Shown: positions 1 through 64,000 of the stretch, piece after piece | Position numbering within the stretch: position 1 is the stretch's first letter | How the letters are laid out: every line of letters starts with the position of its first letter | Assembly: GCF_026210795.1 (NCBI RefSeq) | Contig: NC_089454.1 | Coordinates: 3,162,001 to 3,226,000, forward strand | DNA length: 64,000 bases | Reading direction: 5' to 3' | Source: Rhizophagus irregularis | Taxonomy: Eukaryota > Glomeromycota > Glomeromycetes > Glomerales > Glomeraceae | Position numbers and translations under genes: made by a program | The notes under the pieces: generated by a model | The model's input: only the letters and a program-made list of their open reading frames with translations | Databases searched by the model: none | What the model was told of the DNA's origin: nothing

Positions 1-239
1 TAAAAAAGGAATTAAAATTCCAAAATTAGAAGATCACTATTATAGTAACAATTTATGTTGATCAAATTTTACAATTATGATAACTACAAAAAATAAATGA
101 ACGTGAAATTATTAAAAATTTAATTAGGAGAAGCTTTTCATTTAGCAACTTTGGGAATGAAAGTATTATTTTATCTTTTATTCTATTCTACTTTAGCAAG
201 AAATAAATAAAAAAAAAAATATAATTTTGTACGAAAAAA

Positions 240-425
240 TTAAATTATTTCAGATCGGCAGTTTTTTTTAGTATAACATCGACATGTAAGTGAAAAATAA
301 CGATCACAGTATGTTATACCAATGAAAGAAAGATACTCATTCCATGATGTTTTCTGAATTAGAATCTTTAAATCTTTATCAGAAACTTTATCAGAAATAT
401 TTAATTTACTAAATTTAGTTTCCAT
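240..425 (-). CDS. Possible short ORF, 61 codons, unknown
   Basis: An ATG-started frame of 61 codons that I do not recognise. Its N-terminal stretch (K-F-S-K-L-N-I-S-D-K) loosely resembles the leader of the kinase at 30421 (F-N-K-L-N-I-S-N-K). It could therefore be the start of a decayed kinase gene whose later exons lie outside the window or are lost. No promoter or splice donor decides the matter. It may be a chance ORF. Confidence 0.2.
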   Translation of the reverse strand: METKFSKLNISDKVSDKDLKILIQKTSWNEYLSFIGITYCDRYFSLTCRCYTKKNCRSEII

Positions 426-1134
426 TGAAACTTGAGTTTCATTTCCTTTGTTTCATCATTGTTTTTTTTAAGTTTAAAAATAAATTAAAAATTTTATTGG
501 CGTTATTTGTATTACTTTATATTTTGGTCAATAAGGATAAAAAAGGAATTGAGCTTCCAAATTTAAAGTGCCACAATGTCGATCATTCCTGCACTCTGCG
601 TCATAATATTAACTACGAAATAAAATGGAAAGAACGAAGGTAAATTTTTTGATAAAGTAAAGTTTCATCAAAAGTAACTTTCATAATTTTTTTATGACAA
701 AATCACATACCGTATGCAGATCGCAGTTAACTTTTTATGAAAAAAAGTTTATTATTTATCAATAAAATTCATTATTTTCGTTTGTTATCCTAATAGAATG
801 TTAGTCTTCTGGACTTGGTCCGCAGGATCAGTCATCAGATTTTCCTTAGAACTAAAATTATTTAACTTGAAATTTTTAATTATTAGTAATTTTAGTAATT
901 TTCAGCATAGAGAAATGATATTAACCGGTTATTTCTCAAAATAATTGCGTAATCATGATATATTTTTTTTTAAGTATCGTGTTTTTATTTTTATTTTTAT
1001 TTTTTATTTTTATTTAACAGTAATAGTTAGTGAATACAAATTTTATAAACATATCAAAAATGAAAAAGTAAAATAAAAAAAATGAACTAAACTATCAGAA
1101 GAATCTACTTTGACGGTGGGCAATTAAACACAAG
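426..1134. other. AT-rich intergenic stretch
   Basis: No gene with an ATG, codon bias or splice context is visible. It contains A/T homopolymers and a short (TTTTTA)n-like run near 985-1015. The open frame at 425-643 starts at TTG and has no supporting features. Confidence 0.6.
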
Positions 1135-1195
1135 ACTATTAAAGATATAACCAACTATTAAAGATATAACCAACTATTAAAGATATAACCAACTA
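1135..1195 (-). repeat. 19-bp tandem repeat, likely LINE 3' tail
   Basis: Three perfect copies of ACTATTAAAGATATAACCA (1135-1191) are followed by the first four bases of a fourth. The repeat lies about 140 bp beyond the stop codon of the minus-strand LINE ORF at 1338-3041, on its 3' side. Many LINEs end in short tandem repeats, so I infer that this is the 3' tail of that element. Confidence 0.6.
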
Positions 1196-1337
1196 CACCT
1201 AAAAACCATTTCTTTAATTAACCCACTACCTCTCATACACTAGCCGAAACTTGGTAAGTTGAAGCCCGCCCTGCAGAAGAAAGTAAAATTGACCCTATAA
1301 AATTATATAAATCAAACTACTAAAATCTACGATGGCG

Positions 1338-3041
1338 CTATGAAGTAAGATTGGTATAAAATTCTATTATATTTTTGCCAAAATAAATATAATTCCTAAT
1401 ACTATCTAAAGAATCATAATGAATAAGATTATTATTACTACTATTATTAATAGGTAACGAACGAACGCTTTTGAAATCTAATTTTTTCTTTTTAGTCAAT
1501 CCCAAAGAACATTCAAATTCCTTCAAATGCGAACACCTTGGAATCCAAACCTCTTCAAATATTTCATTAAAAATAAACTGCCTCATTTGAATTAAGACAT
1601 CAACAACATTTTTCTTTGTAGTCCAAGAACTCAACAAATCTGAAAGTAACATAGGTATAATTCCTTTAATAAGATCGATAAAAGTAAACACGTTAGGATC
1701 ATAAGAAATATCCCATATATTAAGCGCCATGAGAGCATTGAAATCTTGTATATTATCATTATATTCTAATATCCAAGTCAAGAGATGATTAATAGTTTTA
1801 TCTCTAATATTGTTAATGATATCATAATGACCACTACACGTCCATACATGATTAAAGGTTTCGTCATGTAATCCACATATAGGACACATCCATCCATCAT
1901 ATAAATCAAATAGCGATTTCTTCATCTGTTCAATAGTAGGAAATTCTTCAATTATTAAATGAACTTTTTGAGCTTTCGTTTTAGAAGAAGAAACAGAAGT
2001 TTCATTATTATTTATATCACAATTTAAACAACTAAATGTGGATGTCCAATCAACTTCTAATGTTCGATATTTATAATTTCTGTTCAAATTAATAAATTTT
2101 TCTAAGCCTTTGTAGTTGCAAATATTTTTCAAAAATGAGCACAGCTTATTTTCAATAATAATCCCATTCCAACAAGGAAGAACTTTCATCATACAAGCGT
2201 CCCATCGAAAAACTATATAGCGATCCTGATCAGTATGTGCAGTTTTTGCCAAATTATCTACATAATTATTATCCATATCATTACCATGAGCAACAACCTT
2301 AAACATTTCCACATGCAAGTTCAATGTTAATATAATTCTACATAAAATAGCCCATAAAAAATTATTATTAGCCTTAAAGTATTCGCGTGAAGTTTGAGAA
2401 AATCTTGATTTCTTTAACTTTTCAAATTGTGTAATCACATTAAGCGAATCAGTATTAATTCTAACTTTGCTATTTTTTGGAACAACGCTTAATGCTAAAA
2501 GAACAGCTAATAATTCTCCTCTGTACGCAGAAGGCCATTTATCAATAGTAGAATAAAATTTGACATGAGGTATATCAAACAAATCACTAATCTGAGCGAA
2601 GGCGCAGCCAATACTACACTGTTCAGTACCTAATTCAATTAAAGATCCATCAGTGTAAAATTCAAAAATATAATAATCGTTGTTATCAAAAGGAGCTAAT
2701 GTTCGTTGTATAGTTAACAAGTCATTTCTTGAAGTTGAAGAATCTAATAAATCCAAAATTATATTATCTTGTAATTGTGGAGAAATCACGTGATTTTGCG
2801 TTAACGCTCGATGCATAATATCATATTTCTTTTTTGCAAAATCAAAAATGTCAAAAATATTAAATTCGATTAAATTTGTAGATTGAATAGATGTAAATTG
2901 AGAATCAGTCAACAATGGTACTAAACATTCCCAATTAGCAGAAAAAGTGCAAGGTGAGTGTGTTGATAAAGCTGCGTTAGCAGCACATCCATATTCCATA
3001 CATTGATATATATACATATGTGTGTCAGTACATTGTGACAT
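1338..3041 (-). CDS. LINE-derived RNase H and zinc-knuckle protein
   Basis: A 567-residue frame from ATG (3041) to the stop. Residues about 125-268 form an RNase H fold that would remove the RNA strand of the RNA/cDNA hybrid during retrotransposition. The acidic residues are present: D131 in Y-T-D-G-S, E176 in G-E-L-L-A, D198 in N-T-D-S, and D262 in Y-V-D-N-L-A-K, with H252 before it. A C-terminal C-x2-C-x7-H-x4-C knuckle (C386, C389, H397, C402) matches the zinc-binding tail common in fungal and plant LINEs. There is no RT domain in this frame; upstream linker remains lie at 3300-3973. The frame may be annotated as a host RNase H-like gene, but its neighbours point to a LINE remnant. The intact active site is unusual beside such decayed flanks. 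Confidence 0.8.
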   Translation of the reverse strand: MSQCTDTHMYIYQCMEYGCAANAALSTHSPCTFSANWECLVPLLTDSQFTSIQSTNLIEFNIFDIFDFAKKKYDIMHRALTQNHVISPQLQDNIILDLLDSSTSRNDLLTIQRTLAPFDNNDYYIFEFYTDGSLIELGTEQCSIGCAFAQISDLFDIPHVKFYSTIDKWPSAYRGELLAVLLALSVVPKNSKVRINTDSLNVITQFEKLKKSRFSQTSREYFKANNNFLWAILCRIILTLNLHVEMFKVVAHGNDMDNNYVDNLAKTAHTDQDRYIVFRWDACMMKVLPCWNGIIIENKLCSFLKNICNYKGLEKFINLNRNYKYRTLEVDWTSTFSCLNCDINNNETSVSSSKTKAQKVHLIIEEFPTIEQMKKSLFDLYDGWMCPICGLHDETFNHVWTCSGHYDIINNIRDKTINHLLTWILEYNDNIQDFNALMALNIWDISYDPNVFTFIDLIKGIIPMLLSDLLSSWTTKKNVVDVLIQMRQFIFNEIFEEVWIPRCSHLKEFECSLGLTKKKKLDFKSVRSLPINNSSNNNLIHYDSLDSIRNYIYFGKNIIEFYTNLTS

Positions 3042-3104
3042 ATCAGTATGAAAATGTTTAATAACAAGTCATTGTGTTTCATCTACTCCTTGAATTTCAC
3101 TTCA

Positions 3105-3238
3105 TCCCTACTTTCCCCTGTCCTTTCGTCCTTCCCCTCCCTTCCCCTATTGTCCTTTCCTTTCCCTTTCGTCCTTCCCTTGCTTCCCCTTTCGCTCTCC
3201 CCCTTTTCTCACACCTTTCTTCCGCCTCTTTTTCTTGG
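3105..3238. repeat. Pyrimidine-rich tract
   Basis: About 130 bp of almost pure C/T, built from CCTTCCCC-like and TTTCCCTTTCGTCC-like units. It interrupts the LINE between the linker and RNase H parts. The plus-strand frame through it (3048-3305) is a low-complexity Leu/Ser/Pro/Phe artefact. Confidence 0.75.
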
Positions 3239-3299
3239 AAGTAATATAAGTTTCATTTTTTCCAATAACCACAGAATTAAATTGAGGATTGTAAAATGC

Positions 3300-3973
3300 T
3301 ATTAAAGATCAGTTTTTTTTAGTAATATCATATGATCGAGCCTCTTCCATATTATCAACACGAATGCCAAATAATTGTGTTATACTATAATTCAAATGAA
3401 CACTGTCAGAAGTAATTAAAGTTCTAATATCTGTATACCATTTAGCTACTTTCTGTCATGAAGACATGGGAACATAAGCCTTAATAAGTATTTCTTTCCA
3501 TAATAATAAACGAGATTTATCACCTAAAATAATTTGGTCTAAAAATAAAATATTTTTTTCACGAAGTCTATCCCGATGTTTAGAATAATATGCATTATCT
3601 ACAATGTCTTCTAAAGGAATTTTACCTCCTTTAATTGATGGAAAAATATTATTATCTAAATTCTCTAATGAAATATTATTATCATAACATAACAATAGCA
3701 TATTAAGGATATAATTATTTTTTCGTGTATGCGGAACACGATTATAGGGAAGTTTTTCTATCAATGGACGCGACGTCCATAATTGATCCTGTAAGATTTT
3801 AAACGAATTTCAGTAATTTTTCCTAATAGACCATTGTCGTTAAGTTGAATACAAAAATCAGTAATTTTGGCTTGGAGTTGATTATCGTAAAAATCTCGAT
3901 ATCCATATATATAAGGATTGTCAAGTATAGCGTTAGGCGCAGAACGAGCAAATTTCAATTTGTTTTTAAACAT
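3300..3973 (-). pseudogene. LINE post-RT linker, frameshifted and with a stop
   Basis: Two overlapping minus-strand frames (3761-3973 and 3456-3764) together encode a LINE linker: an F-A-R-S-A-P-N-A-I-L motif, then a K-L-P-Y-N-R-V-P motif, then F-L-D-Q-I. The frames differ by one base near 3762. The second ends at a TGA (3456-3458), but the same frame stays open beyond it, reading Q-K-V-A-K-W-Y-T-D and running on to about 3300. The TGA is therefore a point-mutation stop within once-coding sequence. Confidence 0.7.
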
Positions 3974-4727
3974 CCTTCTAAAAGGAATTTTAAGTATCGT
4001 GTTTTATTTCTATACAATTTTTTATGGTGAACCATTAACGTTTGAGACATTTGTGTCACAAGCACGTGATTTTTTCCTGTTGGTCATTATGTAATTAACT
4101 AACATGCAAAGTTTCGTCATATGGACGATCATAATCTAATTGTATCTTATTGTAAAACATGTATAAATAATTGTGTAATATTGATCACGATTTTTGGACT
4201 TTTCTCATTAATGAATATTCTGCTAAAATTAATAAATGGTTAATATTTATTCTACAATATAATGAGAAAAAAATTTGTAGCAGTATATTTATTGGGATTT
4301 TCACGATTAAATATCTATAATTTATTTTTTCATTATCATTTCACATTATCCTTTGCAATTAATTATTCAAATGATATTTTTGTAATTTAAAAAAAATTTA
4401 GAATTATTTATGGAAAAGAATCTTATTTACATTTTATAAGATTTTCTATGATTTGATTTGTCTATACTGATCCGGGACCTAAGATCAGCTGATCTGGACT
4501 GGGTATGCGTCCCTTAGATAAAGTGATTTTTGATAAAGGTAACGATAATCGTTAACTTATTTTTTCTCTTCTTATTAGGAACAGCACATACTCTTGAATA
4601 AAGGCGAGTTTGGTTATCCGATTAACTTGAGCGTTATTTATCGTTAAACTTTTTTAGGAACCAATCAAAATTCTGCAAAATGAGTTTCGTGGAGGTTATC
4701 GGGTTTTCCGATTGTATTATTTTTTTT
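3974..4727. other. Intergenic, no gene seen
   Basis: AT-rich sequence with a small GC-richer island near 4470-4510 (TGATCCGGGACC and related words) that may be debris of the TIR element beginning at 4730. No coding evidence. Confidence 0.6.
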
Positions 4728-4910
4728 TACAGCTGTTTTCATAAGACCTGGGACAAACTAAATTTTTGAACCCGATCTGCCGATCCGGTATTTTTAGCTT
4801 GGCACGTGATCCTGATTTGATAATTTGATTTGTAAAATAAATAACAACTGAACCGGATCGGTGGGTCGGCGGTCGGGTTCAAAAATTTATTTCTTATGAA
4901 AACAGCTGTA
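4728..4910. mobile_element. 179-bp TIR element flanked by TA (Tc1/mariner-like MITE)
   Basis: Terminal inverted repeats start CAGCTGTTTTCATAAGA at 4730 and end with the reverse complement at 4908. They stay alignable for about 57 bp per arm, including GATCCGGT, so most of the element can fold back on itself. It is flanked by TA on both sides (4728-4729 and 4909-4910), the TSD used by Tc1/mariner elements. There is no internal ORF, so it is non-autonomous. Confidence 0.8.
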
Positions 4911-4944
4911 ATGTTAAAAAATAGGACAGTCTATGCACGAAGAA

Positions 4945-5263
4945 ATGACCGACATTACTCTTTATTGCCTTGAAAAGAAAGAAGGGCTTAGAACAGCTTT
5001 CACTATTACTGTCGAGAAAAACCAAGCTTAAAGAAGCTATTTGGGAAAAAGTTAAAAATTCTTATGAACATAAGAATATGGAAGTGCAATTTACCTTTTC
5101 GGACAAGGAAAAACTTGTACGTCTTTTACACAAAGGCTTATCAATTGAGGGTGAAGCACAAAAAACAGAAATACGTAATGCTACTGATGAAATTGGTCAA
5201 CATTTTAGTGAGCCACCCGCAGAACATATCCATACCTCAATTCTATGTTTTAAATTCTGTTGA
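4945..5263 (+). pseudogene. Crinkler (CRN)-type N-terminal domain, frameshifted
   Basis: Starts ATG at 4945 with M-T-D-I-T-L-Y-C-L, a typical opening of Rhizophagus CRN-type proteins. The first frame reaches E-K-N-Q and stops at TAA (about 5029). The neighbouring frame continues the domain with L-K-E-A-I-W-E-K-V-K-N. It ends near I-G-Q-H-F-S-E-P-P-A-E-H-I-H-T, matching the H-I-H strand that usually closes this ubiquitin-like header. CRN proteins are secreted or translocated effector-like proteins with modular C-termini. No C-terminal effector domain follows here. The family assignment rests on remembered motif patterns, not on an alignment. Confidence 0.6.
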
Positions 5264-6151
5264 TTTAATTAAGAGATTCTTCGATATTATATTTTTTAAT
5301 CTTCGATAACATAAGACCCATATTTGTGTTGAGTGGCGTTAGAAGCTGAGAGTTGAAGTAATCATGGACTATGCACATGTCAATAACAGAGTTTTAAAAC
5401 GAAAATCGATTTCTATGAAGAGTTGAAGACTAGTAAATACCATGAATGGGAATATTTTCGTTAATTTTATAGAGATAAAACACTGATCTCGTTTTCAAAT
5501 TAAGAGGTTCTGCATAAATCCCGAAGGAATTCGCTTCACGAATCTGATTCGACCATCAATTTCGAATTTAATTGCCTAGAGTGTCAATTGAATGACATCT
5601 TATATCTATGAATAGTAGAAAATGAATAACCTTTCAAGCTTTTCAGTCCCATCTCCTATTATATCAAGATTGAAAACATACTGTATATCAGTATATGAGT
5701 TCGTTTCTTAATCATCCAGAATCATTTATTGAATTTATTGAAGAAAGTAATTAATTTTGCATATTTAATTTACCAAATTCTGATACTTTAGTACTCCCTA
5801 AAAAGTACTCATAAATTTCGCATAGCATCACGTCGTAACACAATCGGCGCAGCAGGACTGCAGCTAGTATCAAAGCTTACTAAGCACAAACTTTATATAA
5901 AGGGATAAAAATTATGTAATGGAAATAGTATTGCCGCTTACACGGCATTACGGCATTACGCGTAATTAATTGCTATTGTCATACAAATAACACGTGATCA
6001 TGACTGTCGATAAATAATCATAAAAACTCTTTCTCTGTAACTTTCAAACGAATAAATAACCATAAAAAACTATTTGTTATAATAGATAACAAATAACCAC
6101 AAAAAATTTCTTTATACTTTCAAAAACTTGACTACTAATTTACGCCATTAA
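5264..6151. other. Intergenic with possible coding scraps
   Basis: Short coding-like stretches occur near 5405-5460 (reads Y-E-E-L-K-T-S-K-Y-H-E-W-E-Y) and 5697-5757 (ATG frame of 19 codons, rich in Phe and Glu). Neither extends far enough to be called. There is a duplicated CGGCATTACG word near 5941-5962. No promoter or intact gene was seen. Confidence 0.5.
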
Positions 6152-6778
6152 AACAAATTTATACAACTCACTAACTCAGTACAAAGATTTTCTACTAAAA
6201 AGGAGTTGTGGAATAACTTTCTTGAAAAGAATTGGAATAATTGCGGAGAGAATTGGGGAAATCTAGACTTTACCTCAGAACATATGTTTGGGATCATGGA
6301 GGCATATAAAGAAGGCACTAAGGAAATTCTGAATATCTTAGAAGAAGTTATCAATAAGTTGCAAAGTATGGAAACCCTAGCCGTCTACAGAGATTTCGTT
6401 ACTGATTTTATTGTAGAACTTGAAGTAAGATTTAGAGATTGGCCTAATGCGAAAAGCGCTATCTATAGCAAGATCAGACAAGAAAGTGTAAATTATGGGC
6501 AAAGAGATAAAGAATGTATTTCAGAATTGCAGAATTTTTTGCAAGCAGTTAACATGACTGTCGAGGACATCGAGTTAATGATACGTTTTAAGAAGAGGAG
6601 CAATAAAGAGTTTCATAAAGGAGAATATCTAAAGCATCTTGAACCTAAAGAAGCAAGGGAAAATTTCGAAGCTTCATTTCCAGACAGTCTAAAAGTTTTC
6701 AAAGATTCTTTTAGAAAGGTCTTCAACGCTTTAGATCATTGGGACAAGTATCGTAATTCAGATAATTCTTGCATATAA
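6152..6778 (+). CDS. Hypothetical helical protein (about 165-200 aa), 5' end uncertain
   Basis: The frame is open from 6152 (after TAA at 6149) to TAA at 6776-6778. There is no ATG before 6284, so either translation starts at 6284 (165 residues) or an upstream exon is spliced in. A TACTAAT branch-point-like word (about 6131) and a CTCAG acceptor-like site near 6180 favour splicing. The product is charged, without signal peptide or membrane segments. It is rich in Glu/Lys/Phe and likely all-helical (E-I-L-N-I-L-E-E-V-I-N-K-L and D-F-I-V-E-L-E-V-R-F). I recognise no family or catalytic motif. Codon use and length make a real gene likely. Confidence 0.6.
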   Translation, partial: NKFIQLTNSVQRFSTKKELWNNFLEKNWNNCGENWGNLDFTSEHMFGIMEAYKEGTKEILNILEEVINKLQSMETLAVYRDFVTDFIVELEVRFRDWPNAKSAIYSKIRQESVNYGQRDKECISELQNFLQAVNMTVEDIELMIRFKKRSNKEFHKGEYLKHLEPKEARENFEASFPDSLKVFKDSFRKVFNALDHWDKYRNSDNSCI

Positions 6779-7858
6779 TTTCACATTATCATAAATACTG
6801 GGTGGCGTCGACTTTTCATATCAATTGCATGATCTATAAACTTTTCTAATATTAACGAAAAAACTGCATAATCTATTAATTTTTTTTATTAATGAAAAAC
6901 TAAATATAGTAAGTTATAAATACTTCTATTATCGAATATTAATTTACTTAGCATAAATATAAAGTACGTGTATTGGTTAAATACTGTATTTTTTTTACTG
7001 CAAATGACGCAAATTAATGAAAATAAGATTATATAAAAGCATGTATAAATAATTAGTTGCTAATTAGATTCGTGTGAGAAAATTCTTTTTTTACTTTGTT
7101 AATTGAAATATAGTCTTCTTTCAAAAAAAAAAAAATTATCAGAGGTATATAACAAAAGTTACATAACATACTTTGAAAGTCAAAAGGTGAACGTAACTCA
7201 ATAATATTAATCACATCGAGAATTCCCTACGCCTCTGATACGAAAACGTAGTGCGTTTTCCGCAGTTTAATTTTTGTTGATCTCCGCAGTTAATTTTTCA
7301 TTAATTTCTGTGTTGCGTACTTTAATTTTCGTTATCGATTTTTATAATGGCATCAACATAGATTTTCTCGATAAGGAAATATGAGGTAGTCGCCATAAAT
7401 GAAATATTTTCGTTAAAATTTATTAAGTACATCTAAAATTTAAAATAAAAAAATCGATTAGGTCGTCTCTACGTATGATTTTTAGAGCAAACTTAAACGA
7501 ACCTTGAATCAAATAAGCACAGATAAGTAGATGAAATACGTTTAAATTTTATTTCCAATTTTATGCGGAGCGATTTCTTTTAATGAACATACATCGTTTT
7601 TGTTATGTCAATATACTATTATATTTTTTACGTAGAATAAATAGACTAACCGAGCTTTAAAAATGATATCAAATGTACGTTAAGGAAAAGACAATAAAGA
7701 CATTAACAACAATCATTGAGAAGATAATAAACTACTGTATTGAAGAATTGAAACACCAAAAGTACACAATGAAAAAGATTATTTTTTTCATTAATAACCG
7801 GAAAAAAGAATAATATCACTATTAAAAATAATAAGCGCTATAACCGACGTTTTCTTGA
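6779..7858. other. Intergenic, no gene seen
   Basis: AT-rich; no open frame with supporting signals. A run of A at about 7123-7134 and several TTGATAA-like words only. Confidence 0.6.
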
Positions 7859-8080
7859 TCATGTCAATCGCGCCACTAATAGGGCGTAATAGACAGGTAT
7901 GGAGCAATATGGAGCAACAATATTAAATTCCGGTCAATCATCAAAACTGGGAAAAGTGCTAAAACGTAATACTGTAGACAAATACGAAGCTTCATTAATC
8001 TTAGAACGTATATCATTCCAGTAATTGTTCGCTGATGACAAATTCTCATCCGTAATATCACGTGCTAATGCTAAGCCACC
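7859..8080 (-). pseudogene. Orphan exon of unknown gene with in-frame TGA
   Basis: On the minus strand an acceptor-like AATTAG (8087-8081) precedes a frame from 8080. It reads G-G-L-A-L-A-R-D-I-T-D-E-N-L-S-S-A-N-N-Y and then a W-N-D-I-R-S-K block, and ends at TGA (7859). The frame is interrupted once by a TGA at 7934-7936, with coding-like sequence on both sides (S-F-D-D, stop, P-E-F-N-I-V-A-P). Amino-acid composition looks genuine. I do not recognise the family. It is most simply a decayed terminal exon of about 73 codons. Confidence 0.4.
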
Positions 8081-8085
8081 CTAAT

Positions 8086-8863
8086 TAAAAATTATTTAAA
8101 CAATTCTCTACTATAGAAAAGTAAAAAAATATAAAGAGTATTAAAGAAGCCAATTTTAGCTTCTTTCAATGTTTATCTTCGAAAATATCTTTGTATATAA
8201 GAAAATATTAGAACAAGTTTTTGTTAAGAAAAAAATAACAAAAAAGAAAGAAATAGGAATAGAAAAACAAGCTTAAAAATAAAAAAAAACTTTTTACTAT
8301 AACTAATCATACAACTTATAAAATGACCCACTGTAAGTTAGATGGGTCGTTGACTATGTTAGATGGGTTAAAACGGGTTTTTATATTAAGTTTTTTTGTC
8401 TCGACGTAAGGTAAAATCAAAAAAATATTTGTTATTGGTTTGCAGATTCACCTGATATAAAATCCCGTGTATGTTGATCAATTTGACATTACACAAAAAT
8501 ATTTTACTATGTCGATGAACCAAAGGCAGCAAACCTGCCCATATTGATATTTTCAAAACCCAAATATACCGCTTATTTCTCTGTTATATGACGTAAATGT
8601 TAGATAATTTGGTAAATAGAGTAAGGACCGACATTGGGGAAAAATGTTAGTGAAACCCAAAAATCGTGATTGGCTGAAATTAACGTAATTTCGGCCTAAT
8701 TCTAAAGACGAAGGCCATAATTTTAGCCGGAATTATTTTGGCCAGAGTTTCAGCAAAATCATAATCAGCCATTCAATCAGATTTAAATATCGTGAAATTT
8801 TATCAAAAATCGCGGTTCATCCCAAAATCGATAAAATCGGGATAAAATCGGGATCAACTCAGC
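8086..8863. other. Intergenic with a dispersed GGCC-type repeat
   Basis: At about 8670-8800 there is an imperfect inverted repeat: TTGGCTGAAATTAACG and, downstream, its approximate reverse complement around CAGCAAAATC/ATCAGCCA. Words such as AGCCGGAATTATTTTGGCC recur in related form near 24690, 24825, 29455 and 55095. GATGGGT words repeat at 8341 and 8361. No gene seen. Confidence 0.5.
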
Positions 8864-9475
8864 CTATATCCTATCCTTTGACAAACCTGCGATCACTTCC
8901 ACAAATCTCTTCACACCTCGAGGAAGTTCCACAACATTATTCGGTAAGGGCAATATGATAGTCAGCTTTCGTGTAATAAATCCTCTCTGGAGTAGATGCC
9001 TTTCGTTTTTTCTTGTTCGTGTAGAAGGTTGCAACACATTTTGCATGATACCCAAGGCTTCTTGATTCTGCTTCCCTTCAGTAATGCAAATAAGTTCTTC
9101 GTTTAACGAGTCTACTATTCTTTTGATTCCGTAATCGACCGTCCTGTTGCTTCTTTACCAACAACTTCGAACTGCAGTTCTAGAGAGATTTTTTTCTTAA
9201 CGATTCTCTTAATATTTCTTCGATACATGAATAACGCACAGCCTCGTTACTTGATTTGGCCGGACCTATTGCGTTTAATCACAACTAAGCAGTATCGGAA
9301 GTCTTCATCGTCGTCACCGATTTTCTCCTCCCTGTAAAAATAAGCAGTTCAGAAATTGTAGCTTTCCTAGCGAGCGGAGTAAAGGCATGACCTCCTATCT
9401 TACCTGGTACGAAGGGTGGAATCTTTTTTGCGTCATCACCAACGAGAGTATCTGGACGTGGACATAGTGAATATT
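8864..9475 (-). pseudogene. CRN-type C-terminal region, multiply broken
   Basis: Reading on the minus strand there is R-P-D-T-L-V-G-D-D-A-K-K-I-P-P-F-V, then a relic intron of about 72 bp (GTAAGAT donor at 9403, TTTTTACAG acceptor at 9332). After it come E-K-I-G-D-D-D-E-D-F-R-Y, S-N-E-A-V-R-Y, F-E-V-V-G-K-E-A-T-G-R, then V-D-Y-G-I-K with E-E-L-I-C-I-T-E-G-K, ending at 8864. The G-D-D-D-E-D-F-R-Y, S-N-E-A-V-R and V-D-Y-x-I-K...I-C-I-T-E motifs are hallmarks I associate with C-terminal domains of Rhizophagus CRN-like proteins. At least three frame changes show decay. Orientation is opposite to the N-terminal CRN fragment at 4945, so they are not one gene. Confidence 0.6.
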
Positions 9476-9798
9476 TATATTTCTACTCGGACGAATAAAA
9501 AATAGTGGCCGTATAAGCAAAGTTCTTTTATCATGTGACATTGTGACACTCTGAACAAATTTTTAGTGTCATGTGGACATTTAAGATTTTCTCTTTATTT
9601 TAACACTTTTTCAATTCTTTTTTGAATCACGTACATAAAAATAAATGCCGAAACATTTATTTTTATAAAACTAGCAAACTAACCCAGTATTAAATCCTTG
9701 GACTTATTCATGATAATTTAGGACCAGGTTTTGTTGACCTAGTATTGACTAGTCATTCCTATTCCTACATGGTTTTGGTAAGAAATTTCGAAAATCAT
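9476..9798. other. Intergenic, no gene seen
   Basis: Contains the repeated word TGTGACA around 9533-9546. No coding evidence. Confidence 0.55.
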
Positions 9799-10020
9799 TT
9801 GAGCGACTGACAAGACCGACCACAAAATCTCGACAATCCAATAATATCCTGACAAGTCAAAATCCTGACAAATTATAACACATTTAAACTAAATATTACA
9901 TATTGCAACAAATTTTTTTATTAGAACATACATCACAAAATTGTCGATATATAATGACTTGTCGAGATTTTGGATTTGGATTGTCGAGATTTTGTTGTCG
10001 ATCTTGTGTTAGTCGTGCAA
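9799..10020. mobile_element. Inverted-repeat element built on TGTCGAGATTTTG motifs
   Basis: The left arm (9805-9841) and right arm (about 9977-10014) are near-perfect reverse complements through GATTGTCGAGATTTTGT and GTCGATCTTGT. Further internal matches around GACAAGTCA/TGACTTGTC extend the fold. The arms continue imperfectly outwards (TTGAGCGACT versus TTGCACGACT). No ORF and no clear TSD; likely a MITE. Confidence 0.65.
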
Positions 10021-11553
10021 GTTGACTCTCGAGATTTTGATCGGATACCACCTACATATCATACTCTTTCTTTCTTTTTTTTTTTTATAAAAAAAAGGTA
10101 AAATATATACGAAAATCAAATATATATATATATATTCATCGTGTTTATATTTATAAGTTGAAGATTAATGATATTCGTTTACTTTCAAATTATTTATACG
10201 AATATTTAAACGTAAATTATAGTAAAAAAAAAAAATTTTTTTTTTTTTTTTTTGCTATTCTAATGAGACCTTGAAACCGCTTGAATATGTAATACAGAAT
10301 AAATTCATTTTTTTTTATTATTGGCTATAAAATATATTACAAAAAAACAAAGTTGAAAAAAATTTTTTTTTTTAATAAGGTAAAAAAAATAATATTAATA
10401 AGGTAATAAAAATAAAATAATTTAAAATAAACCTAAAATTAAAAGAAAACCACTACAAATTAAAAGAAAACCATACTTTATTATATTGATATATTTTTTA
10501 CGCTCTTATAACTCTTAAATTATTCTTTCTATTTTCTTTTTTAAAAAAGAAAAAAATTTATTTATTGTTTTTGAAAATAATAAAAGATTATTTCGGAACT
10601 TACTTTAGAAAAAACCAAATTTTTCTTGAAGTGTTTCAAAAAAAAGGGAGGTAATTGTAATATTAACATTATTCAAATAAATGATACAAGATCATATGTT
10701 AAATATAAATGTCATATATATATAATGAGAAAAAAAAAGGATTGATAGTTCTGAAGATCACTTATCCATTACTCGTGTTACTCCATATTTCAATGTTTCA
10801 TGCAAACAGATCAAGAAAAAAAAAGTGTGGAAGAATGTGATAATGCTTTTTTGTTGCCTTATTAGCTTCATTCATGATACAATTAATGTAAATCACGAAA
10901 ATGAAGATCTTCATATTAAGGAATATCCATTAACACATTTTTATCCACAAACGTTTTCCTGATAAATCATTTCGCTGACTGTTTTTAACCAAAAGATTAT
11001 TTCATGCCTTTAATTTTACATTTTTGATGATAATGATGTATTGATGTTCAATCCGAAAAAATTCGGAACAAAAGTGTATGGAAATTCAAACATCTAAAAT
11101 TCCTAATATAGCAATTTTAAAATGTGGATATAAGGATTATCGGTAAGCTTAAATTATGTGAATCATTTTAGTAAAATCCTATCTATAAAAGTATAAATGA
11201 CAAACTCCTAAAAAAAAAAATTTAAAATTTGATAAATTAGAAATTATCATTTATAGAAAAGAATTTCTAAAAAGATGGAAAAATTATAAAACGAGTATGA
11301 TTGTGAATCTTTGAAGGATTTTCGGCTTATGTACTGTAAATCATCTATGAAAACTAAAATTTTTTTTCGTACTAATAACCAATTTGATTAATTTTAAATG
11401 AAACTAAATTACAAAATAAAATAAGGAATTTTTTTTTGAACTCCTTTTTTAAAAAAATTCTCTATAAAACCACCAATTCTTCATACCTAAAAATATAATA
11501 TAATTTAAATCTTTATTAATAAATTTACTTGATTAGAGCCGAGCTCTCATCAT
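10021..11553. other. Very AT-rich intergenic stretch
   Basis: Holds a (TA)n run near 10120, an A12-T18 palindromic homopolymer pair near 10224-10253 that could form a perfect hairpin, and a direct repeat of TTAAAAGAAAACCA at about 10438 and 10458. No gene seen. The last part is the upstream region of the secreted protein at 11605. Confidence 0.6.
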
Positions 11554-11560
11554 TATATAA
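11554..11560 (+). promoter_or_regulatory. TATA-like box for the 11605 gene
   Basis: TATATAA 45 bp before the ATG at 11605, followed by an A/T-rich leader. No other core element recognised. Confidence 0.4.
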
Positions 11561-11604
11561 TTTCCGCACTCTTTATTTTTTTTTTTTTAAAAAAAATTAC
11601 AATC

Positions 11605-11967
11605 ATGAAATTCGCATCAGTCTTAATCATTTTTTTGGTATTTGTCGTTGCCATTGCTTCTGCAAACCCCATCCTTGAAAGAAGAAAATTAGGAAACAAC
11701 GTAGTTACTACTGGGGTTAAATTCAAGGATTTATATGAAAGCCTTAACAATAAGGTGAAAAAGGTCGAAAAAGCGTACGGTGAAGCAATCCCATCATTTC
11801 ATAAAGAAATAAAAGAAGCTGCTGAAAAGGATGGAACTGATGTACCAGAATTTCTTGAAAAATGGAATAAAAAATATAAGTCACTTTCAGTCCAATATAT
11901 TGCAATCTCTAATGCCATGGGCAAGAGTATTGATAAACTTGGCAAATATATAAAAGAGAATAGTTAA
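11605..11967 (+). CDS. Small secreted protein, 120 aa
   Basis: ATG with an A-rich leader and a single exon. Residues 1-20 are a classical signal peptide (M-K-F-A-S then a Leu/Ile/Val/Phe core, ending A-S-A before N-P), so the product should enter the secretory pathway. It is followed by E-R-R-K, a possible Kex2-type dibasic site. The mature part (about 95 residues) is Lys/Glu-rich, has no cysteine and should be helical. It has no domain I know. Small secreted proteins of this type are candidate symbiosis effectors or cell-surface proteins; the sequence alone does not show which. AATAAA-like words follow near 12140. Confidence 0.75.
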   Translation: MKFASVLIIFLVFVVAIASANPILERRKLGNNVVTTGVKFKDLYESLNNKVKKVEKAYGEAIPSFHKEIKEAAEKDGTDVPEFLEKWNKKYKSLSVQYIAISNAMGKSIDKLGKYIKENS

Positions 11968-12468
11968 ATTCTTGAAATTTTTCCCTTTAATATTTATTCG
12001 AATTATTTGTTTTTTTTTTCATAATATAATGATCTTATCAAATATTTAAAAAATTTATTTTGTAATTAGTTTTAAATTTAATTTATCAAATTAATATTAT
12101 TAATGACATAATTGTTCGGTCATACTATTTATTATCATAAATAAAAGAATAGTTTTTATTCTATAATTTGCAGCTACTTAAATTTTAATAATTGTCAGAA
12201 ATCAATATAATGGGTATTTAATTTATTTAATTTATACTCACAAATATTTGTCTGGCTAACAAATGTCGATCAATTAATCGATCAAAATTTATAATTCGGG
12301 CTAAAATTAGTATTGAATTATCCAGTCGAACGAAGGAATGAAGAATGATCCTTAAATAACGTGATATTTATCCAGTTTTTGAGCGAGTAAGCTAATTTTT
12401 TTCGATCATCGATATCATTTTATCCAGATATTTCATTAGGTTTTGGATTATAGTAATGAATTGTCTAA
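11968..12468. other. Intergenic, 3' flank of the secreted-protein gene
   Basis: AT-rich; nothing beyond possible polyadenylation words. Confidence 0.55.
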
Positions 12469-12519
12469 AGTAATCACCGTGTAATAAGACGCTGTTGGTA
12501 TTTAAAACGACAGGCGAGA
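12469..12519. repeat. Dispersed repeat, copy 1 (second copy at 42848-42898)
   Basis: AAGTAATCACCGTGTAATAA followed by GACGCTG and a TTTAAAACGA-like tail. The same words recur in the same orientation at 42848. The reverse complement would begin CAGCGTCTTA and end in a CACGGTGATTAC word, reminiscent of a transposon end. No partner repeat was found for either copy. Confidence 0.55.
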
Positions 12520-12698
12520 TTAAACTATATGTAATGTTTACGTGGTGTAAACACAGGCCGTCAAATTGCTAAAATCAAAAACAGCAAAGTATTGCCCAAA
12601 GATCTATACGCTATAGACTCTTAAGAGTTAAGATCACACTATTTTAAAATCAGTCATGAGTTTATTTATAGCCCACTAATGGTATGAAAATCTAATTA

Positions 12699-13207
12699 CA
12701 GTCGGCTCTCGTTATAACGAATTTTGTGTCCGGGCCGATCTGACCTTCGTTATAAGAAAATTCGTTATTATTATGGGAAAACCTGGTATAATAAGGGAAA
12801 TTTTGTATATTGCGGTATATCGCATTACAATTGAAAATTATATAACGTGAATGATTTCACGTCACACGGTGAAAATCACATACGCTGAAATATAACTAAC
12901 TTACTTTTTGATTTATTTTCTTTTATAAATTTTACCTATATTCTATTGTCACAAGTAGTAACCATTTTATATTCGTTTAATTTATGTAAATAATATAATG
13001 TGTCGTTATAAATATAAAATTCGTTACAATGTGACTCATTTTGTATATACTGTTTATACACTTTACTTCGTTAAACGGTATACAGCATTTAATTAGTAAA
13101 ATTCGGTATAGTAAGATCTTTTTTTATATATCAAAATCCGTACCACAGTGAAAATTCGTTGTACTAAATAATTCGTTATATCAAAATTCGTTATATCAAT
13201 GAAACTG
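12699..13207. mobile_element. 509-bp TIR element, pogo/Tigger-like (non-autonomous)
   Basis: The left end CAGTCGGCTCTCGTTATAAC and the right end (reverse complement CAGTTTCATTGATATAACGA) pair imperfectly over about 26 bp. The sequence inside repeats TTCGTTAT many times near both ends. CAGT...CTCGTTATAACGAA ends are typical of the pogo/Tigger branch of Tc1/mariner. A TA precedes the left end; the right TA is lost. No transposase ORF. Confidence 0.7.
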
Positions 13208-13212
13208 TTCAA

Positions 13213-13822
13213 TAAATGTTGTGGGTGAAATAAAAAGGTCGAAACATTTCATCCTTCAAGTTGTAAAGTTTCGAAAGGTCGGTACTAAGGTGAAATTGCC
13301 AAAATTTTCCGATATTAACGAAACTTCTTGGATCATGTGATATAATAAACTAACCAATTGAATCGAATATTTTAAAGTCACATGAAGCAAATCATTTTTG
13401 TTAGTCTTATCGTCGGACTCGAAATATTTAAATATTTTGAAGGAAAAAATTATCATTTACTGGAATGTTGCCAAGTCACTATTAAAAAGAAGTAAGATTT
13501 GCCACTATTATTTTTAATTTCACTTGTCAACTTTAATACAGATGATAGTAACACTCTATTTACCAATACCCTTATTTTATTAATAGAATACGTAATGCAA
13601 CCACTTTGTAAATTTTTCAATATTAACAAAACTTTATACAATTGATTTTATTAAATAATTTAGCTAATAAGAAGTTTTGATAGGGTTCGTTAATTTCGAT
13701 AAGCTTTATTAGTATTGGCAATTTGGCATGTTTCAGAAATTTCGGAAATTTCGGAAGTTTCAAAAATTTGACAATCTGAATTCGTCAAGTTTCGAAATCG
13801 CCCCCTTCCCACAACAAATGTA
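13213..13822. repeat. Decayed inverted-repeat element, about 610 bp
   Basis: The outer ends (AAATGTTGTGGG at about 13216 and CCCACAACAAATG at about 13808) are inverted. The next blocks match loosely (GGTCGAAAC versus GTTTCGAAATC; TTGCCAAAATTTTCCGATAT versus its reverse around TTCGATAA...TTGGCAATT). It directly abuts the pogo-like element. The two short minus-strand frames inside (13256-13456 and 13453-13641) are not convincing genes. Confidence 0.4.
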
Positions 13823-15602
13823 ACAAAATGTACAGTGTGAGTACGGTATATATTTTATTGTATTAGTAATTAGGAAATAATGTGCCGTTTTTTTGACGGA
13901 CTCAGGTTAGTGATACGTTAAGTGACAAACAATCTGGATCATAGAATAACACTTTCTAAAAACCTTATAAAAGGTAACAGTACAAAAATAAATGATTAGC
14001 AATAAAACGTAATATTGTTTAATCTTTGATCATCCTTTTCAAGAACGAAAAAGTGTGTTCTAATGATTTACATTATATAATTATATCACGTTACATTACA
14101 CATTTTATGTTTTTAGAAATTTCTTTGTTTTTTTTGTCATGATCGACATCAATTTCAACCATTTTGAAAAACGGTAATGTACCAATCATGGACGTCATTT
14201 TATAAAAATGATTGTTCAAATTCTAAAAATGGTTAATAATATATATTTGAAACTAAGGGGTATGTTATAAAGAGACTAATTAAGAGATTAATTGAGAGAC
14301 TAATAGAGAGAGAATGAAATTATGATATTTATGATGATCGATAATAATATTAATTTCATATCGCCCATTAAATCATTATCAAATAATAACAGAAATAATA
14401 ACAGATAACAATATAAACTTTAAAAAAAAAAAATTTTAAAAAACAAAAAAAAGCCATTTTTAAAAAATTATTCAAAACAACAATCAAAATAATCTGAACA
14501 ATCACCAAGTAACCAAGTTCATTATTACCTCTAAAGTATTATAAATCAATTTTTTTCATTTAATCCATTTAATCCATTTAATCCAAAAATAATAATCCAA
14601 ATAAAAATAAAGATGATGATTTTCATAAAATTTTTAATGAAATTTTTATTTTACTTTTAACCTGTTATTATTACAATTAAAGATTTTAAAGTTTTTTAAA
14701 TTTTATTTTAAATGATTTTATAAAAAAAAAATACATTTTATCAATATTATTCCTAAATATAAATTCAATTGTTTTAGTTAATATTTGTATATAATATTTT
14801 TTTTTTCCGATTTTATTATACAATCAAAATAAAAAAAAAATTTTTTTTAATGTTACATAAAAAAATAAAAATAAAGTTTTCTAATTTTTTGTTGAAACCT
14901 TGTTATATTGTATTTTTTGTAAACTTTATTAATTGTTCCTCTTTTATCTCGAAATAATATTTATTATTATTTAATTATTATTTTGTCCATTTTTTTTTTT
15001 TAAAAAAAATAAGATGATTTAAGATAAAAAATTCTTTCGGATGAAATAATATTGTACATTATCTAAAATTTACAAATAAATTATTTATAATTAATAATAA
15101 ATATTATATTAAGCCGCCGGTTAACAATTACATATTACGACTTTCACTTTTACATGGCCACATAGCCTCAAAATAAATTTATCGTTATCACAAAAGATGT
15201 ATCAATTGTAACACGATAATGGATGTAAGCAAAAAAATTATTTAGTTTCAAAAACATGTACAAATAAAGGTAAAAAAGTCTAAACTAACCAAAATTTTAA
15301 TTTGTACGATCAATTTTACGGAATACGGATACGGCTGATGTAACACATGAAATACTATTGTAATAATAGATTTACCAATCTTTAAATCATTTCTAAAAAA
15401 GGATATACCCGATATGGTTTGATTTATGTTTTAAAAACTTCGAAACATTAAGGGAAGAATCTTAAAACTAGAACAATACAATACATAGGGAAAAAAATAA
15501 TAATGAAATAAAATCATATAATAAGAAACAGTGTAAAATTCTAATACTCTATGATGATAATAGATGTTTTATAACGCCTAAAATTTGGTTTGTTCGATTT
15601 AT
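13823..15602. other. Extremely AT-rich intergenic stretch
   Basis: Long A/T runs (14424-14455, 14800-14850, 14990-15012). GAGACTAATTAAGAGATTAA words repeat near 14270-14310. A TTTAATCCA unit is repeated near 14558-14585. No gene seen. Confidence 0.6.
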
Positions 15603-15610
15603 TATAAATA
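15603..15610 (+). promoter_or_regulatory. TATA box upstream of the CaaX mini-ORF
   Basis: TATAAATA about 130 bp before the ATG at 15741. It is followed by an A-rich leader with purine tracts and a TCAACTAAACAAATTAATCA-like segment, the kind of 5' leader seen in front of real genes in this fungus. Confidence 0.45.
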
Positions 15611-15740
15611 CGCTTTGACCCGCCTTGTAAAATCTCATCAAAAAAAAAAATAAAAGTTCAAAAAGGAAAAGAAAAAAAAATCAACTAAACAAATTAATCA
15701 AATTCTTAAAAAATCTTTCCTCAAATAAATTTAATCAAAA

Positions 15741-15839
15741 ATGAATCCAACAATTATTACCTGTAAACCAATTGTTATCGTTACTTCCGAAGTAACAGAA
15801 AAACCTGGTAATCCCACAAACTCATGTTCTATAATGTAA
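15741..15839 (+). CDS. 32-codon ORF ending in a CaaX box (lipopeptide-pheromone-like)
   Basis: The ATG lies in an AATCAAAA-ATG context and the frame ends at TAA 15837-15839. The peptide opens M-N-P-T-I-I-T-C-K-P and ends N-S-C-S-I-M. C-S-I-M fits the CaaX signal (Cys, two mostly aliphatic positions, Met) recognised by farnesyltransferase. Fungal mating-pheromone precursors of the a-factor type are short, lack a signal peptide and end in CaaX, as here. A TATA box and gene-like leader precede it. Against it: the ORF is very short, position a1 is Ser, and chance CaaX endings are not rare among mini-ORFs. Confidence 0.35.
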   Translation: MNPTIITCKPIVIVTSEVTEKPGNPTNSCSIM

Positions 15840-17395
15840 ACGAAAAAATTCTTTTATGAACGAGTACAAACGACTTAACGATTTCGGTTATTACATAAAT
15901 GGCCTGGTTCTAATTATTTTTTTTTTTATAAATAATTTGAATTTTATTTAAAAAGTATCTTTGTAATTTTAAAAATTTTATTTGTAATTTTGAATATCGA
16001 TTTAATTTTTTATATTTTTGTATTATTTATTTACTCATTTTTTAAAAATAATAAAAATGAAATTTTTTTTATTTTTACTATAAATTAAAAATTATCCTTC
16101 TGCTGCGCTTCATTTTTTCAATGGTTCTATCTTTCAAAAATGATGTCCAATCCCAATAAAAAAATTTTTAGAAAATTTATCCCACATCGGAGTTTTTTTT
16201 TGGAATAAAAACTATAAAAAATGATCATTTATCGGAGAAAATTTTTTTATAGAAAATATTTTTTATTACATAAATTTTTTAAAAAATAGCTGCAAGTTCC
16301 TGCAACTTAGTCATATGATCAAACTTAAAAAAGCGTCCCGTAAATCAAAACTACAATTGATTTTATCATTTTTAACAATAAATATTGTTAATGGTTTAAT
16401 TGTTGTACAACGGGTGAATTAATCAGTCATCCCTCTCCCGCTTCTAACAATAGATTTTTATTTGTCATCACTGTTACATCCTTCTGCGTTTTCCAGTATC
16501 TGTGGGACTATTCATCACATGTAGTCGCACTGCGTTATTTTTTTTTCATGTCACGTGCTGGAACGTTTTGTGACGTATTTAATTAGTGAAACTTATTTTA
16601 AAAGCGTGTCTGCTCGGGAATATTAAAAATTAACAATGCAATGTGTAGAAAAGGAATTAATTCTTTAATAAACTATGTAAAAATAATAAGGAAAAAAATA
16701 TCAACGAAAGAATATTAAAATGCAATGTGTAAGAGGTTTTTCTGTTATTTCGTAAGTAATAAAAGTAATAAAGTAATAGTAACGACTATTTAGAAGTGAT
16801 GGTTGTTAAAACTTAAGAAAAATAACAAGGCAAAATCGAGGTACTATATTCATAATAAATGGCAACAAACAAAGTTTGTGCGTTAAAATTTCACATTATG
16901 ACCGTTATCGTATTATGTATGGGATATGCAAATATATCGACAACATTGCATCTGATATTAAGTGTCGAATATGATATTTGTTCTAAAAAAAATAATACTA
17001 TTACTTTTATCATTAAAACAAAAGAATTTTTTTTAAGGGGCTTTCGCGGATCATTCGTTGGTTAATTGCAAGAATCAGTTTTTTTGTTAACCTTTGAAAT
17101 AATTGATTTTTTTTTCAATTGAGTCGATTAAATATAAGGTTTGAGTATAAATTCATATAGACAGTACGAAAAAAAAACACAAATTAAACTTTACAAAGCT
17201 TAAAAAAACTTTATAATGAAATACTACAAATAATAAAAAGTTTATATTTAAGTTTATGAGCTTATTCAAATAATTAGATAAATTTACTAAACGATATAAA
17301 GGCTTATGTTATTTGTTTATTGTATATAAGTATATAATAAAAATGAAAAATATGAATAGTTAATTAAAATATATACTATTTTAAGTATTGTAAAA
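15840..17395. other. Intergenic, one doubtful ORF
   Basis: Mostly A/T. A 68-codon ATG frame at 16859-17065 has a hydrophobic N-terminal third that could mimic a signal sequence, but no family or splice context. I do not call it. A GC-richer patch at 16415-16520 shows no coding sense. Confidence 0.5.
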
Positions 17396-17510
17396 GAAGA
17401 AACTGTGAAACACTAAACCAACGCAAAATATGTCGTTCATGTGATGGCAAATATCTAACTATTCATTGGAGTCAGTCCAGAAATCTTATAATTTGTGTTT
17501 ATCTGCTAAT
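17396..17510 (+). pseudogene. Possible kinase Cys-block fragment
   Basis: One frame reads R-R-N-C-E-T-L-N-Q-R-K-I-C-R-S-C-D-G-K-Y and then H-W-S-Q-S-R-N. The spacing resembles the Cys block followed by W-[TS]-S-x-N that starts the kinases in this window (C...W-C-x-x-C...W-T-S-G-N). It lacks the downstream W-I-P block. Could be chance. Confidence 0.25.
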
Positions 17511-18273
17511 ATATTCGTGAATCTCAATTTCTTATTATAATCGAATACGTTATGAAAAAAAAAAATTTAATGTACGATCATAAAATGTATTAATGTTAAA
17601 ATATATATATTACTTGAGTTGTTCCCAAATTATTTCTTAAACGATATCTTGAACCGTTTGATTTTAAATTTAATCATTATTAAGTTTCAGTTAAGGAAAA
17701 ACCATTATTAATAAAGTCTTTTTAATTCTTCGTTTATTCAAATTTTTGATCGTATGAATTATATTATTGTACGTAAGAGTAGGGCGAGTAGGGCAAGTAT
17801 AAAGTCTTGTATCACGTATATTTTAGCATGTATCAACATCATATAATGATAGCATGTGACTTGTATCACTGTAGAACGCTTCGACGCTTCGTTGCTCCCA
17901 TTCCGACTTTATATTTCTTGTTATCTTTTTCAATTTTTTTTCTTTTTTTTTTTTGAAAAAAAAAATAAATCGCAAAATGATTTTCCTAAAAATAAATCTC
18001 ATCTTATAGTAAGTATTTAACATGTATTAGACATCACATGGTCTCAATTTAAGGATTGTTTGTTATGTGTAATTGGCTAAAGTTGGATTTAGTGTCTAAT
18101 AACGTGACAGATTCCAACTCACCGTTGGCCGGTACAAAATAATGATTCGTTTATTGAAAAAAAAAATAATAATTTTATATGTCGACTCTCTGAGGTCGGG
18201 GAAGTTAAGAAGAGTACTTTCCGTTGAGGCCGCCCGTGGTCCTCGCGTTTACTGCGGATTGTTAGTACGGTGT
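17511..18273. other. Intergenic with a GC-richer island at its end
   Basis: The run 18181-18265 is much richer in G/C than its surroundings and contains GGTCGGGGAAGTTAAG. It lies immediately next to the hAT insertion at 18274. No gene assigned. Confidence 0.5.
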
Positions 18274-19130
18274 GTAGTATATAGTGTTCCGAAAGGGTCG
18301 GGTCAAACCCAGGTCATTTGACCCGACCCGTGTTTAAAATCCGAATCGGGTTTATCATTATTTGACACGAGTCTTATATTCAACCCGACCCGTCGGATCA
18401 GGGTCACACCTTTGCTTGACCCGGGTTGACCCGGGTTGACCCGGGTTTAATCAAATATTTATATTTAAAATATTTACAAACGTTTACGTTACACGATTTT
18501 TAATTTCTAACTTTGTTTATGTATAAAATGAGTGAGGCTGAGAAATTAACTCTTGGAAAACGAACTTATTTAAGAGTCTATAACCCTTGAGCAGTTCGAA
18601 ATCAAGATGTTTTACTATGATGGAAGGTCTATGTTTAATAATAACTAGTATATATTATTAGATTTTATTAATTCGTTATGAAAATATACTAGTTAAATAT
18701 AGTAAAGTATTCACAGTTTCACACCTAGCAGCAATGGTAAGAGATTATCTTGTAATCATTGAATAATATTAAAATTGGTCAAATTTATTTTTTACCTGTA
18801 ATTAAAAGTGTTACAGTTGAAGATATTTTCTGGAGGAACCGGCCAAAAGAAGCAATTAAAACCAAATACAAATCACGCGTGTATATGTTTGAAATCAGGC
18901 TGGGCGTAAGGAGGATTTAATAAAATTATATATTTAAACATCTGAAAATTTTATTTGGACCCGAGTTATCCGGGGGTTAAACTATATCGGGTCGGGTCAG
19001 GGGTCAGGTCATGTAAATATTAACCCGGGTATTTGTACGGGTTGGTTTTTATACTCGGGTCGAGTTCGAATACATCCTCTACATCCTCAAACCCGACCCG
19101 ATTCGACCCTTTCGGAACACTAGTAGTATA
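18274..19130. mobile_element. 841-bp non-autonomous hAT element with perfect 8-bp TSD
   Basis: The element runs 18282-19122. Its ends TAGTGTTCCGAAAGGGTCG and CGACCCTTTCGGAACACTA are perfect inverted repeats. The 8-bp duplication GTAGTATA flanks it at 18274-18281 and 19123-19130. An 8-bp TSD with TAG-type ends is diagnostic of the hAT superfamily. The interior has GACCCGGGTT-rich subterminal repeats but no transposase frame. The perfect TSD suggests a fairly recent insertion. Confidence 0.9.
18418..18447. repeat. Three 10-bp tandem units inside the hAT element
   Basis: GACCCGGGTT three times in a row. Related GACCCG/CGGGTC words are scattered near both ends of the element (18300-18400 and 18960-19105), as expected for subterminal transposase-binding sites. 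Confidence 0.7.
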
Positions 19131-19216
19131 TCATGTGACAATAAATATGTTGTTTTTAGTCATACATTAATGATGATTATGTGATTATAACACTTTGGAC
19201 GTTCCAAATAATTTAA

Positions 19217-19444
19217 ATGATGAAATCATTTTTTATAAATTTTTTCTTATATAATTTTATCAATAAAAATTCAATTGATACTAATCTCTCATCTCAACCA
19301 CAATTAAATTATCAAGATGATCCTGAAATTATATTAATTACAAAATTAACTACAAGCTCTTATAAATATTCATACTTTTTTTTCATAACAGGATTGCTTG
19401 TATACAAAAGTCATCAGAATAGAAATTGTTTATTCTTGAAATAG
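19217..19444 (+). CDS. Doubtful ORF, 75 codons
   Basis: An ATG-ATG start. The middle (T-N-L-S-S-Q-P-Q-L-N-Y-Q-D-D-P-E-I-I) looks like soluble coding sequence, while the ends are Phe/Tyr-rich low complexity. It may be an exon fragment. No family recognised. Confidence 0.2.
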   Translation: MMKSFFINFFLYNFINKNSIDTNLSSQPQLNYQDDPEIILITKLTTSSYKYSYFFFITGLLVYKSHQNRNCLFLK

Positions 19445-19624
19445 CTATAACTTTAAGATCAAGATAATTAATAGTATTTCAAAGCATTACAAGAAATTTG
19501 GGACGGTCAAATTACTTTAAATACTTGAAATTTCTCGTATCAAAAAGCCACAGTATTTGAACAACAATAAATATTTTTTTTTTTCTGGAAGAGACCAAGT
19601 CCTCCTAGAGTCCAGATTACCCTT

Positions 19625-19760
19625 TTTAGGCTTTTTTATTATTTCATTTTCGTTTTATTTTGTTTTCATTTTCATTTTTCATTTTTCATTTTATTTTTTT
19701 TTCACTCTCATTTTATTTTTTCATTTTCATTTTATTCTTTTTATTTTATCTTATTTCTTT
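19625..19760. repeat. T-rich simple repeat (TTTTCAT)n-like
   Basis: Imperfect runs of ATTTTCATTTT and related words. The overlapping Phe-rich open frame is an artefact of this composition. Confidence 0.7.
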
Positions 19761-20704
19761 TAACTTTAAGGAATCGGTATAATCAAACTTTTTAAAATTT
19801 AATGATAAACATGGATATTAGTTAACCCATTAAATCATCAATATTGCCAATAAAATTATCCGGGGACGAAGTTTCTGGTGTCAAACGTATTTCTAGTTAT
19901 AATAATAATAAATATTATGTCTGGGGGACGAAGTCCAAAATCACATAGTTATATAAGTGATCATCATTTTTTTCCGTATTTCACTCATTTTACTGAAACC
20001 TCTTTTGCCGATCGACATAATATTGACGCTTTTGTAAGGAGTGAGGCGCAGCTAATAAATTTTTCGGTGAGGTAAATGTGTTACTTTTCTCCAAGATAAA
20101 ATGATTTTTTTTAAAAAAAAATAGAGAGGATCTCCTGGTATCTTCATACCCTGTAAAAAAAGTCGATTCATTTTTTATATTCCATTTTTTTTTTTTCGTA
20201 AAAGGCTGGAATTAATAACCTTATATCACGGAATTTATCGATTTATCATTTTTACGAAGTTTTTACAGAAATAACGAATAAAATTTTTTATAGGGATAAA
20301 TACTATGCTTACTTAATTTTATTATTATAAAAATTTATGATAAATGAGTTGTTTTTGGAATTATGATGTCAGAGTGTCATTTAATTATTAAATGTAATTA
20401 AAAATTGCGTCTTAAATGGAAATAATATGACATGATGTAATGATAATTTCTGGATGTGTTCTTAGCATAAAGATAATCATATATGAAAAATTATTTAATG
20501 AATGACTTAGCACGAACGAAAATAATATAGAATGAATAAATAAAAGGATATTTTGCCGTTTAATTATTTAAAGTAACATTTGAAGATAAGCTGCAAATTT
20601 TTAATAAATACACCAAAAATAAATCTTAGAATCCAAAATAATTAGAAACATATTCATTTAAAAAAAACTTTTATCGAACCCACAAACTATATTGTGTATT
20701 TGCC
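19761..20704. other. Intergenic; upstream region of the secreted protein at 20705
   Basis: The word GGGACGAAGT occurs twice (about 19863 and 19925). A 53-codon ATG frame from 19917 has no recognisable content. Otherwise AT-rich. Confidence 0.5.
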
Positions 20705-21124
20705 ATGAAGTCTCGTCCCCTTCTTGCTTTAATTATTTCAATCATCTTTAGTCTAATAGCTTTTATGTCGCCCATTGAAGGTAAATTTTTGAATAATCAT
20801 AGCAGTAATTCTCACAATATTATTGATTAGTTATAATGTATTGTATATACAGGCCATACAGTATGGATCCATAACAAATTGGAATGGGGCACATGGGCTG
20901 GAGTTGATGCCATAACAGAAGATGGCAAGAAAATTACTTCGAATTGGTCAATTTCTCATAAAGGCTTCCATTTGACTATACCTGACGACATTAGTTCGTA
21001 TTACCTTCATTTTGGATTAATCTCATTTGAAGAGGTAAAAACACGTGGACCGTTCACAAATGATCAAGATGCCTGTTGGCACTTTCATGGAAATGTTTTT
21101 AAATGGAAAGTATACACTTGTTAA
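20705..21124 (+). CDS. Two-exon small secreted protein, about 115 aa
   Basis: Exon 1 (20705-20780) encodes M-K-S-R-P then a strong hydrophobic core ending near S-P-I-E-G. Intron 20781-20852 (72 bp) has GTAAAT and TATACAG. Exon 2 (20853-21124) continues in phase to TAA. The exon 1 signal peptide sends the product to the secretory pathway. The mature part is about 90 residues, aromatic-rich (H-T-V-W-I-H-N-K-L, W-G-T-W-A-G-V) and beta-strand-like. It has two cysteines near its end (D-A-C-W-H-F-H and Y-T-C) that could form a disulfide. The layout faintly recalls plant self-incompatibility S1-like or other small beta-sandwich secreted proteins, but I cannot assign a family. Candidate secreted effector or cell-wall protein. 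Confidence 0.75.
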
Positions 21125-21455
21125 TAATAACGAGAAATAGATTTATTAGGAGAGTTGGAAGCTTTTTAATTATGTTAAATATGTTCAATTTTGATATGCA
21201 TGTAATGAATAATATGTATATATATTATATATATATATATTAGTTAGTAGGCCTATTTATTTTATTCTTCTATTCGATATTTCTAAGGGGATCCATTTGT
21301 TAATATTTTTTGATAGGATCATTTAATATATTTTATAATCATGAAAGAATGATATGATCACGTGATGTAGATCATTTCGTTATGAAACAAATATGAAAAT
21401 CAAAGACCCGCATGGTGATAAACATTAATAATAATAGTAATTATGATGTAACATT

Positions 21456-21554
21456 AAAGGATAGTGCAACATTTTTATTTTTATTTTTATTAATGGGTTC
21501 CAGTTAGAAACCTAACATGGACGCGATTATAAGTAGAAAGGATAGTGCAACATT
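21456..21554. repeat. 18-bp direct repeat, 81 bp apart
   Basis: AAAGGATAGTGCAACATT at 21456-21473 and again at 21537-21554. The segment between holds a (TTTTTA)n run and a short GC-richer piece. It could be the footprint of a small insertion or a replication-slippage duplication. Confidence 0.6.
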
Positions 21555-21654
21555 AACACCCAGATAATCATTTGTCGAGCATTTTCTGCAAAAATGGATA
21601 TTTTTTATGTTAATCACTTCTTTCCATCATAATCTGGTGAATTTTATAACTTCA

Positions 21655-22715
21655 TTTTAGAAAAACGGTGTCATTCCTTCATCCTGGCAAGAAGCGTTAC
21701 TCTATCCCCACTTGATGGGACAACGATATCCAACATACTCGACCAATCGTTCTGCTTGACAGTCCTAGTAAAGATTATTAACGCATGACTGAATAAATAT
21801 TTGAGTGATTAGAGTGTTCTACAACCAAACAATAGGGCAGGAATTCAAGGAACTTCTTGCATGGAAATCATTTTTAACTATACAATCAGCCATCACAGCG
21901 GCTAAATTTCTCAAAAAATATTTATACATAATGACACACTCAAACAAATCCAAATACCGACAATATTGATTACCTTTATCATTAATCTCTTCACCAACTG
22001 AAAGAATAGAAATTTATTCCAAGATTGGCTTGGCGACCGTACGATATTATCAATGGTACAGACCAAGGCGAATCCATTTGCCCCTTCTGTGGGTAATTTA
22101 CTACAATCCAATGTTTGAAGCAATCAATCAATCACCTCATTCAGGCATCGCATACGTCTCCACTTTGCCCATAAAAATTCCATCCGATTTCCCCGATGTG
22201 ATAATTTTAGCCAAAAACTTTGAAATCAAAGTTCAAAGCTACTTAGACGACATAACCTGGTTAACTGACAACCTTGAAAATCTTGAACAAAACCTTAAAA
22301 TAACTGACGATTTTTATCAGCTTGCAAATATAAAAACCAACAAAGATAAAACAAAACTCTTAACGAAAAACAAGTCAGTTGCTTCAACACCAACTTACCC
22401 AATCACCTTTGGTCAAGACATAATCGTGATAGAAATACTACCTCTTAAAAAGGTACTCGTATCTTGGGCGTTTATTTAAGCGCCGATGATAGTAAGAATA
22501 CAACACTCTCCAAAGTACACAGCATGGTCAACTATATTTCTCATCTTATTCAAAAGAAAAAAATCATTAATAATGTCGTTATACCAAGAATAGAATACTT
22601 GACTCAACACACCTTCCTTTCTCCTGCGCAATGTCTAAAAATTAACATAACATTACAAAAAATTTTCAAACATTACCAACGCAATACATTATACAATTCA
22701 AAATTATTAATATAG
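21655..22715 (+). pseudogene. LINE reverse-transcriptase fragment, frameshifted
   Basis: Starts with N-G-V-I-P-S-S-W-Q-E-A-L-L-Y-P, the usual entry to a LINE RT palm. It breaks into stops and frame changes up to about 22030, then runs in frame from about 22069. It passes through L-P-L-L-W-V-I-Y-Y-N-P-M-F, the catalytic Y-L-D-D box (about 22241-22252), and L-A-N-I-K-T-N-K-D-K-T-K. A further frame change near 22460 continues into the thumb (G-V-Y-L-S-A-D-D-S, then I-P-R-I-E-Y). It stops at 22715 before the linker. No intact ORF; the apparent start in the frame is TTG, not ATG. Confidence 0.8.
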
Positions 22716-23824
22716 AGGTCTAGACGTGACAATCGTAACATTAATTATATAGATTAATAAAAATAAATAAATAAATAATATATATATATATACTGTATAT
22801 ATTTTTTGGTTAAAATGACAAACTTGACATTTTTAATCAAAAAATAAAAAAATAAAAAACATTTTTTTTATTGAAATTATCAAACTTGATGTTTTTTAAT
22901 GTCTTATTTATCTAGATGAATAATAAAATAATAAATTTTATAATTAAATAGCTAAAAACATTTTGGAATAATAAATGTTCACAATATACAGTAAAAAAAA
23001 TTGTTTATAGTTATAAAAACTCACATTGTCTTAAAGAACCCTAAGTTTTACCAGATGATAAAATTTTAAAATTTTATAATTGATGAAGTTTATTTAATTT
23101 TGTATCTAATATAAATTAGAAACATTAACAGAATTTCAATCATATTGTCATTTATATAATTTTTAAATGAAAAAAAAAATAGAAGCATAAAATGAAACTA
23201 GAGCTTCGTTTATTAATGCAATATCCTCTAAGTTCGCTGGTCAAAGTGGGGATGTGCCATACATTTACATGAGAGAAATTTTATACAAACGTCACATTTC
23301 ATATTGATTAACCAGTAATTTCTAAGCAGTCTTGAGTATTGATTCTCCATATATTTTTTATTTATTGATATTTCTTGTTCATCCATTTCATAAATGAATA
23401 CAGATAACTTTGTATTTTGTAATATTTTTGAAAAATTTTCAAAATACTTTTATCAAGAAATTAATATTTAGTAACATAATAAATGGAACACGAGAAGAAG
23501 GATATGTTATATTATATAAAAGAATATATTATGAAAAAGAAAAGAGTTAAATACTTATTTTCATTAAGTATTTCATTTGTCTTCTCATTAATTCTATTGT
23601 TACTCTATTATATCCGTATATCCATTATATTTCCGATCCTAAAGCATCTGATACATTTCGTCATTTTAGTGAGTCTTTTAATTTAATATTACATGATATT
23701 CATTCATTCCCTTTTTCGAAATATTATTTTTTACAAAATTGATGCTTCTTTCAATTTTTTTTGCTGTGTATCCATCCACTTTTATTTTTTTTTGAGTTAT
23801 TTGATTGAAGGCAATTTCTATTTG
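22716..23824. other. Intergenic; simple repeats
   Basis: AAATAAATAAAT followed by a (TA)n run at about 22755-22795. An ATG frame at 23483-23686 is Lys-rich then strongly hydrophobic and might be a membrane peptide, but it has no other support. Confidence 0.5.
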
Positions 23825-24061
23825 TACACGGGGTGTTTAAACACGGGTCATATTAGTAGATTAAAAACGGCATTCAAAACCTCCTTTAATGCCTTAAGTA
23901 AACTTGCAGAGCAGGTGAAAATACATATATTTATCTGTAATATAATAAGAATAAAAAGTAAAAGAGTATAATGTCGGTAGCATTCAATTTCAAATTAAAA
24001 AACAAAAAATTAGTCTATTAAAAATTATATTTATATGACTCGTGTACAAACACCCCGTGTA
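23825..24061. mobile_element. 233-bp TIR element flanked by TA (MITE)
   Basis: The element runs 23827-24059. Its ends CACGGGGTGTTTAAACACGG and (reverse complement of the right end) CACGGGGTGTTTGTACACGA match at 26 of 29 positions through TCATA. TA flanks both sides (23825-23826, 24060-24061). Tc1/mariner-type TSD; no internal gene. Confidence 0.8.
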
Positions 24062-24439
24062 AACTTAGAAATTTTCTTGATTGAATTACGCAAATCTTCT
24101 CTTATTGTGTAATTTTAAAAATAATTAGTAATTCTTGTAAATTCTATATTTTTTATGGCTGAGATTTTTATATTTATGATATAAAATTTCAAATATTATA
24201 ATTATTTATTTATTTTCGTCTTCCAATGGAATATAATAATAACAATTCAATTATATTAAGTAAAAAATTTTCTTATACATGAGCTCTATTTTTCTTTGTT
24301 AATTTTATTAGTAACGAAATCTGATAATTAATAATTAAATAAATTTGCCCAACATAAAATCAAAGTTGATAAATAAATTCTAGTATAAATTCGATTAACA
24401 TGCTAAAGAGAGCGTGACTGCCGATCTGTTATATGATAT

Positions 24440-24860
24440 CATTATTAGCGCAGCAAGAAATCTGATCAACAACTACCCCAGTGGCACCGACGCAAATGTA
24501 TCGTTCTTATACGATCAGGTGCTATGTTCTTATACGACTATACTTGCCGCCCATTTAAATGGGATGGGAGTCCCATCCCATCCCATCCCATCCCAAATCC
24601 CAAATCCCATTCCCATTCCAATCCCAAATCCCAATCCCAATCCCATCCCAAATCCCATTTCCTATAATTTCAGCCAAATTTTATAATTCCGGCCAAATTT
24701 TCCTTTTTGGGCACTTGAGTAACGTTACACAATCCAAAAAAGGCAATTTTGATTCTCATCAAAAACGGGGAAATGAGTTACACGATAATCCAAAAAAGGA
24801 AATTTTATGTCGATCACTTAATTCCGGCCAAAATTAAAAATTACGTGACTCCGGCAATAA
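24440..24860. repeat. Composite repeat with (CCCAT)n core, copy 1
   Basis: Module order is a TACCCCAGTGGCACCGACGC word, then an ATCGTTCTTATACGATCA block, then CTTGCCGCCCATTTAAATGG. These lead into an interrupted CCCATCCCAAATCCCATTCC array (about 24560-24660), followed by AATTCCGGCCAAATTTTCC-type words. The same modules appear inverted at 29430-29877, partly at 57775-57870, and as a short piece at 45345-45400. Frames across the array are Pro/Ile/Asn low-complexity artefacts. Confidence 0.75.
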
Positions 24861-25335
24861 ATAGCAAACTCCTTTTTTTTTTAACATAAAATTTTTTCAA
24901 ATATAATACTCTTTAATCTAAGAATTAATTAATTACAGATTATATGATAATAATATGAATGCTTAATAGGTTAATACTTTACAAATAATTAAATATACAA
25001 AAAATTATAAATAAATCTCTTTAAAGATATTATATCTTATACTGTATATGCTAATAATTTAAATTTAAATTAAAAAAATTAGAAAACTAAATCCATTTTT
25101 ATTGAATACCAAGCCATTTTAATTAAATACTAAGCATTTGATGTTAATTAATTATTATTTATTATTTTATAGATAAATTTTTTATTATTTTAATAGATAG
25201 GTTAAAATAAAATTAAAATATTACATTTTTGTTATAAAAAATTTATAATTTTGTAATATTTTTTTATAATAAAAAGGCAAATGCAACAATAAAAAATTAA
25301 TTCCAAATATTTCTTATTTAATTGATATTACAGGA
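24861..25335. other. AT-rich spacer, no gene
   Basis: Almost pure A/T apart from short words. A tract of this kind is the site into which the hAT-like element at 25344 inserted. Confidence 0.6.
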
Positions 25336-25595
25336 CCTCAGACTAGAGGTGTGCTCCGGTGAAATCCGTTCAATCCGTCATCTGATCCGATCAAAAAACG
25401 GATCATCTGGATTAAGAATGAATGGATTGCGGATAATCCGGATGGATCCGTTGGATAACATCAGATTGATCGGATGTTACACAGATGACTGGTTTGACCG
25501 GATTGATCAGATAATCTGGTCAAATTCATAACTTTTTTTTTTTTTTTTAACATAAATGTTTTTTTTTTAAAAAAAAAACACCTTTTTTTCTTTAG

Positions 25596-27780
25596 GACGG
25601 ACTTGGACTTGGACTTCAGAATGACTTGGACGGCTTGAATTTCGAAAAGTAAGTGTAAATTTCTTTTTCTTTTGTCTTGGGAACGTCACTAAACGTTCCT
25701 TTACTTCATTTCTTTAGGGGACGCCTGCCTGGAACTCAATTTCGGCTTGGGCTATAAAGGTAAGTTGGGGGAGGGTAATTTTGATTTTTTGTTTGTCTTT
25801 GGGAATGTCATTAACGTTCCTTTTGCTTTTTTTCTTTAGGAGACGCCCTCCCGAATTTGGATTTCATAAAGGTAAGTTGGGGGAGGGTATTTTCAGGTTT
25901 TTTTTTGTCTTTGGGAACGTCATTAACGTTCCTTTTGCTTTTTTTCTCTAGGTGACGCCCTTCCTAGACCTGGATTTCGGTTTGGGCTATTAAAGTAAGT
26001 TGGGAAAATTAATTTTTGTTTTTTTTTTGTCTTTAGGAACGTCATTAACGTTCCTTTTGCTTCTTTTCTTTAGGTGACACCCTTCCTAACCTGGATTTCG
26101 GCTTGGGCTATTAAAGTAAGTTGGGGAGGTTATTTTTGAGTTTTTTTTTGTCTTTGGGAACGTAATTAACGTTTCTTTTGCTTCTTTTCTTTAGGTGACG
26201 CCCTTCCTGGACCTTGATTTCGGCTTGGGCTATTAAAGTAAGTTGGGGAAGTTAATTTTTGTTTTTTTTTTGTCTTTAGGAACATCATTAACGTTCCTTT
26301 TGCTTCTTTTCTTTAGGTGACGCCCTTCCTGGACCTGGATTTCGGCTTGGGCTATTAAAGTAAGTTGGGGAGGGTGTTTTATCTTTTTTTTTTGTCTTTA
26401 GGAACGTCATTAACGTTCCTTTTGCTTCTTCCCTTTAGGTGATGCCCTTCCTAACCTGGATTTCGGCTTGGGCTATTAAAGTAAGTTGGGGAGGTTATTT
26501 TTGAGTTTTTTTTGTCTTTGGGAACGTAATTAACGTTCCTTTTGCTTCTTTTCTTTAGGTGACACCCTTCCTGGACCTTGATTTCGGCTTGGGCTATTAA
26601 AGTAAGTTGGGGAAGTTAATTTTTGTTTTTTTTTGTCTTTAGGAACGTCATTAACGTTCCTTTTGCTTCTTTTCTTTAGGTGACGCCATTCCTAACCTGG
26701 ATTTCGGCTTGGGCTATTAAAGTAAGTTGGTGAGGTTATTTTTGGGGTTTTTTTTGTCTTTGGGAACGTAATTAACGTTCCTTTTGCTTCTTTTCTTTAG
26801 GTGATGCCCTTCCTGGATCTGGATTTCGGCTTAGGCTATTAAAGTAAGTTGAGGGAGGGTGTTTTGCTTATTTTTTTTTTAGGAACGTCATTAACGTTCC
26901 TTTTGCTTCTTTTCTTTAGGTGACGCCCTTCCTAACCTGGATTTCAGCTTGGGCTATTAAAGTAAGTTGGGGAGGTTATTTTTAGGTTTTTTTTGTCTTT
27001 GGGAACGTAACTAATGTTCCTTTTGCTTCTTTTCTTTAGGTGACGCCCTTCCTAACCTGGATTTCGGCTTGGGTTATTAAAGTAAGTTGGGGAGGGTGTT
27101 TTATCTTTTTTTTTGTCTTTAGGAACGTCATTAACGTTCCTTTTGCTTCTTTTCTTTAGGAGACGCCCTCCCGGATTTGGATTTCATAAAGGTAAGTTGG
27201 GGAGGTTATTTTTGAGTTTTTTTTGTCTTTGGGAACGTAATTAACGTTCCTTTTGCTTCTTTTCTTTAGGTGACGCCCTTCCTGGACCTGGATTTCGGCT
27301 TGGGCTATTAAAGTAAGTTGGAAGGGTGTTTTATCTTTTTTTTTTGTCTTTAGGAACGTCATTAACGTTCCTTTTGCTTCTTTTCTTTAGGAGACGCCCT
27401 CCCGGATTTGGATTTCATAAAGGTAAGTTGGGGAGGTTATTTTTGAGTTTTTTTTGTCTTTGGAAACGTAATTAACGTTCCTTTTGCTTTTTTTCTTTAG
27501 GTGACGCCCTTCCTGGACCTGGATTTCGGCTTGGGCTATTAAAGTAAGTTGGGGAAGGGTTTTTTATCTTTTTTTTTTGTCTTTAGGAACGTAACTAACG
27601 TTCCTTTTGCTTCTTTCTTTAGGAGGACGCCTCTTGGACCTGGATTTCGGCATGGGTTATAAAGGTAAGTTGGGGGAAAGGTATTTTTGTTTTTTTGTTT
27701 TTAGGAACGTAATTAACATTCCTTTTGCTTTTTTTTTTAGGGAGACACCTTCTTGGACCTCTAAATCTTAAACTTTTTAT
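25596..27780 (+). repeat. Tandem array of about 19 mini exon/intron units
   Basis: Each unit has an acceptor (CTTTCTTTAG-type), an exon-like block of 32, 42 or 43 nt (first one 53 nt), and a donor (GTAAGTTGGGG). It continues with a T-rich stretch, the hairpin word GGAACGTCATTAACGTTCC and a pyrimidine tract. Exon-like starts are 25596, 25718, 25840, 25952, 26074, 26195, 26317, 26439, 26559, 26680, 26801, 26920, 27040, 27160, 27270, 27391, 27501, 27623 and a last one at 27741 without donor. Intron-like parts are roughly 69-80 nt. The exon consensus reads, in one frame, D-A-L-x-x-L-D-F-G-L-G-Y-K. Most units have TATTAAA where others have TATAAAG, which puts a TAA in that frame, so coding is broken or absent. 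Confidence 0.8.
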
Positions 27781-28473
27781 AAATATTGTGTCAACTAATT
27801 TGTTAAAAATCATTTGTAATAACGTTGAAGTCCCCCTATTCCCTCTGTCATCAATTTACAGAGTTGCCACATCGAACGGGCATCCTCATGGTCGAACGAA
27901 TGAATAAACAAACGAACAAACAATTAAACGAACAAGCGATTAATCAACAACATAATTAACAAACAACATAATTAACGAACAATATACAATAACATATAAC
28001 AACAACATTCTTGGTTCACAACATAAATAGCGTTAGTAATATAAAACATTAAACGATATAAAATAAAATTTACTTCTCTAAATTTTCCCCAAATTATATC
28101 CACTTTTACCTTTAATTTCAAACTTCGATAGCTCTCGCTACGAATTATTACTTCTCAAAAACATATATTTAATTTATCTTAAAATTTTCATTTATTTAAT
28201 TAAAATTAATTAAGCGAACATTAATTAAAGTTTAGGGCGAACCTATTACCTTTAATTAATATTAAACTTTACTAACAAATAATTAAATGAAACCTATATT
28301 TTTATTGAGTTCTGTGGATGAGAACTGTGGAATTACTTTGAATTCCATTCTCTATTTATACAAATTTTACGCTACTTTCTATTCTATCTATATACTATCT
28401 TTTATGTTCTTTTTACATATTATCTTTGAACTATCTTTCTAATATACTATCTATATTTTAAATACGCTATCTT

Positions 28474-28550
28474 TTAATATGCTATCTTTTATATATGTTC
28501 TTTTTAATATGTTATCTTTTATATATGTTCTTTTTAATATATTATCTTTT
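28474..28550. repeat. 30-bp tandem repeat, about 2.5 copies
   Basis: The unit is roughly ATATGYTATCTTTTATATAT then GTTCTTTTTA, within a longer (CTATCTTTTATA)n-like low-complexity tract (about 28370-28600) in the right arm of the hAT-like element. Confidence 0.65.
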
Positions 28551-29429
28551 ATATTCCATCTTTATACTATCTTTTTATATTATCTTTTATATTATTTTAT
28601 GTTCTTAAATCTTTCTGACATTATTTTATATGTTCTTTTAATTCGCTTTATGTGTTTTACTTATAATCTATCTTTTGTGGCTTATAATTATTCTTTCTAA
28701 TTGTTCTTATTGTTAAAGATTGCTAAGCCGCAATTGATCGACTCTAATTATCCTATTGGTTCTTTGTCAATCATTCAACAAATATTACATCATGTAGATC
28801 ATTACTTTTCTTAAATGTTTATCCTTTTCGGCTAATTATTTATCCATCTACGCCAATTCATAATTAATTTGTTCGTTCTTAATATTTAGTAATTACATTT
28901 GGTGGTTGAATTTTACCATATTTTCATGCTTGATATTTGACCGTTTACAACGTAAAAATAAATACTATGTTTATTATTATAAAATTCTAATTGTTAATTA
29001 ATATTAATAAAAAGTATTAAGTAGAAAAAACTGAATTCGGATTCACCAGATTCACCGGATTGACCGGATTATTCAGATATCCGGTCAACCATCCGTTCAA
29101 ATTGGTGAGCAATTATTGACCAGATATCCAATGATCCATCCGGTCAATCCGATGAATCATCCGGATCAATCCGAATCCGGTCAAATTTCGGATGGATGAC
29201 CGGATATCTGGATTGACCGGATTCGGAGCATACCTCTACCTCAGACATCTATTATAGAATTCATAATGGCTTTTTGCAAAAATTAACCTAATCTGCTCTT
29301 TTTTTTTTATTATTTCTTGCAAGAAATATTTTTATTTTATAGAGCTTAATATTAGCTACAAATTAAAAAAAAGTTTATCAAAATTGGATCACCGGATATT
29401 GAGAAAATCGCAAAAAACTAATTTGAAAA

Positions 29430-29877
29430 AGGACCGTAATACTAGAGCTGTAATTCTGGCCGGAATTATATGATCGGCATAAAAATTTCCTTTTTCGGAA
29501 TGCTTGTGAAACCAAATCTCACATTTTTTGTGGGAAGAAAAATTTCCTTTTTTGGAATTTTGTGTAACATTACGTGATAGATAGACCAATGGGAGTAAGG
29601 TTACACAATATACATGTATAAGATTAATGGGATATGGGATGGGATATGGGATATGGGATTGGAATGGGAATGGGATTTGGGATTGGAATGGGATTATGAC
29701 AAATGGGATGGGATAAATGGGATATGGGATGGGATATGGGTGGGATGGGATATGGGATTCTCCCAATCCCATTTATATGGGTGGCAAGTATATATACGAC
29801 GTATATGTCACATAATATAGGTCGTATAAGATAGTATGTCGTACACGTATAAGAACGATACATTTGCGGCGCCGACA
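29430..29877. repeat. Composite repeat with (GGGAT)n core, copy 2, inverted
   Basis: Reverse orientation relative to 24440-24860. It begins with AATTCTGGCCGGAATTATA-like words, then a GGGATATGGGATGGGATATG array (29630-29760), then ATGGGTGGCAAGTATA. It ends with a CGTATAAGAACGATACATTT block. The next inverted-repeat element (29878) interrupts it; the expected continuation GGTGCCACTGGGGTA lies on the far side at 30238. Confidence 0.75.
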
Positions 29878-30237
29878 AAAATTTCGCGATCACGTGATCG
29901 ATTTTATCGATCATTCCCAAAAATGGTAAGCAGATTTAACGAAAAAATAAAAAAATAAGAATAAAACACAATATAAATGCCGTACATTTTTTAAACTTAC
30001 ATGGTATGCGTATTTTTGAACGCTCTACAAATTTACCTAGACGAGAAAAATACGTTTTAAATATAAATTTGACTTTTTATATATGATAATTCGTAAATAA
30101 TTAATTTTAATTTTAAAATTAGAAAATGTCTAGTAGTAAGTTTTATTCAAAAAAAAATAGATAATAATTTTTTCGTTAAATCTGCTTACCATTTTTGGGA
30201 ATGATCGATAAAATCGATCACGTGATCGCGAAATTTT
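29878..30237. mobile_element. 360-bp element with about 75-bp terminal inverted repeats
   Basis: The left arm begins AAAATTTCGCGATCACGTGA and includes CGATTTTATCGATCATTCCC and AAAAATGGTAAGCAGATTTA. The right arm (about 30163-30237) is its near-perfect reverse complement. The insertion splits the composite repeat: its left half ends before 29877 and its right half resumes at 30238, as seen by comparison with the uninterrupted copy at 24476. The TSD is unclear (GGCGCC versus GGTGCC flank the ends). No ORF. Confidence 0.8.
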
Positions 30238-30420
30238 GGTGCCACTGGGGTATTTCTGATCAACCTATTACTGTATTACTGTGATACGAAATTTAGATTC
30301 TAATTTGGAATCTCATTTCCTTTTTTATCCTTATTGAAAAATATAATATATAGTAAAGTAACGCAAATAACAGATAACGCCAATAACGTCTAATTTATTT
30401 CTACTAGAAATATATGAATA

Positions 30421-32071
30421 ATGTTTAAACTAACGAAACTCAAGTCCCTATTTAATAAATTAAACATCTCCAATAAAAATTCTGATAATTCTAATTCAGC
30501 AAATATTGATCATAAAAATTGTTATTATTGCAATAAATCATTTACCAAAAAATTATGGTGTAAAGAATGTGATCCATTTATGAATATTGAAGGATGGTCT
30601 AGTGGAAATAATGAAATTGATAAATTTATCAAAGATACAATTTATGGTGCGAGGAATAAGAAACGTAAATTTCTTGAATGGGTGCCATTTGATAAATTTA
30701 AAGATATAAACCAAATTGGTGAAGGTGGATTTTCCAAAGTATATTCTGCAACGTGGATTGATGGTCCAAAAATGAAATATAAAAATTTTAATTGTTGGGA
30801 AAAACGTAAATCTGAACCTATCAAAGTTGCATTGAAAAGGTTAAATGGATCAGAGAATATGTCAGCTGAATATTTAAATGAGGTAAGTTTTTTATTAATT
30901 TTACATATTTTAATTAACCTCTTTAATAATAATTGAAAATTTTTTTCATTAATTTAAATACAAATAATAGATTAAAATACTTTGGGATTTATGTCAGATA
31001 GACATTAGTTATCTAATGTTTTATGGAATGACCAAAGATCCAGAAACTGAAGAACTTATAATAATTTCACAATATGCAGATAAAGGAAATTTGAGAAGTG
31101 TTCTTTTACACAATTTCAATAATATTTTGTGGAAAGAGAAATTAATTTATTTAATTTCGATAGCACATAATCTTAAAAGTTTACATGAATTAGGATATTT
31201 TCATAAAGATTTTCACAGTGGAAATATATTACAAATTGATGGTAGTATGTCCAATTATTCTTATATTTCAGATTTTGGATTATCTGGACCATCAAATAAA
31301 CAAAAATCGGATGATAAAATAGTATGTGGAGTATTACCATATATTGCCCCAGAAGTTTTGAATGGAGAACCATATACATTATCTTCAGATATTTATAGTT
31401 TTGGTGTAATTATGGCTGAATTATCATCTGGAAAACCACCATTTCATAAAAGAAAACATGATACTACCTTAGCATTAGAAATATGTAATGGACTCAGACC
31501 AGAATTTGGAAAAGGAACTCCTGAAATTTATAAGAAACTAGCTTATAAATGTATGAATGCTAATTCAAATCAAAGGCCAACAGCTGGAGAATTATGTGAT
31601 ATAATACAATTTTTGAGCTATTCTTCATATACATGTAATAATGTAGATCAAGAAAAAGAAAAGTTTGGATATAAAGGAAAAGAAATTAAGGCTATGTTTG
31701 AAGAGGCTAATAAAGAAATACCAAATATTTCAACTTTATACGAGAAAAATCCTGATGCTATATATAGTAGCAGATTATTTACATTTAGTAATTTAACAAA
31801 ACCTGTTAATTCTTCTATTATTACTGATTATCTTAATGATGAAGAAAACAATAAAGGTATAAAATTTTTTTAATCAAATATTTAATTACATAATTACTAA
31901 TTAAATTTCTTTTATAGATTGTCAAGATTCTCAATTATTTGACTTGGAGATTTCTAGCTCATTACAATTAAAAGGTAAGTAATGTGATGATGATATAAAT
32001 TTCTGTACAATACACTATATAATCTAGTAATTTTAAAAACAACAGATGATATTAATAATAAAGAAGGTTGA
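30421..32071 (+). CDS. Protein kinase, TKL-like, 476 aa, four exons
   Basis: Exons are 30421-30882, 30971-31856, 31918-31974 and 32046-32071, with introns of 88, 61 and 71 bp; phases agree throughout. The N-terminus has a C-x2-C...W-C-x2-C block (C34, C37, C47, C50) and W-S-S-G-N. The kinase domain follows the W-V-P-F block: glycine loop I-G-E-G-G-F-S-K-V-Y (99-108), lysine K139, catalytic H-K-D-F-H-S-G-N (D234, N239), D-F-G 255-257, A-P-E 280-282. The usual Arg of H-R-D is Lys. All residues needed for catalysis are present, so it is probably active on Ser/Thr or Tyr. The C-terminal Y-S-S-R-L-F and short acidic last exons are typical of this expanded fungal family. Substrate unknown; cytosolic, no signal peptide. 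Confidence 0.9.
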
Positions 32072-32729
32072 TTATTAAGTGATCATATATATATTTTTTG
32101 GTAAAACTTTTGTTTTTATTTATTATTAATATTGTTTATTTAGTTAATTCGGATTTTAACATCAAATATTTAATAAACATATAGTTACATGACGCAACTT
32201 AGGCCAACATTATACGTAATTTCGAGAAAAATATTTTCCTGGAGGACTGGCAATAAATTATTGTACATTGTTAAGTAATTTTCGTGTTGCAACCATAGAC
32301 TTGACAGCTATAATTTTCTTGTGACCAAAATAACTATACGAATTTATACTCTAGTTTAATACGTCAATTAAAACTTTTTAGGAAAATCATTTTTCTATTT
32401 ATGTATTAGATTATTCATTTATTTTATTCAACGTGTAAGTTTAACATTATTATTATTTATTTGGTTAGATTAAATTTTAAATAAATAAATTATTTTTTTA
32501 TGGTTAAAATGATCACAGTTGATAAATTAGATACTATTTAACATAATAAATAAATCAATAATAATTTTACCGTAACCAAACTGTCTAGGTAATTTTCTCA
32601 GAAATTCATAAATTTGGGAAAAATTTTTACATTGAGGACGCGTTAAAAAAATTAGTCCTTACGATTTATTATCATGAAGTTAAAAATGATAATTGGAATT
32701 ATTTTTGGGGGAAATATTAAAATGGAAGA
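32072..32729. other. Intergenic, 3' flank of the kinase
   Basis: AT-rich, no gene seen. Confidence 0.55.
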
Positions 32730-33390
32730 TATTTTCTTCAACAAAAGAGTAAAAAAAATGGTCTAGACTCTTTAAGAAAAAAGGAATTCTATTCTTAGAA
32801 CAATGTCTAGATGCGTTATAAACAAAATTAATGAAATGGAAACATATATGTAAAGAACTAAATGTAAAAACCGAAGTGGTATAATGGATTGGTTACAATT
32901 AACGATGATTTTAATTTTTTAACATTAATATTAATAAAAATTGGAATAATAGATGTAATTTTAATATTTATGAAGAAGAAAAGATCGGTAAAAACTTTCT
33001 GATTACATGGAAAGTCAGCATATGTATACAAAATTTAAAAGAAATATAAAAGTGTTAAATATTGGTACATTTAATTCCTTTAAATAATGATTCTCCAAAT
33101 TTAGTCTTATATAAAGGTTGTAATAAGAATATAAAATTAAAGAAAGATAAGAATGAATGTTGGATATATATATACAAAATGAAAAAGATAGTAGGAAAAT
33201 AGAGTACAGAAAAGAAATTTTAATGAAGCCAAATACATAAGACCATACGAAACTTTAGAAAACACGTTCTTGAAAAAAAATGAAACGACGTATTAGAATC
33301 ATAAAATTGACGTAATAGCGTAATAGACAAATATGTTACAGGAGAAACTAGAGACGTAAATGAAATAAAAGAAATAATTGGAATTTACGT
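32730..33390 (+). pseudogene. Heavily decayed LINE linker fragment
   Basis: Broken frames read G-I-L-F-L-E-Q-C-L-D and L-M-K-W-K-H-I-C-K-E-L-N, then later G-C-N-K-N-I-K-L-K-K-D-K-N-E-C-W-I-Y. The F-L-[ED]-Q and W-K blocks parallel the linker at 3456-3764 and 43572-44793. Many stops separate them. The C-W-I-Y block probably lies just before a lost RNase H domain. Confidence 0.45.
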
Positions 33391-36185
33391 GCTGTATATA
33401 ATACGTTTGTAAATATCAAAAATTAATATTCGAGGTAGATAGTGAAAATGATACAATAAGAGAAGAATTATGTGTAAAAAAAGTATATTTACTGTAAGAG
33501 TTGAACGTAACATATAAACTTGATAAATAGAAAGAGTGAAAAAAAAGGTTACTACGAATGTATAGCCAGTATAAGAGTATATGTACAATGTAATTATTTA
33601 CATACTACTTATTATATAAATTAAGCTTATTGCAGGTTGCAAATAATCATATGAGAAAAATAATATAGTTATTTATGTTGGGTATTTATTCCGAAGGTTT
33701 TAAAATTATTGCCAGTGGTAAATATAAAAAGACCCTGAATACAGTCAGATTTAGTTTAGGAATCTGTTATACCTACTATACATAGTAATATACTATAAAT
33801 AATTCACTAAAGAAATTTGTTTTATTGTAAATATTTATTACATCAAAGAAATTTAGACTATTTTTTTCTTTTATAATTTCAACCAAATTGGTTTACCGAT
33901 TTCATTTTCAAAGCTTTGAAAATGTCGCATTTGAGATGATTTAATTAAATATTGATATCATATAATTAAAAGTATACAAGGGAATAATTAAATTTTCTTT
34001 ATTTTTTATTTTTTTTTTTGGAAATTTCTAGTAGATTAAATAAAAAAAATTGGAATAAGGCTGTATGATCTTGACCAAACATCAACTGAACCATTTGTTT
34101 TAACAGTCGATGGAAAAGAGATTCCATATGTTCCCCATAGGTGCCTGAAAGAATTACGTAAAAATGCAGTATAATAATGTGATCATCGAAGGCGTATTTC
34201 ATGAAACTTTTTCCAGAAAATGAATTAATTCTTTTTTTTTCGCCATTACAAAAATATTTTGTTCATTTTAAATTTTTCAAATCAAATTAATTAATAATTA
34301 ATTTTGAAGGCGTATGCAACACGTCATCTTTATTTTATTTTGAACAATTTATACAATCTATACGAATAAACGAAGCACCTCATCGAAGAAAAATGTTTGA
34401 TACAAACAAATTTGGTAAACTTTTACTTTTTTTTAATAAAATAGCTTTGTTATCTTTCTTTTTTATTTAAAAAAAGGAAAAATAAATTTGAGATTATAAG
34501 AATTTTCTTTTACTTTTCGTAAAGCTTTACGTTACTTATTTATGTTTTTACCACAGCAATTTAATTTCAGTTGTTTTGGTGAAACTATTTAAATAACTAA
34601 TTAAGTAAAATTATTTACGTTTGTATAATTCCGCCTTATTAAAAGACAGGATCATGTATTATTATATCATGCCAAATAAGTAACATGCATTTTTTACGTT
34701 TATCACAAAATTTAATCCAAATTTATATTATAATCATATACAGTATATATATATTTTCAAATTTTATAAGCCTCTATTTGTTCAATTTTAACTATCTTTT
34801 TGTATGGATCGATTATTAAATAAAATCTCAATATATAAAAACTTGTTTAAAAATTTATATAATCAACATTCAGTTTGACCCCGATTCAAGATTTATTTAA
34901 TAATAATTTTTTTTTCTTTCTTTTTACTCCATAATAGCACATTCACATTACGTTTAAGATAATGTTAATAATTAGTGATAAATAATTAGAAATATCATTA
35001 TATATAAAATCAATAAATTATTGTTATCGTTATTATTAAAAGAAAGAAAAGTCTATTAATAAATACGATAACGATAACTCTAATGTTAAGCATGATCTGC
35101 ATTGATAGCCGTACGATAATATAGATGCTGTATGATTGGTTAACGTTACTTCATGACGTTTCCAATATAAATATAATACCGTACAAATATCCATATCATA
35201 TCAAAATACAAAAGACTATTGATTATATTAAAAGTGATATAATTCATAAAATTCATATACTTATTTAATTAGTTTATTAAAAATAATTCATCAAGATAAA
35301 AAAATAATAATAATTTCACTTACTACTTAATTATTGGCAAATTATATAATAATTTCTCTTGGATTATCAAGGCTTATACGATCAGAATACATTGATCACG
35401 TGCCCATAAAGTTTTCTATACAGTACAAGTACATAGTGTAGTTAGCGTACGTAATATCAGAAAAAATTTACAAAGTCGTAACCTTTTTATGTTATTAAAA
35501 TAAATAAATAATAACAGGAAAAAAAATAAATGAGACTAAAACGTATCATCAATATTAGTACACTCATTGTACAATAATTGGATAAAAGGAGGAAATTAAG
35601 AAATGAGCAATAAGTAGTGTTAAGCCTTTATTATATTCGCAAATTATTATATGTCTACTTTTTATATGATTATTTATTTTGTATGATAAATGAAAGTTTC
35701 ACCAAATTATTTTATTCTTACTAAAGTTTCCGGTCGTAATAAATTTATTCTTTGTAATGATCGCAAATTTTGATTGGTAACTTTCATGAAAATATATCAT
35801 TATTTCTACAAATTCGCTTACAGTAATTCTTTACTCTTTTTTAAAGTTATCTGTTAAACTTAAAATAAAATTTTCAATTATCAATTTGCGAGCTTCAGTA
35901 CAGCCTGTTCTAGATGGTATACAATATAGTATGGAAAAGTATAAATATTAAGTTTATACCGAAAAAAATTTATAAGAGAAAGTTAGTTTTGACGAAGAAT
36001 ATCTTAATATATCATCTTTATTGAAGTAGGAATATTATTATTTTTTCTGTCAATAGAATTGTAACTTAACATTTATTATTTAGTGTGTTACATTTAAAGA
36101 AATTGCAATTTGATTTGTGTCATCGGAAATTTGTGTAATTATTTGACGCACTTTATAAATTAAAGTTCATTAACGCCAGCTATAG
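33391..36185. other. Long AT-rich intergenic stretch between kinase genes
   Basis: No gene, tRNA or large repeat seen. Short frames at 33385-33588 and 33999-34202 (minus) are composition artefacts. A TATATATA run sits near 34745. Confidence 0.55.
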
Positions 36186-36296
36186 TAGGCAGATTTGACT
36201 CACTTGATGATCGGAATGTCGATCATTTTGGCCAAAATTAACGTTAATGTTGGCGACATTCCGATTATTCAAGTGATTTTATTTTGATCTGCATTG
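36186..36296. mobile_element. Small fold-back element (about 105 bp)
   Basis: TCACTTGATGATCGGAATGT on the left pairs with ACATTCCGATTATTCAAGTG on the right. The outer ends GCAGAT and ATCTGC are also inverted. It lies about 150 bp upstream of the kinase ATG at 36451, so it could fall within or near the promoter. Confidence 0.55.
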
Positions 36297-36450
36297 TACT
36301 GTATGACAAATTTATTGAGTAACAGTGTTATGCACTTAAAGATTCAATTTAAATTTTGTAACAATCATCGCATATTTGTGTAATTGTTTTGACACCTTCT
36401 CTTTAATTAACACCGATTATTGTTTTTTTTTAAAAAAAAAATCCTAAATC

Positions 36451-39400
36451 ATGTCATCTCAAAATGACATTATATGTGAAAGTTGTGATAAAATATATGC
36501 AAATCTTGATCATAAATGGTGTAGACAATGTGTAATAAATAACTTAAAAAAAAATTTCACGAACTGGACTAGTGGAAATGAAAAGATTGATAATTTTATT
36601 CAAATAATGCAATTAAAAAAAATTAAAAGATATTATGATATAATTGTTGAATGGATACCTTACAACCAATTCAATAATGTTAAAAAAACAAATGAAGATG
36701 GTCTTGCTACAGCAATATGGAAGGATGGTTTATTAAAATATGATGAAAAAGAAAGGAAATATAAAAGAATATTTAATATAGAAGTTTCTTTAAAATGCTT
36801 GAACAATTCACAAAATGTTACTAATGAATTTTCAAATGAGGTATGAAACTTCTATTTTTTTGTAATTTAATCCTTAAAATACTTTTGTTATAACAACTTT
36901 TTATATTAACAGGTTAAAGCATATCAATATTCTATTATAAGTAATGGTCATATTCCTAAAATATATGGAATATCCCAACATCCGGATACAAAAAATTATA
37001 TTATAGTATTTGAAAATAACTATTGCAAAGAATGTGGTGAAATATATGCAATAGTATGGGAAAAATGGTGTAAACCATGTCAAATAAATAATTTAAAACA
37101 AAATTTTACAAACTGGACTAGCGGAAATGAAAAAATTGATGATTACATTCAAGAAATGCAATTGAAAATTGAAAGATGTCATGATATAATTGTTGAATGG
37201 ATACCTTACAACCAATTCAATAATGTTAAATATAAAATAGGGAAAGAGGGCTTCGCTACAGCAATATGGAAGAATGGTTTATTAAAATATGATGAAAACG
37301 AAAGGAAACATAAAAGAATATCTAATATAGAAGTTTCTTTAAAATGCTTAAATAATTCTCAAATTGTTATTAGTGACTTGCTAAATGAGGTATGAAACTT
37401 CTAATTTTTGTAATTAATCCTTAAAAGTACTTTTATCATAACAACTTTTTATTTTAACAGGTTAAAGTATACCAATATTTCATTGAAAGTAATGATAGTT
37501 TATATGGAATATCCCAAAATCCAGATACAAAAAATTATATTATAGTATTTGAAAATAGTTATTGCAAAGAATGTGGTGAAATATATACAAATAAAGATTA
37601 TAAATGGTGTAAACCATGTCAAATAAATAATTTAAAACAAAGTTTTACAAACTGGACTAGTGGAAATGAAAAAATTGATGATTTCATTCAAGAAATGCAA
37701 TTGAAAATTGAAGAATGTTATGACATAATTGTTGAATGGATACCTTATAACCAATTTAATAATGTTAAAAAAATAGGCAAAGATGGCTTTGCTGCGGCAA
37801 TATGGAAGAAGGAATTTAATTATGAAGAAATAAAATATAATGAAGTCACTTTAAAATGCTTAAATGATTCTCAAAATGTTATTAGTGACTTGTTAAATGA
37901 GGTATATATGAAACTTCCAATTATTGTAATTTAATCCTTAAAAGTACTTTATTGTAACAACTTTTATATTTAACAGGCTAATAAAGCATATTCTACTAAT
38001 TTAAATCCTATAGTATATGGAATATCCCAAAATCCAGATACAAAAAATTATATTATAGTACTTAATAATAGTTATTGTAAAGAATGTGGTGAAATATATA
38101 CAGAGATAGATTGTAAATGGTGTAAACCATGTCAAATAAATAATTTAAAACAAAATTTTACAAACTGGACTAGTGGAAATAAAAAAATTGATGATTTTAT
38201 TCAAGAAATGCAATTGAAAATTGAAAGAGCTTGGGATATAATTGTTGAATGGATACCTCATGACCAATTTATTAATGTTAAAAAAATAGGCAAAGATGGC
38301 TTTGCTACAGCAATATGGAAGAATGGTTCATTAAAATATAATTATGAAGAAATAAAACATGAAAGAGAACCTAATAAAAAGGTCATCTTAAAATGCTTAA
38401 ATAATTCTCAAAATGTTATTATTGACTTGCTAAATGAGGTATGAAACTTCTAATTTTTGTAATTTAATCCTTAAAAGTACCTTACTATAACAATTTTTAT
38501 ATTTAACAGGCTAAAGTATATTCCATTAGTAAAGTAAATGAACATAATATTCCTAAAATATATGGAATTTTCCAAAATCCAAATACAAGTGAATATATTA
38601 TTGTATTTAAAGATGGCCATATTTGCAACAACTGTGGTAAAATATATACAAATATATGGAAAAATGGTGTAAACCATGTCAAATAAATAACTTAAAACAA
38701 AATTTTACAAACTGGACTAGTGGAAATGAAAAAATTGATGATTTCATTCAAGAAATGCAATTAAAAATTGAAAAATATAAAGATATGATTGTTGAATGGG
38801 TACCTTATGACCAATTTATTAATGTTAAAAAAATAGGCAAAGATGGCTTTGCTACAGCAATATGGAAGAATGGTTCATTAAAATATAAATATAAAGAAAT
38901 AAAATATAAAAGAAAACCTAATAAAGAAGTCACTTTAAAATGCTTGAGTAATTCTCAAAATAATATTTGTGATTTGCTAGATAAGGTATGAAACTTCCAA
39001 TTTTTGTAATTTAATCCTTAAAATACTTTATTATAACAACTTTTGTATTTAACAGGCAAAAGCATATTCTATTAAATATGGGATATCTCAAAATCCAGAT
39101 ACAAATGATTATATTATAGTACTTAATGATAGTTATTGTAAGGAATGTGGCGAAAGATATACAGGAGTAGTATTGCAAAAATGGTGTAAACCATGTCAAA
39201 TAAATAATTTAAAACACAATTTTACAAACTGGACTAGTGGAAATGAAAAAATTGATGATTTCATTCAAGAAATGCAATTGAAAATTGAAAGAACGTGGGA
39301 TATAATTGTTGAATGGATACCTTATAGCCAATTCAATAATGTTAAAAAAATAGGCAAAGATGGCTTTGCTACAGCAATATGGAAGAATGGTTCATTGAAA

Positions 39401-41071
39401 TTTAATAATGAAGAAATAAAATATGAAAGAAAACCTGACAAAGTCACTTTAAAATGCTTGAATAATTCTCAAAATATTATTAGTGACTTGCTAAATGAGG
39501 TATGTAACTTCTAATTTTTGTAATTTAATCCTTAAAAGTACTTTATTATAACAACTTTATATTTAACAGGTTAAAGCATATTCCATTAAAGTAGATGAAT
39601 ATAATATTCCTAAAATATATGGAATTTCCCAAAATCCAGATACAAATGATTATATTATAGTACATGATAATAGTGATTGCAAAGAATGTGGTGAAATATA
39701 TACAGAGATAATTTATAAATGGTGTAAACCATGTCAAATAAATAGTTTAAAACAAAATTTTGTAAATTGGACTAGTGGAAATGAAAAAATTGACAATTTT
39801 ATTCAAGAAATGCAATCGAAAATTGAAAGAACTTGGAATATAATTGTTGAATGGATACCTTATAACCAGCTTAATAACATTAAAGAAATAGGTAAAGGTG
39901 GATTTGCTACAGTCTATTTAGCAATATGGAAAGATGGTCCATTAAAATATAAATATTATGAAAATAAATATATATATAAAAGAACACCTAATAAAGAAGT
40001 TGCTTTAAAATACTTACATAATTCACAAAATATTACAAATGAATTTTTAAATGAGGTATGAAATTTATTTTTTAGACTTCATTAAATACTTCTGAATAAT
40101 AATTGTTTTTACTTTTTGATAGGTTAATGCATATTCTATTGATACTATTAATAATAGAATTCTCAAAATATATGGGATATCCCAAAATCCAGATACAAAT
40201 AACTATATTATTGTACTTGAATATGCAAATGGTGGAAATCTTAATAATTACAATAATTATGTCATTAAGAATTACGATTGGTTTGAAAAATTGGATGTAC
40301 TAAATAAAATTGGTGAAGGTCTTCAAAAAATTCATGAAAATAAAGTAGTCCACCGTGATTTCCATACAGGAAATATATTGATATCAATTAATAATATTGG
40401 TTATTATGAATCTGGAAATAATACAAGTGATATATATATTTCAGATATGGGATTATGTGGAGAAGTTAGTAATATAGACAAAACAAAAATTTATGGAGTT
40501 ATGCCATTTGTAGCTCCTGAAGTATTAAAAGGAAAGCCATATAATCAAGCAGCAGATGTATATAGTTTTGGTATGATTATGTATTATATTGCAACTGGAA
40601 GACAACCTTTTTTCAATTATGCTCATGATAGTGTGTTAGCATTAAATATATGTAGTGGAATTAGACCTGAAATAAATGAACAAGAAGCACCAAAATTTTA
40701 TATTGATTTAATGAAAAGTTGTTGGGATGCAGATCCAGAAAAGAGACCAAGTGCTATTGAAATCAATGATTTCCTTCATTTTGGTAAAGATGAAGAAATT
40801 AGAAAGCAAATTAAAGAAGCAGAAGAATATAGAATAACAAATTTTTTATCTACTGGAAATAGTCAATCAGTTCATCCACAAGCTTGTTATACTTCTCGAT
40901 TACTCAATCAATTTACAAAAGAACTTCCAAAACATGATGATACTTACAGTATTTCGGCAGAAATTATTGATTTTACAGAGTATGTAACATTTTCTTAAAT
41001 TATTGTTTATTTTTTATTGAAATTTATTAAATCATAAATCATTTTATAGGTGGGTTACCGAACAAAAATGA
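36451..41071 (+). CDS. Kinase gene with tandemly multiplied Cys-block/N-lobe exons (9 exons; frameshift in exon 5)
   Basis: Exons: 36451-36840, 36913-37389, 37461-37901, 37977-38438, 38510-38985, 39056-39499, 39570-40055, 40123-40979, 41050-41071; introns are 67-75 bp. Exons 1-7 each end with a kinase N-lobe up to the L-N-E|GTATG junction. Exons 2-7 begin with the first C-lobe strand (Y-G-I-S-Q-N-P-D-T...Y-I-I-V), then run straight into a new Cys block (C-K-E-C...W-C-K-P-C), W-T-S-G-N and W-I-P-Y. Only exon 7 has a complete glycine loop (I-G-K-G-G-F-A-T-V-Y-L-A); in the others T-V-Y-L is collapsed. Exon 8 supplies the C-lobe with H-R-D-F-H-T-G-N, D-M-G and A-P-E, plus the C-Y-T-S-R tail. Exon 5 is 476 nt, one short of phase: a base is missing near 38655-38661. 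Skipping it restores the frame (about 1192 aa). Functional status uncertain. Confidence 0.8.
37021..40060 (+). repeat. Six tandem gene-internal units of about 512-548 bp
   Basis: The unit, measured from the T-A-T-T-G-[CT]-A-A-[AG]-G-A-A-T-G-like start of each Cys block, recurs at 37021, 37560, 38073, about 38621, 39133 and 39675. Each unit spans the second part of one exon, a whole intron and the first part of the next exon, so the duplication breakpoints lie inside exons. The introns are also nearly identical (GTATGAAACTTCTAATTTTT at the donor end, TATATTTAACAG at the acceptor). Confidence 0.85.
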
Positions 41072-42847
41072 AAAATAAGTCAATTAGAACATGCATCTGC
41101 ACCAAATATAAAATACATTTTATAAAAATTCATCTAAAAAAAGTGATGAATATAAAATATAAAAGGTGTAACACAATTGTGAAAACTCATGTTCTAACTA
41201 TAATTTGATACTAAACTCCTTATACAACAAATTTAAGCCCAATATTAACTATTAACACAAATTTTATTATTTTTTTTTTTGTTGATATCATTGTATTTTG
41301 TTCAACACTAATTATAGAGTATATGTAATTTTTTTTTACATAAATAAAAAATTAGTTTGTAATTGAACAAATAAAGTATAAGATTTGAAAATATTATTAA
41401 CTGTTGAATTTATGATAATTAAAATTAAGAAATAAATTTATAATAAATATAAATATACTAGTAATTATCAATTTTTTTTAGACCTATTATTGGCGAATTA
41501 TTACTATAAATAATAGATTCAATAGTGTATTTATTGCTAACATTTTCTTTCAAAATGACAAAATTTTCTTATTATGCGGTTATATTTCGTATATCAAAAT
41601 TATTATACACTTAATTATTTAATTACAAATGCCTCTTTATTAAAGATTTGGTTATGAAAGCATTATAACAATACTTTATCAAGACGGAATGCAAAAAATT
41701 GATACTGTAATTTATAGAATATGGTATACAATTTAAAATATATAATTTAACCTAGTCTGGGACTTTATCAATACTCTCACCAAAAAGAAAGAATTTGTTA
41801 AACTCTCACCATATTATAAAATTATTATCTAGATTTTTATTCTTCTATTGCTAATTAAAGGTAATAAATAAAACTATATTAATATGCTTTGAATTATATA
41901 ATAAGTTTAAAAAAAAGATCCATATATATATTAATGTTATTTTTAAGCATTATTGATTGACAAGATTCTTTATACGATGTTTACTTAAGAAACTATAGTC
42001 CGGAAGCCAATATGTTAACTTTCAACAGTATATATTAGCTTGAATTAAATTTAATTAAAGAATAAAAAATTTAGCAAAATTCTCATTATAAGTATCTTTT
42101 GTAAATGTTTACCATAATAAAAATTAAGATGATGCCGATTCAGACAATTTGGAAGCGAATGTGCTTTGTACAGGCAAAAAAAAAATATGTAGTTTGAGAA
42201 TTAAGTTATTTAAATTGATAGATAAATTATACAAAATTAATACGTAATTTTATATAAAATTTCTTTGATGTATTTATTAAAATATCAAATAAGAGTATAG
42301 TAACATAGAAATTCATGACTAATAATTAGATGAAATTAGGTTTAACCGAATCTATAACTAAGGTGTATAGCTGCGACCCATCAGAATTTCTGGATCCAGA
42401 TTATACCCAAATAAAAAAAAGTATTATCCGACTACCTTTTTATCAGATATGACTCAAGTAATATTCGGGTATTACCCGGATAAATATCAATTCCTTTTCT
42501 CAATAAATATACAAATCAAGATATTTACCCTATAAAAATGTTGGTCAAGTCTGTACGAGTTAAGCGTTTAAATTCGTTCATTGTTGTATCTTTCCTGTTA
42601 TTGCGATCCTGGCCCACATTATGTATTTTGACCAGCACTATGTTGCCTTTAGCCGGCGTTATGATATAAAAAAATGTGCTTAATAGCGTACTGTAAATCG
42701 AATTGAGCAACTTAATTATTCGGTAGAAAATCTGTATACCGGTTAAGGTTTCTTGGCTGATTCCAAAGAAATAGGTTGGTTCACTTTCTCCAACTTAGAG
42801 ATAATTATTATATTTTATTTAATTCTTTTAAGATCCGAATTTCCATT
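41072..42847. other. Intergenic, no gene seen
   Basis: AT-rich with a short GC-richer stretch (42350-42500, CCCGGATAAA words). The 61-codon minus frame at 42525-42710 starts at CTG or TTG and is not supported. Confidence 0.55.
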
Positions 42848-42898
42848 AAGTAATCACCGTGTATAAGACGCTGCTAGCATTTTAAACGATGGTCAACT
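42848..42898. repeat. Dispersed repeat, copy 2
   Basis: AAGTAATCACCGTGTATAAG followed by ACGCTGCTAGCATTTTAAAC; same orientation as 12469-12519. Possible orphan transposon end. Confidence 0.55.
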
Positions 42899-43571
42899 CA
42901 ATCTTAAGTTAATTCTTTCATAAGATTTCTTGAAACCAAAAGTTTGGAATTTTTGCTAAAGAATTATGAATTTTATCTCATGGTACTGTATAATACAATT
43001 TTAATAAAAATATAGGTATATATATACGTACGTATTGATAAATGAACATATAATTCTTTAAGCTCAAATAATATTAACATCACTTCGTAAATAAATCAGC
43101 GCCATGTGATCGTATGTTTTATCACGAAACAATTATTTTCTAAAGAATAATTCATTGCATATACAATATTTGATAAGAATATATACTGATATTAATTTTT
43201 ACTAATTGGTTGATTAAAAAAAATTAAATCCATTATTTTCCTAAATCAACTTAATCAACTTGGAAAAATTCAACACCTATAATGGTATAAGGGTATAACT
43301 ATGGATTATTATTGGATTTGTATACTAAAAAAGAAAAATTACGACTTTATCTTCATAAAGTACATTTACAATAATGTGAAATAAATATTAATAAATAAAA
43401 TTATGTATAGGTAAACTTTCTGTGGTATAGAAATAGATTGAATTTTTTCTTATATTGATCTCTTACTGATTATTCGAAAATTTGTATATGCCGTAAGTCC
43501 GTAATTCATACAAAGTGTAAAGTTCATGCAAGTTAGAACGAACAGTTAACCCGGAAGTTTTTTTTTTTTTC
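42899..43571. other. Intergenic, no gene seen
   Basis: AT-rich, ends in a T run at 43559-43570 directly before the LINE fragment. Confidence 0.5.
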
Positions 43572-44793
43572 ATGAATGTCACTGGTTATAAATCAGTGCA
43601 AGCCGCATTATTCGTTGCTCAAAGCAACTCACAACATACTTCTAATATAGTCAACTTTTTAATTCTTTTATCACAACAACGTTTCTGGTTACCGAATAAT
43701 CCTTTTGAATTTTTTTCTTTATTTGACTCACAGTTAAAATCATTTACTAGATTAGAAAATTTATTTGTTTTTTTCAGATATTATAATCTTTCACTTTCTA
43801 CTAATTTTCAATTTAAAATTGAAGGTGGAATTTTTCCAATTTCTCATTTTATTATAGATCCTAAATTTCTTTTTTCACAAATTAATAGTCTTAAAAGGGA
43901 ATTATGTTTCTCGACCAAATTATTTACATTGATTCAGCCTATCTGCTAGATTATCAAGATATCAAAAAAAGTCTTATAACAAACAAGGAAGAATACCTCG
44001 ATGAGCATAGCGGACATGCTCATATCACCTTGCCGATCATTTGCTGATGATCACTAATTCCGGATTTTAAAAACTTATTGCAAAATCACAAATATTTTTC
44101 AAATTTTGTGGCAAAAAAATAATGGAAATCTAAGTAAAAACACTAAATTATCATATGACTTTAATTATGTAATTATTAGACAATTTTTAATAATATCATA
44201 AAAATATTATTTGTATATGGTAATTCACTAATTATTGCCGATCATCAGACAAAAATTGAAGTGCGAAGATGAATATGTGAGTGCGAAACTTAAGAATTTG
44301 CACAAATATTCTTTATATTATGTAGAATCTATAAAAAAAACAATGCAGTGATCTGATTCATAATGCAGGTTTTTTATTAGTAACATAATTAGTGAATAAT
44401 TTCGTAAAATGAATAAATATATGCCAAATACTAATAAAATCTAATGAAATTTAATACACAATAAATTAAAACTAAATTTAAGTTATTTGTGAAATTTGAA
44501 CATATTAATTATTATGTAAATTTTTTTAGCAACGGTATTTATATTATGTGATAATTGAAAAATGATCGGCAAATGATCGACAAATGATCAGTCAGTATTG
44601 TGATAAAATAGGGATGTCCGCTATGCTACCTCGATGGTACACGTTTCTCAAAAACAAAATTACTCTCCAATCCAATACTGGACGTCTCAACATTGATCTA
44701 GGCCACAACTTAATTCAAAATTCACGGGTCCAGCGTCCCCATCCTCCGCCTGTACAACCTGATCCTATTACGCACAAAGGAAAAAGCAAGTGA
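43572..44793 (+). pseudogene. LINE linker fragment split by a DNA transposon
   Basis: 43572-43949 encodes part of a LINE linker (L-P-N-N-P-F-E-F-F, then E-G-G-I-F-P-I) with a frame change before I-D-S-A-Y-L-L-D-Y-Q-D-I. The element at 44003-44627 interrupts it. Removing the element and one copy of its TSD rejoins the frame exactly into R-I-P-R-W-Y-T-F-L-K-N-K-I-T-L, followed by G-R-L-N-I-D-L-G-H-N-L-I-Q-N and a stop at 44793. The order of motifs parallels the minus-strand copy at 3456-3764. Confidence 0.75.
43994..44636. mobile_element. 625-bp TIR element with 9-bp TSD (MULE-like, non-autonomous)
   Basis: The element runs 44003-44627. Its terminal repeats AGCATAGCGGACAT and ATGTCCGCTATGCT are perfect 14-bp inverses. 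ACCTCGATG is duplicated at 43994-44002 and 44628-44636. A 9-bp TSD suggests Mutator-like elements. A hAT reading with an 8-bp TSD and one extra A at the right end is also possible. Subterminal TGATCATTTGC/GATCGGCAAATGATC words are inverted too. No transposase. Confidence 0.85.
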
Positions 44794-44801
44794 TTTACAA
44801 C

Positions 44802-45200
44802 CTAGGCCAACTCTACTTCAGACGCCAAATATGGTAAACTATCGACTTCAGCACACTTTGCTAACACTGCTCCGTTATGTATGTATCTTGAACATTGGAC
44901 ACTAAGATTCCTAGGTTTATAGTGGGTTCCGAGGGTCTCATTCGTATGACAACCTCTCCCCAAACATCGGCCATCTGGACGGTTCAAGTTATCTTACAAG
45001 CAAAGGCCATATGCGCCGTAGGATACTTATAAAAATCCAATATACTGGAAAAAGATCGACACACTAGGGCACTAAGCAGGTACAGGTAATAATCCTCCTA
45101 GTTGGCGTCTATGTCAACCTCTCCCCCAAACATCGGCCATATGGACAATGCAAGTTAGTTATCTTACAAGCAAAGGTCATACGCGCCGTAAGATATTGTA
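44802..45200 (+). pseudogene. Duplicated LINE RT-thumb remnants
   Basis: A block of about 80 bp (AACCTCTCCCCAAACATCGG...ATCTTACAAGCAAAGG) occurs at 44951-45030 and again at 45115-45200. In the second copy one frame reads L-L-V-G-V-Y-V-N-L-S-P-K-H-R-P-Y-G-Q-C and then Q-A-K-V-I-R-A-V-R-Y. This resembles the G-V-Y-[LV] thumb motif of the LINE RTs (compare 22464). A thumb downstream of a linker means these are separate, scrambled fragments. Confidence 0.5.
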
Positions 45201-46261
45201 TATGCAAAGTATTTAAAGGTAATATGAAAAGCAAAAAGATTACTTAACTGATGGTCTATAACTGATTAGTACGATTTTGTCTCCTCCGTACCGACTTATT
45301 TAATTATTTTTTTTTGTGCGACAACTTATTAATTTATTGTCACCAGACGCAAATGTAACGATCACGTGCTATTTTCTTATACGATCAAATTATACAACAA
45401 TATGCACCCTTTTTATGTATCTTTCTAGGACCATCAGGTGCGTTAACTAAAAGTGCGTTTAATCACTTTTATATTTTTTTTGTTTTGATTTTTCTTTATT
45501 TATCATTTTAGTTTTTATTCTTTATTATATATTTATTTCATTTTATTTCAAAGATTTTTCTATGGAAAAAATTTCTCATTATTAAGAAAACCGAACAATT
45601 ATTTATTTATTCAAATAACTTAGTAATGTGGAGCCAAACTTATTAGAAATTAGGTAAGTTATGTAAAAAAAAGGTGAATTTAACTGATACCGTTCCATTT
45701 CGTCTCCTATCATTTTTTTCAATAACCATTTCGTTCTATATTGCTTTTTCATTATCATTTCATCCCATATATACTGTTCTTTTCATTGCTATTTTGTCTC
45801 CTATTGTTCTTTTTCCATTACCATTTCATACTATATCGTTTCTTATTACTCTTTTTGTTCTTTATTATTCTTTCTTATTCCTTATCACTCATTTGTCCAT
45901 TATTATTATTTGACCGGGTTGTCCTCAAAATTTAAGAAATTAAAAATGTATCCGATATGGAAATTTGTGTTATGTATATTTTATGCAAACTCACGCCCAA
46001 AGCATACGGTGGATTTTGTTACCGATGTATCAATAACCCAATAAAAGTTACTCATATCACTTGTTGATATAATACTCTATGAAAAATAATGTATAAATAA
46101 AGATACGCTATTGCCGTTTTAAAAGTTACTGGTATGAAAAGAAAGTTTTTCCTGATAAAGTTTTTCCTTTGTGAGAAACGACTGATCATTATAAAATTAA
46201 TGACATGATCAACATAGTGCCATAGTGGCACCACCTTTTCATGAAATTTAAGCTTAACATT
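45201..46261. other. Intergenic with repeat scraps
   Basis: 45345-45400 carries the CACCAGACGCAAATGTAACG and TTCTTATACGATCA words of the (GGGAT)n composite repeat. 45690-45910 is a T-rich low-complexity tract (CATTTCGTCTCCTAT-like units). No gene. Confidence 0.55.
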
Positions 46262-46465
46262 AGAAATATGTAACCAGAATTTGGAAAAAGAACTCCTGAA
46301 ATTTATAAAAAACTAGCTTGTAATTTATAAATGCAACAATACTAATTCAAACTCAAAGACCAACAGCCAAGGAATTATTTGAAATAATATGTTTTTGGTA
46401 CAAATCTTTGTGGATTTTACCTAAAAAAATAAAAATAGGGTTATAAAGGAAAGGAAATTAAGTTC
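46262..46465 (+). pseudogene. Kinase C-lobe fragment related to the 30421 gene
   Basis: AGAAATATGTAA, CCAGAATTTGGAAAAAGAAC and TCCTGAAATTTATAAAAAAC follow the order of 31480-31540 of the intact kinase (E-I-C-N, P-E-F-G-K, T-P-E-I-Y-K-K-L-A). They are followed by a CAAAGACCAACAGC word matching the Q-R-P-T-A site. Near 46438, GGTTATAAAGGAAAGGAAAT matches G-Y-K-G-K-E-I. Small deletions and stops remove coding capacity. Confidence 0.7.
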
Positions 46466-48970
46466 TAATTCATATTTGTATTCTTGATAACTTCTACCAT
46501 CTGACATATACTATTTTTCATATTATTATAAAGCCGTAAATTATATATGTTATCAATGAAGTAAGCTGTTAAAACTGATTTCAGAAATATTCTTTCCTAA
46601 TGAACATAATTTTTATAGTTTAATTCCGGTAGGTAGTAAGTGAATAACGTAGATTTGCTAAGTGCGTAATGTAAGTTAGTGAATAATCGTTATCGTTACT
46701 CCAGGCACAGAACGTAAGTCATATATTAAACTGTATAACTAAAGATAAATTTACAATGTGGTACAAAATTATACTAATTACCTTTAAAGTTCAACTTGTG
46801 GTATTCCTAGAAAAGAACAAGAAATGAAACGTTATAAATATTTCTTTAAAATCAATTAAAAGAAAATAATTTCGAAGTCCAAGCTGTAAAACCTAGGATT
46901 ATCAAGATAAACAAGAATCAACATACTTGTATCAAACTTAATTTTATATACAGTATATAAGGACTAATAAACTTTAAATATCACATGATCACAAGTAGGA
47001 AAATGGGTATAGTACTATCAATAAAAGAGGTATTGTAGCATGGCCATAAAATACCTTAGCGGCTTAGCCAGTTACTTTGTAAAATGCTTCTTATCAAAGG
47101 GCATAAGTAACGATGCAACATCAAAAACCATTCAACTTGTTAACATTATTATTTTTCGCAAATGTTTACGAGAGCAAATTACAGTACGATTCTAACCCAC
47201 TACGATGGAAAGTGATATGGTGTAAATAATGAAAACGCAAAATGAAAGTATTTTATTTCAATTTCCTTGCCATATTTTATATGTTATAAGATAAAAATCT
47301 AGCACTAATAAAGATTAAAAAATATTATGGTTGTTTGTGTGTGCTATTAGTGTAGAAAATAAAATATGCGACACATCTAATATGACTCCCCTACAACTAA
47401 ATATATGAGTAAAAACAAATTGGTACGATTTGCGGTGTTGAATAATTAATCGAAGACCCTCGAACCTCTAGCCATAATAATCTCTGAAACTTCTGGAAAT
47501 TCATAAATTATATTTAATTGGTCGATTATTATTATTTGGTTACGGTAGTTGGCATTAATCGGTTAAGGTTTTTTTGATCGGTTCTATTGAAGTGACATTG
47601 GGTGATACTATCACACATAGAATTGATTTAATAGCAATGTACAGGAAACATGGAAATTTTTTGCGAAGATCTCACCGGGTTGCTGGTTGTTGGGTTGGTG
47701 TATATTTAGCAACGACCGTCATCAAAAATTTGCTTAAAAATAAAAAATTTGATAAAGATCGACCTTGTGCAATACAACAAGAGAAAAAAAATGTATAATA
47801 TATCTTACAATTTAACATTAAAGGTTATAATTTTGTACTACGAAAATGATCGCATACGTGGATTAGATCACTTGTCAAAACAAAAAATCGAATTGTCAAA
47901 TGAAACCAATAATTAATTTTTTTTAATTAATTCTGTAAAGTATGATTTTAGATTAATCAATACTAAAAACTTCAAAATTTTAAATGGAAGGTACAAATAC
48001 TATCAAATAGGGAATTCTTTTAATGTATCTTTATTTTAGTATTTTTTCTTTCTTTTTTTTTTAAATAATCTTTTTAAAACGTTTAAAATTCATGTGTAAG
48101 ACGACTAAAAAAACGCGGCTATACATTTCTTTAGATAAAGTTGTAGGCAAAAAGTATGCGGAAATTATTGTAAACATAGAAGTGATACACCCGTTTGATA
48201 TACCAACGCCAATACACTACACGTTTATTATTTTTTTTTTAATCAAATAAGAGCTCGGATACAAGTAGTTTTTATGCGCAGCAATTCATTTATTATGAGA
48301 TAGTACGAATATTACGTAGAATTCTCGAATGTATAAATTACTGTACGCCATTATCCTTATTTGGCAGATAAGGAATGTAAGCCAACATCAAAATTGTACG
48401 ATTACTAATATTAACTTTCGTGGTAGGACAATATAATTTGTGTAATTTATATTTGCATACTTTCGAAAAAAAGAACTGGGAATTTAGTATAATTATTATT
48501 ATTTGAATCGAATTTTATGTCCAAAATTGGCAGTTGATTCTGGTCAATAGATAGGATAGATTATCATTTGAATTACCAAATGAATTATATTCTTTAAAAT
48601 TAATTTGCTATTGTAGTGACAAAATTATCCGTCATTAAAACGATCATTTCAGTATATTACATTCTTATCGTAATATGATTGGTTAACTCTATTAACTTTC
48701 GTCTTGAATGAAATGAATTTATGGTTCTCTATAAAATATTTTATTATTAAAATATATTTGAAAAGCAATCATTTTTTACGGTTTGTAAATTATTATTATT
48801 GATTACGTCATGAAATAATTTATTTTGACCATTATATTATACTTCCAGCTCATTAAGCTATCATTGAATCTTTTCAATTCTTTATTTATTCCAACGAACA
48901 AAATTTTGGTTGTACACATGAAATTTATGATACGATATTTTTTTTGCTGAGTAATCAACTTTTTTTGTCC
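46466..48970. other. Long intergenic stretch, one doubtful frame
   Basis: A frame at 47574-47798 (about 74 codons, TTG at its start, internal ATG at 47637) reads plausible protein (H-R-I-D-L-I-A-M-Y-R-K-H-G-N-F-L-R) but has no start, splice signal or known family. It may be an exon scrap. The rest is AT-rich. Confidence 0.5.
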
Positions 48971-48979
48971 TATATAAAC
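48971..48979 (+). promoter_or_regulatory. TATA box for the 49136 gene
   Basis: TATATAAAC about 160 bp before the ATG, followed by an A/T-rich leader ending in a T tract and AAAGAAAAATG. Confidence 0.45.
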
Positions 48980-49135
48980 AGTCATAAACTTCCTTACTAG
49001 TTACTATTGTAACAACAAAATAAAAAAAAATTAATTTCGGTAATTAAAAAAGAATTTAATTATTAAATAATTTTTTTTTCATCATTAAAATTTTTTCTCC
49101 AAATCCTTTTTTACTTTTTTTTTTTTTAAAGAAAA

Positions 49136-49434
49136 ATGAGTGACAGCCAAGAAATCAACAATCCTAAAAATAAAGCTTATCTTGACAGGGCCTTAAAGGA
49201 TCTTGCTTGCAAGACTGTAGATAAAAGAGTAAGCGATATTCATAAAAGAATTGATAAACATAATAAACAACTTGCAAAAAAGAAAGTAAGTATATATCAT
49301 AAAAGCATTTTTTTTTGTTGTATTTTTTATAATATTAATTATTTATTTTAAAAAAGCCTAATACTAAGAATAGGACTCGAGCTCATGCTATGCCCTACAC
49401 TAGAAGAAATGGTGCACCTAATGATAATAAATAA
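49136..49434 (+). CDS. Small basic two-exon protein, 75 aa, unknown
   Basis: Exon 1 (49136-49285) ends A-K-K-K|GTAAGTATAT. The intron is 49286-49356 (71 bp). Exon 2 (49357-49434) continues in phase with P-N-T-K-N-R-T-R-A-H-A-M-P-Y-T-R-R-N-G and stops at TAA. The product has no signal peptide or membrane segment. It has one likely amphipathic helix (residues about 12-48, Asp/Lys/Arg-rich) and a basic tail, consistent with nucleic-acid or nucleolar binding, though that is a guess. A TATA box and proper splice sites support a real gene. Reading through the intron would add an unrelated hydrophobic tail. Confidence 0.7.
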
Positions 49435-50963
49435 TTCTTAAATTTTATCTTCGTACTTGAGAAGTAAAAGTAAATTAACGGATAAAAATTTTTGATTGTT
49501 ACTATATGAAACATATTATTATTATTATATATTTATCATGTATAAATTAAATTATAAATAAATAAATAAGAATGCATATGATTTTAAAATGTTTTTCCTT
49601 ATAAAAATAAATGTTAAAAAAAAAATTTACTGTTGACGTCAACTATGTAGTAAAATTTATTGTCCGGAGGACTATACACATATTGGATCACGTGGCGATA
49701 TACGTAATAAAATATGGTAAAAATTTTATCGCTCCGTACCCATAACGGTTTCCGTTTCCTAATTATTTATATAGCAGATGATATTAATAATGATGATGAC
49801 TAAGTAAAAAGTAAAAATTAAACTTTTCATTTATTTTATAATATTTTTAACTCAACTCCACTTATTATGAGTTATTTAATTATATTTATTTTTATATTTT
49901 CAATATATTTTACTATCTGATACGTACTGTACTACACCTTATATGTAAATTATATATTTTGTTATTAACAAATAAAATCCTAAAAATGGACTTCAATTCA
50001 TATTTTTTTAAATTGAAAATATTTCAAATTATATGGAGTTTTTTTACTTTAAAAATAAAATCATTGCTTGTTTTACCAACTTTAAGATCACGATAACGAA
50101 TGTTTCAAGGTATGAAAACCAATTAGAAAAGCTGAAATCGAATTTTCTGTAAAAGAACATGGAACATTTCAAATCCGAATAATTATTATTATTTTACCTT
50201 TTTTTGGCTGTTAATAATATGCTAATTTAATTGTCTAGAAAAAAAAATTGTCACGAAACTCTAAATTTTTGATTTCACTTTATGTAAATACAATACATAA
50301 GTGTTTTCATATTTTTTGTTTAATTGGAAAAATCTCTATTAAATAAACCACAAAAATGTGAATTCATTCTGTAATTGTGTGCGAGTTATTATAACACTAT
50401 TTTAAACTTCATTATATGAATTTATAGAACTACATTGCGATCTTTAATTCTTTATATTAACGATACGAAAAACTGAAATTATAACTAAACTAAAACCTAA
50501 AATTCGAGTTCAATTAATCTTACTGTTTCGTCCAGCGCGCCTATATATAACAATGCTTCTATGCGTATAACTTACATTTTTGATAAATTGATTAAAAATC
50601 AAAAAAAGGTTTCGTCATTTTCTGACATTTTTTTTTTCTTTTAATTTAATAATATTGAAGAATTGCTACTAAGTACATTATGAATTATAAAAATTATATA
50701 ATTAATTAGTTATGCGAATGATTTCTTATGGCTAATTCATACATTGATTTTGTATCGAGTCAATGAATTATTAAAATTGGCGATGATTAATAAAAATTTT
50801 AAATGTATTGACAAATTTTGTGGAGAAAACGCTTTTTAAATGAAGCCAAAAACTTATTTGAAATGAGAATACTAAAAATGGACATACTGTATGAATAATT
50901 AATCAATCAATTAATTATTAAATAATAATAAAGAATATAATTATTGTAGGGATTTGGAATCGA
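49435..50963. other. Intergenic; possible kinase last-exon relic
   Basis: At about 49774-49802 an acceptor-like TATATAGCAG precedes D-D-I-N-N-D-D-D-stop. This resembles the last exon of the 30421 kinase (D-D-I-N-N-K-E-G-stop); it is very short, so chance is possible. Otherwise AT-rich. Confidence 0.4.
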
Positions 50964-50980
50964 TTCTGCCAAAATCATTC

Positions 50981-51283
50981 AACATCCCACAAAAACCAAA
51001 GGACGGATTTGTTGACGCTCCTACTGATCTAATCTCGACGATTCCAAGATCTTCAGAAGAACACGAAGAGTTAGATAATTTGAACAACAGTTTTAAAGAA
51101 AGATTAGAAGATTTAACGATGACAACAACAGCCACGACACGAAGAAAAGGGAAAAAGAAAGTAACAGAGCAATCGGATGATGACGACGAAGAAAAGAAAA
51201 ATGAAAACAAAAAGCGTGTAGTGCGAAAGCAGGGAGAAAGGAAAAATTCTGATACAGACCCAGTAAATAGTCATCGTTTGTAA
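50981..51283 (+). CDS. 5'-truncated coding end: acidic/basic disordered tail (about 100 aa)
   Basis: This frame lies just inside the retroposon and ends at TAA 51281-51283. It encodes F-N-I-P-Q-K-P-K-D-G, an acidic stretch (S-S-E-E-H-E-E-L-D-N-L), a Thr-rich spacer, R-R-K-G-K-K-K, then D-D-D-D-E-E-K-K. The composition is that of a disordered nuclear-type tail with nuclear-localisation-like basic clusters. No domain recognised. There is no ATG at its start; the in-frame extension upstream to about 50942 crosses the TSD and is probably chance. Confidence 0.4.
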   Translation, partial: NIPQKPKDGFVDAPTDLISTIPRSSEEHEELDNLNNSFKERLEDLTMTTTATTRRKGKKKVTEQSDDDDEEKKNENKKRVVRKQGERKNSDTDPVNSHRL

Positions 51284-51369
51284 TTTATATTGTATTCGTT
51301 TGGAATATGTGTATATTGTTAATTTTATATACTAAATTTGAGCCACTTAATAAAATTCAAAAAAATTAT

Positions 51370-51670
51370 TTTTTAATAACGTACTAAACTTGTACTATTC
51401 GCTTGGTTTTATACTAATTATGTATTTTTAATCATGTACTAAATTTGTGTTAATCACTTAGTTTTATACTTGTAATATGCTAAATTTGTACTAGTTGCTT
51501 AGTTTTGTACTAGTTTCATATCTATATTCGTATTAATTACACATTTTTGGATTTTTTTGAACCATATACTAAATTTGTACCAGTTTTGGTCTTTTTTAAT
51601 TATATACTAAATTCGTACTAATTTCGCAGTAGTTACATATTTCTTCATGTATCCTTTTTCTGTAACTATC
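51370..51670. repeat. Imperfect TACTAAATTTGTACTA repeats
   Basis: About eight loose copies of TACTAAATTTGTACTAGTT and GCTTAGTTTT words follow the truncated ORF within the retroposon. Confidence 0.55.
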
Positions 51671-51826
51671 ATCTATTATTAATCTATATTAATCTCAAGC
51701 TATATACTGCAACAGTGCAACGTACATATGTACCTTAATATAATTAATAACATCAAAATAAAATTTCCCTATTTATATATCGCGTGATATACTACCAGTT
51801 CGATCTTTAATATAAACTAAAATAAA

Positions 51827-52030
51827 CTTTTTTTTTAACTTTTTCAACTCTCCTTTCATTCTCTTTTTCTAATAAACTTTTTTTTAACTTTTTCAACCCC
51901 CTTTCGCTCGCTTTTTTTCTTTTTAAAAATAAACTTTCATTAGCTTTTTTTAACTCCCCTTTCACTCGCTTTTTCTTAAAAAAAAATATTTTTTTTTAAC
52001 TCCCTTTTTCCTTTCCATTATTCCTATTTC
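51827..52030. repeat. Tandem AAACTTTTTTTTAACTTTTT units
   Basis: Three to four degenerate units of about 55 bp: AATAAACTTTTTTTTAAC, TTTTTCAACTCCCCTTTC, ACTCGCTTTTT. Confidence 0.6.
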
Positions 52031-52094
52031 TCTTCTTTTACTCACAAAAAAAAAAATCAAATTCTATAATGAAACATTATAAGTTTTTTTTTTC

Positions 52095-52985
52095 TTTTTA
52101 GGTGGCTCCATGATATTTCGCAAGTTTTCAAAAAAAATTTTTCTTAAATTTATTTTAACGAAATATTACTATTTTTTCTTTTTTAGATGGTTTTTCGGGT
52201 CTATTTTGACACGTGGGATTTCATTCTCAGTAGGTTTTTTTTTCCTCTATTAGTTTATTTATTCTAACGAACCATATGTTAACATTTTGAATTTATCTTT
52301 TTTTTTAAATTTTTTTAGATGGGCCTGAACGCATGGAAGAGGAAATCGGACTATATTTTTTCGAATTTAATTCTTTTAATGAAATAATAATTCATTTTAA
52401 ACGACTTAAGGATCACTTTGAACATAAATTTCGGTAAATAAAACAAAATATTTTTTTTTCATTTTTTTAGGAAACTTTTCAGATCTTTAACGCATGAGAT
52501 GAGATTTGGTGGAAAAGGTTTTTTAAATGACCTTTTTATGGAATATTTTGCTACTTTTTATTTCTTTTTTTAGGATATTGACTATGAGGTAACTTTTCTA
52601 AGCTTAGGAATATTATTGAGTATCGTAAGAATTGATTTAGGCCGCAAAACCAACCTGTTAGACTAAAGACGAGTACTATCGTTCAAAGATCAAGACCAAA
52701 TTAATCTATATCAAATCGGACACTGGACACGTGAGATTTTGGTTGAAAATAAGTTTGTGTAAAATTTCAGATTATTTCATATCTTCTACTTTAGTTCGTT
52801 GTGAATTTTCTATTTTTTTTCTAAATTATTATTTTGATCAAACATTTATTACACTTCTTGTTTATCTTCTTAGACGGATTATTTGGTTTAGTACATGGAA
52901 TTCTTACTTTAAACATTTTGGTTTGCTTTATTTAGACGGGTCTAGATGCATGAAAAAGTTGGATATTTCTTTTTAGGCAGCCAGT
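52095..52985 (+). repeat. Series of TTTTTTTAG-led segments (decayed exon-like array?)
   Basis: Acceptor-like pyrimidine tracts ending in TTTTTAG occur near 52103, 52187, 52320, 52471, 52575, 52937 and 52977. Several are followed by related words (GGGTCTATTTTGACACGTGG, GGGCCTGAACGCATGG, TCTTTAACGCATGAGATGAG, GGGTCTAGATGCATG). The spacing (about 85-150 bp) is irregular. No clear donors. Confidence 0.35.
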
Positions 52986-52999
52986 TCTTCGGGCCCTGG

Positions 53000-54350
53000 A
53001 CCTCCTTAGGCATGTTGATTCTTGATAAGTATTTTTTCCTTTTAATTTGTACAATTTAACAACGGAACAGGTACTCACACTTCGTATTTTTTTCTTAGAT
53101 AGCCTCTTCTGATTTCATTTCACAAGATTTTGGGATTTTTTTTCGTTTTTCTTTAATATTATTGACGTCTAAATGATGAAAAAAAGAATGAAGAATAGTG
53201 AAGGAGAAACAAAGTAGCTGCACGAAAAAAGTAAAAGAAAAGAAGAAACTTGATTGCAAGGAAAGAGAGAAGAGAGAAAGCTTCTGTCATTGGTAAGATT
53301 GGAAGCATATTTCGTTGAACTACTACTAAAAAATATATATGGGGGAATAGCAGAAAGAAAGTAGAGAGGAAAGAAATGAGGTAATATAGTGGATACATCT
53401 ATTAAGGAAGTGAGTCTATTACTGAAATAAAATAATAACTACAATTCTTTACCTGCAGACGCATCTAAAGATTTATTACATCAGAAACATGTGTTCAAAT
53501 CGGGTTCCCACCTTGTTATAGTTGTGTCACCAGGGGCGCTATGTCAACGGAAATTTAGTACGTTGATCGCTTAAAAATCCGTGGCTATCCAATTATAACA
53601 AGAGGAAAGAAAAAAAGTTAAGTAATACAGTTAGCGCAACTTTGAATTCCTGTGGATCATAGTATAGATAATTTTACACTAGATAACTGATATATATTTA
53701 TAATGTATAATATATTTATAATGTGTATTTTATATATTATTTATACATGTTAATAAATTAATATTACAATTACGAAAACGTGACATTAATTTTACAATAC
53801 AGTATTAATAATTACATATAAAAAAGTGGCTCATATACGGCACAAGGTTAGATATAAAAATGGTATAAATCTATGTACAAAAATAGCTTGAAGCTGGACT
53901 ACAACTTGGATAAGTTTAAAATAAATACAGTACAAATTTTGTGCCAAACGGGCTCACTATATAGTGCATAACTTATGGATATGAATTTGGTACAAATTGA
54001 TGCGAAAACTTTTTATTGGGAGAATGAACAAATTATCCCCAAAATTTCAACAATCTTGAAATTTATTTTTAGAAGAGCGATACTGGAATTTGATCGAGTT
54101 ACTACTTAACAACAGAGAGCTTGTTTAAGTGAAAACGTTGATATTTTCCACGATAGTATAGTTTTTCTTTCTTAATTTTTGAGACAGAATTTTATTTTGC
54201 TTTATTTTTATCGCTTTTAATATAGTTTAATTCATTTAGTTTTTATTAGAATTTTCTTCACAATTAATTTGATTGATTTTAAAATAGTAAAGCCTCAAAA
54301 CATATAAAATAGCAAAAACCAAAAAAACATCGTAAAACATTAGTACAGTA
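53000..54350. other. Retroposon body without recognised coding sequence
   Basis: Contains a purine-rich tract (53165-53395) and AT-rich sequence. No frame or RNA gene that I can support. Confidence 0.45.
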
Positions 54351-54537
54351 GCGTATTTGAAAACAATATATTTACAGAATCGAACACAATGTACTACTTT
54401 AGATTTTATATTAATAGTTATAGTCAGATAAATACTCAGTTATAGGGTTTAGAAAGTCTTTGTACTTTCTTTGCTCTAGGTGCTTTTGTATTGGTTACCA
54501 GAATTTAAATCTATTTTAACTAATAAAGCGCGTTACT

Positions 54538-54574
<37 letters not shown>

Positions 54575-54589
54575 CTGCCAAAATCATTA

Positions 54590-55079
54590 ATTGAAAATCC
54601 GATCAGAATCGATTATCGAATAATATTTTTCCGATAATAAAGATAATAAAAATGCAACTCAGGTTACTTAGGAGGAATTTAGTTTAGAATACTAACTTTC
54701 AATTTTGTAGGAAAAAGGAGGATTAGGTGGAATAAATTAGTTGGGTGTGAGACTTTTGAGCTCATCTTTTGAAGCAGCAATTGGCTGACCTAACATTATT
54801 ACATATTTCATTCTTTTCTCCTACGTATTAATTTAGAATTCAAATAGTTAGGTTTCATAAAATAGGTAATAGATTAGTCTGTTAGTTTTAGTTTTTCTTT
54901 TATTTTAAGGTAGGGTATTATTTTATTTTTTTGTAATGTGTCTCTTGTTCGGAAATTACTCTGTTATAGGGTTAACGTGTTTAGCACGTTTGGCTCTAGG
55001 TGTCTTGTAACTTAGGATAGTTTCTTTTCGATACATAAATCCTAATAAAGATGCATTACAGTTTTAAAAAAAAAAAAAA
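54590..55079 (+). mobile_element. Second retroposon 3' end with poly(A)
   Basis: CTGTTATAGGGTT, a hairpin (AACGTG-TTTAG-CACGTT, 54974-54990), TGGCTCTAGGTG, CTAATAAAGATGCATTACAG and an A14 run at 55066-55079. This matches the order in the tail of the preceding retroposon (CAGTTATAGGGTTT, hairpin, TTGCTCTAGGTG, CTAATAAAGCGCGTTACTG, poly(A)). Its 5' end and TSD were not located. Confidence 0.65.
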
Positions 55080-55595
55080 TTATTAAAGTTTTAATTCTGG
55101 TCAGAATTATAGGCTTAGCCAGAGTTACAGCCGATCACTGATTATTCGTGCAATAAACGTTTTATTTTAAATGCAAAATCATAAAATTTAATTAATAATC
55201 AAATATTTGTATGTTAAATTTGTGGTCATTGGAAATTTCCTGTCACTAATTTAATGATGCACAATCGATTAAAAATGATTAATCAAAATTTAAAATCGAA
55301 AATCGAATTTTAGAATTGAAATTTGAGAAACGATAAAATATTATTCAATGTTTTAAATAGTAAATCCACACATATATATTAAAACAACTTTTGTTTGCAA
55401 AAAAAAAATTTGCAAAACAGATTATAAAACAGAATATAAAACAGATATAGAAATTGATTTAATTAAAATTTATAAAAATTTATAAAATATATAAAATTTT
55501 AAAATCATTTAACTTTATTAAATAAATGTTCAAACAAAATTTATTTTAATTATACTATTACTATTATTCAATTGAATCTTGCTAATTTGCTCTCC
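55080..55595. other. AT-rich spacer
   Basis: AATTCTGGTCAGAATTATAG and AGCCAGAGTTACAGC at 55092-55125 belong to the dispersed GGCC-type repeat seen near 8700. No gene. Confidence 0.5.
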
Positions 55596-57293
55596 GGGTG
55601 ACATCACCCAGGTGATTTCACCATATATAAATTTATTAAAATCAGGTGATTTCACCCATAATAAGATATGTATAAAATTTTCATATAAAAATAAATTTTT
55701 ACGAACACATTTATTGTGAATAGAAAAATCTATAATCACGCTACATCTAAACTAAAGATAAAATAAACGAGAAGATAAATGAATAACCAAAATCGTAATA
55801 AAACCAAATCAAACATAAGTAAAAATGAAATCACAAAGTAAAAGTATAAGAAAATAAAAAATCCCAACCAAAGGAAAAGAAACCCAAGAAGAAACCCAAA
55901 AAAAAAACTCAAAGAAAAAATCAAAAAACCCTGAAGAAGAAACATGAAAAGAAATCTGAAGAAAAACAAAAAAAATCTGAAGAAAAGACTTAAGAAGAAA
56001 CCCAAAAGAAACCCAATAAAACCCAAGAAGAAATCCAATGAAAAGACCTGAGAAAAAATTCCAAAAGAAATACAATGAAACCCAAAAAGAAATCCAAAGA
56101 AGAAGTCCAAGGAAAACCCCAGCCAAAATAGAAGAAACCCAAATGAAAAATGAAACTGGTTAGTTAATGTAAAGAAACTAGACTTCTGAAATTCTGAAAA
56201 CTTGAAACTTACCATTTACTACATTTACTAGGATACTGAAGTTGAAATCTACAAAAAGAAAATGGGTAACTAAGGAACAATAGCAAATAAAAAAGTAAAC
56301 AAATATTCATATCCGCTGATCGGCGGAATTAAGGATTTGATATTTAATCAGCTGAGTGCGACGCTCCAGTTAAGTTCCCAAATAAAAAAGATCAAATATC
56401 ATATTAAAAATAATAATTCTTTCAAAATTTCTATTATAATATTTGCTTTTTCAACCTGAAAATAATAGATACATCCTAAAAAATGATGGAAAAATATTAT
56501 AGTTAGTTTATTAAAAAAAAAGAAAATTCATAATATTTAACAAAAAAAAAATCAAAAAATAATAAATTATTTAAAAATAAATACAAATAAATTTAACTAA
56601 ATAATTTATTAATTCATAATTTAATCTGTTACAATTTAATAAATTACACTTAAAACTATTAATTATGATTTCTTAAATATTTCTATTGAATAATATATTT
56701 TTTTCCCCACAGAATGTTAAAAAACTTTCAAATAATAAAAAAGAGAGCTACTGCTTGTATATAAATTAGAAAAATTACTATATATACTTTCAAAACTATT
56801 CAGCTTATCTAACTTAAAAAACTGATGGGGAAACTGATGGGGAGACTAACAGAGAGTTTGCAAAAGAAAAAATATTTTATCACTATAGATAAATTAAATT
56901 CATATCACACGACCTTGTAATACAATATGATTTAATTTATGAAATGTAATTTTATATTTCGAGTTATAGTAACTTGTAAAATTTTGTAAAATATTCTAAT
57001 TTGTTAATTCCAAAAATTGGCCTATATGTATAAAAAAAAAGCTTACCTTCAAAAGTCTAAGAAGAAAGAAAAAGTGTTAAAGAGAATTAAAAGACATTAA
57101 AAGACATTAAAAATGTTGAAGGTTGTCAAAAAATGTTGAAGGACGTTAAAGAACGTTAAAAAAAGGTTATTCGTTATCTGATAAACAAATATGATAACTA
57201 ATAAACAAAAAAATAATCGGGTGATATCACCTACATTAAATAACTTTATTATCATAAAAATTAATAGGTGATATCACCAAGGCGATTTCACCC
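55596..57293. mobile_element. 1.7-kb element bounded by GGTGATATCACC palindromes
   Basis: The left end (55596-55657) holds GGGTGACATCACCC, GGTGATTTCACC, a spacer, then GGTGATTTCACCC. The right end (57219-57293) holds the mirror order: GGGTGATATCACC, spacer, GGTGATATCACC, GGCGATTTCACCC. Each 12-13-bp word is itself nearly palindromic, and the two ends are inverted relative to each other. No TSD seen and no transposase. Could be two separate small repeats, but the mirrored order suggests one element. Confidence 0.55.
55795..56160. repeat. Purine-rich simple repeat (GAAGAAACCCAA)n-like
   Basis: Many copies of AAGAAACCCAA/GAAGAAATCC words. The long hydrophobic minus-strand frames here (55736-56215 and 55809-56126) are its antisense translation, repeating F-x-F-G-F-L-L-G-F, and are not a believable membrane protein. 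Confidence 0.7.
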
Positions 57294-58117
57294 TAAGTGA
57301 AAATTAGTTGTAATTTATTTAATTTAATTACATTACAAATGCCTTACTTTTGTTAATTTAATAGCATCTCTCATCAATGCATTAGCAGGTAATTCAGGTC
57401 TTTTTAATAATTTTAGAAACAGCCAATTCAAATCAATCAAAAAATAAAAACTGAGTTAAAACAATCAGCCATTTACTCTATATATTGTACATCATGTGTT
57501 TAGCAATTCTTACTATTTTAACTGAAATCTGCCATTTCTCTATTCTTAATTTACTCATTATAAATAAAAAACATCATTTGTTTATACATTTTATTTAAGA
57601 AAAAGCTGAATATATATATATATATATTAAAAAATTTATATAAAAGAGAGATCAACAATTTGCATATTTATATATTGAAGTCATTTTTTTTTTACAATAA
57701 CTTTCACGGATATGTCAAATAAAAAAAAAACATGTGGTTCATAAATATTTTTATATATTAAATGGGAAATTTGGTATTTTGGATGGGATTGGGGATTTGG
57801 GATTGGAATGGAAGTGGGATTTTGGATGGAATGGAATGATGGCCTATTTATTTGGGTGGCAAGTATAGACTTAGGTGAAGTGTACCATAATCATTATAAT
57901 TTATAAAAAATATTGAAATAAAAATATTTTATAAATGAACATTATTCAATAATAATTGTATTTAATAATATTTATTTTATTGCAAAAATTGTAAATTACA
58001 TAATATAAATATTTTTCTATATAATAACTGATACTAAATAATTCAATAAATAACAAGATCATTAATCTTCAACAATGCATTCAAAACATTCAGATTTTTC
58101 TTGAATGATTTCCTGAA
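57294..58117. other. Intergenic, 3' flank of the Sel1 kinase; (GGGAT)n scrap
   Basis: 57775-57870 carries a decayed GGGATTGGGGATTTGGGATT array followed by TTTGGGTGGCAAGTATA, the third copy of the composite repeat. A (TA)n run lies near 57613-57630. Confidence 0.6.
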
Positions 58118-61100
58118 TTATGAATTCAGACTTTTCTTGAGATAAATTTCAGTAAATTTAGTGAATTTGCGACTTGTATAATATGCTTGTGGATGAGATT
58201 GCATAATAGAAGTGTTTGCTTGTTCTTGTACTAAAGTTTTGTTTTCTTCTACAAATTCAAGCATATCATCTTTTAATTGATTATCATTAATAGGCATTTG
58301 ATATTTATAATTTTCGTCCCTGTTTATTTCATAATATTTATTAATACATCTAATCCATTCAGATACAATATTTTCAAGCATTCTTATGGTTGGTCTATTG
58401 GAGGAATTTGAATCCCAACATTTTTTCATTAAATCTTTATAACATTTTGGAGTATTTTTTATAATTTCAGGACGTTTTTCTTGATTACAAATATCCAAGA
58501 CAAGTTCAAGATCATGTACTTCATTATTAAATGGAGGAATATCTGATGTAAATTCCCACATTATCATTGAAAAACTATAGATATCACTTGCTGGAGTATA
58601 GGGTTCGTTTCTTAATATTTCAGGAGCCATATAAGGTAAAACTCCATAAATTTCATTAGCCTTATTACCAGAATCACTTATAGGTTTACATAATCCTAAA
58701 TCAATAATAAACAACTCATTGTAATTATCTGACATTAAAATATTACCATCATGAAAATCACCATGAGTTAAATTTGATTCATGAATTACTTTAAGCCCTA
58801 AAATAATTGTTTTCAATAATTGTAGCTTATCTTGCCACTTAAATTTAACTATATCAGATAAACATTTTCTCAAACTTCCTTTTTTCGCATAACTCATTAC
58901 AATTATATAATTTAAATTATTTGGATCTTGAGTAATTCCAAAGAATTGAATAAATTTTGAAAATGAATTTTTCTGACAATTATAATGATATTTCCACTAT
59001 ATAGATGTAAAAAAAATATTAGGTTTTTTGCAAAAGAAAATAAAATTTGCTATTAAAATAATACTATACCTCATCCAGAAATTTACTATTTAAACTTGAT
59101 GAATTATTAAGTATTTTGAGAACAACCTCATAATCTATTTGTCTATTCCATTGTTGTTTTTTAAAATTCCAACTATAAATAGGTCCATCTAACCAGATAG
59201 CTTTATGGATTTCACTAAATCCTCCTTTATCATAATAATCAATACTTGACAATTTATTATAAGGTATCCATTCTAAAATTTCATAACTATTTTTAGCATT
59301 TAATTGTGCTTCTTGAATAAATTCATTAATAAATTCATTTTTGCTAGTCCACTTTGAAAAATCTTGTTGAAATCGTCTAGCATTACATTGTTGGCACCAC
59401 TGCATGCATTCATTACATGACTCAACTTCATTTTTAGGATTTACTTTATCATTTTCTGCTAATTTTTGATACCAATAAAAAGCTTTTTCTAAATTCTTCC
59501 TTGTCCCATCTCCATTACTATAACATTTTACTAAATTAAACATTGCCGTTTCATCCCCATTTTCTGCTGTTTTTTGATACCAATGAAATGCTCTTTCTAA
59601 ATTCTTTTCTGTTCCTTCTCCATTTTCATAACATATGGCTAAATTAAACATTGCTACTTTATTACCATTTTCTGCTGCTTTTTGATACCAATAAAAGGCT
59701 TTTTCTAAATTCTTTTCTGTTCCTTTTCCATCATCATAACTATTGGCTAAACTATTCATTGCTTCATCACAACCATTTTCTGCTGCTTTTTGATACCAAT
59801 GAAAGGCTTTTTCTAAATTCTTTTCTGTTCCTTTTCCATTTTCATAACACATGGCTAAATTACACATTGCTTTTTCATCACCATTTTCTGCTGCTTTTTG
59901 ATACAAATGAAAGGCTTTCTCTAAATTCTTTTCTGTTCCTTTCCCATTATAATATCTATTGGCTAAATTAAACATTGCACTAGCATGACCATTTTCTGCT
60001 GCTTTTTGATACCAATGAAAGGCTTTTTCTAAATTCTTTCCTGTTCCTTTTCCATTTTTATAGCACATGGCTAAATTATACATTGCTTTTTCATTACCAT
60101 ATTCTGCTGCTTTTTGATACAAATAAAAGGCTTTTTCTAAATTCTTTTCAGTTCCTTTTCCATTTTCATAACATATAGCTAAACTATTCATTGCATTTTC
60201 ATAACCATTCTCTGCTGCTTTTTGACACCAATGAAAGACTTTTTCTAAATTCTTTTCTGTTCCTTCTCCATTTTCATAACATATGGCTAAACTATTCATT
60301 GCATTTTCATCACCATTCTCTGCTGCTTTTTGATACCAATAAAAAGCTTTTTCTAAATTCTTTTCTATTCCTACTCCATTTTTATAGCATATAGCTAAAC
60401 TATTCATTGCTTCATCATCATTTTCTGCTGCTTTTTGATACAAATGAAAAGCTTTTTCTAAATTCTTTTCTGTTCCTTTTCCATTTTTATAGCACATGGC
60501 TAAATTACACATTGCTTTTTCATCACCATTTTCTGCTGCTTTTTGATACAAATGAAAAGCTTTTTCTAAATTCTTTTCAGTTCCATCTCCATTTTCATAA
60601 CATATAGCTAAACTATTCATTGCATTTTCATCACCATTTTCTACTGCTTTTTGATACCAATAAAATGCTTTTTCTAAATTCTTTTCTGTTCCTTCTCCAT
60701 TTTCATAACATATAGCTAAACTATTCATTGCATTTTCATCCCCATTTTCTGCTGCTTTTTGATACCAATAAAAGGCTTTTTCTAAATTCTTTTCTGTTCC
60801 TTTTCCATTTTCATAACATATAGCTAAACTATTCATTGCATTTTCATCACCATTTTCTGCTGCTTTTTGATACCAATAAAAGCCTTTTTCTAAATTCTTT
60901 TCTGTTCCTTCTCCATTTTCATAACATATAGCTAAACTATTCATTGCATTTTCATCCCCATTTTCTGCTGCTTTTTGATACCAATAAAAGCCTTTTTCTA
61001 AATTCTTTTCTGTTCCTTCTCCATTTTCATAACATATAGCTAAACCATTCATTGCATTTTCATCCCCATTTTCTGCTGCTTTTTGATACCAATGAAAAGC

Positions 61101-62825
61101 TTTTTCTAAATTCTTTTCTGTTCCTTCTCCATTTTCATAACATATAGCTATATTATTCATTGCATTTTCATCCCCATTTTCTGCTGCTTTTTGATACCAA
61201 TGAAAAGCTTTTTCTGAATTCTTTTCTGTTCCTTTTCCATTTTCATAACATATGGCTAAACTATACATTGCATTTTCATCACCATTTTCTACTGCTTTTT
61301 GATACCAATAAAAAGCTTTTTCTAAATTCTTTTCTGTTCCTTCTCCATTTTCATAACATATAGCTAAACCATTCATTGCATTTTCATCCCCATTTTCTGC
61401 TGCTTTTTGATACCCATGAAAAGCTTTTTCTAAATTCTTTTCTGTTCCTTCTCCGTTTTCATAACATGTGGCTAAATTAAACATTGCTTTTTTATCACCA
61501 TTTTCTGCTGCTTTTTGATACCAATGAAAAGCTTTTTCTAAATTCTTTTCTGTTCCTTCTCCATTTTCATAACATATAGCTAAACTATTCATTGCATTTT
61601 CATCCCCATTTTCTGCTGCTTTTTGATACCAATAAAATGCTTTTTCTAAATTCTTTTCTGTTCCTTCTCCATGATAATAACATATAGCTAAACTATTCAT
61701 TGCATTTTCATCACCATTTTCTGCAGCTTTTTGATACCAATGAAAGGCTTTTTCTAAATTCTTTTCTGTTCCTTCTCCATTTTCATAACATGTGGCTAAA
61801 TTAAACATTGCTGTTTCATCACCATTTTCTGCTGCTTTTTGATACCAATGAAAAGCTTTTTCTAAATTTTTTTCTGTTCCTTCTCCATTTTTATAGTGTA
61901 CTGCTAAATTATTCATTGCACAAGTATGACCATTTTCTACTGCCTTTTGATACCAATAAAAGGCTTTTTGTAAATTCTTTTCTGTTTTTTTTCCATTATA
62001 ATAGCTATTGGCTAAATTAAACATTGCTGTTTCATCACCATTTTCTGCAGCTATTTGATACCAATGAAAAGCTTTTTCTAAATTCTTTTCTGTTCCTTTT
62101 CCATTTTCATAACATATAGCTAAATTAAACATTGCTTTTTTATCACCATTTTCTACTGCTTTTTGATACCAATAAAAGGCTTTTTCTAAATTCTTTTCTG
62201 TTCCTTCTCCATTTTCATAAAATATGGCTAAAACAAACATTGCCATTTCATCGCCATTTTCTGCTGCTTTTTGACACCAATGAAAAGATTTTTCTAAATT
62301 CTTTTCTGTTCCTTCTCCATTTTTATAACATATGACTAAACTATTCATTGCATTTTCATCACCATTTTCTGCTGCTTTTTGATACCAATAAAAGGCTTTT
62401 TCTAAATTCTTTTCTGTTCCTTCTCCATTTTCATAAAATATGGCTAAATTAAACATTGCTTTTTCACTACCATTTTCTACTGCTTTTTGACACCAATGAA
62501 ATGCTTTTTCTAAATCCTTTTCTGCTCCTTTTCCATGATAATAACATATGGCTAAACTATTCATTGCTTCTTCATAACCATTTTCGGCTGCTTTTTGATA
62601 CCAATAAAAGGCTTTTTTAAAATTCTTTTCTGTTCCTTTTCCATCTCTATATCTATTAGCTAAATTAAATATTGCTACTTTATCACCATTTTCTGCTGAT
62701 CTTTCTAAAGAATTAATACATTCTTTACGCCATAATTCTTCAGTATATGGTTCATAACAATTTTTGGTATTTATCGTATCAGTATCTTTATCTGGGATAT
62801 TTAAATTATTAAGGTTAGTTCCCAT
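58118..62825 (-). CDS. Sel1-repeat protein kinase, 1545 aa, two exons
   Basis: Exon 1 is 62825-59070 and exon 2 is 58996-58118, with a 73-bp intron (GTATAG donor, CTATATAG acceptor). The N-terminus (residues 1-36) has a degenerate Cys block. Residues about 44-1122 are 30 Sel1-like repeats, 36 residues each (one of 35), consensus A-E-N-G-D-E-N-A-M-N-S-L-A-I-C-Y then G-E-G-T-E-K-N-L-E-K-A-F. These helical repeats form a solenoid for protein binding. A second Cys block (about 1137-1147), W-T-S-K-N and W-I-P-Y precede the kinase: loop D-K-G-G-F-S-E-I-H, K1237, H-G-D-F-H-D-G-N (D1332), D-L-G 1351-1353, A-P-E 1376-1378. H-R-D has Gly for Arg and the loop is atypical, so activity may be altered. The tail has Y-Y-T-S-R. 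Likely a scaffolded signalling kinase. Confidence 0.9.
59460..62696 (-). repeat. 30 tandem 108-bp units (Sel1 repeats at DNA level)
   Basis: Nearly identical 108-bp units, most strikingly units 10-20 (about 60650-61720), where neighbours differ by a few bases. One unit (the 22nd) lacks a codon. Such an array is prone to unequal exchange, so the copy number may vary between isolates or nuclei, and short-read assemblies may collapse it. Confidence 0.85.
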
Positions 62826-64000
62826 TTGGTTATTTTAGAAATTTATTTTATTAAAATAAATTTTTTTAAAAAAAAATTTTATTTTTTTTTTATTCAATGT
62901 GCCATGAATGAGTTACTAAAAAGGGAATATTTGACCAAAAGTAGAAATTACAATAAAAATGAATTTTTTTCGGGTCATTTTTTCCGATGCACTGATCTGC
63001 ATCGTACCAAATTCTAAAAAAGTTTCTATTGAAACAGATTGGTCCGATGTGTCGAATTTCACAGTGTTTCATTATAGTAGCCATACGCAAAATTTCAAAC
63101 AATTTATGTATTTTAACATTCTATTATTTAAATAAACTTAATTAAAAGCTCTATTTAAGTAGAATCTAAATAAAAAGATGTTAATTTAAAAATAAACAAG
63201 CTTAGTTTTTGAAAAATTTTAAAACTATTAGAAACATTTTTATCAGCATGTTCTTCAATGAAATTGGTAGACAAATAAATTGGTATGAATTGATATTTTT
63301 ACAAATAAAACTTATTATATAGGTTTACAAAAATCGTTATACTAATATAATTGTAATAATTACATTCAGTAGTAATTTTTTTATGTTCTCAAAAATTTGA
63401 CGATACATAGTATAATAAATGATTATTATAAATTAAGAATCCTGTCATACTCACAATTATACTTACAAATACACAAATAGTATTAAAAAAGAACTTTTTT
63501 AAAAAAATTTTCTGGGTATCATAACTATAACTATTATATGCTTAAAAAATAATAAAAGTAAAATATATAAATTAAATCTATTTTTGATGAAAATAGATCA
63601 ATAAATGAATCCTAATTTAGGAAACTTGGAATTGTTTTAAAAAATAATTTGAAATAATGAATACAATTTTCCTTTTCTCTAAATTTTTAAATTACAGATA
63701 TTTATGTAATAGTCATGTGCATTAATTTAACTTAATTGTAACAAATTTTTTTTTATTAAATTCATAAATAATGATTGTTTAACCTGACTTTTTGCATTTC
63801 TTAAATGTAAAATCAAACAGTATTAACGTTCTGTTTTCAAAAATTTATATTGAAGGTTAAGTTTTTTTAACTATATTTTACCAAATTTAAATTCTTTTAA
63901 TTATCTAAACAGTGAACGGATTTTATTTTATTAGATAATTTTATAAAACTTCGTATTTATTAATTTCTCTACATAATGGTTAAAAATAAATATTAGTCAC
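62826..64000. other. Upstream region of the Sel1 kinase; no gene seen
   Basis: Directly upstream of the ATG (on the minus strand) are long A/T runs at 62855-62892. The 70-codon minus frame at 62890-63102 ends just before the kinase start and has no recognised content. The rest is AT-rich intergenic sequence. Confidence 0.5.

Follow-up and report, generated by a model that had tools for sequence, protein, structure and literature searches.

Tandem arrays of intron-like units inside hAT transposons of the fungus Rhizophagus irregularis

We analyzed one 64-kb stretch of the Rhizophagus irregularis genome (contig NC_089454.1; "the window", in whose coordinates all positions are given) and found in it a transposon that carries 18 mini-exon/intron units in a tandem array between its ends. 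The array is a family trait with a varying number of units, and families that have other ends show the same intron type, mostly next to different mini-exons. Our best reading, which we favor tentatively and rate a little short of an even call, is that the array may be a splice-competent, non-coding module common to several hAT families.

Results

The element spans positions 25344–29238. Its left terminal inverted repeat (TIR), TAGAGGTGTGCTCCG (25344–25358), matches TAGAGGTATGCTCCG, the reverse complement of the right TIR, at 14 of 15 positions; the right TIR itself reads CGGAGCATACCTCTA (29224–29238). The element is flanked by a perfect (8/8) 8-bp target site duplication (TSD), CCTCAGAC, at 25336–25343 and 29239–29246, and a sequence-only reading that had described a hAT-like element with inverted ends and a perfect 8-bp TSD was correct in this. 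All features reported for the window are on the plus strand, except the TSDs and a nested LTR, to which no strand is assigned. The TIR starts with TAGAG, which fits the short, YARNG-type consensus of the hAT superfamily. Inside the TIRs lie a left subterminal region (25359–25589), with short repeats of the ATCCG/GGAT type and T/A tracts at its end, and a right subterminal region (28954–29223). A solo LTR of an unrelated retroelement is nested at 27826–28948, and without it the element measures about 2.77 kb. We read the TSD of the LTR as AACGT (27821–27825 and 28949–28953); an LTR ending in CA with a 4-bp repeat is an alternative fit. The sequence-only reading had missed both this LTR and the branch-site palindrome described below. 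Of the stop-to-stop frames that touch the element, the longest has 85 aa and lies inside the nested LTR. The window copy thus has no transposase frame of its own and is a non-autonomous hAT transposon, a state that the superfamily allows.

The array (25596–27740) has a period of about 121 bp. An acceptor-like CTTTAG (25590–25595), with no donor upstream of it within the element, precedes the first mini-exon of 53 nt (25596–25648). The 18 intron-like units follow at 25649–25717, 25760–25839, 25872–25951, 25995–26073, 26116–26194, 26238–26316, 26360–26438, 26481–26558, 26602–26679, 26722–26800, 26844–26919, 26962–27039, 27082–27159, 27192–27269, 27313–27390, 27423–27500, 27544–27622 and 27665–27740. 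The last mini-exon and a conserved AT-rich tail (27741–27825) are 97.6–100% identical to those of 14 other subfamily-A copies. All 18 units have the donor GTAAGT, with an acceptor 69–80 nt downstream, as had been read from the sequence before; the internal mini-exons between them measure 32–43 nt. The earlier statement that every unit keeps CTTTAG does not hold for unit 3 (CTCTAG) or the last (TTTTTAG). For unit 11 an acceptor closer to the donor, with its AG at 26882, fits too (TTTTTTTTTTAG, 39 nt downstream of the donor). The pattern GTAAGT-N45-75-TTTAG has 20 matches in the 64-kb window, 17 of them inside the element, against an expected 1.81 (100 shuffles, largest 5). The array points inward and has a gene-like layout, and it is non-coding.

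The branch sites of the window array sit in the palindrome GGAACGTnAYTAACGTTCC or close variants of it. With up to two mismatches allowed, this pattern has 30 matches in the window (expected 0.23), all in the element; they represent 17 sites, 13 of which are matched on both strands. The first intron, which has one extra base there, is unmatched. Genome-wide, there are 577 exact matches versus 1 for the reversed control. Among the 100 of these 577 places that were listed, the matches at two loci (L085 and L086) looked isolated and turned out to be arrays. In each of the four groups examined (A, B, C and D), the branch site lies within a well-kept palindrome.

Array units are present at 36 of 37 related loci, which makes the earlier label of "cargo" misleading. 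Unit number ranges from 9 to 24 per copy in 14 subfamily-A copies. Among 20 copies with both ends located, the TSD matches at 8/8 positions in 11 and at 7/8 in 4, and there is no match in 5 (M02, M04, M23, L069 and L070, with 2/8 and 1/8 matching bases in the last two). The window's own unit type has 317 matches in the assembly. We compared unit matches with element ends by eye, with 40 of 61 candidates scored and about 150 of the 317 matches listed; all of those listed lie at loci that also bear element ends, and none is an array independent of transposon ends. A plain satellite outside the element, which the sequence-only reading had named as evidence against itself, was therefore not what we saw for this unit among the matches listed. 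A C-type array, L079, had no element ends within the 2.5 kb examined, and the array L080 has partial ends only. Three more unit types, labeled G, H and I, were also seen. One 8.7-kb copy (L077, TSD 8/8) was considered as an autonomous partner and set aside: no stop-to-stop frame in it is longer than 121 aa, and its array is interrupted by other repeats.

Two further families, E and F, with other TIRs and 8-bp TSDs, bear arrays of the same intron type, which consists of a GT donor, an AACGTnAYTAACGTT core, a T-tract and TAG; their exons are mostly different and 22–53 nt long. In all, at least three element families carry such arrays. Family E (4,531 bp; TSD AATTACAA; 17-bp TIR TATACATGGCCTGGTAA) has hAT-like frames, with DUF659 at 3.1e-20 and a hAT dimerisation match (0.0048) that falls below the cut-off, and its ends begin with TATAC, outside the YARNG consensus. 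Family F (1,755 bp; TIR TAGTGCTC; TSD TTCTTGAA) is assigned by its ends only, no transposase being seen within its 1,755 bp. Across the 15 pairs of the six family consensuses, intron similarity gave z values of 3.2–15.0 in all 15, whereas exon similarity gave 0.2–3.3 in 14, A–D being the exceptional pair, with the caveat that short exons yield low z by themselves. Introns, then, are more alike between families than exons are, although this contrast is not clean because a short ATTTCGG stretch is common to the A, C, D and E exons.

The splice signals, taken jointly, and the palindrome around the branch site are better kept than matched columns. Among 224 units of the young subfamily A, the mismatch rate of the donor hexamer is 0.4%, whereas context-matched columns reach 9.75% (none of 20,000 resamples was that low). 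Pooled, all splice columns fall below control in every group (p = 0.006 in A, 0.004 in B, 0.017 in C and 0.029 in D), as do the stem arms (0.0004 in A, 0/20,000 in B, 0.003 in C and 0/20,000 in D), these p-values being rough because units within one array are not independent and the matched columns are few. Donors alone gave p = 0.079 (B), 0.097 (C) and 0.18 (D) outside A, acceptors alone were not significant in any of the four groups, and branch columns alone were significant in B only.

This conservation bears on a passive alternative, according to which a short intron-containing stretch was trapped long ago near one end of an old hAT, slippage and recombination made the arrays, and the splice signals are inherited and unused, leaving internal satellite DNA. 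Young arrays are homogeneous and older ones decayed (GTAAGT is kept in 52 of 86 B units and 11 of 25 D units, in decayed old copies), unit number varies freely between copies, and the arrays carry no coding content, all of which would suit a relic; the shared ATTTCGG is likewise what common descent alone would leave. A relic does not explain why exons vary more than introns between families, or why splice columns and stem arms fall below context-matched controls in four of four groups, and we consider it somewhat unlikely.

The stem could also be kept for its DNA. The core AACGTnAYTAACGTT would then be a putative binding site, recognized by a transposase or a host factor and repeated much as subterminal motifs are in other hATs, and the intron look would be secondary. 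Such a signal is consistent with the conserved stem arms, in which G-U cells are no more common than broken ones (105 versus 120); RNA pairing is therefore not supported as favored, and we set aside selection for an RNA hairpin as such. It would also suit the placement of the arrays, which are found close to the element ends and face inward; L070 has this in each of its arms. However, it leaves GTAAGT about 40 bp upstream and the T-tract and TAG downstream unexplained, and the whole set is common to families with different TIRs, so we think this improbable.

Two decayed larger relatives, L069 and L070, have hAT transposase remains adjoining array units (in L069 the hAT dimerisation domain PF05699 at 2.8e-10, above the cut-off). 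In both, the transposase frames follow downstream of the units on one strand, which suggested that the array might serve the transposase gene as an untranslated 5' leader of several exons, retained in deletion derivatives. As a general rule this is ruled out by family E, where no palindrome match occurs upstream of the transposase frames and the sole array adjoins their 3' end on the opposite strand. Moreover, most of the right arm of L070 repeats the left arm in inverted form (the five longest inverted pairs are 90–96% complementary), and it is the left arm that non-autonomous copies retain. A spliced leader is thus very improbable.

Judged from its sequence, the window array is not a protein gene. 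The lengths of 195 internal exons (32, 42 or 43 in 184 of them) fall into 70/80/45 by remainder modulo 3, ignoring the reading frame; no spliced frame exceeds 77 aa; and exon mismatch by codon position shows no pattern common to groups A, B, C and D. Protein matches were predicted R. irregularis proteins in 13 of 14 cases in one search and 9 of 9 in another, the remaining one being unnamed with E = 0.32. Gene predictors have built proteins from arrays, some apparently fused to flanking sequence. One of these, OCT59_006753 (P0005), was considered as proof of splicing and rejected, since on our reading its models leave array exons at non-consensus places, and they are predictions only. The sequence-only reading's first proposal, a captured and amplified multi-exon gene for a repetitive (secreted) protein, could draw on such predictions and on some old-copy exons that translate as 14-aa repeats like GDACLDLDFGLGYE, but it is already largely refuted by the exon lengths, the short spliced frame, matches confined almost wholly to this fungus and the mostly different, more variable exons of other families, and we give it hardly any credence. 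Its alternative proposal, a repeat with a splicing module as its unit, is supported.

Discussion

If the array is a splice-competent module, it would be transcribed from the element end inward and its predicted introns spliced; we infer this because the features kept between families are those that a spliceosome reads. Unit number would change through slippage or unequal exchange within the array. Recombination or nested insertion may have carried the module from one hAT family to another, and each family would then have amplified a version of its own. The element's gain would probably be at the RNA level, for example if a multiply spliced RNA were exported better than an unspliced one, or were better shielded from small-RNA silencing. 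This benefit is the weakest of the four steps.

The window family resembles other non-autonomous hAT elements in its 8-bp TSDs, short TIR starting with TAGAG, subterminal short repeats and larger relatives with hAT transposase remains. It differs in having as its interior a tandem intron-like array, a kind of array seen again in families whose TIRs are different. Among DNA transposons with terminal inverted repeats, Tetris and Galileo of Drosophila have internal tandem repeats of variable copy number. Here, unlike in those two, an exon/intron module whose splice signals are kept forms the unit, and the listed matches of the window's unit type occur only at element loci. Introners are single introns of one family inserted in many host genes; the roughly 150 of 317 listed matches of the window's A-unit type were all, by eye, at element loci. 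Fungal introner-like elements and symmetrical stwintrons are described as families of related introns, internally symmetrical or bearing inverted repeats, which have spread to new gene positions without site duplications (PMC8469720). The arrays share with them related fungal introns with internal symmetry; unlike them, they are tandem and lie inside transposons with 8-bp TSDs, and they owe their symmetry to a short branch-site hairpin rather than to terminal repeats of 45–55 nt (PMC8469720). The SP7-like effector genes of the same fungus form a coding family with repeats and introns, including a conserved intron before the first repeat (PMC11333574). The arrays likewise combine repeats and introns, but they are not in frame. 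We found no description of such arrays in the literature searched, at the level of titles and abstract openings and among open-licence papers, which makes this a weak negative.

The DAOM197198 annotation paper reports Illumina and Nanopore RNA sequencing (PMC10234402), so the central claim is testable from existing data. A broader proposal is that R. irregularis has a genome-wide family of hairpin introns, held in tandem arrays inside unrelated hAT transposons. In that reading the intron, more than the exon, would be the inherited and exchanged unit, which would make the elements vectors and nurseries of ready-made spliceosomal introns; each jump would place a dozen or more functional introns, and arrays may seed introns in host genes. 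We consider this broader proposal unlikely.

For annotation, the consequence is that gene predictors already make proteins out of arrays. It is not settled how introns come about and spread. If the proposal is true, transposon interiors that have the intron as their duplicated and kept unit, shared between element families, would be a new way to store and move introns in bulk, and one jump could plant a ready-made row of predicted introns at a new site.

Anatomy of the window element

The transposon at 25344-29238 has ends (TAGAGGTGTGCTCCG and CGGAGCATACCTCTA) that agree at 14 of 15 positions as inverted repeats, and it is flanked by a perfect 8-bp target site duplication (TSD), CCTCAGAC. In its array (25596-27740), 18 units repeat about every 121 bp, and each has GTAAGT followed 69-80 nt downstream by an AG acceptor. 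The sequence-only reading of this region as a hAT-like element with an 8-bp TSD and 18 donor-acceptor pairs was correct, and the phenomenon is larger than that reading saw. The pattern GTAAGT-N45-75-TTTAG occurs 20 times in the whole window, 17 of them inside the element (1.81 expected). The branch regions of the introns lie within GGAACGTnAYTAACGTTCC or close variants; with up to 2 mismatches, a window scan gave 30 matches at 17 sites, 100% inside the element (0.23 expected). The first intron has one additional base in its palindrome and is unmatched by the pattern.

No stop-to-stop frame touching the element exceeds 85 aa, so we regard it as non-autonomous. A solo LTR of about 1.12 kb is nested in it (27826-28948, TSD read as AACGT). 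This LTR has at least 39 other copies genome-wide (best 40 of 405 candidates scored), and 18 of the 39 listed form nine pairs spaced 9.7-10.3 kb apart. The element is located between inverted arms (24488-24836 and 29451-29871), whose paired stretches measure 45-55 nt, are 78-90% complementary and consist in part of ATCCC/GGGAT repeats; it thus seems nested in a larger inverted-repeat element. Elsewhere in the window, a 108-bp unit (36 codons) is repeated 30 times in tandem at 59450-62698, which we take to be perhaps a Sel1-like repeat gene.

The array is a trait of the whole family

We searched the assembly (146,748,485 bases, 32 contigs) with the left end, the right end and the unit, which gave at least 45 (best 40 of 57 candidates scored), 62 (best 40 of 56) and 317 matches (best 40 of 61), respectively, at largely the same loci. 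Other copies are therefore present. Among the roughly 150 unit matches listed, none was seen as a plain satellite outside the element: in a comparison by eye, each shares its locus with an element end. The 39 sequences examined represent 37 distinct loci, and 36 of these carry units of type A (the window subfamily) or C; the piece for the remaining locus covers the right end only, with a unit match to its left within that element's span. In the 20 copies with both ends located, TSDs matched at 8/8 positions in 11, at 7/8 in 4 and failed to match in 5. Arrays of subfamily A hold 9-24 units (14 copies); a fifteenth, cut locus has 3. One copy (contig 27:11128-13637) has hAT transposase matches on both flanks (region contig 27:10900-14232), which makes insertion into another transposon probable.

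Two relatives, L069 (contig 9) and L070 (contig 5), have ends in common with the window family, non-matching TSDs and, on the minus strand, disrupted reading frames for a hAT transposase (L069: PF05699 at 2.8e-10). Among the matches listed for the 316-aa query frame (126 of 350 candidates scored), no locus besides these two is a close copy; short fragments aside, the others are at most 62% identical. Both relatives have units in both arms, oriented inward (A-unit matches by strand: +2/-4 in L069, +8/-9 in L070). The five longest inter-arm inverted pairs of L070 are 90-96% complementary, which leads us to read its second array as the first arm copied in inverted orientation. Short palindromes resembling one another (AAGGTTGCTTG...CAAGCAACCTTA) are inserted in the arrays of L069 (about 4470-4730, minus strand) and of L072 (about 600-850) and look like a further small mobile element.

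Related arrays in other elements

Subfamily C (L071, L072, L074, L075 and L077) is 74-81% identical to the window element at the left end and 75-80% at the right (matched parts). Its arrays have a period of about 112 bp, with GTAAGTGTGTGG..., GAAACGTACTAACGTTTC, TTTTTTGTAG and a 32-nt exon. One C-type array, L079, has no recognisable element ends within 2.5 kb (contig 8:2946800-2949300). It continues into exon/intron-like units of other types.

Families with other terminal inverted repeats (TIRs) also carry arrays. The family E element on contig 28 (L078/L087) is 4,531 bp long, with a perfect 17-bp TIR (TATACATGGCCTGGTAA) and TSD AATTACAA; a second copy (contig 23) is 98% identical across 2,445 bp. 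Its units are about 102 bp with 22-nt exons. Most of a hAT transposase gene seems to be present, spread over several minus-strand frames (DUF659, 3.1e-20; hAT dimerisation, 0.0048, below the cut-off). By eye, this element interrupts a polymerase-like frame that belongs to a different mobile element. Family F (L083; 1,755 bp, TIR TAGTGCTC, TSD TTCTTGAA) is probably hAT, judging from its ends. Its units (about 129 bp, 53-nt exons) have at least 289 matches genome-wide (best 40 of 119 candidates scored), and those of type G (L084, about 127 bp) at least 108 (best 40 of 197). Types H (L086) and I (L085) are known here from partial sequence. The palindrome RAACGTNAYTAACGTTYC has 344 + 233 exact matches genome-wide, of which 100 places were listed; the reversed control has 1 + 0.

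Introns are conserved more than exons

Among six family consensuses read by hand, intron similarity exceeded shuffles in 15/15 pairs (z 3.2-15.0, inflated because shuffling destroys T-runs). Exon similarity did so by only z 0.2-3.3 in 14/15 pairs, values lowered because exons are shorter; the exception was A-D, which are close kin. The exons of A, C, D and E have a short stretch, ATTTCGG, in common, which leaves F and G alone in having exons that look markedly different.

For each of groups A-D, we set the mismatch rate of splice columns against that of columns matched for base and CpG context. Pooled splice columns were constrained in all four (p = 0.006, 0.004, 0.017 and 0.029 for A to D), as were the stem arms (p = 0.0004 in A and 0.003 in C; 0 of 20,000 resamples in B and D). 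Donors alone were significant only in A (0.4% vs 9.75% mismatch, 0 of 20,000 resamples) and non-significant in B, C and D; branch columns alone were significant in B only, and acceptors alone in none of the four. Donor and acceptor were both present in 209/224 A, 67/86 B, 30/40 C and 20/25 D units by a loose rule, and in 209/224, 42/86, 25/40 and 10/25 by strict alignment columns.

Left arms of the palindrome pair better with their own family's right arm than with others' (8.56 vs 7.85 of 10, p about 0.003), in a test biased by picking left arms at the loop length that pairs best with their own right arm, and with nine non-independent groups, H and I being two introns each. In subfamily C, family E and type G, an A-T pair takes the place of the G-C seen in A, D and F. 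Stem cells within groups include 105 G-U and 120 broken ones, with no visible preference for RNA pairing over a DNA palindrome. Two window introns were folded, and the hairpin was predicted in each (z -2.00 and -2.21). The same was true of intron pieces of C (-3.04), F (-4.92) and G (-1.91); the H piece, which ends before the right arm, is predicted to fold via other helices (-4.41). The donor, too, lies in or adjoins a hairpin in F, G and H (from folding for F and H, from reading for G); in the F example it is between GAACGAAC and GTTCGTTC.

Possible roles of the array

We lean, tentatively, toward the array being a non-coding block resembling a transcription unit, whose predicted introns are spliced when it is transcribed and which selection keeps that way. 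Its anatomy, its presence throughout the family, its constraint and its recurrence in other families are observed. Beyond that, the array would be transcribed, splicing would remove its introns, the module may have been exchanged between families, and the array would benefit its element. Of the two ideas in the sequence-only reading, the repeat unit as splicing module was the better, with transcription and splicing as its presumed steps. That the array is a passive relic, its splice signals inherited and unused, we consider rather improbable; it gains weight from the shared ATTTCGG, the biased arm test and the unfound ends at L079, and these three points weaken the splicing-block reading. A leader of the transposase gene would agree with L069 and L070 but fails in family E, whose only array is on the opposite strand from the transposase frames, next to their 3' end, and no palindrome matches occur upstream of them.

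Capture of an intron-containing gene is unsupported, as the 195 internal exons of 14 A copies split 70/80/45 by length mod 3 and no array yields a spliced frame longer than 77 aa. Protein matches were to R. irregularis itself in 13/14 cases in one search (the remaining one had E = 0.32) and 9/9 in a second. Public annotations of this species hold predicted proteins built on arrays (P0001, P0004, P0005 and P0006), some apparently fused to flanking sequence; P0005 (OCT59_006753) spans the left edge of the contig 14 copy. The DAOM197198 annotation drew on Illumina and Nanopore RNA, according to its description (PMC10234402). We do not count these models as proof of splicing because, as read, exons are left at non-consensus places.

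The arrays might even act as stores of ready-made introns for the genome, an idea that we think unlikely and that the three points weighing on the splicing block weaken as well.
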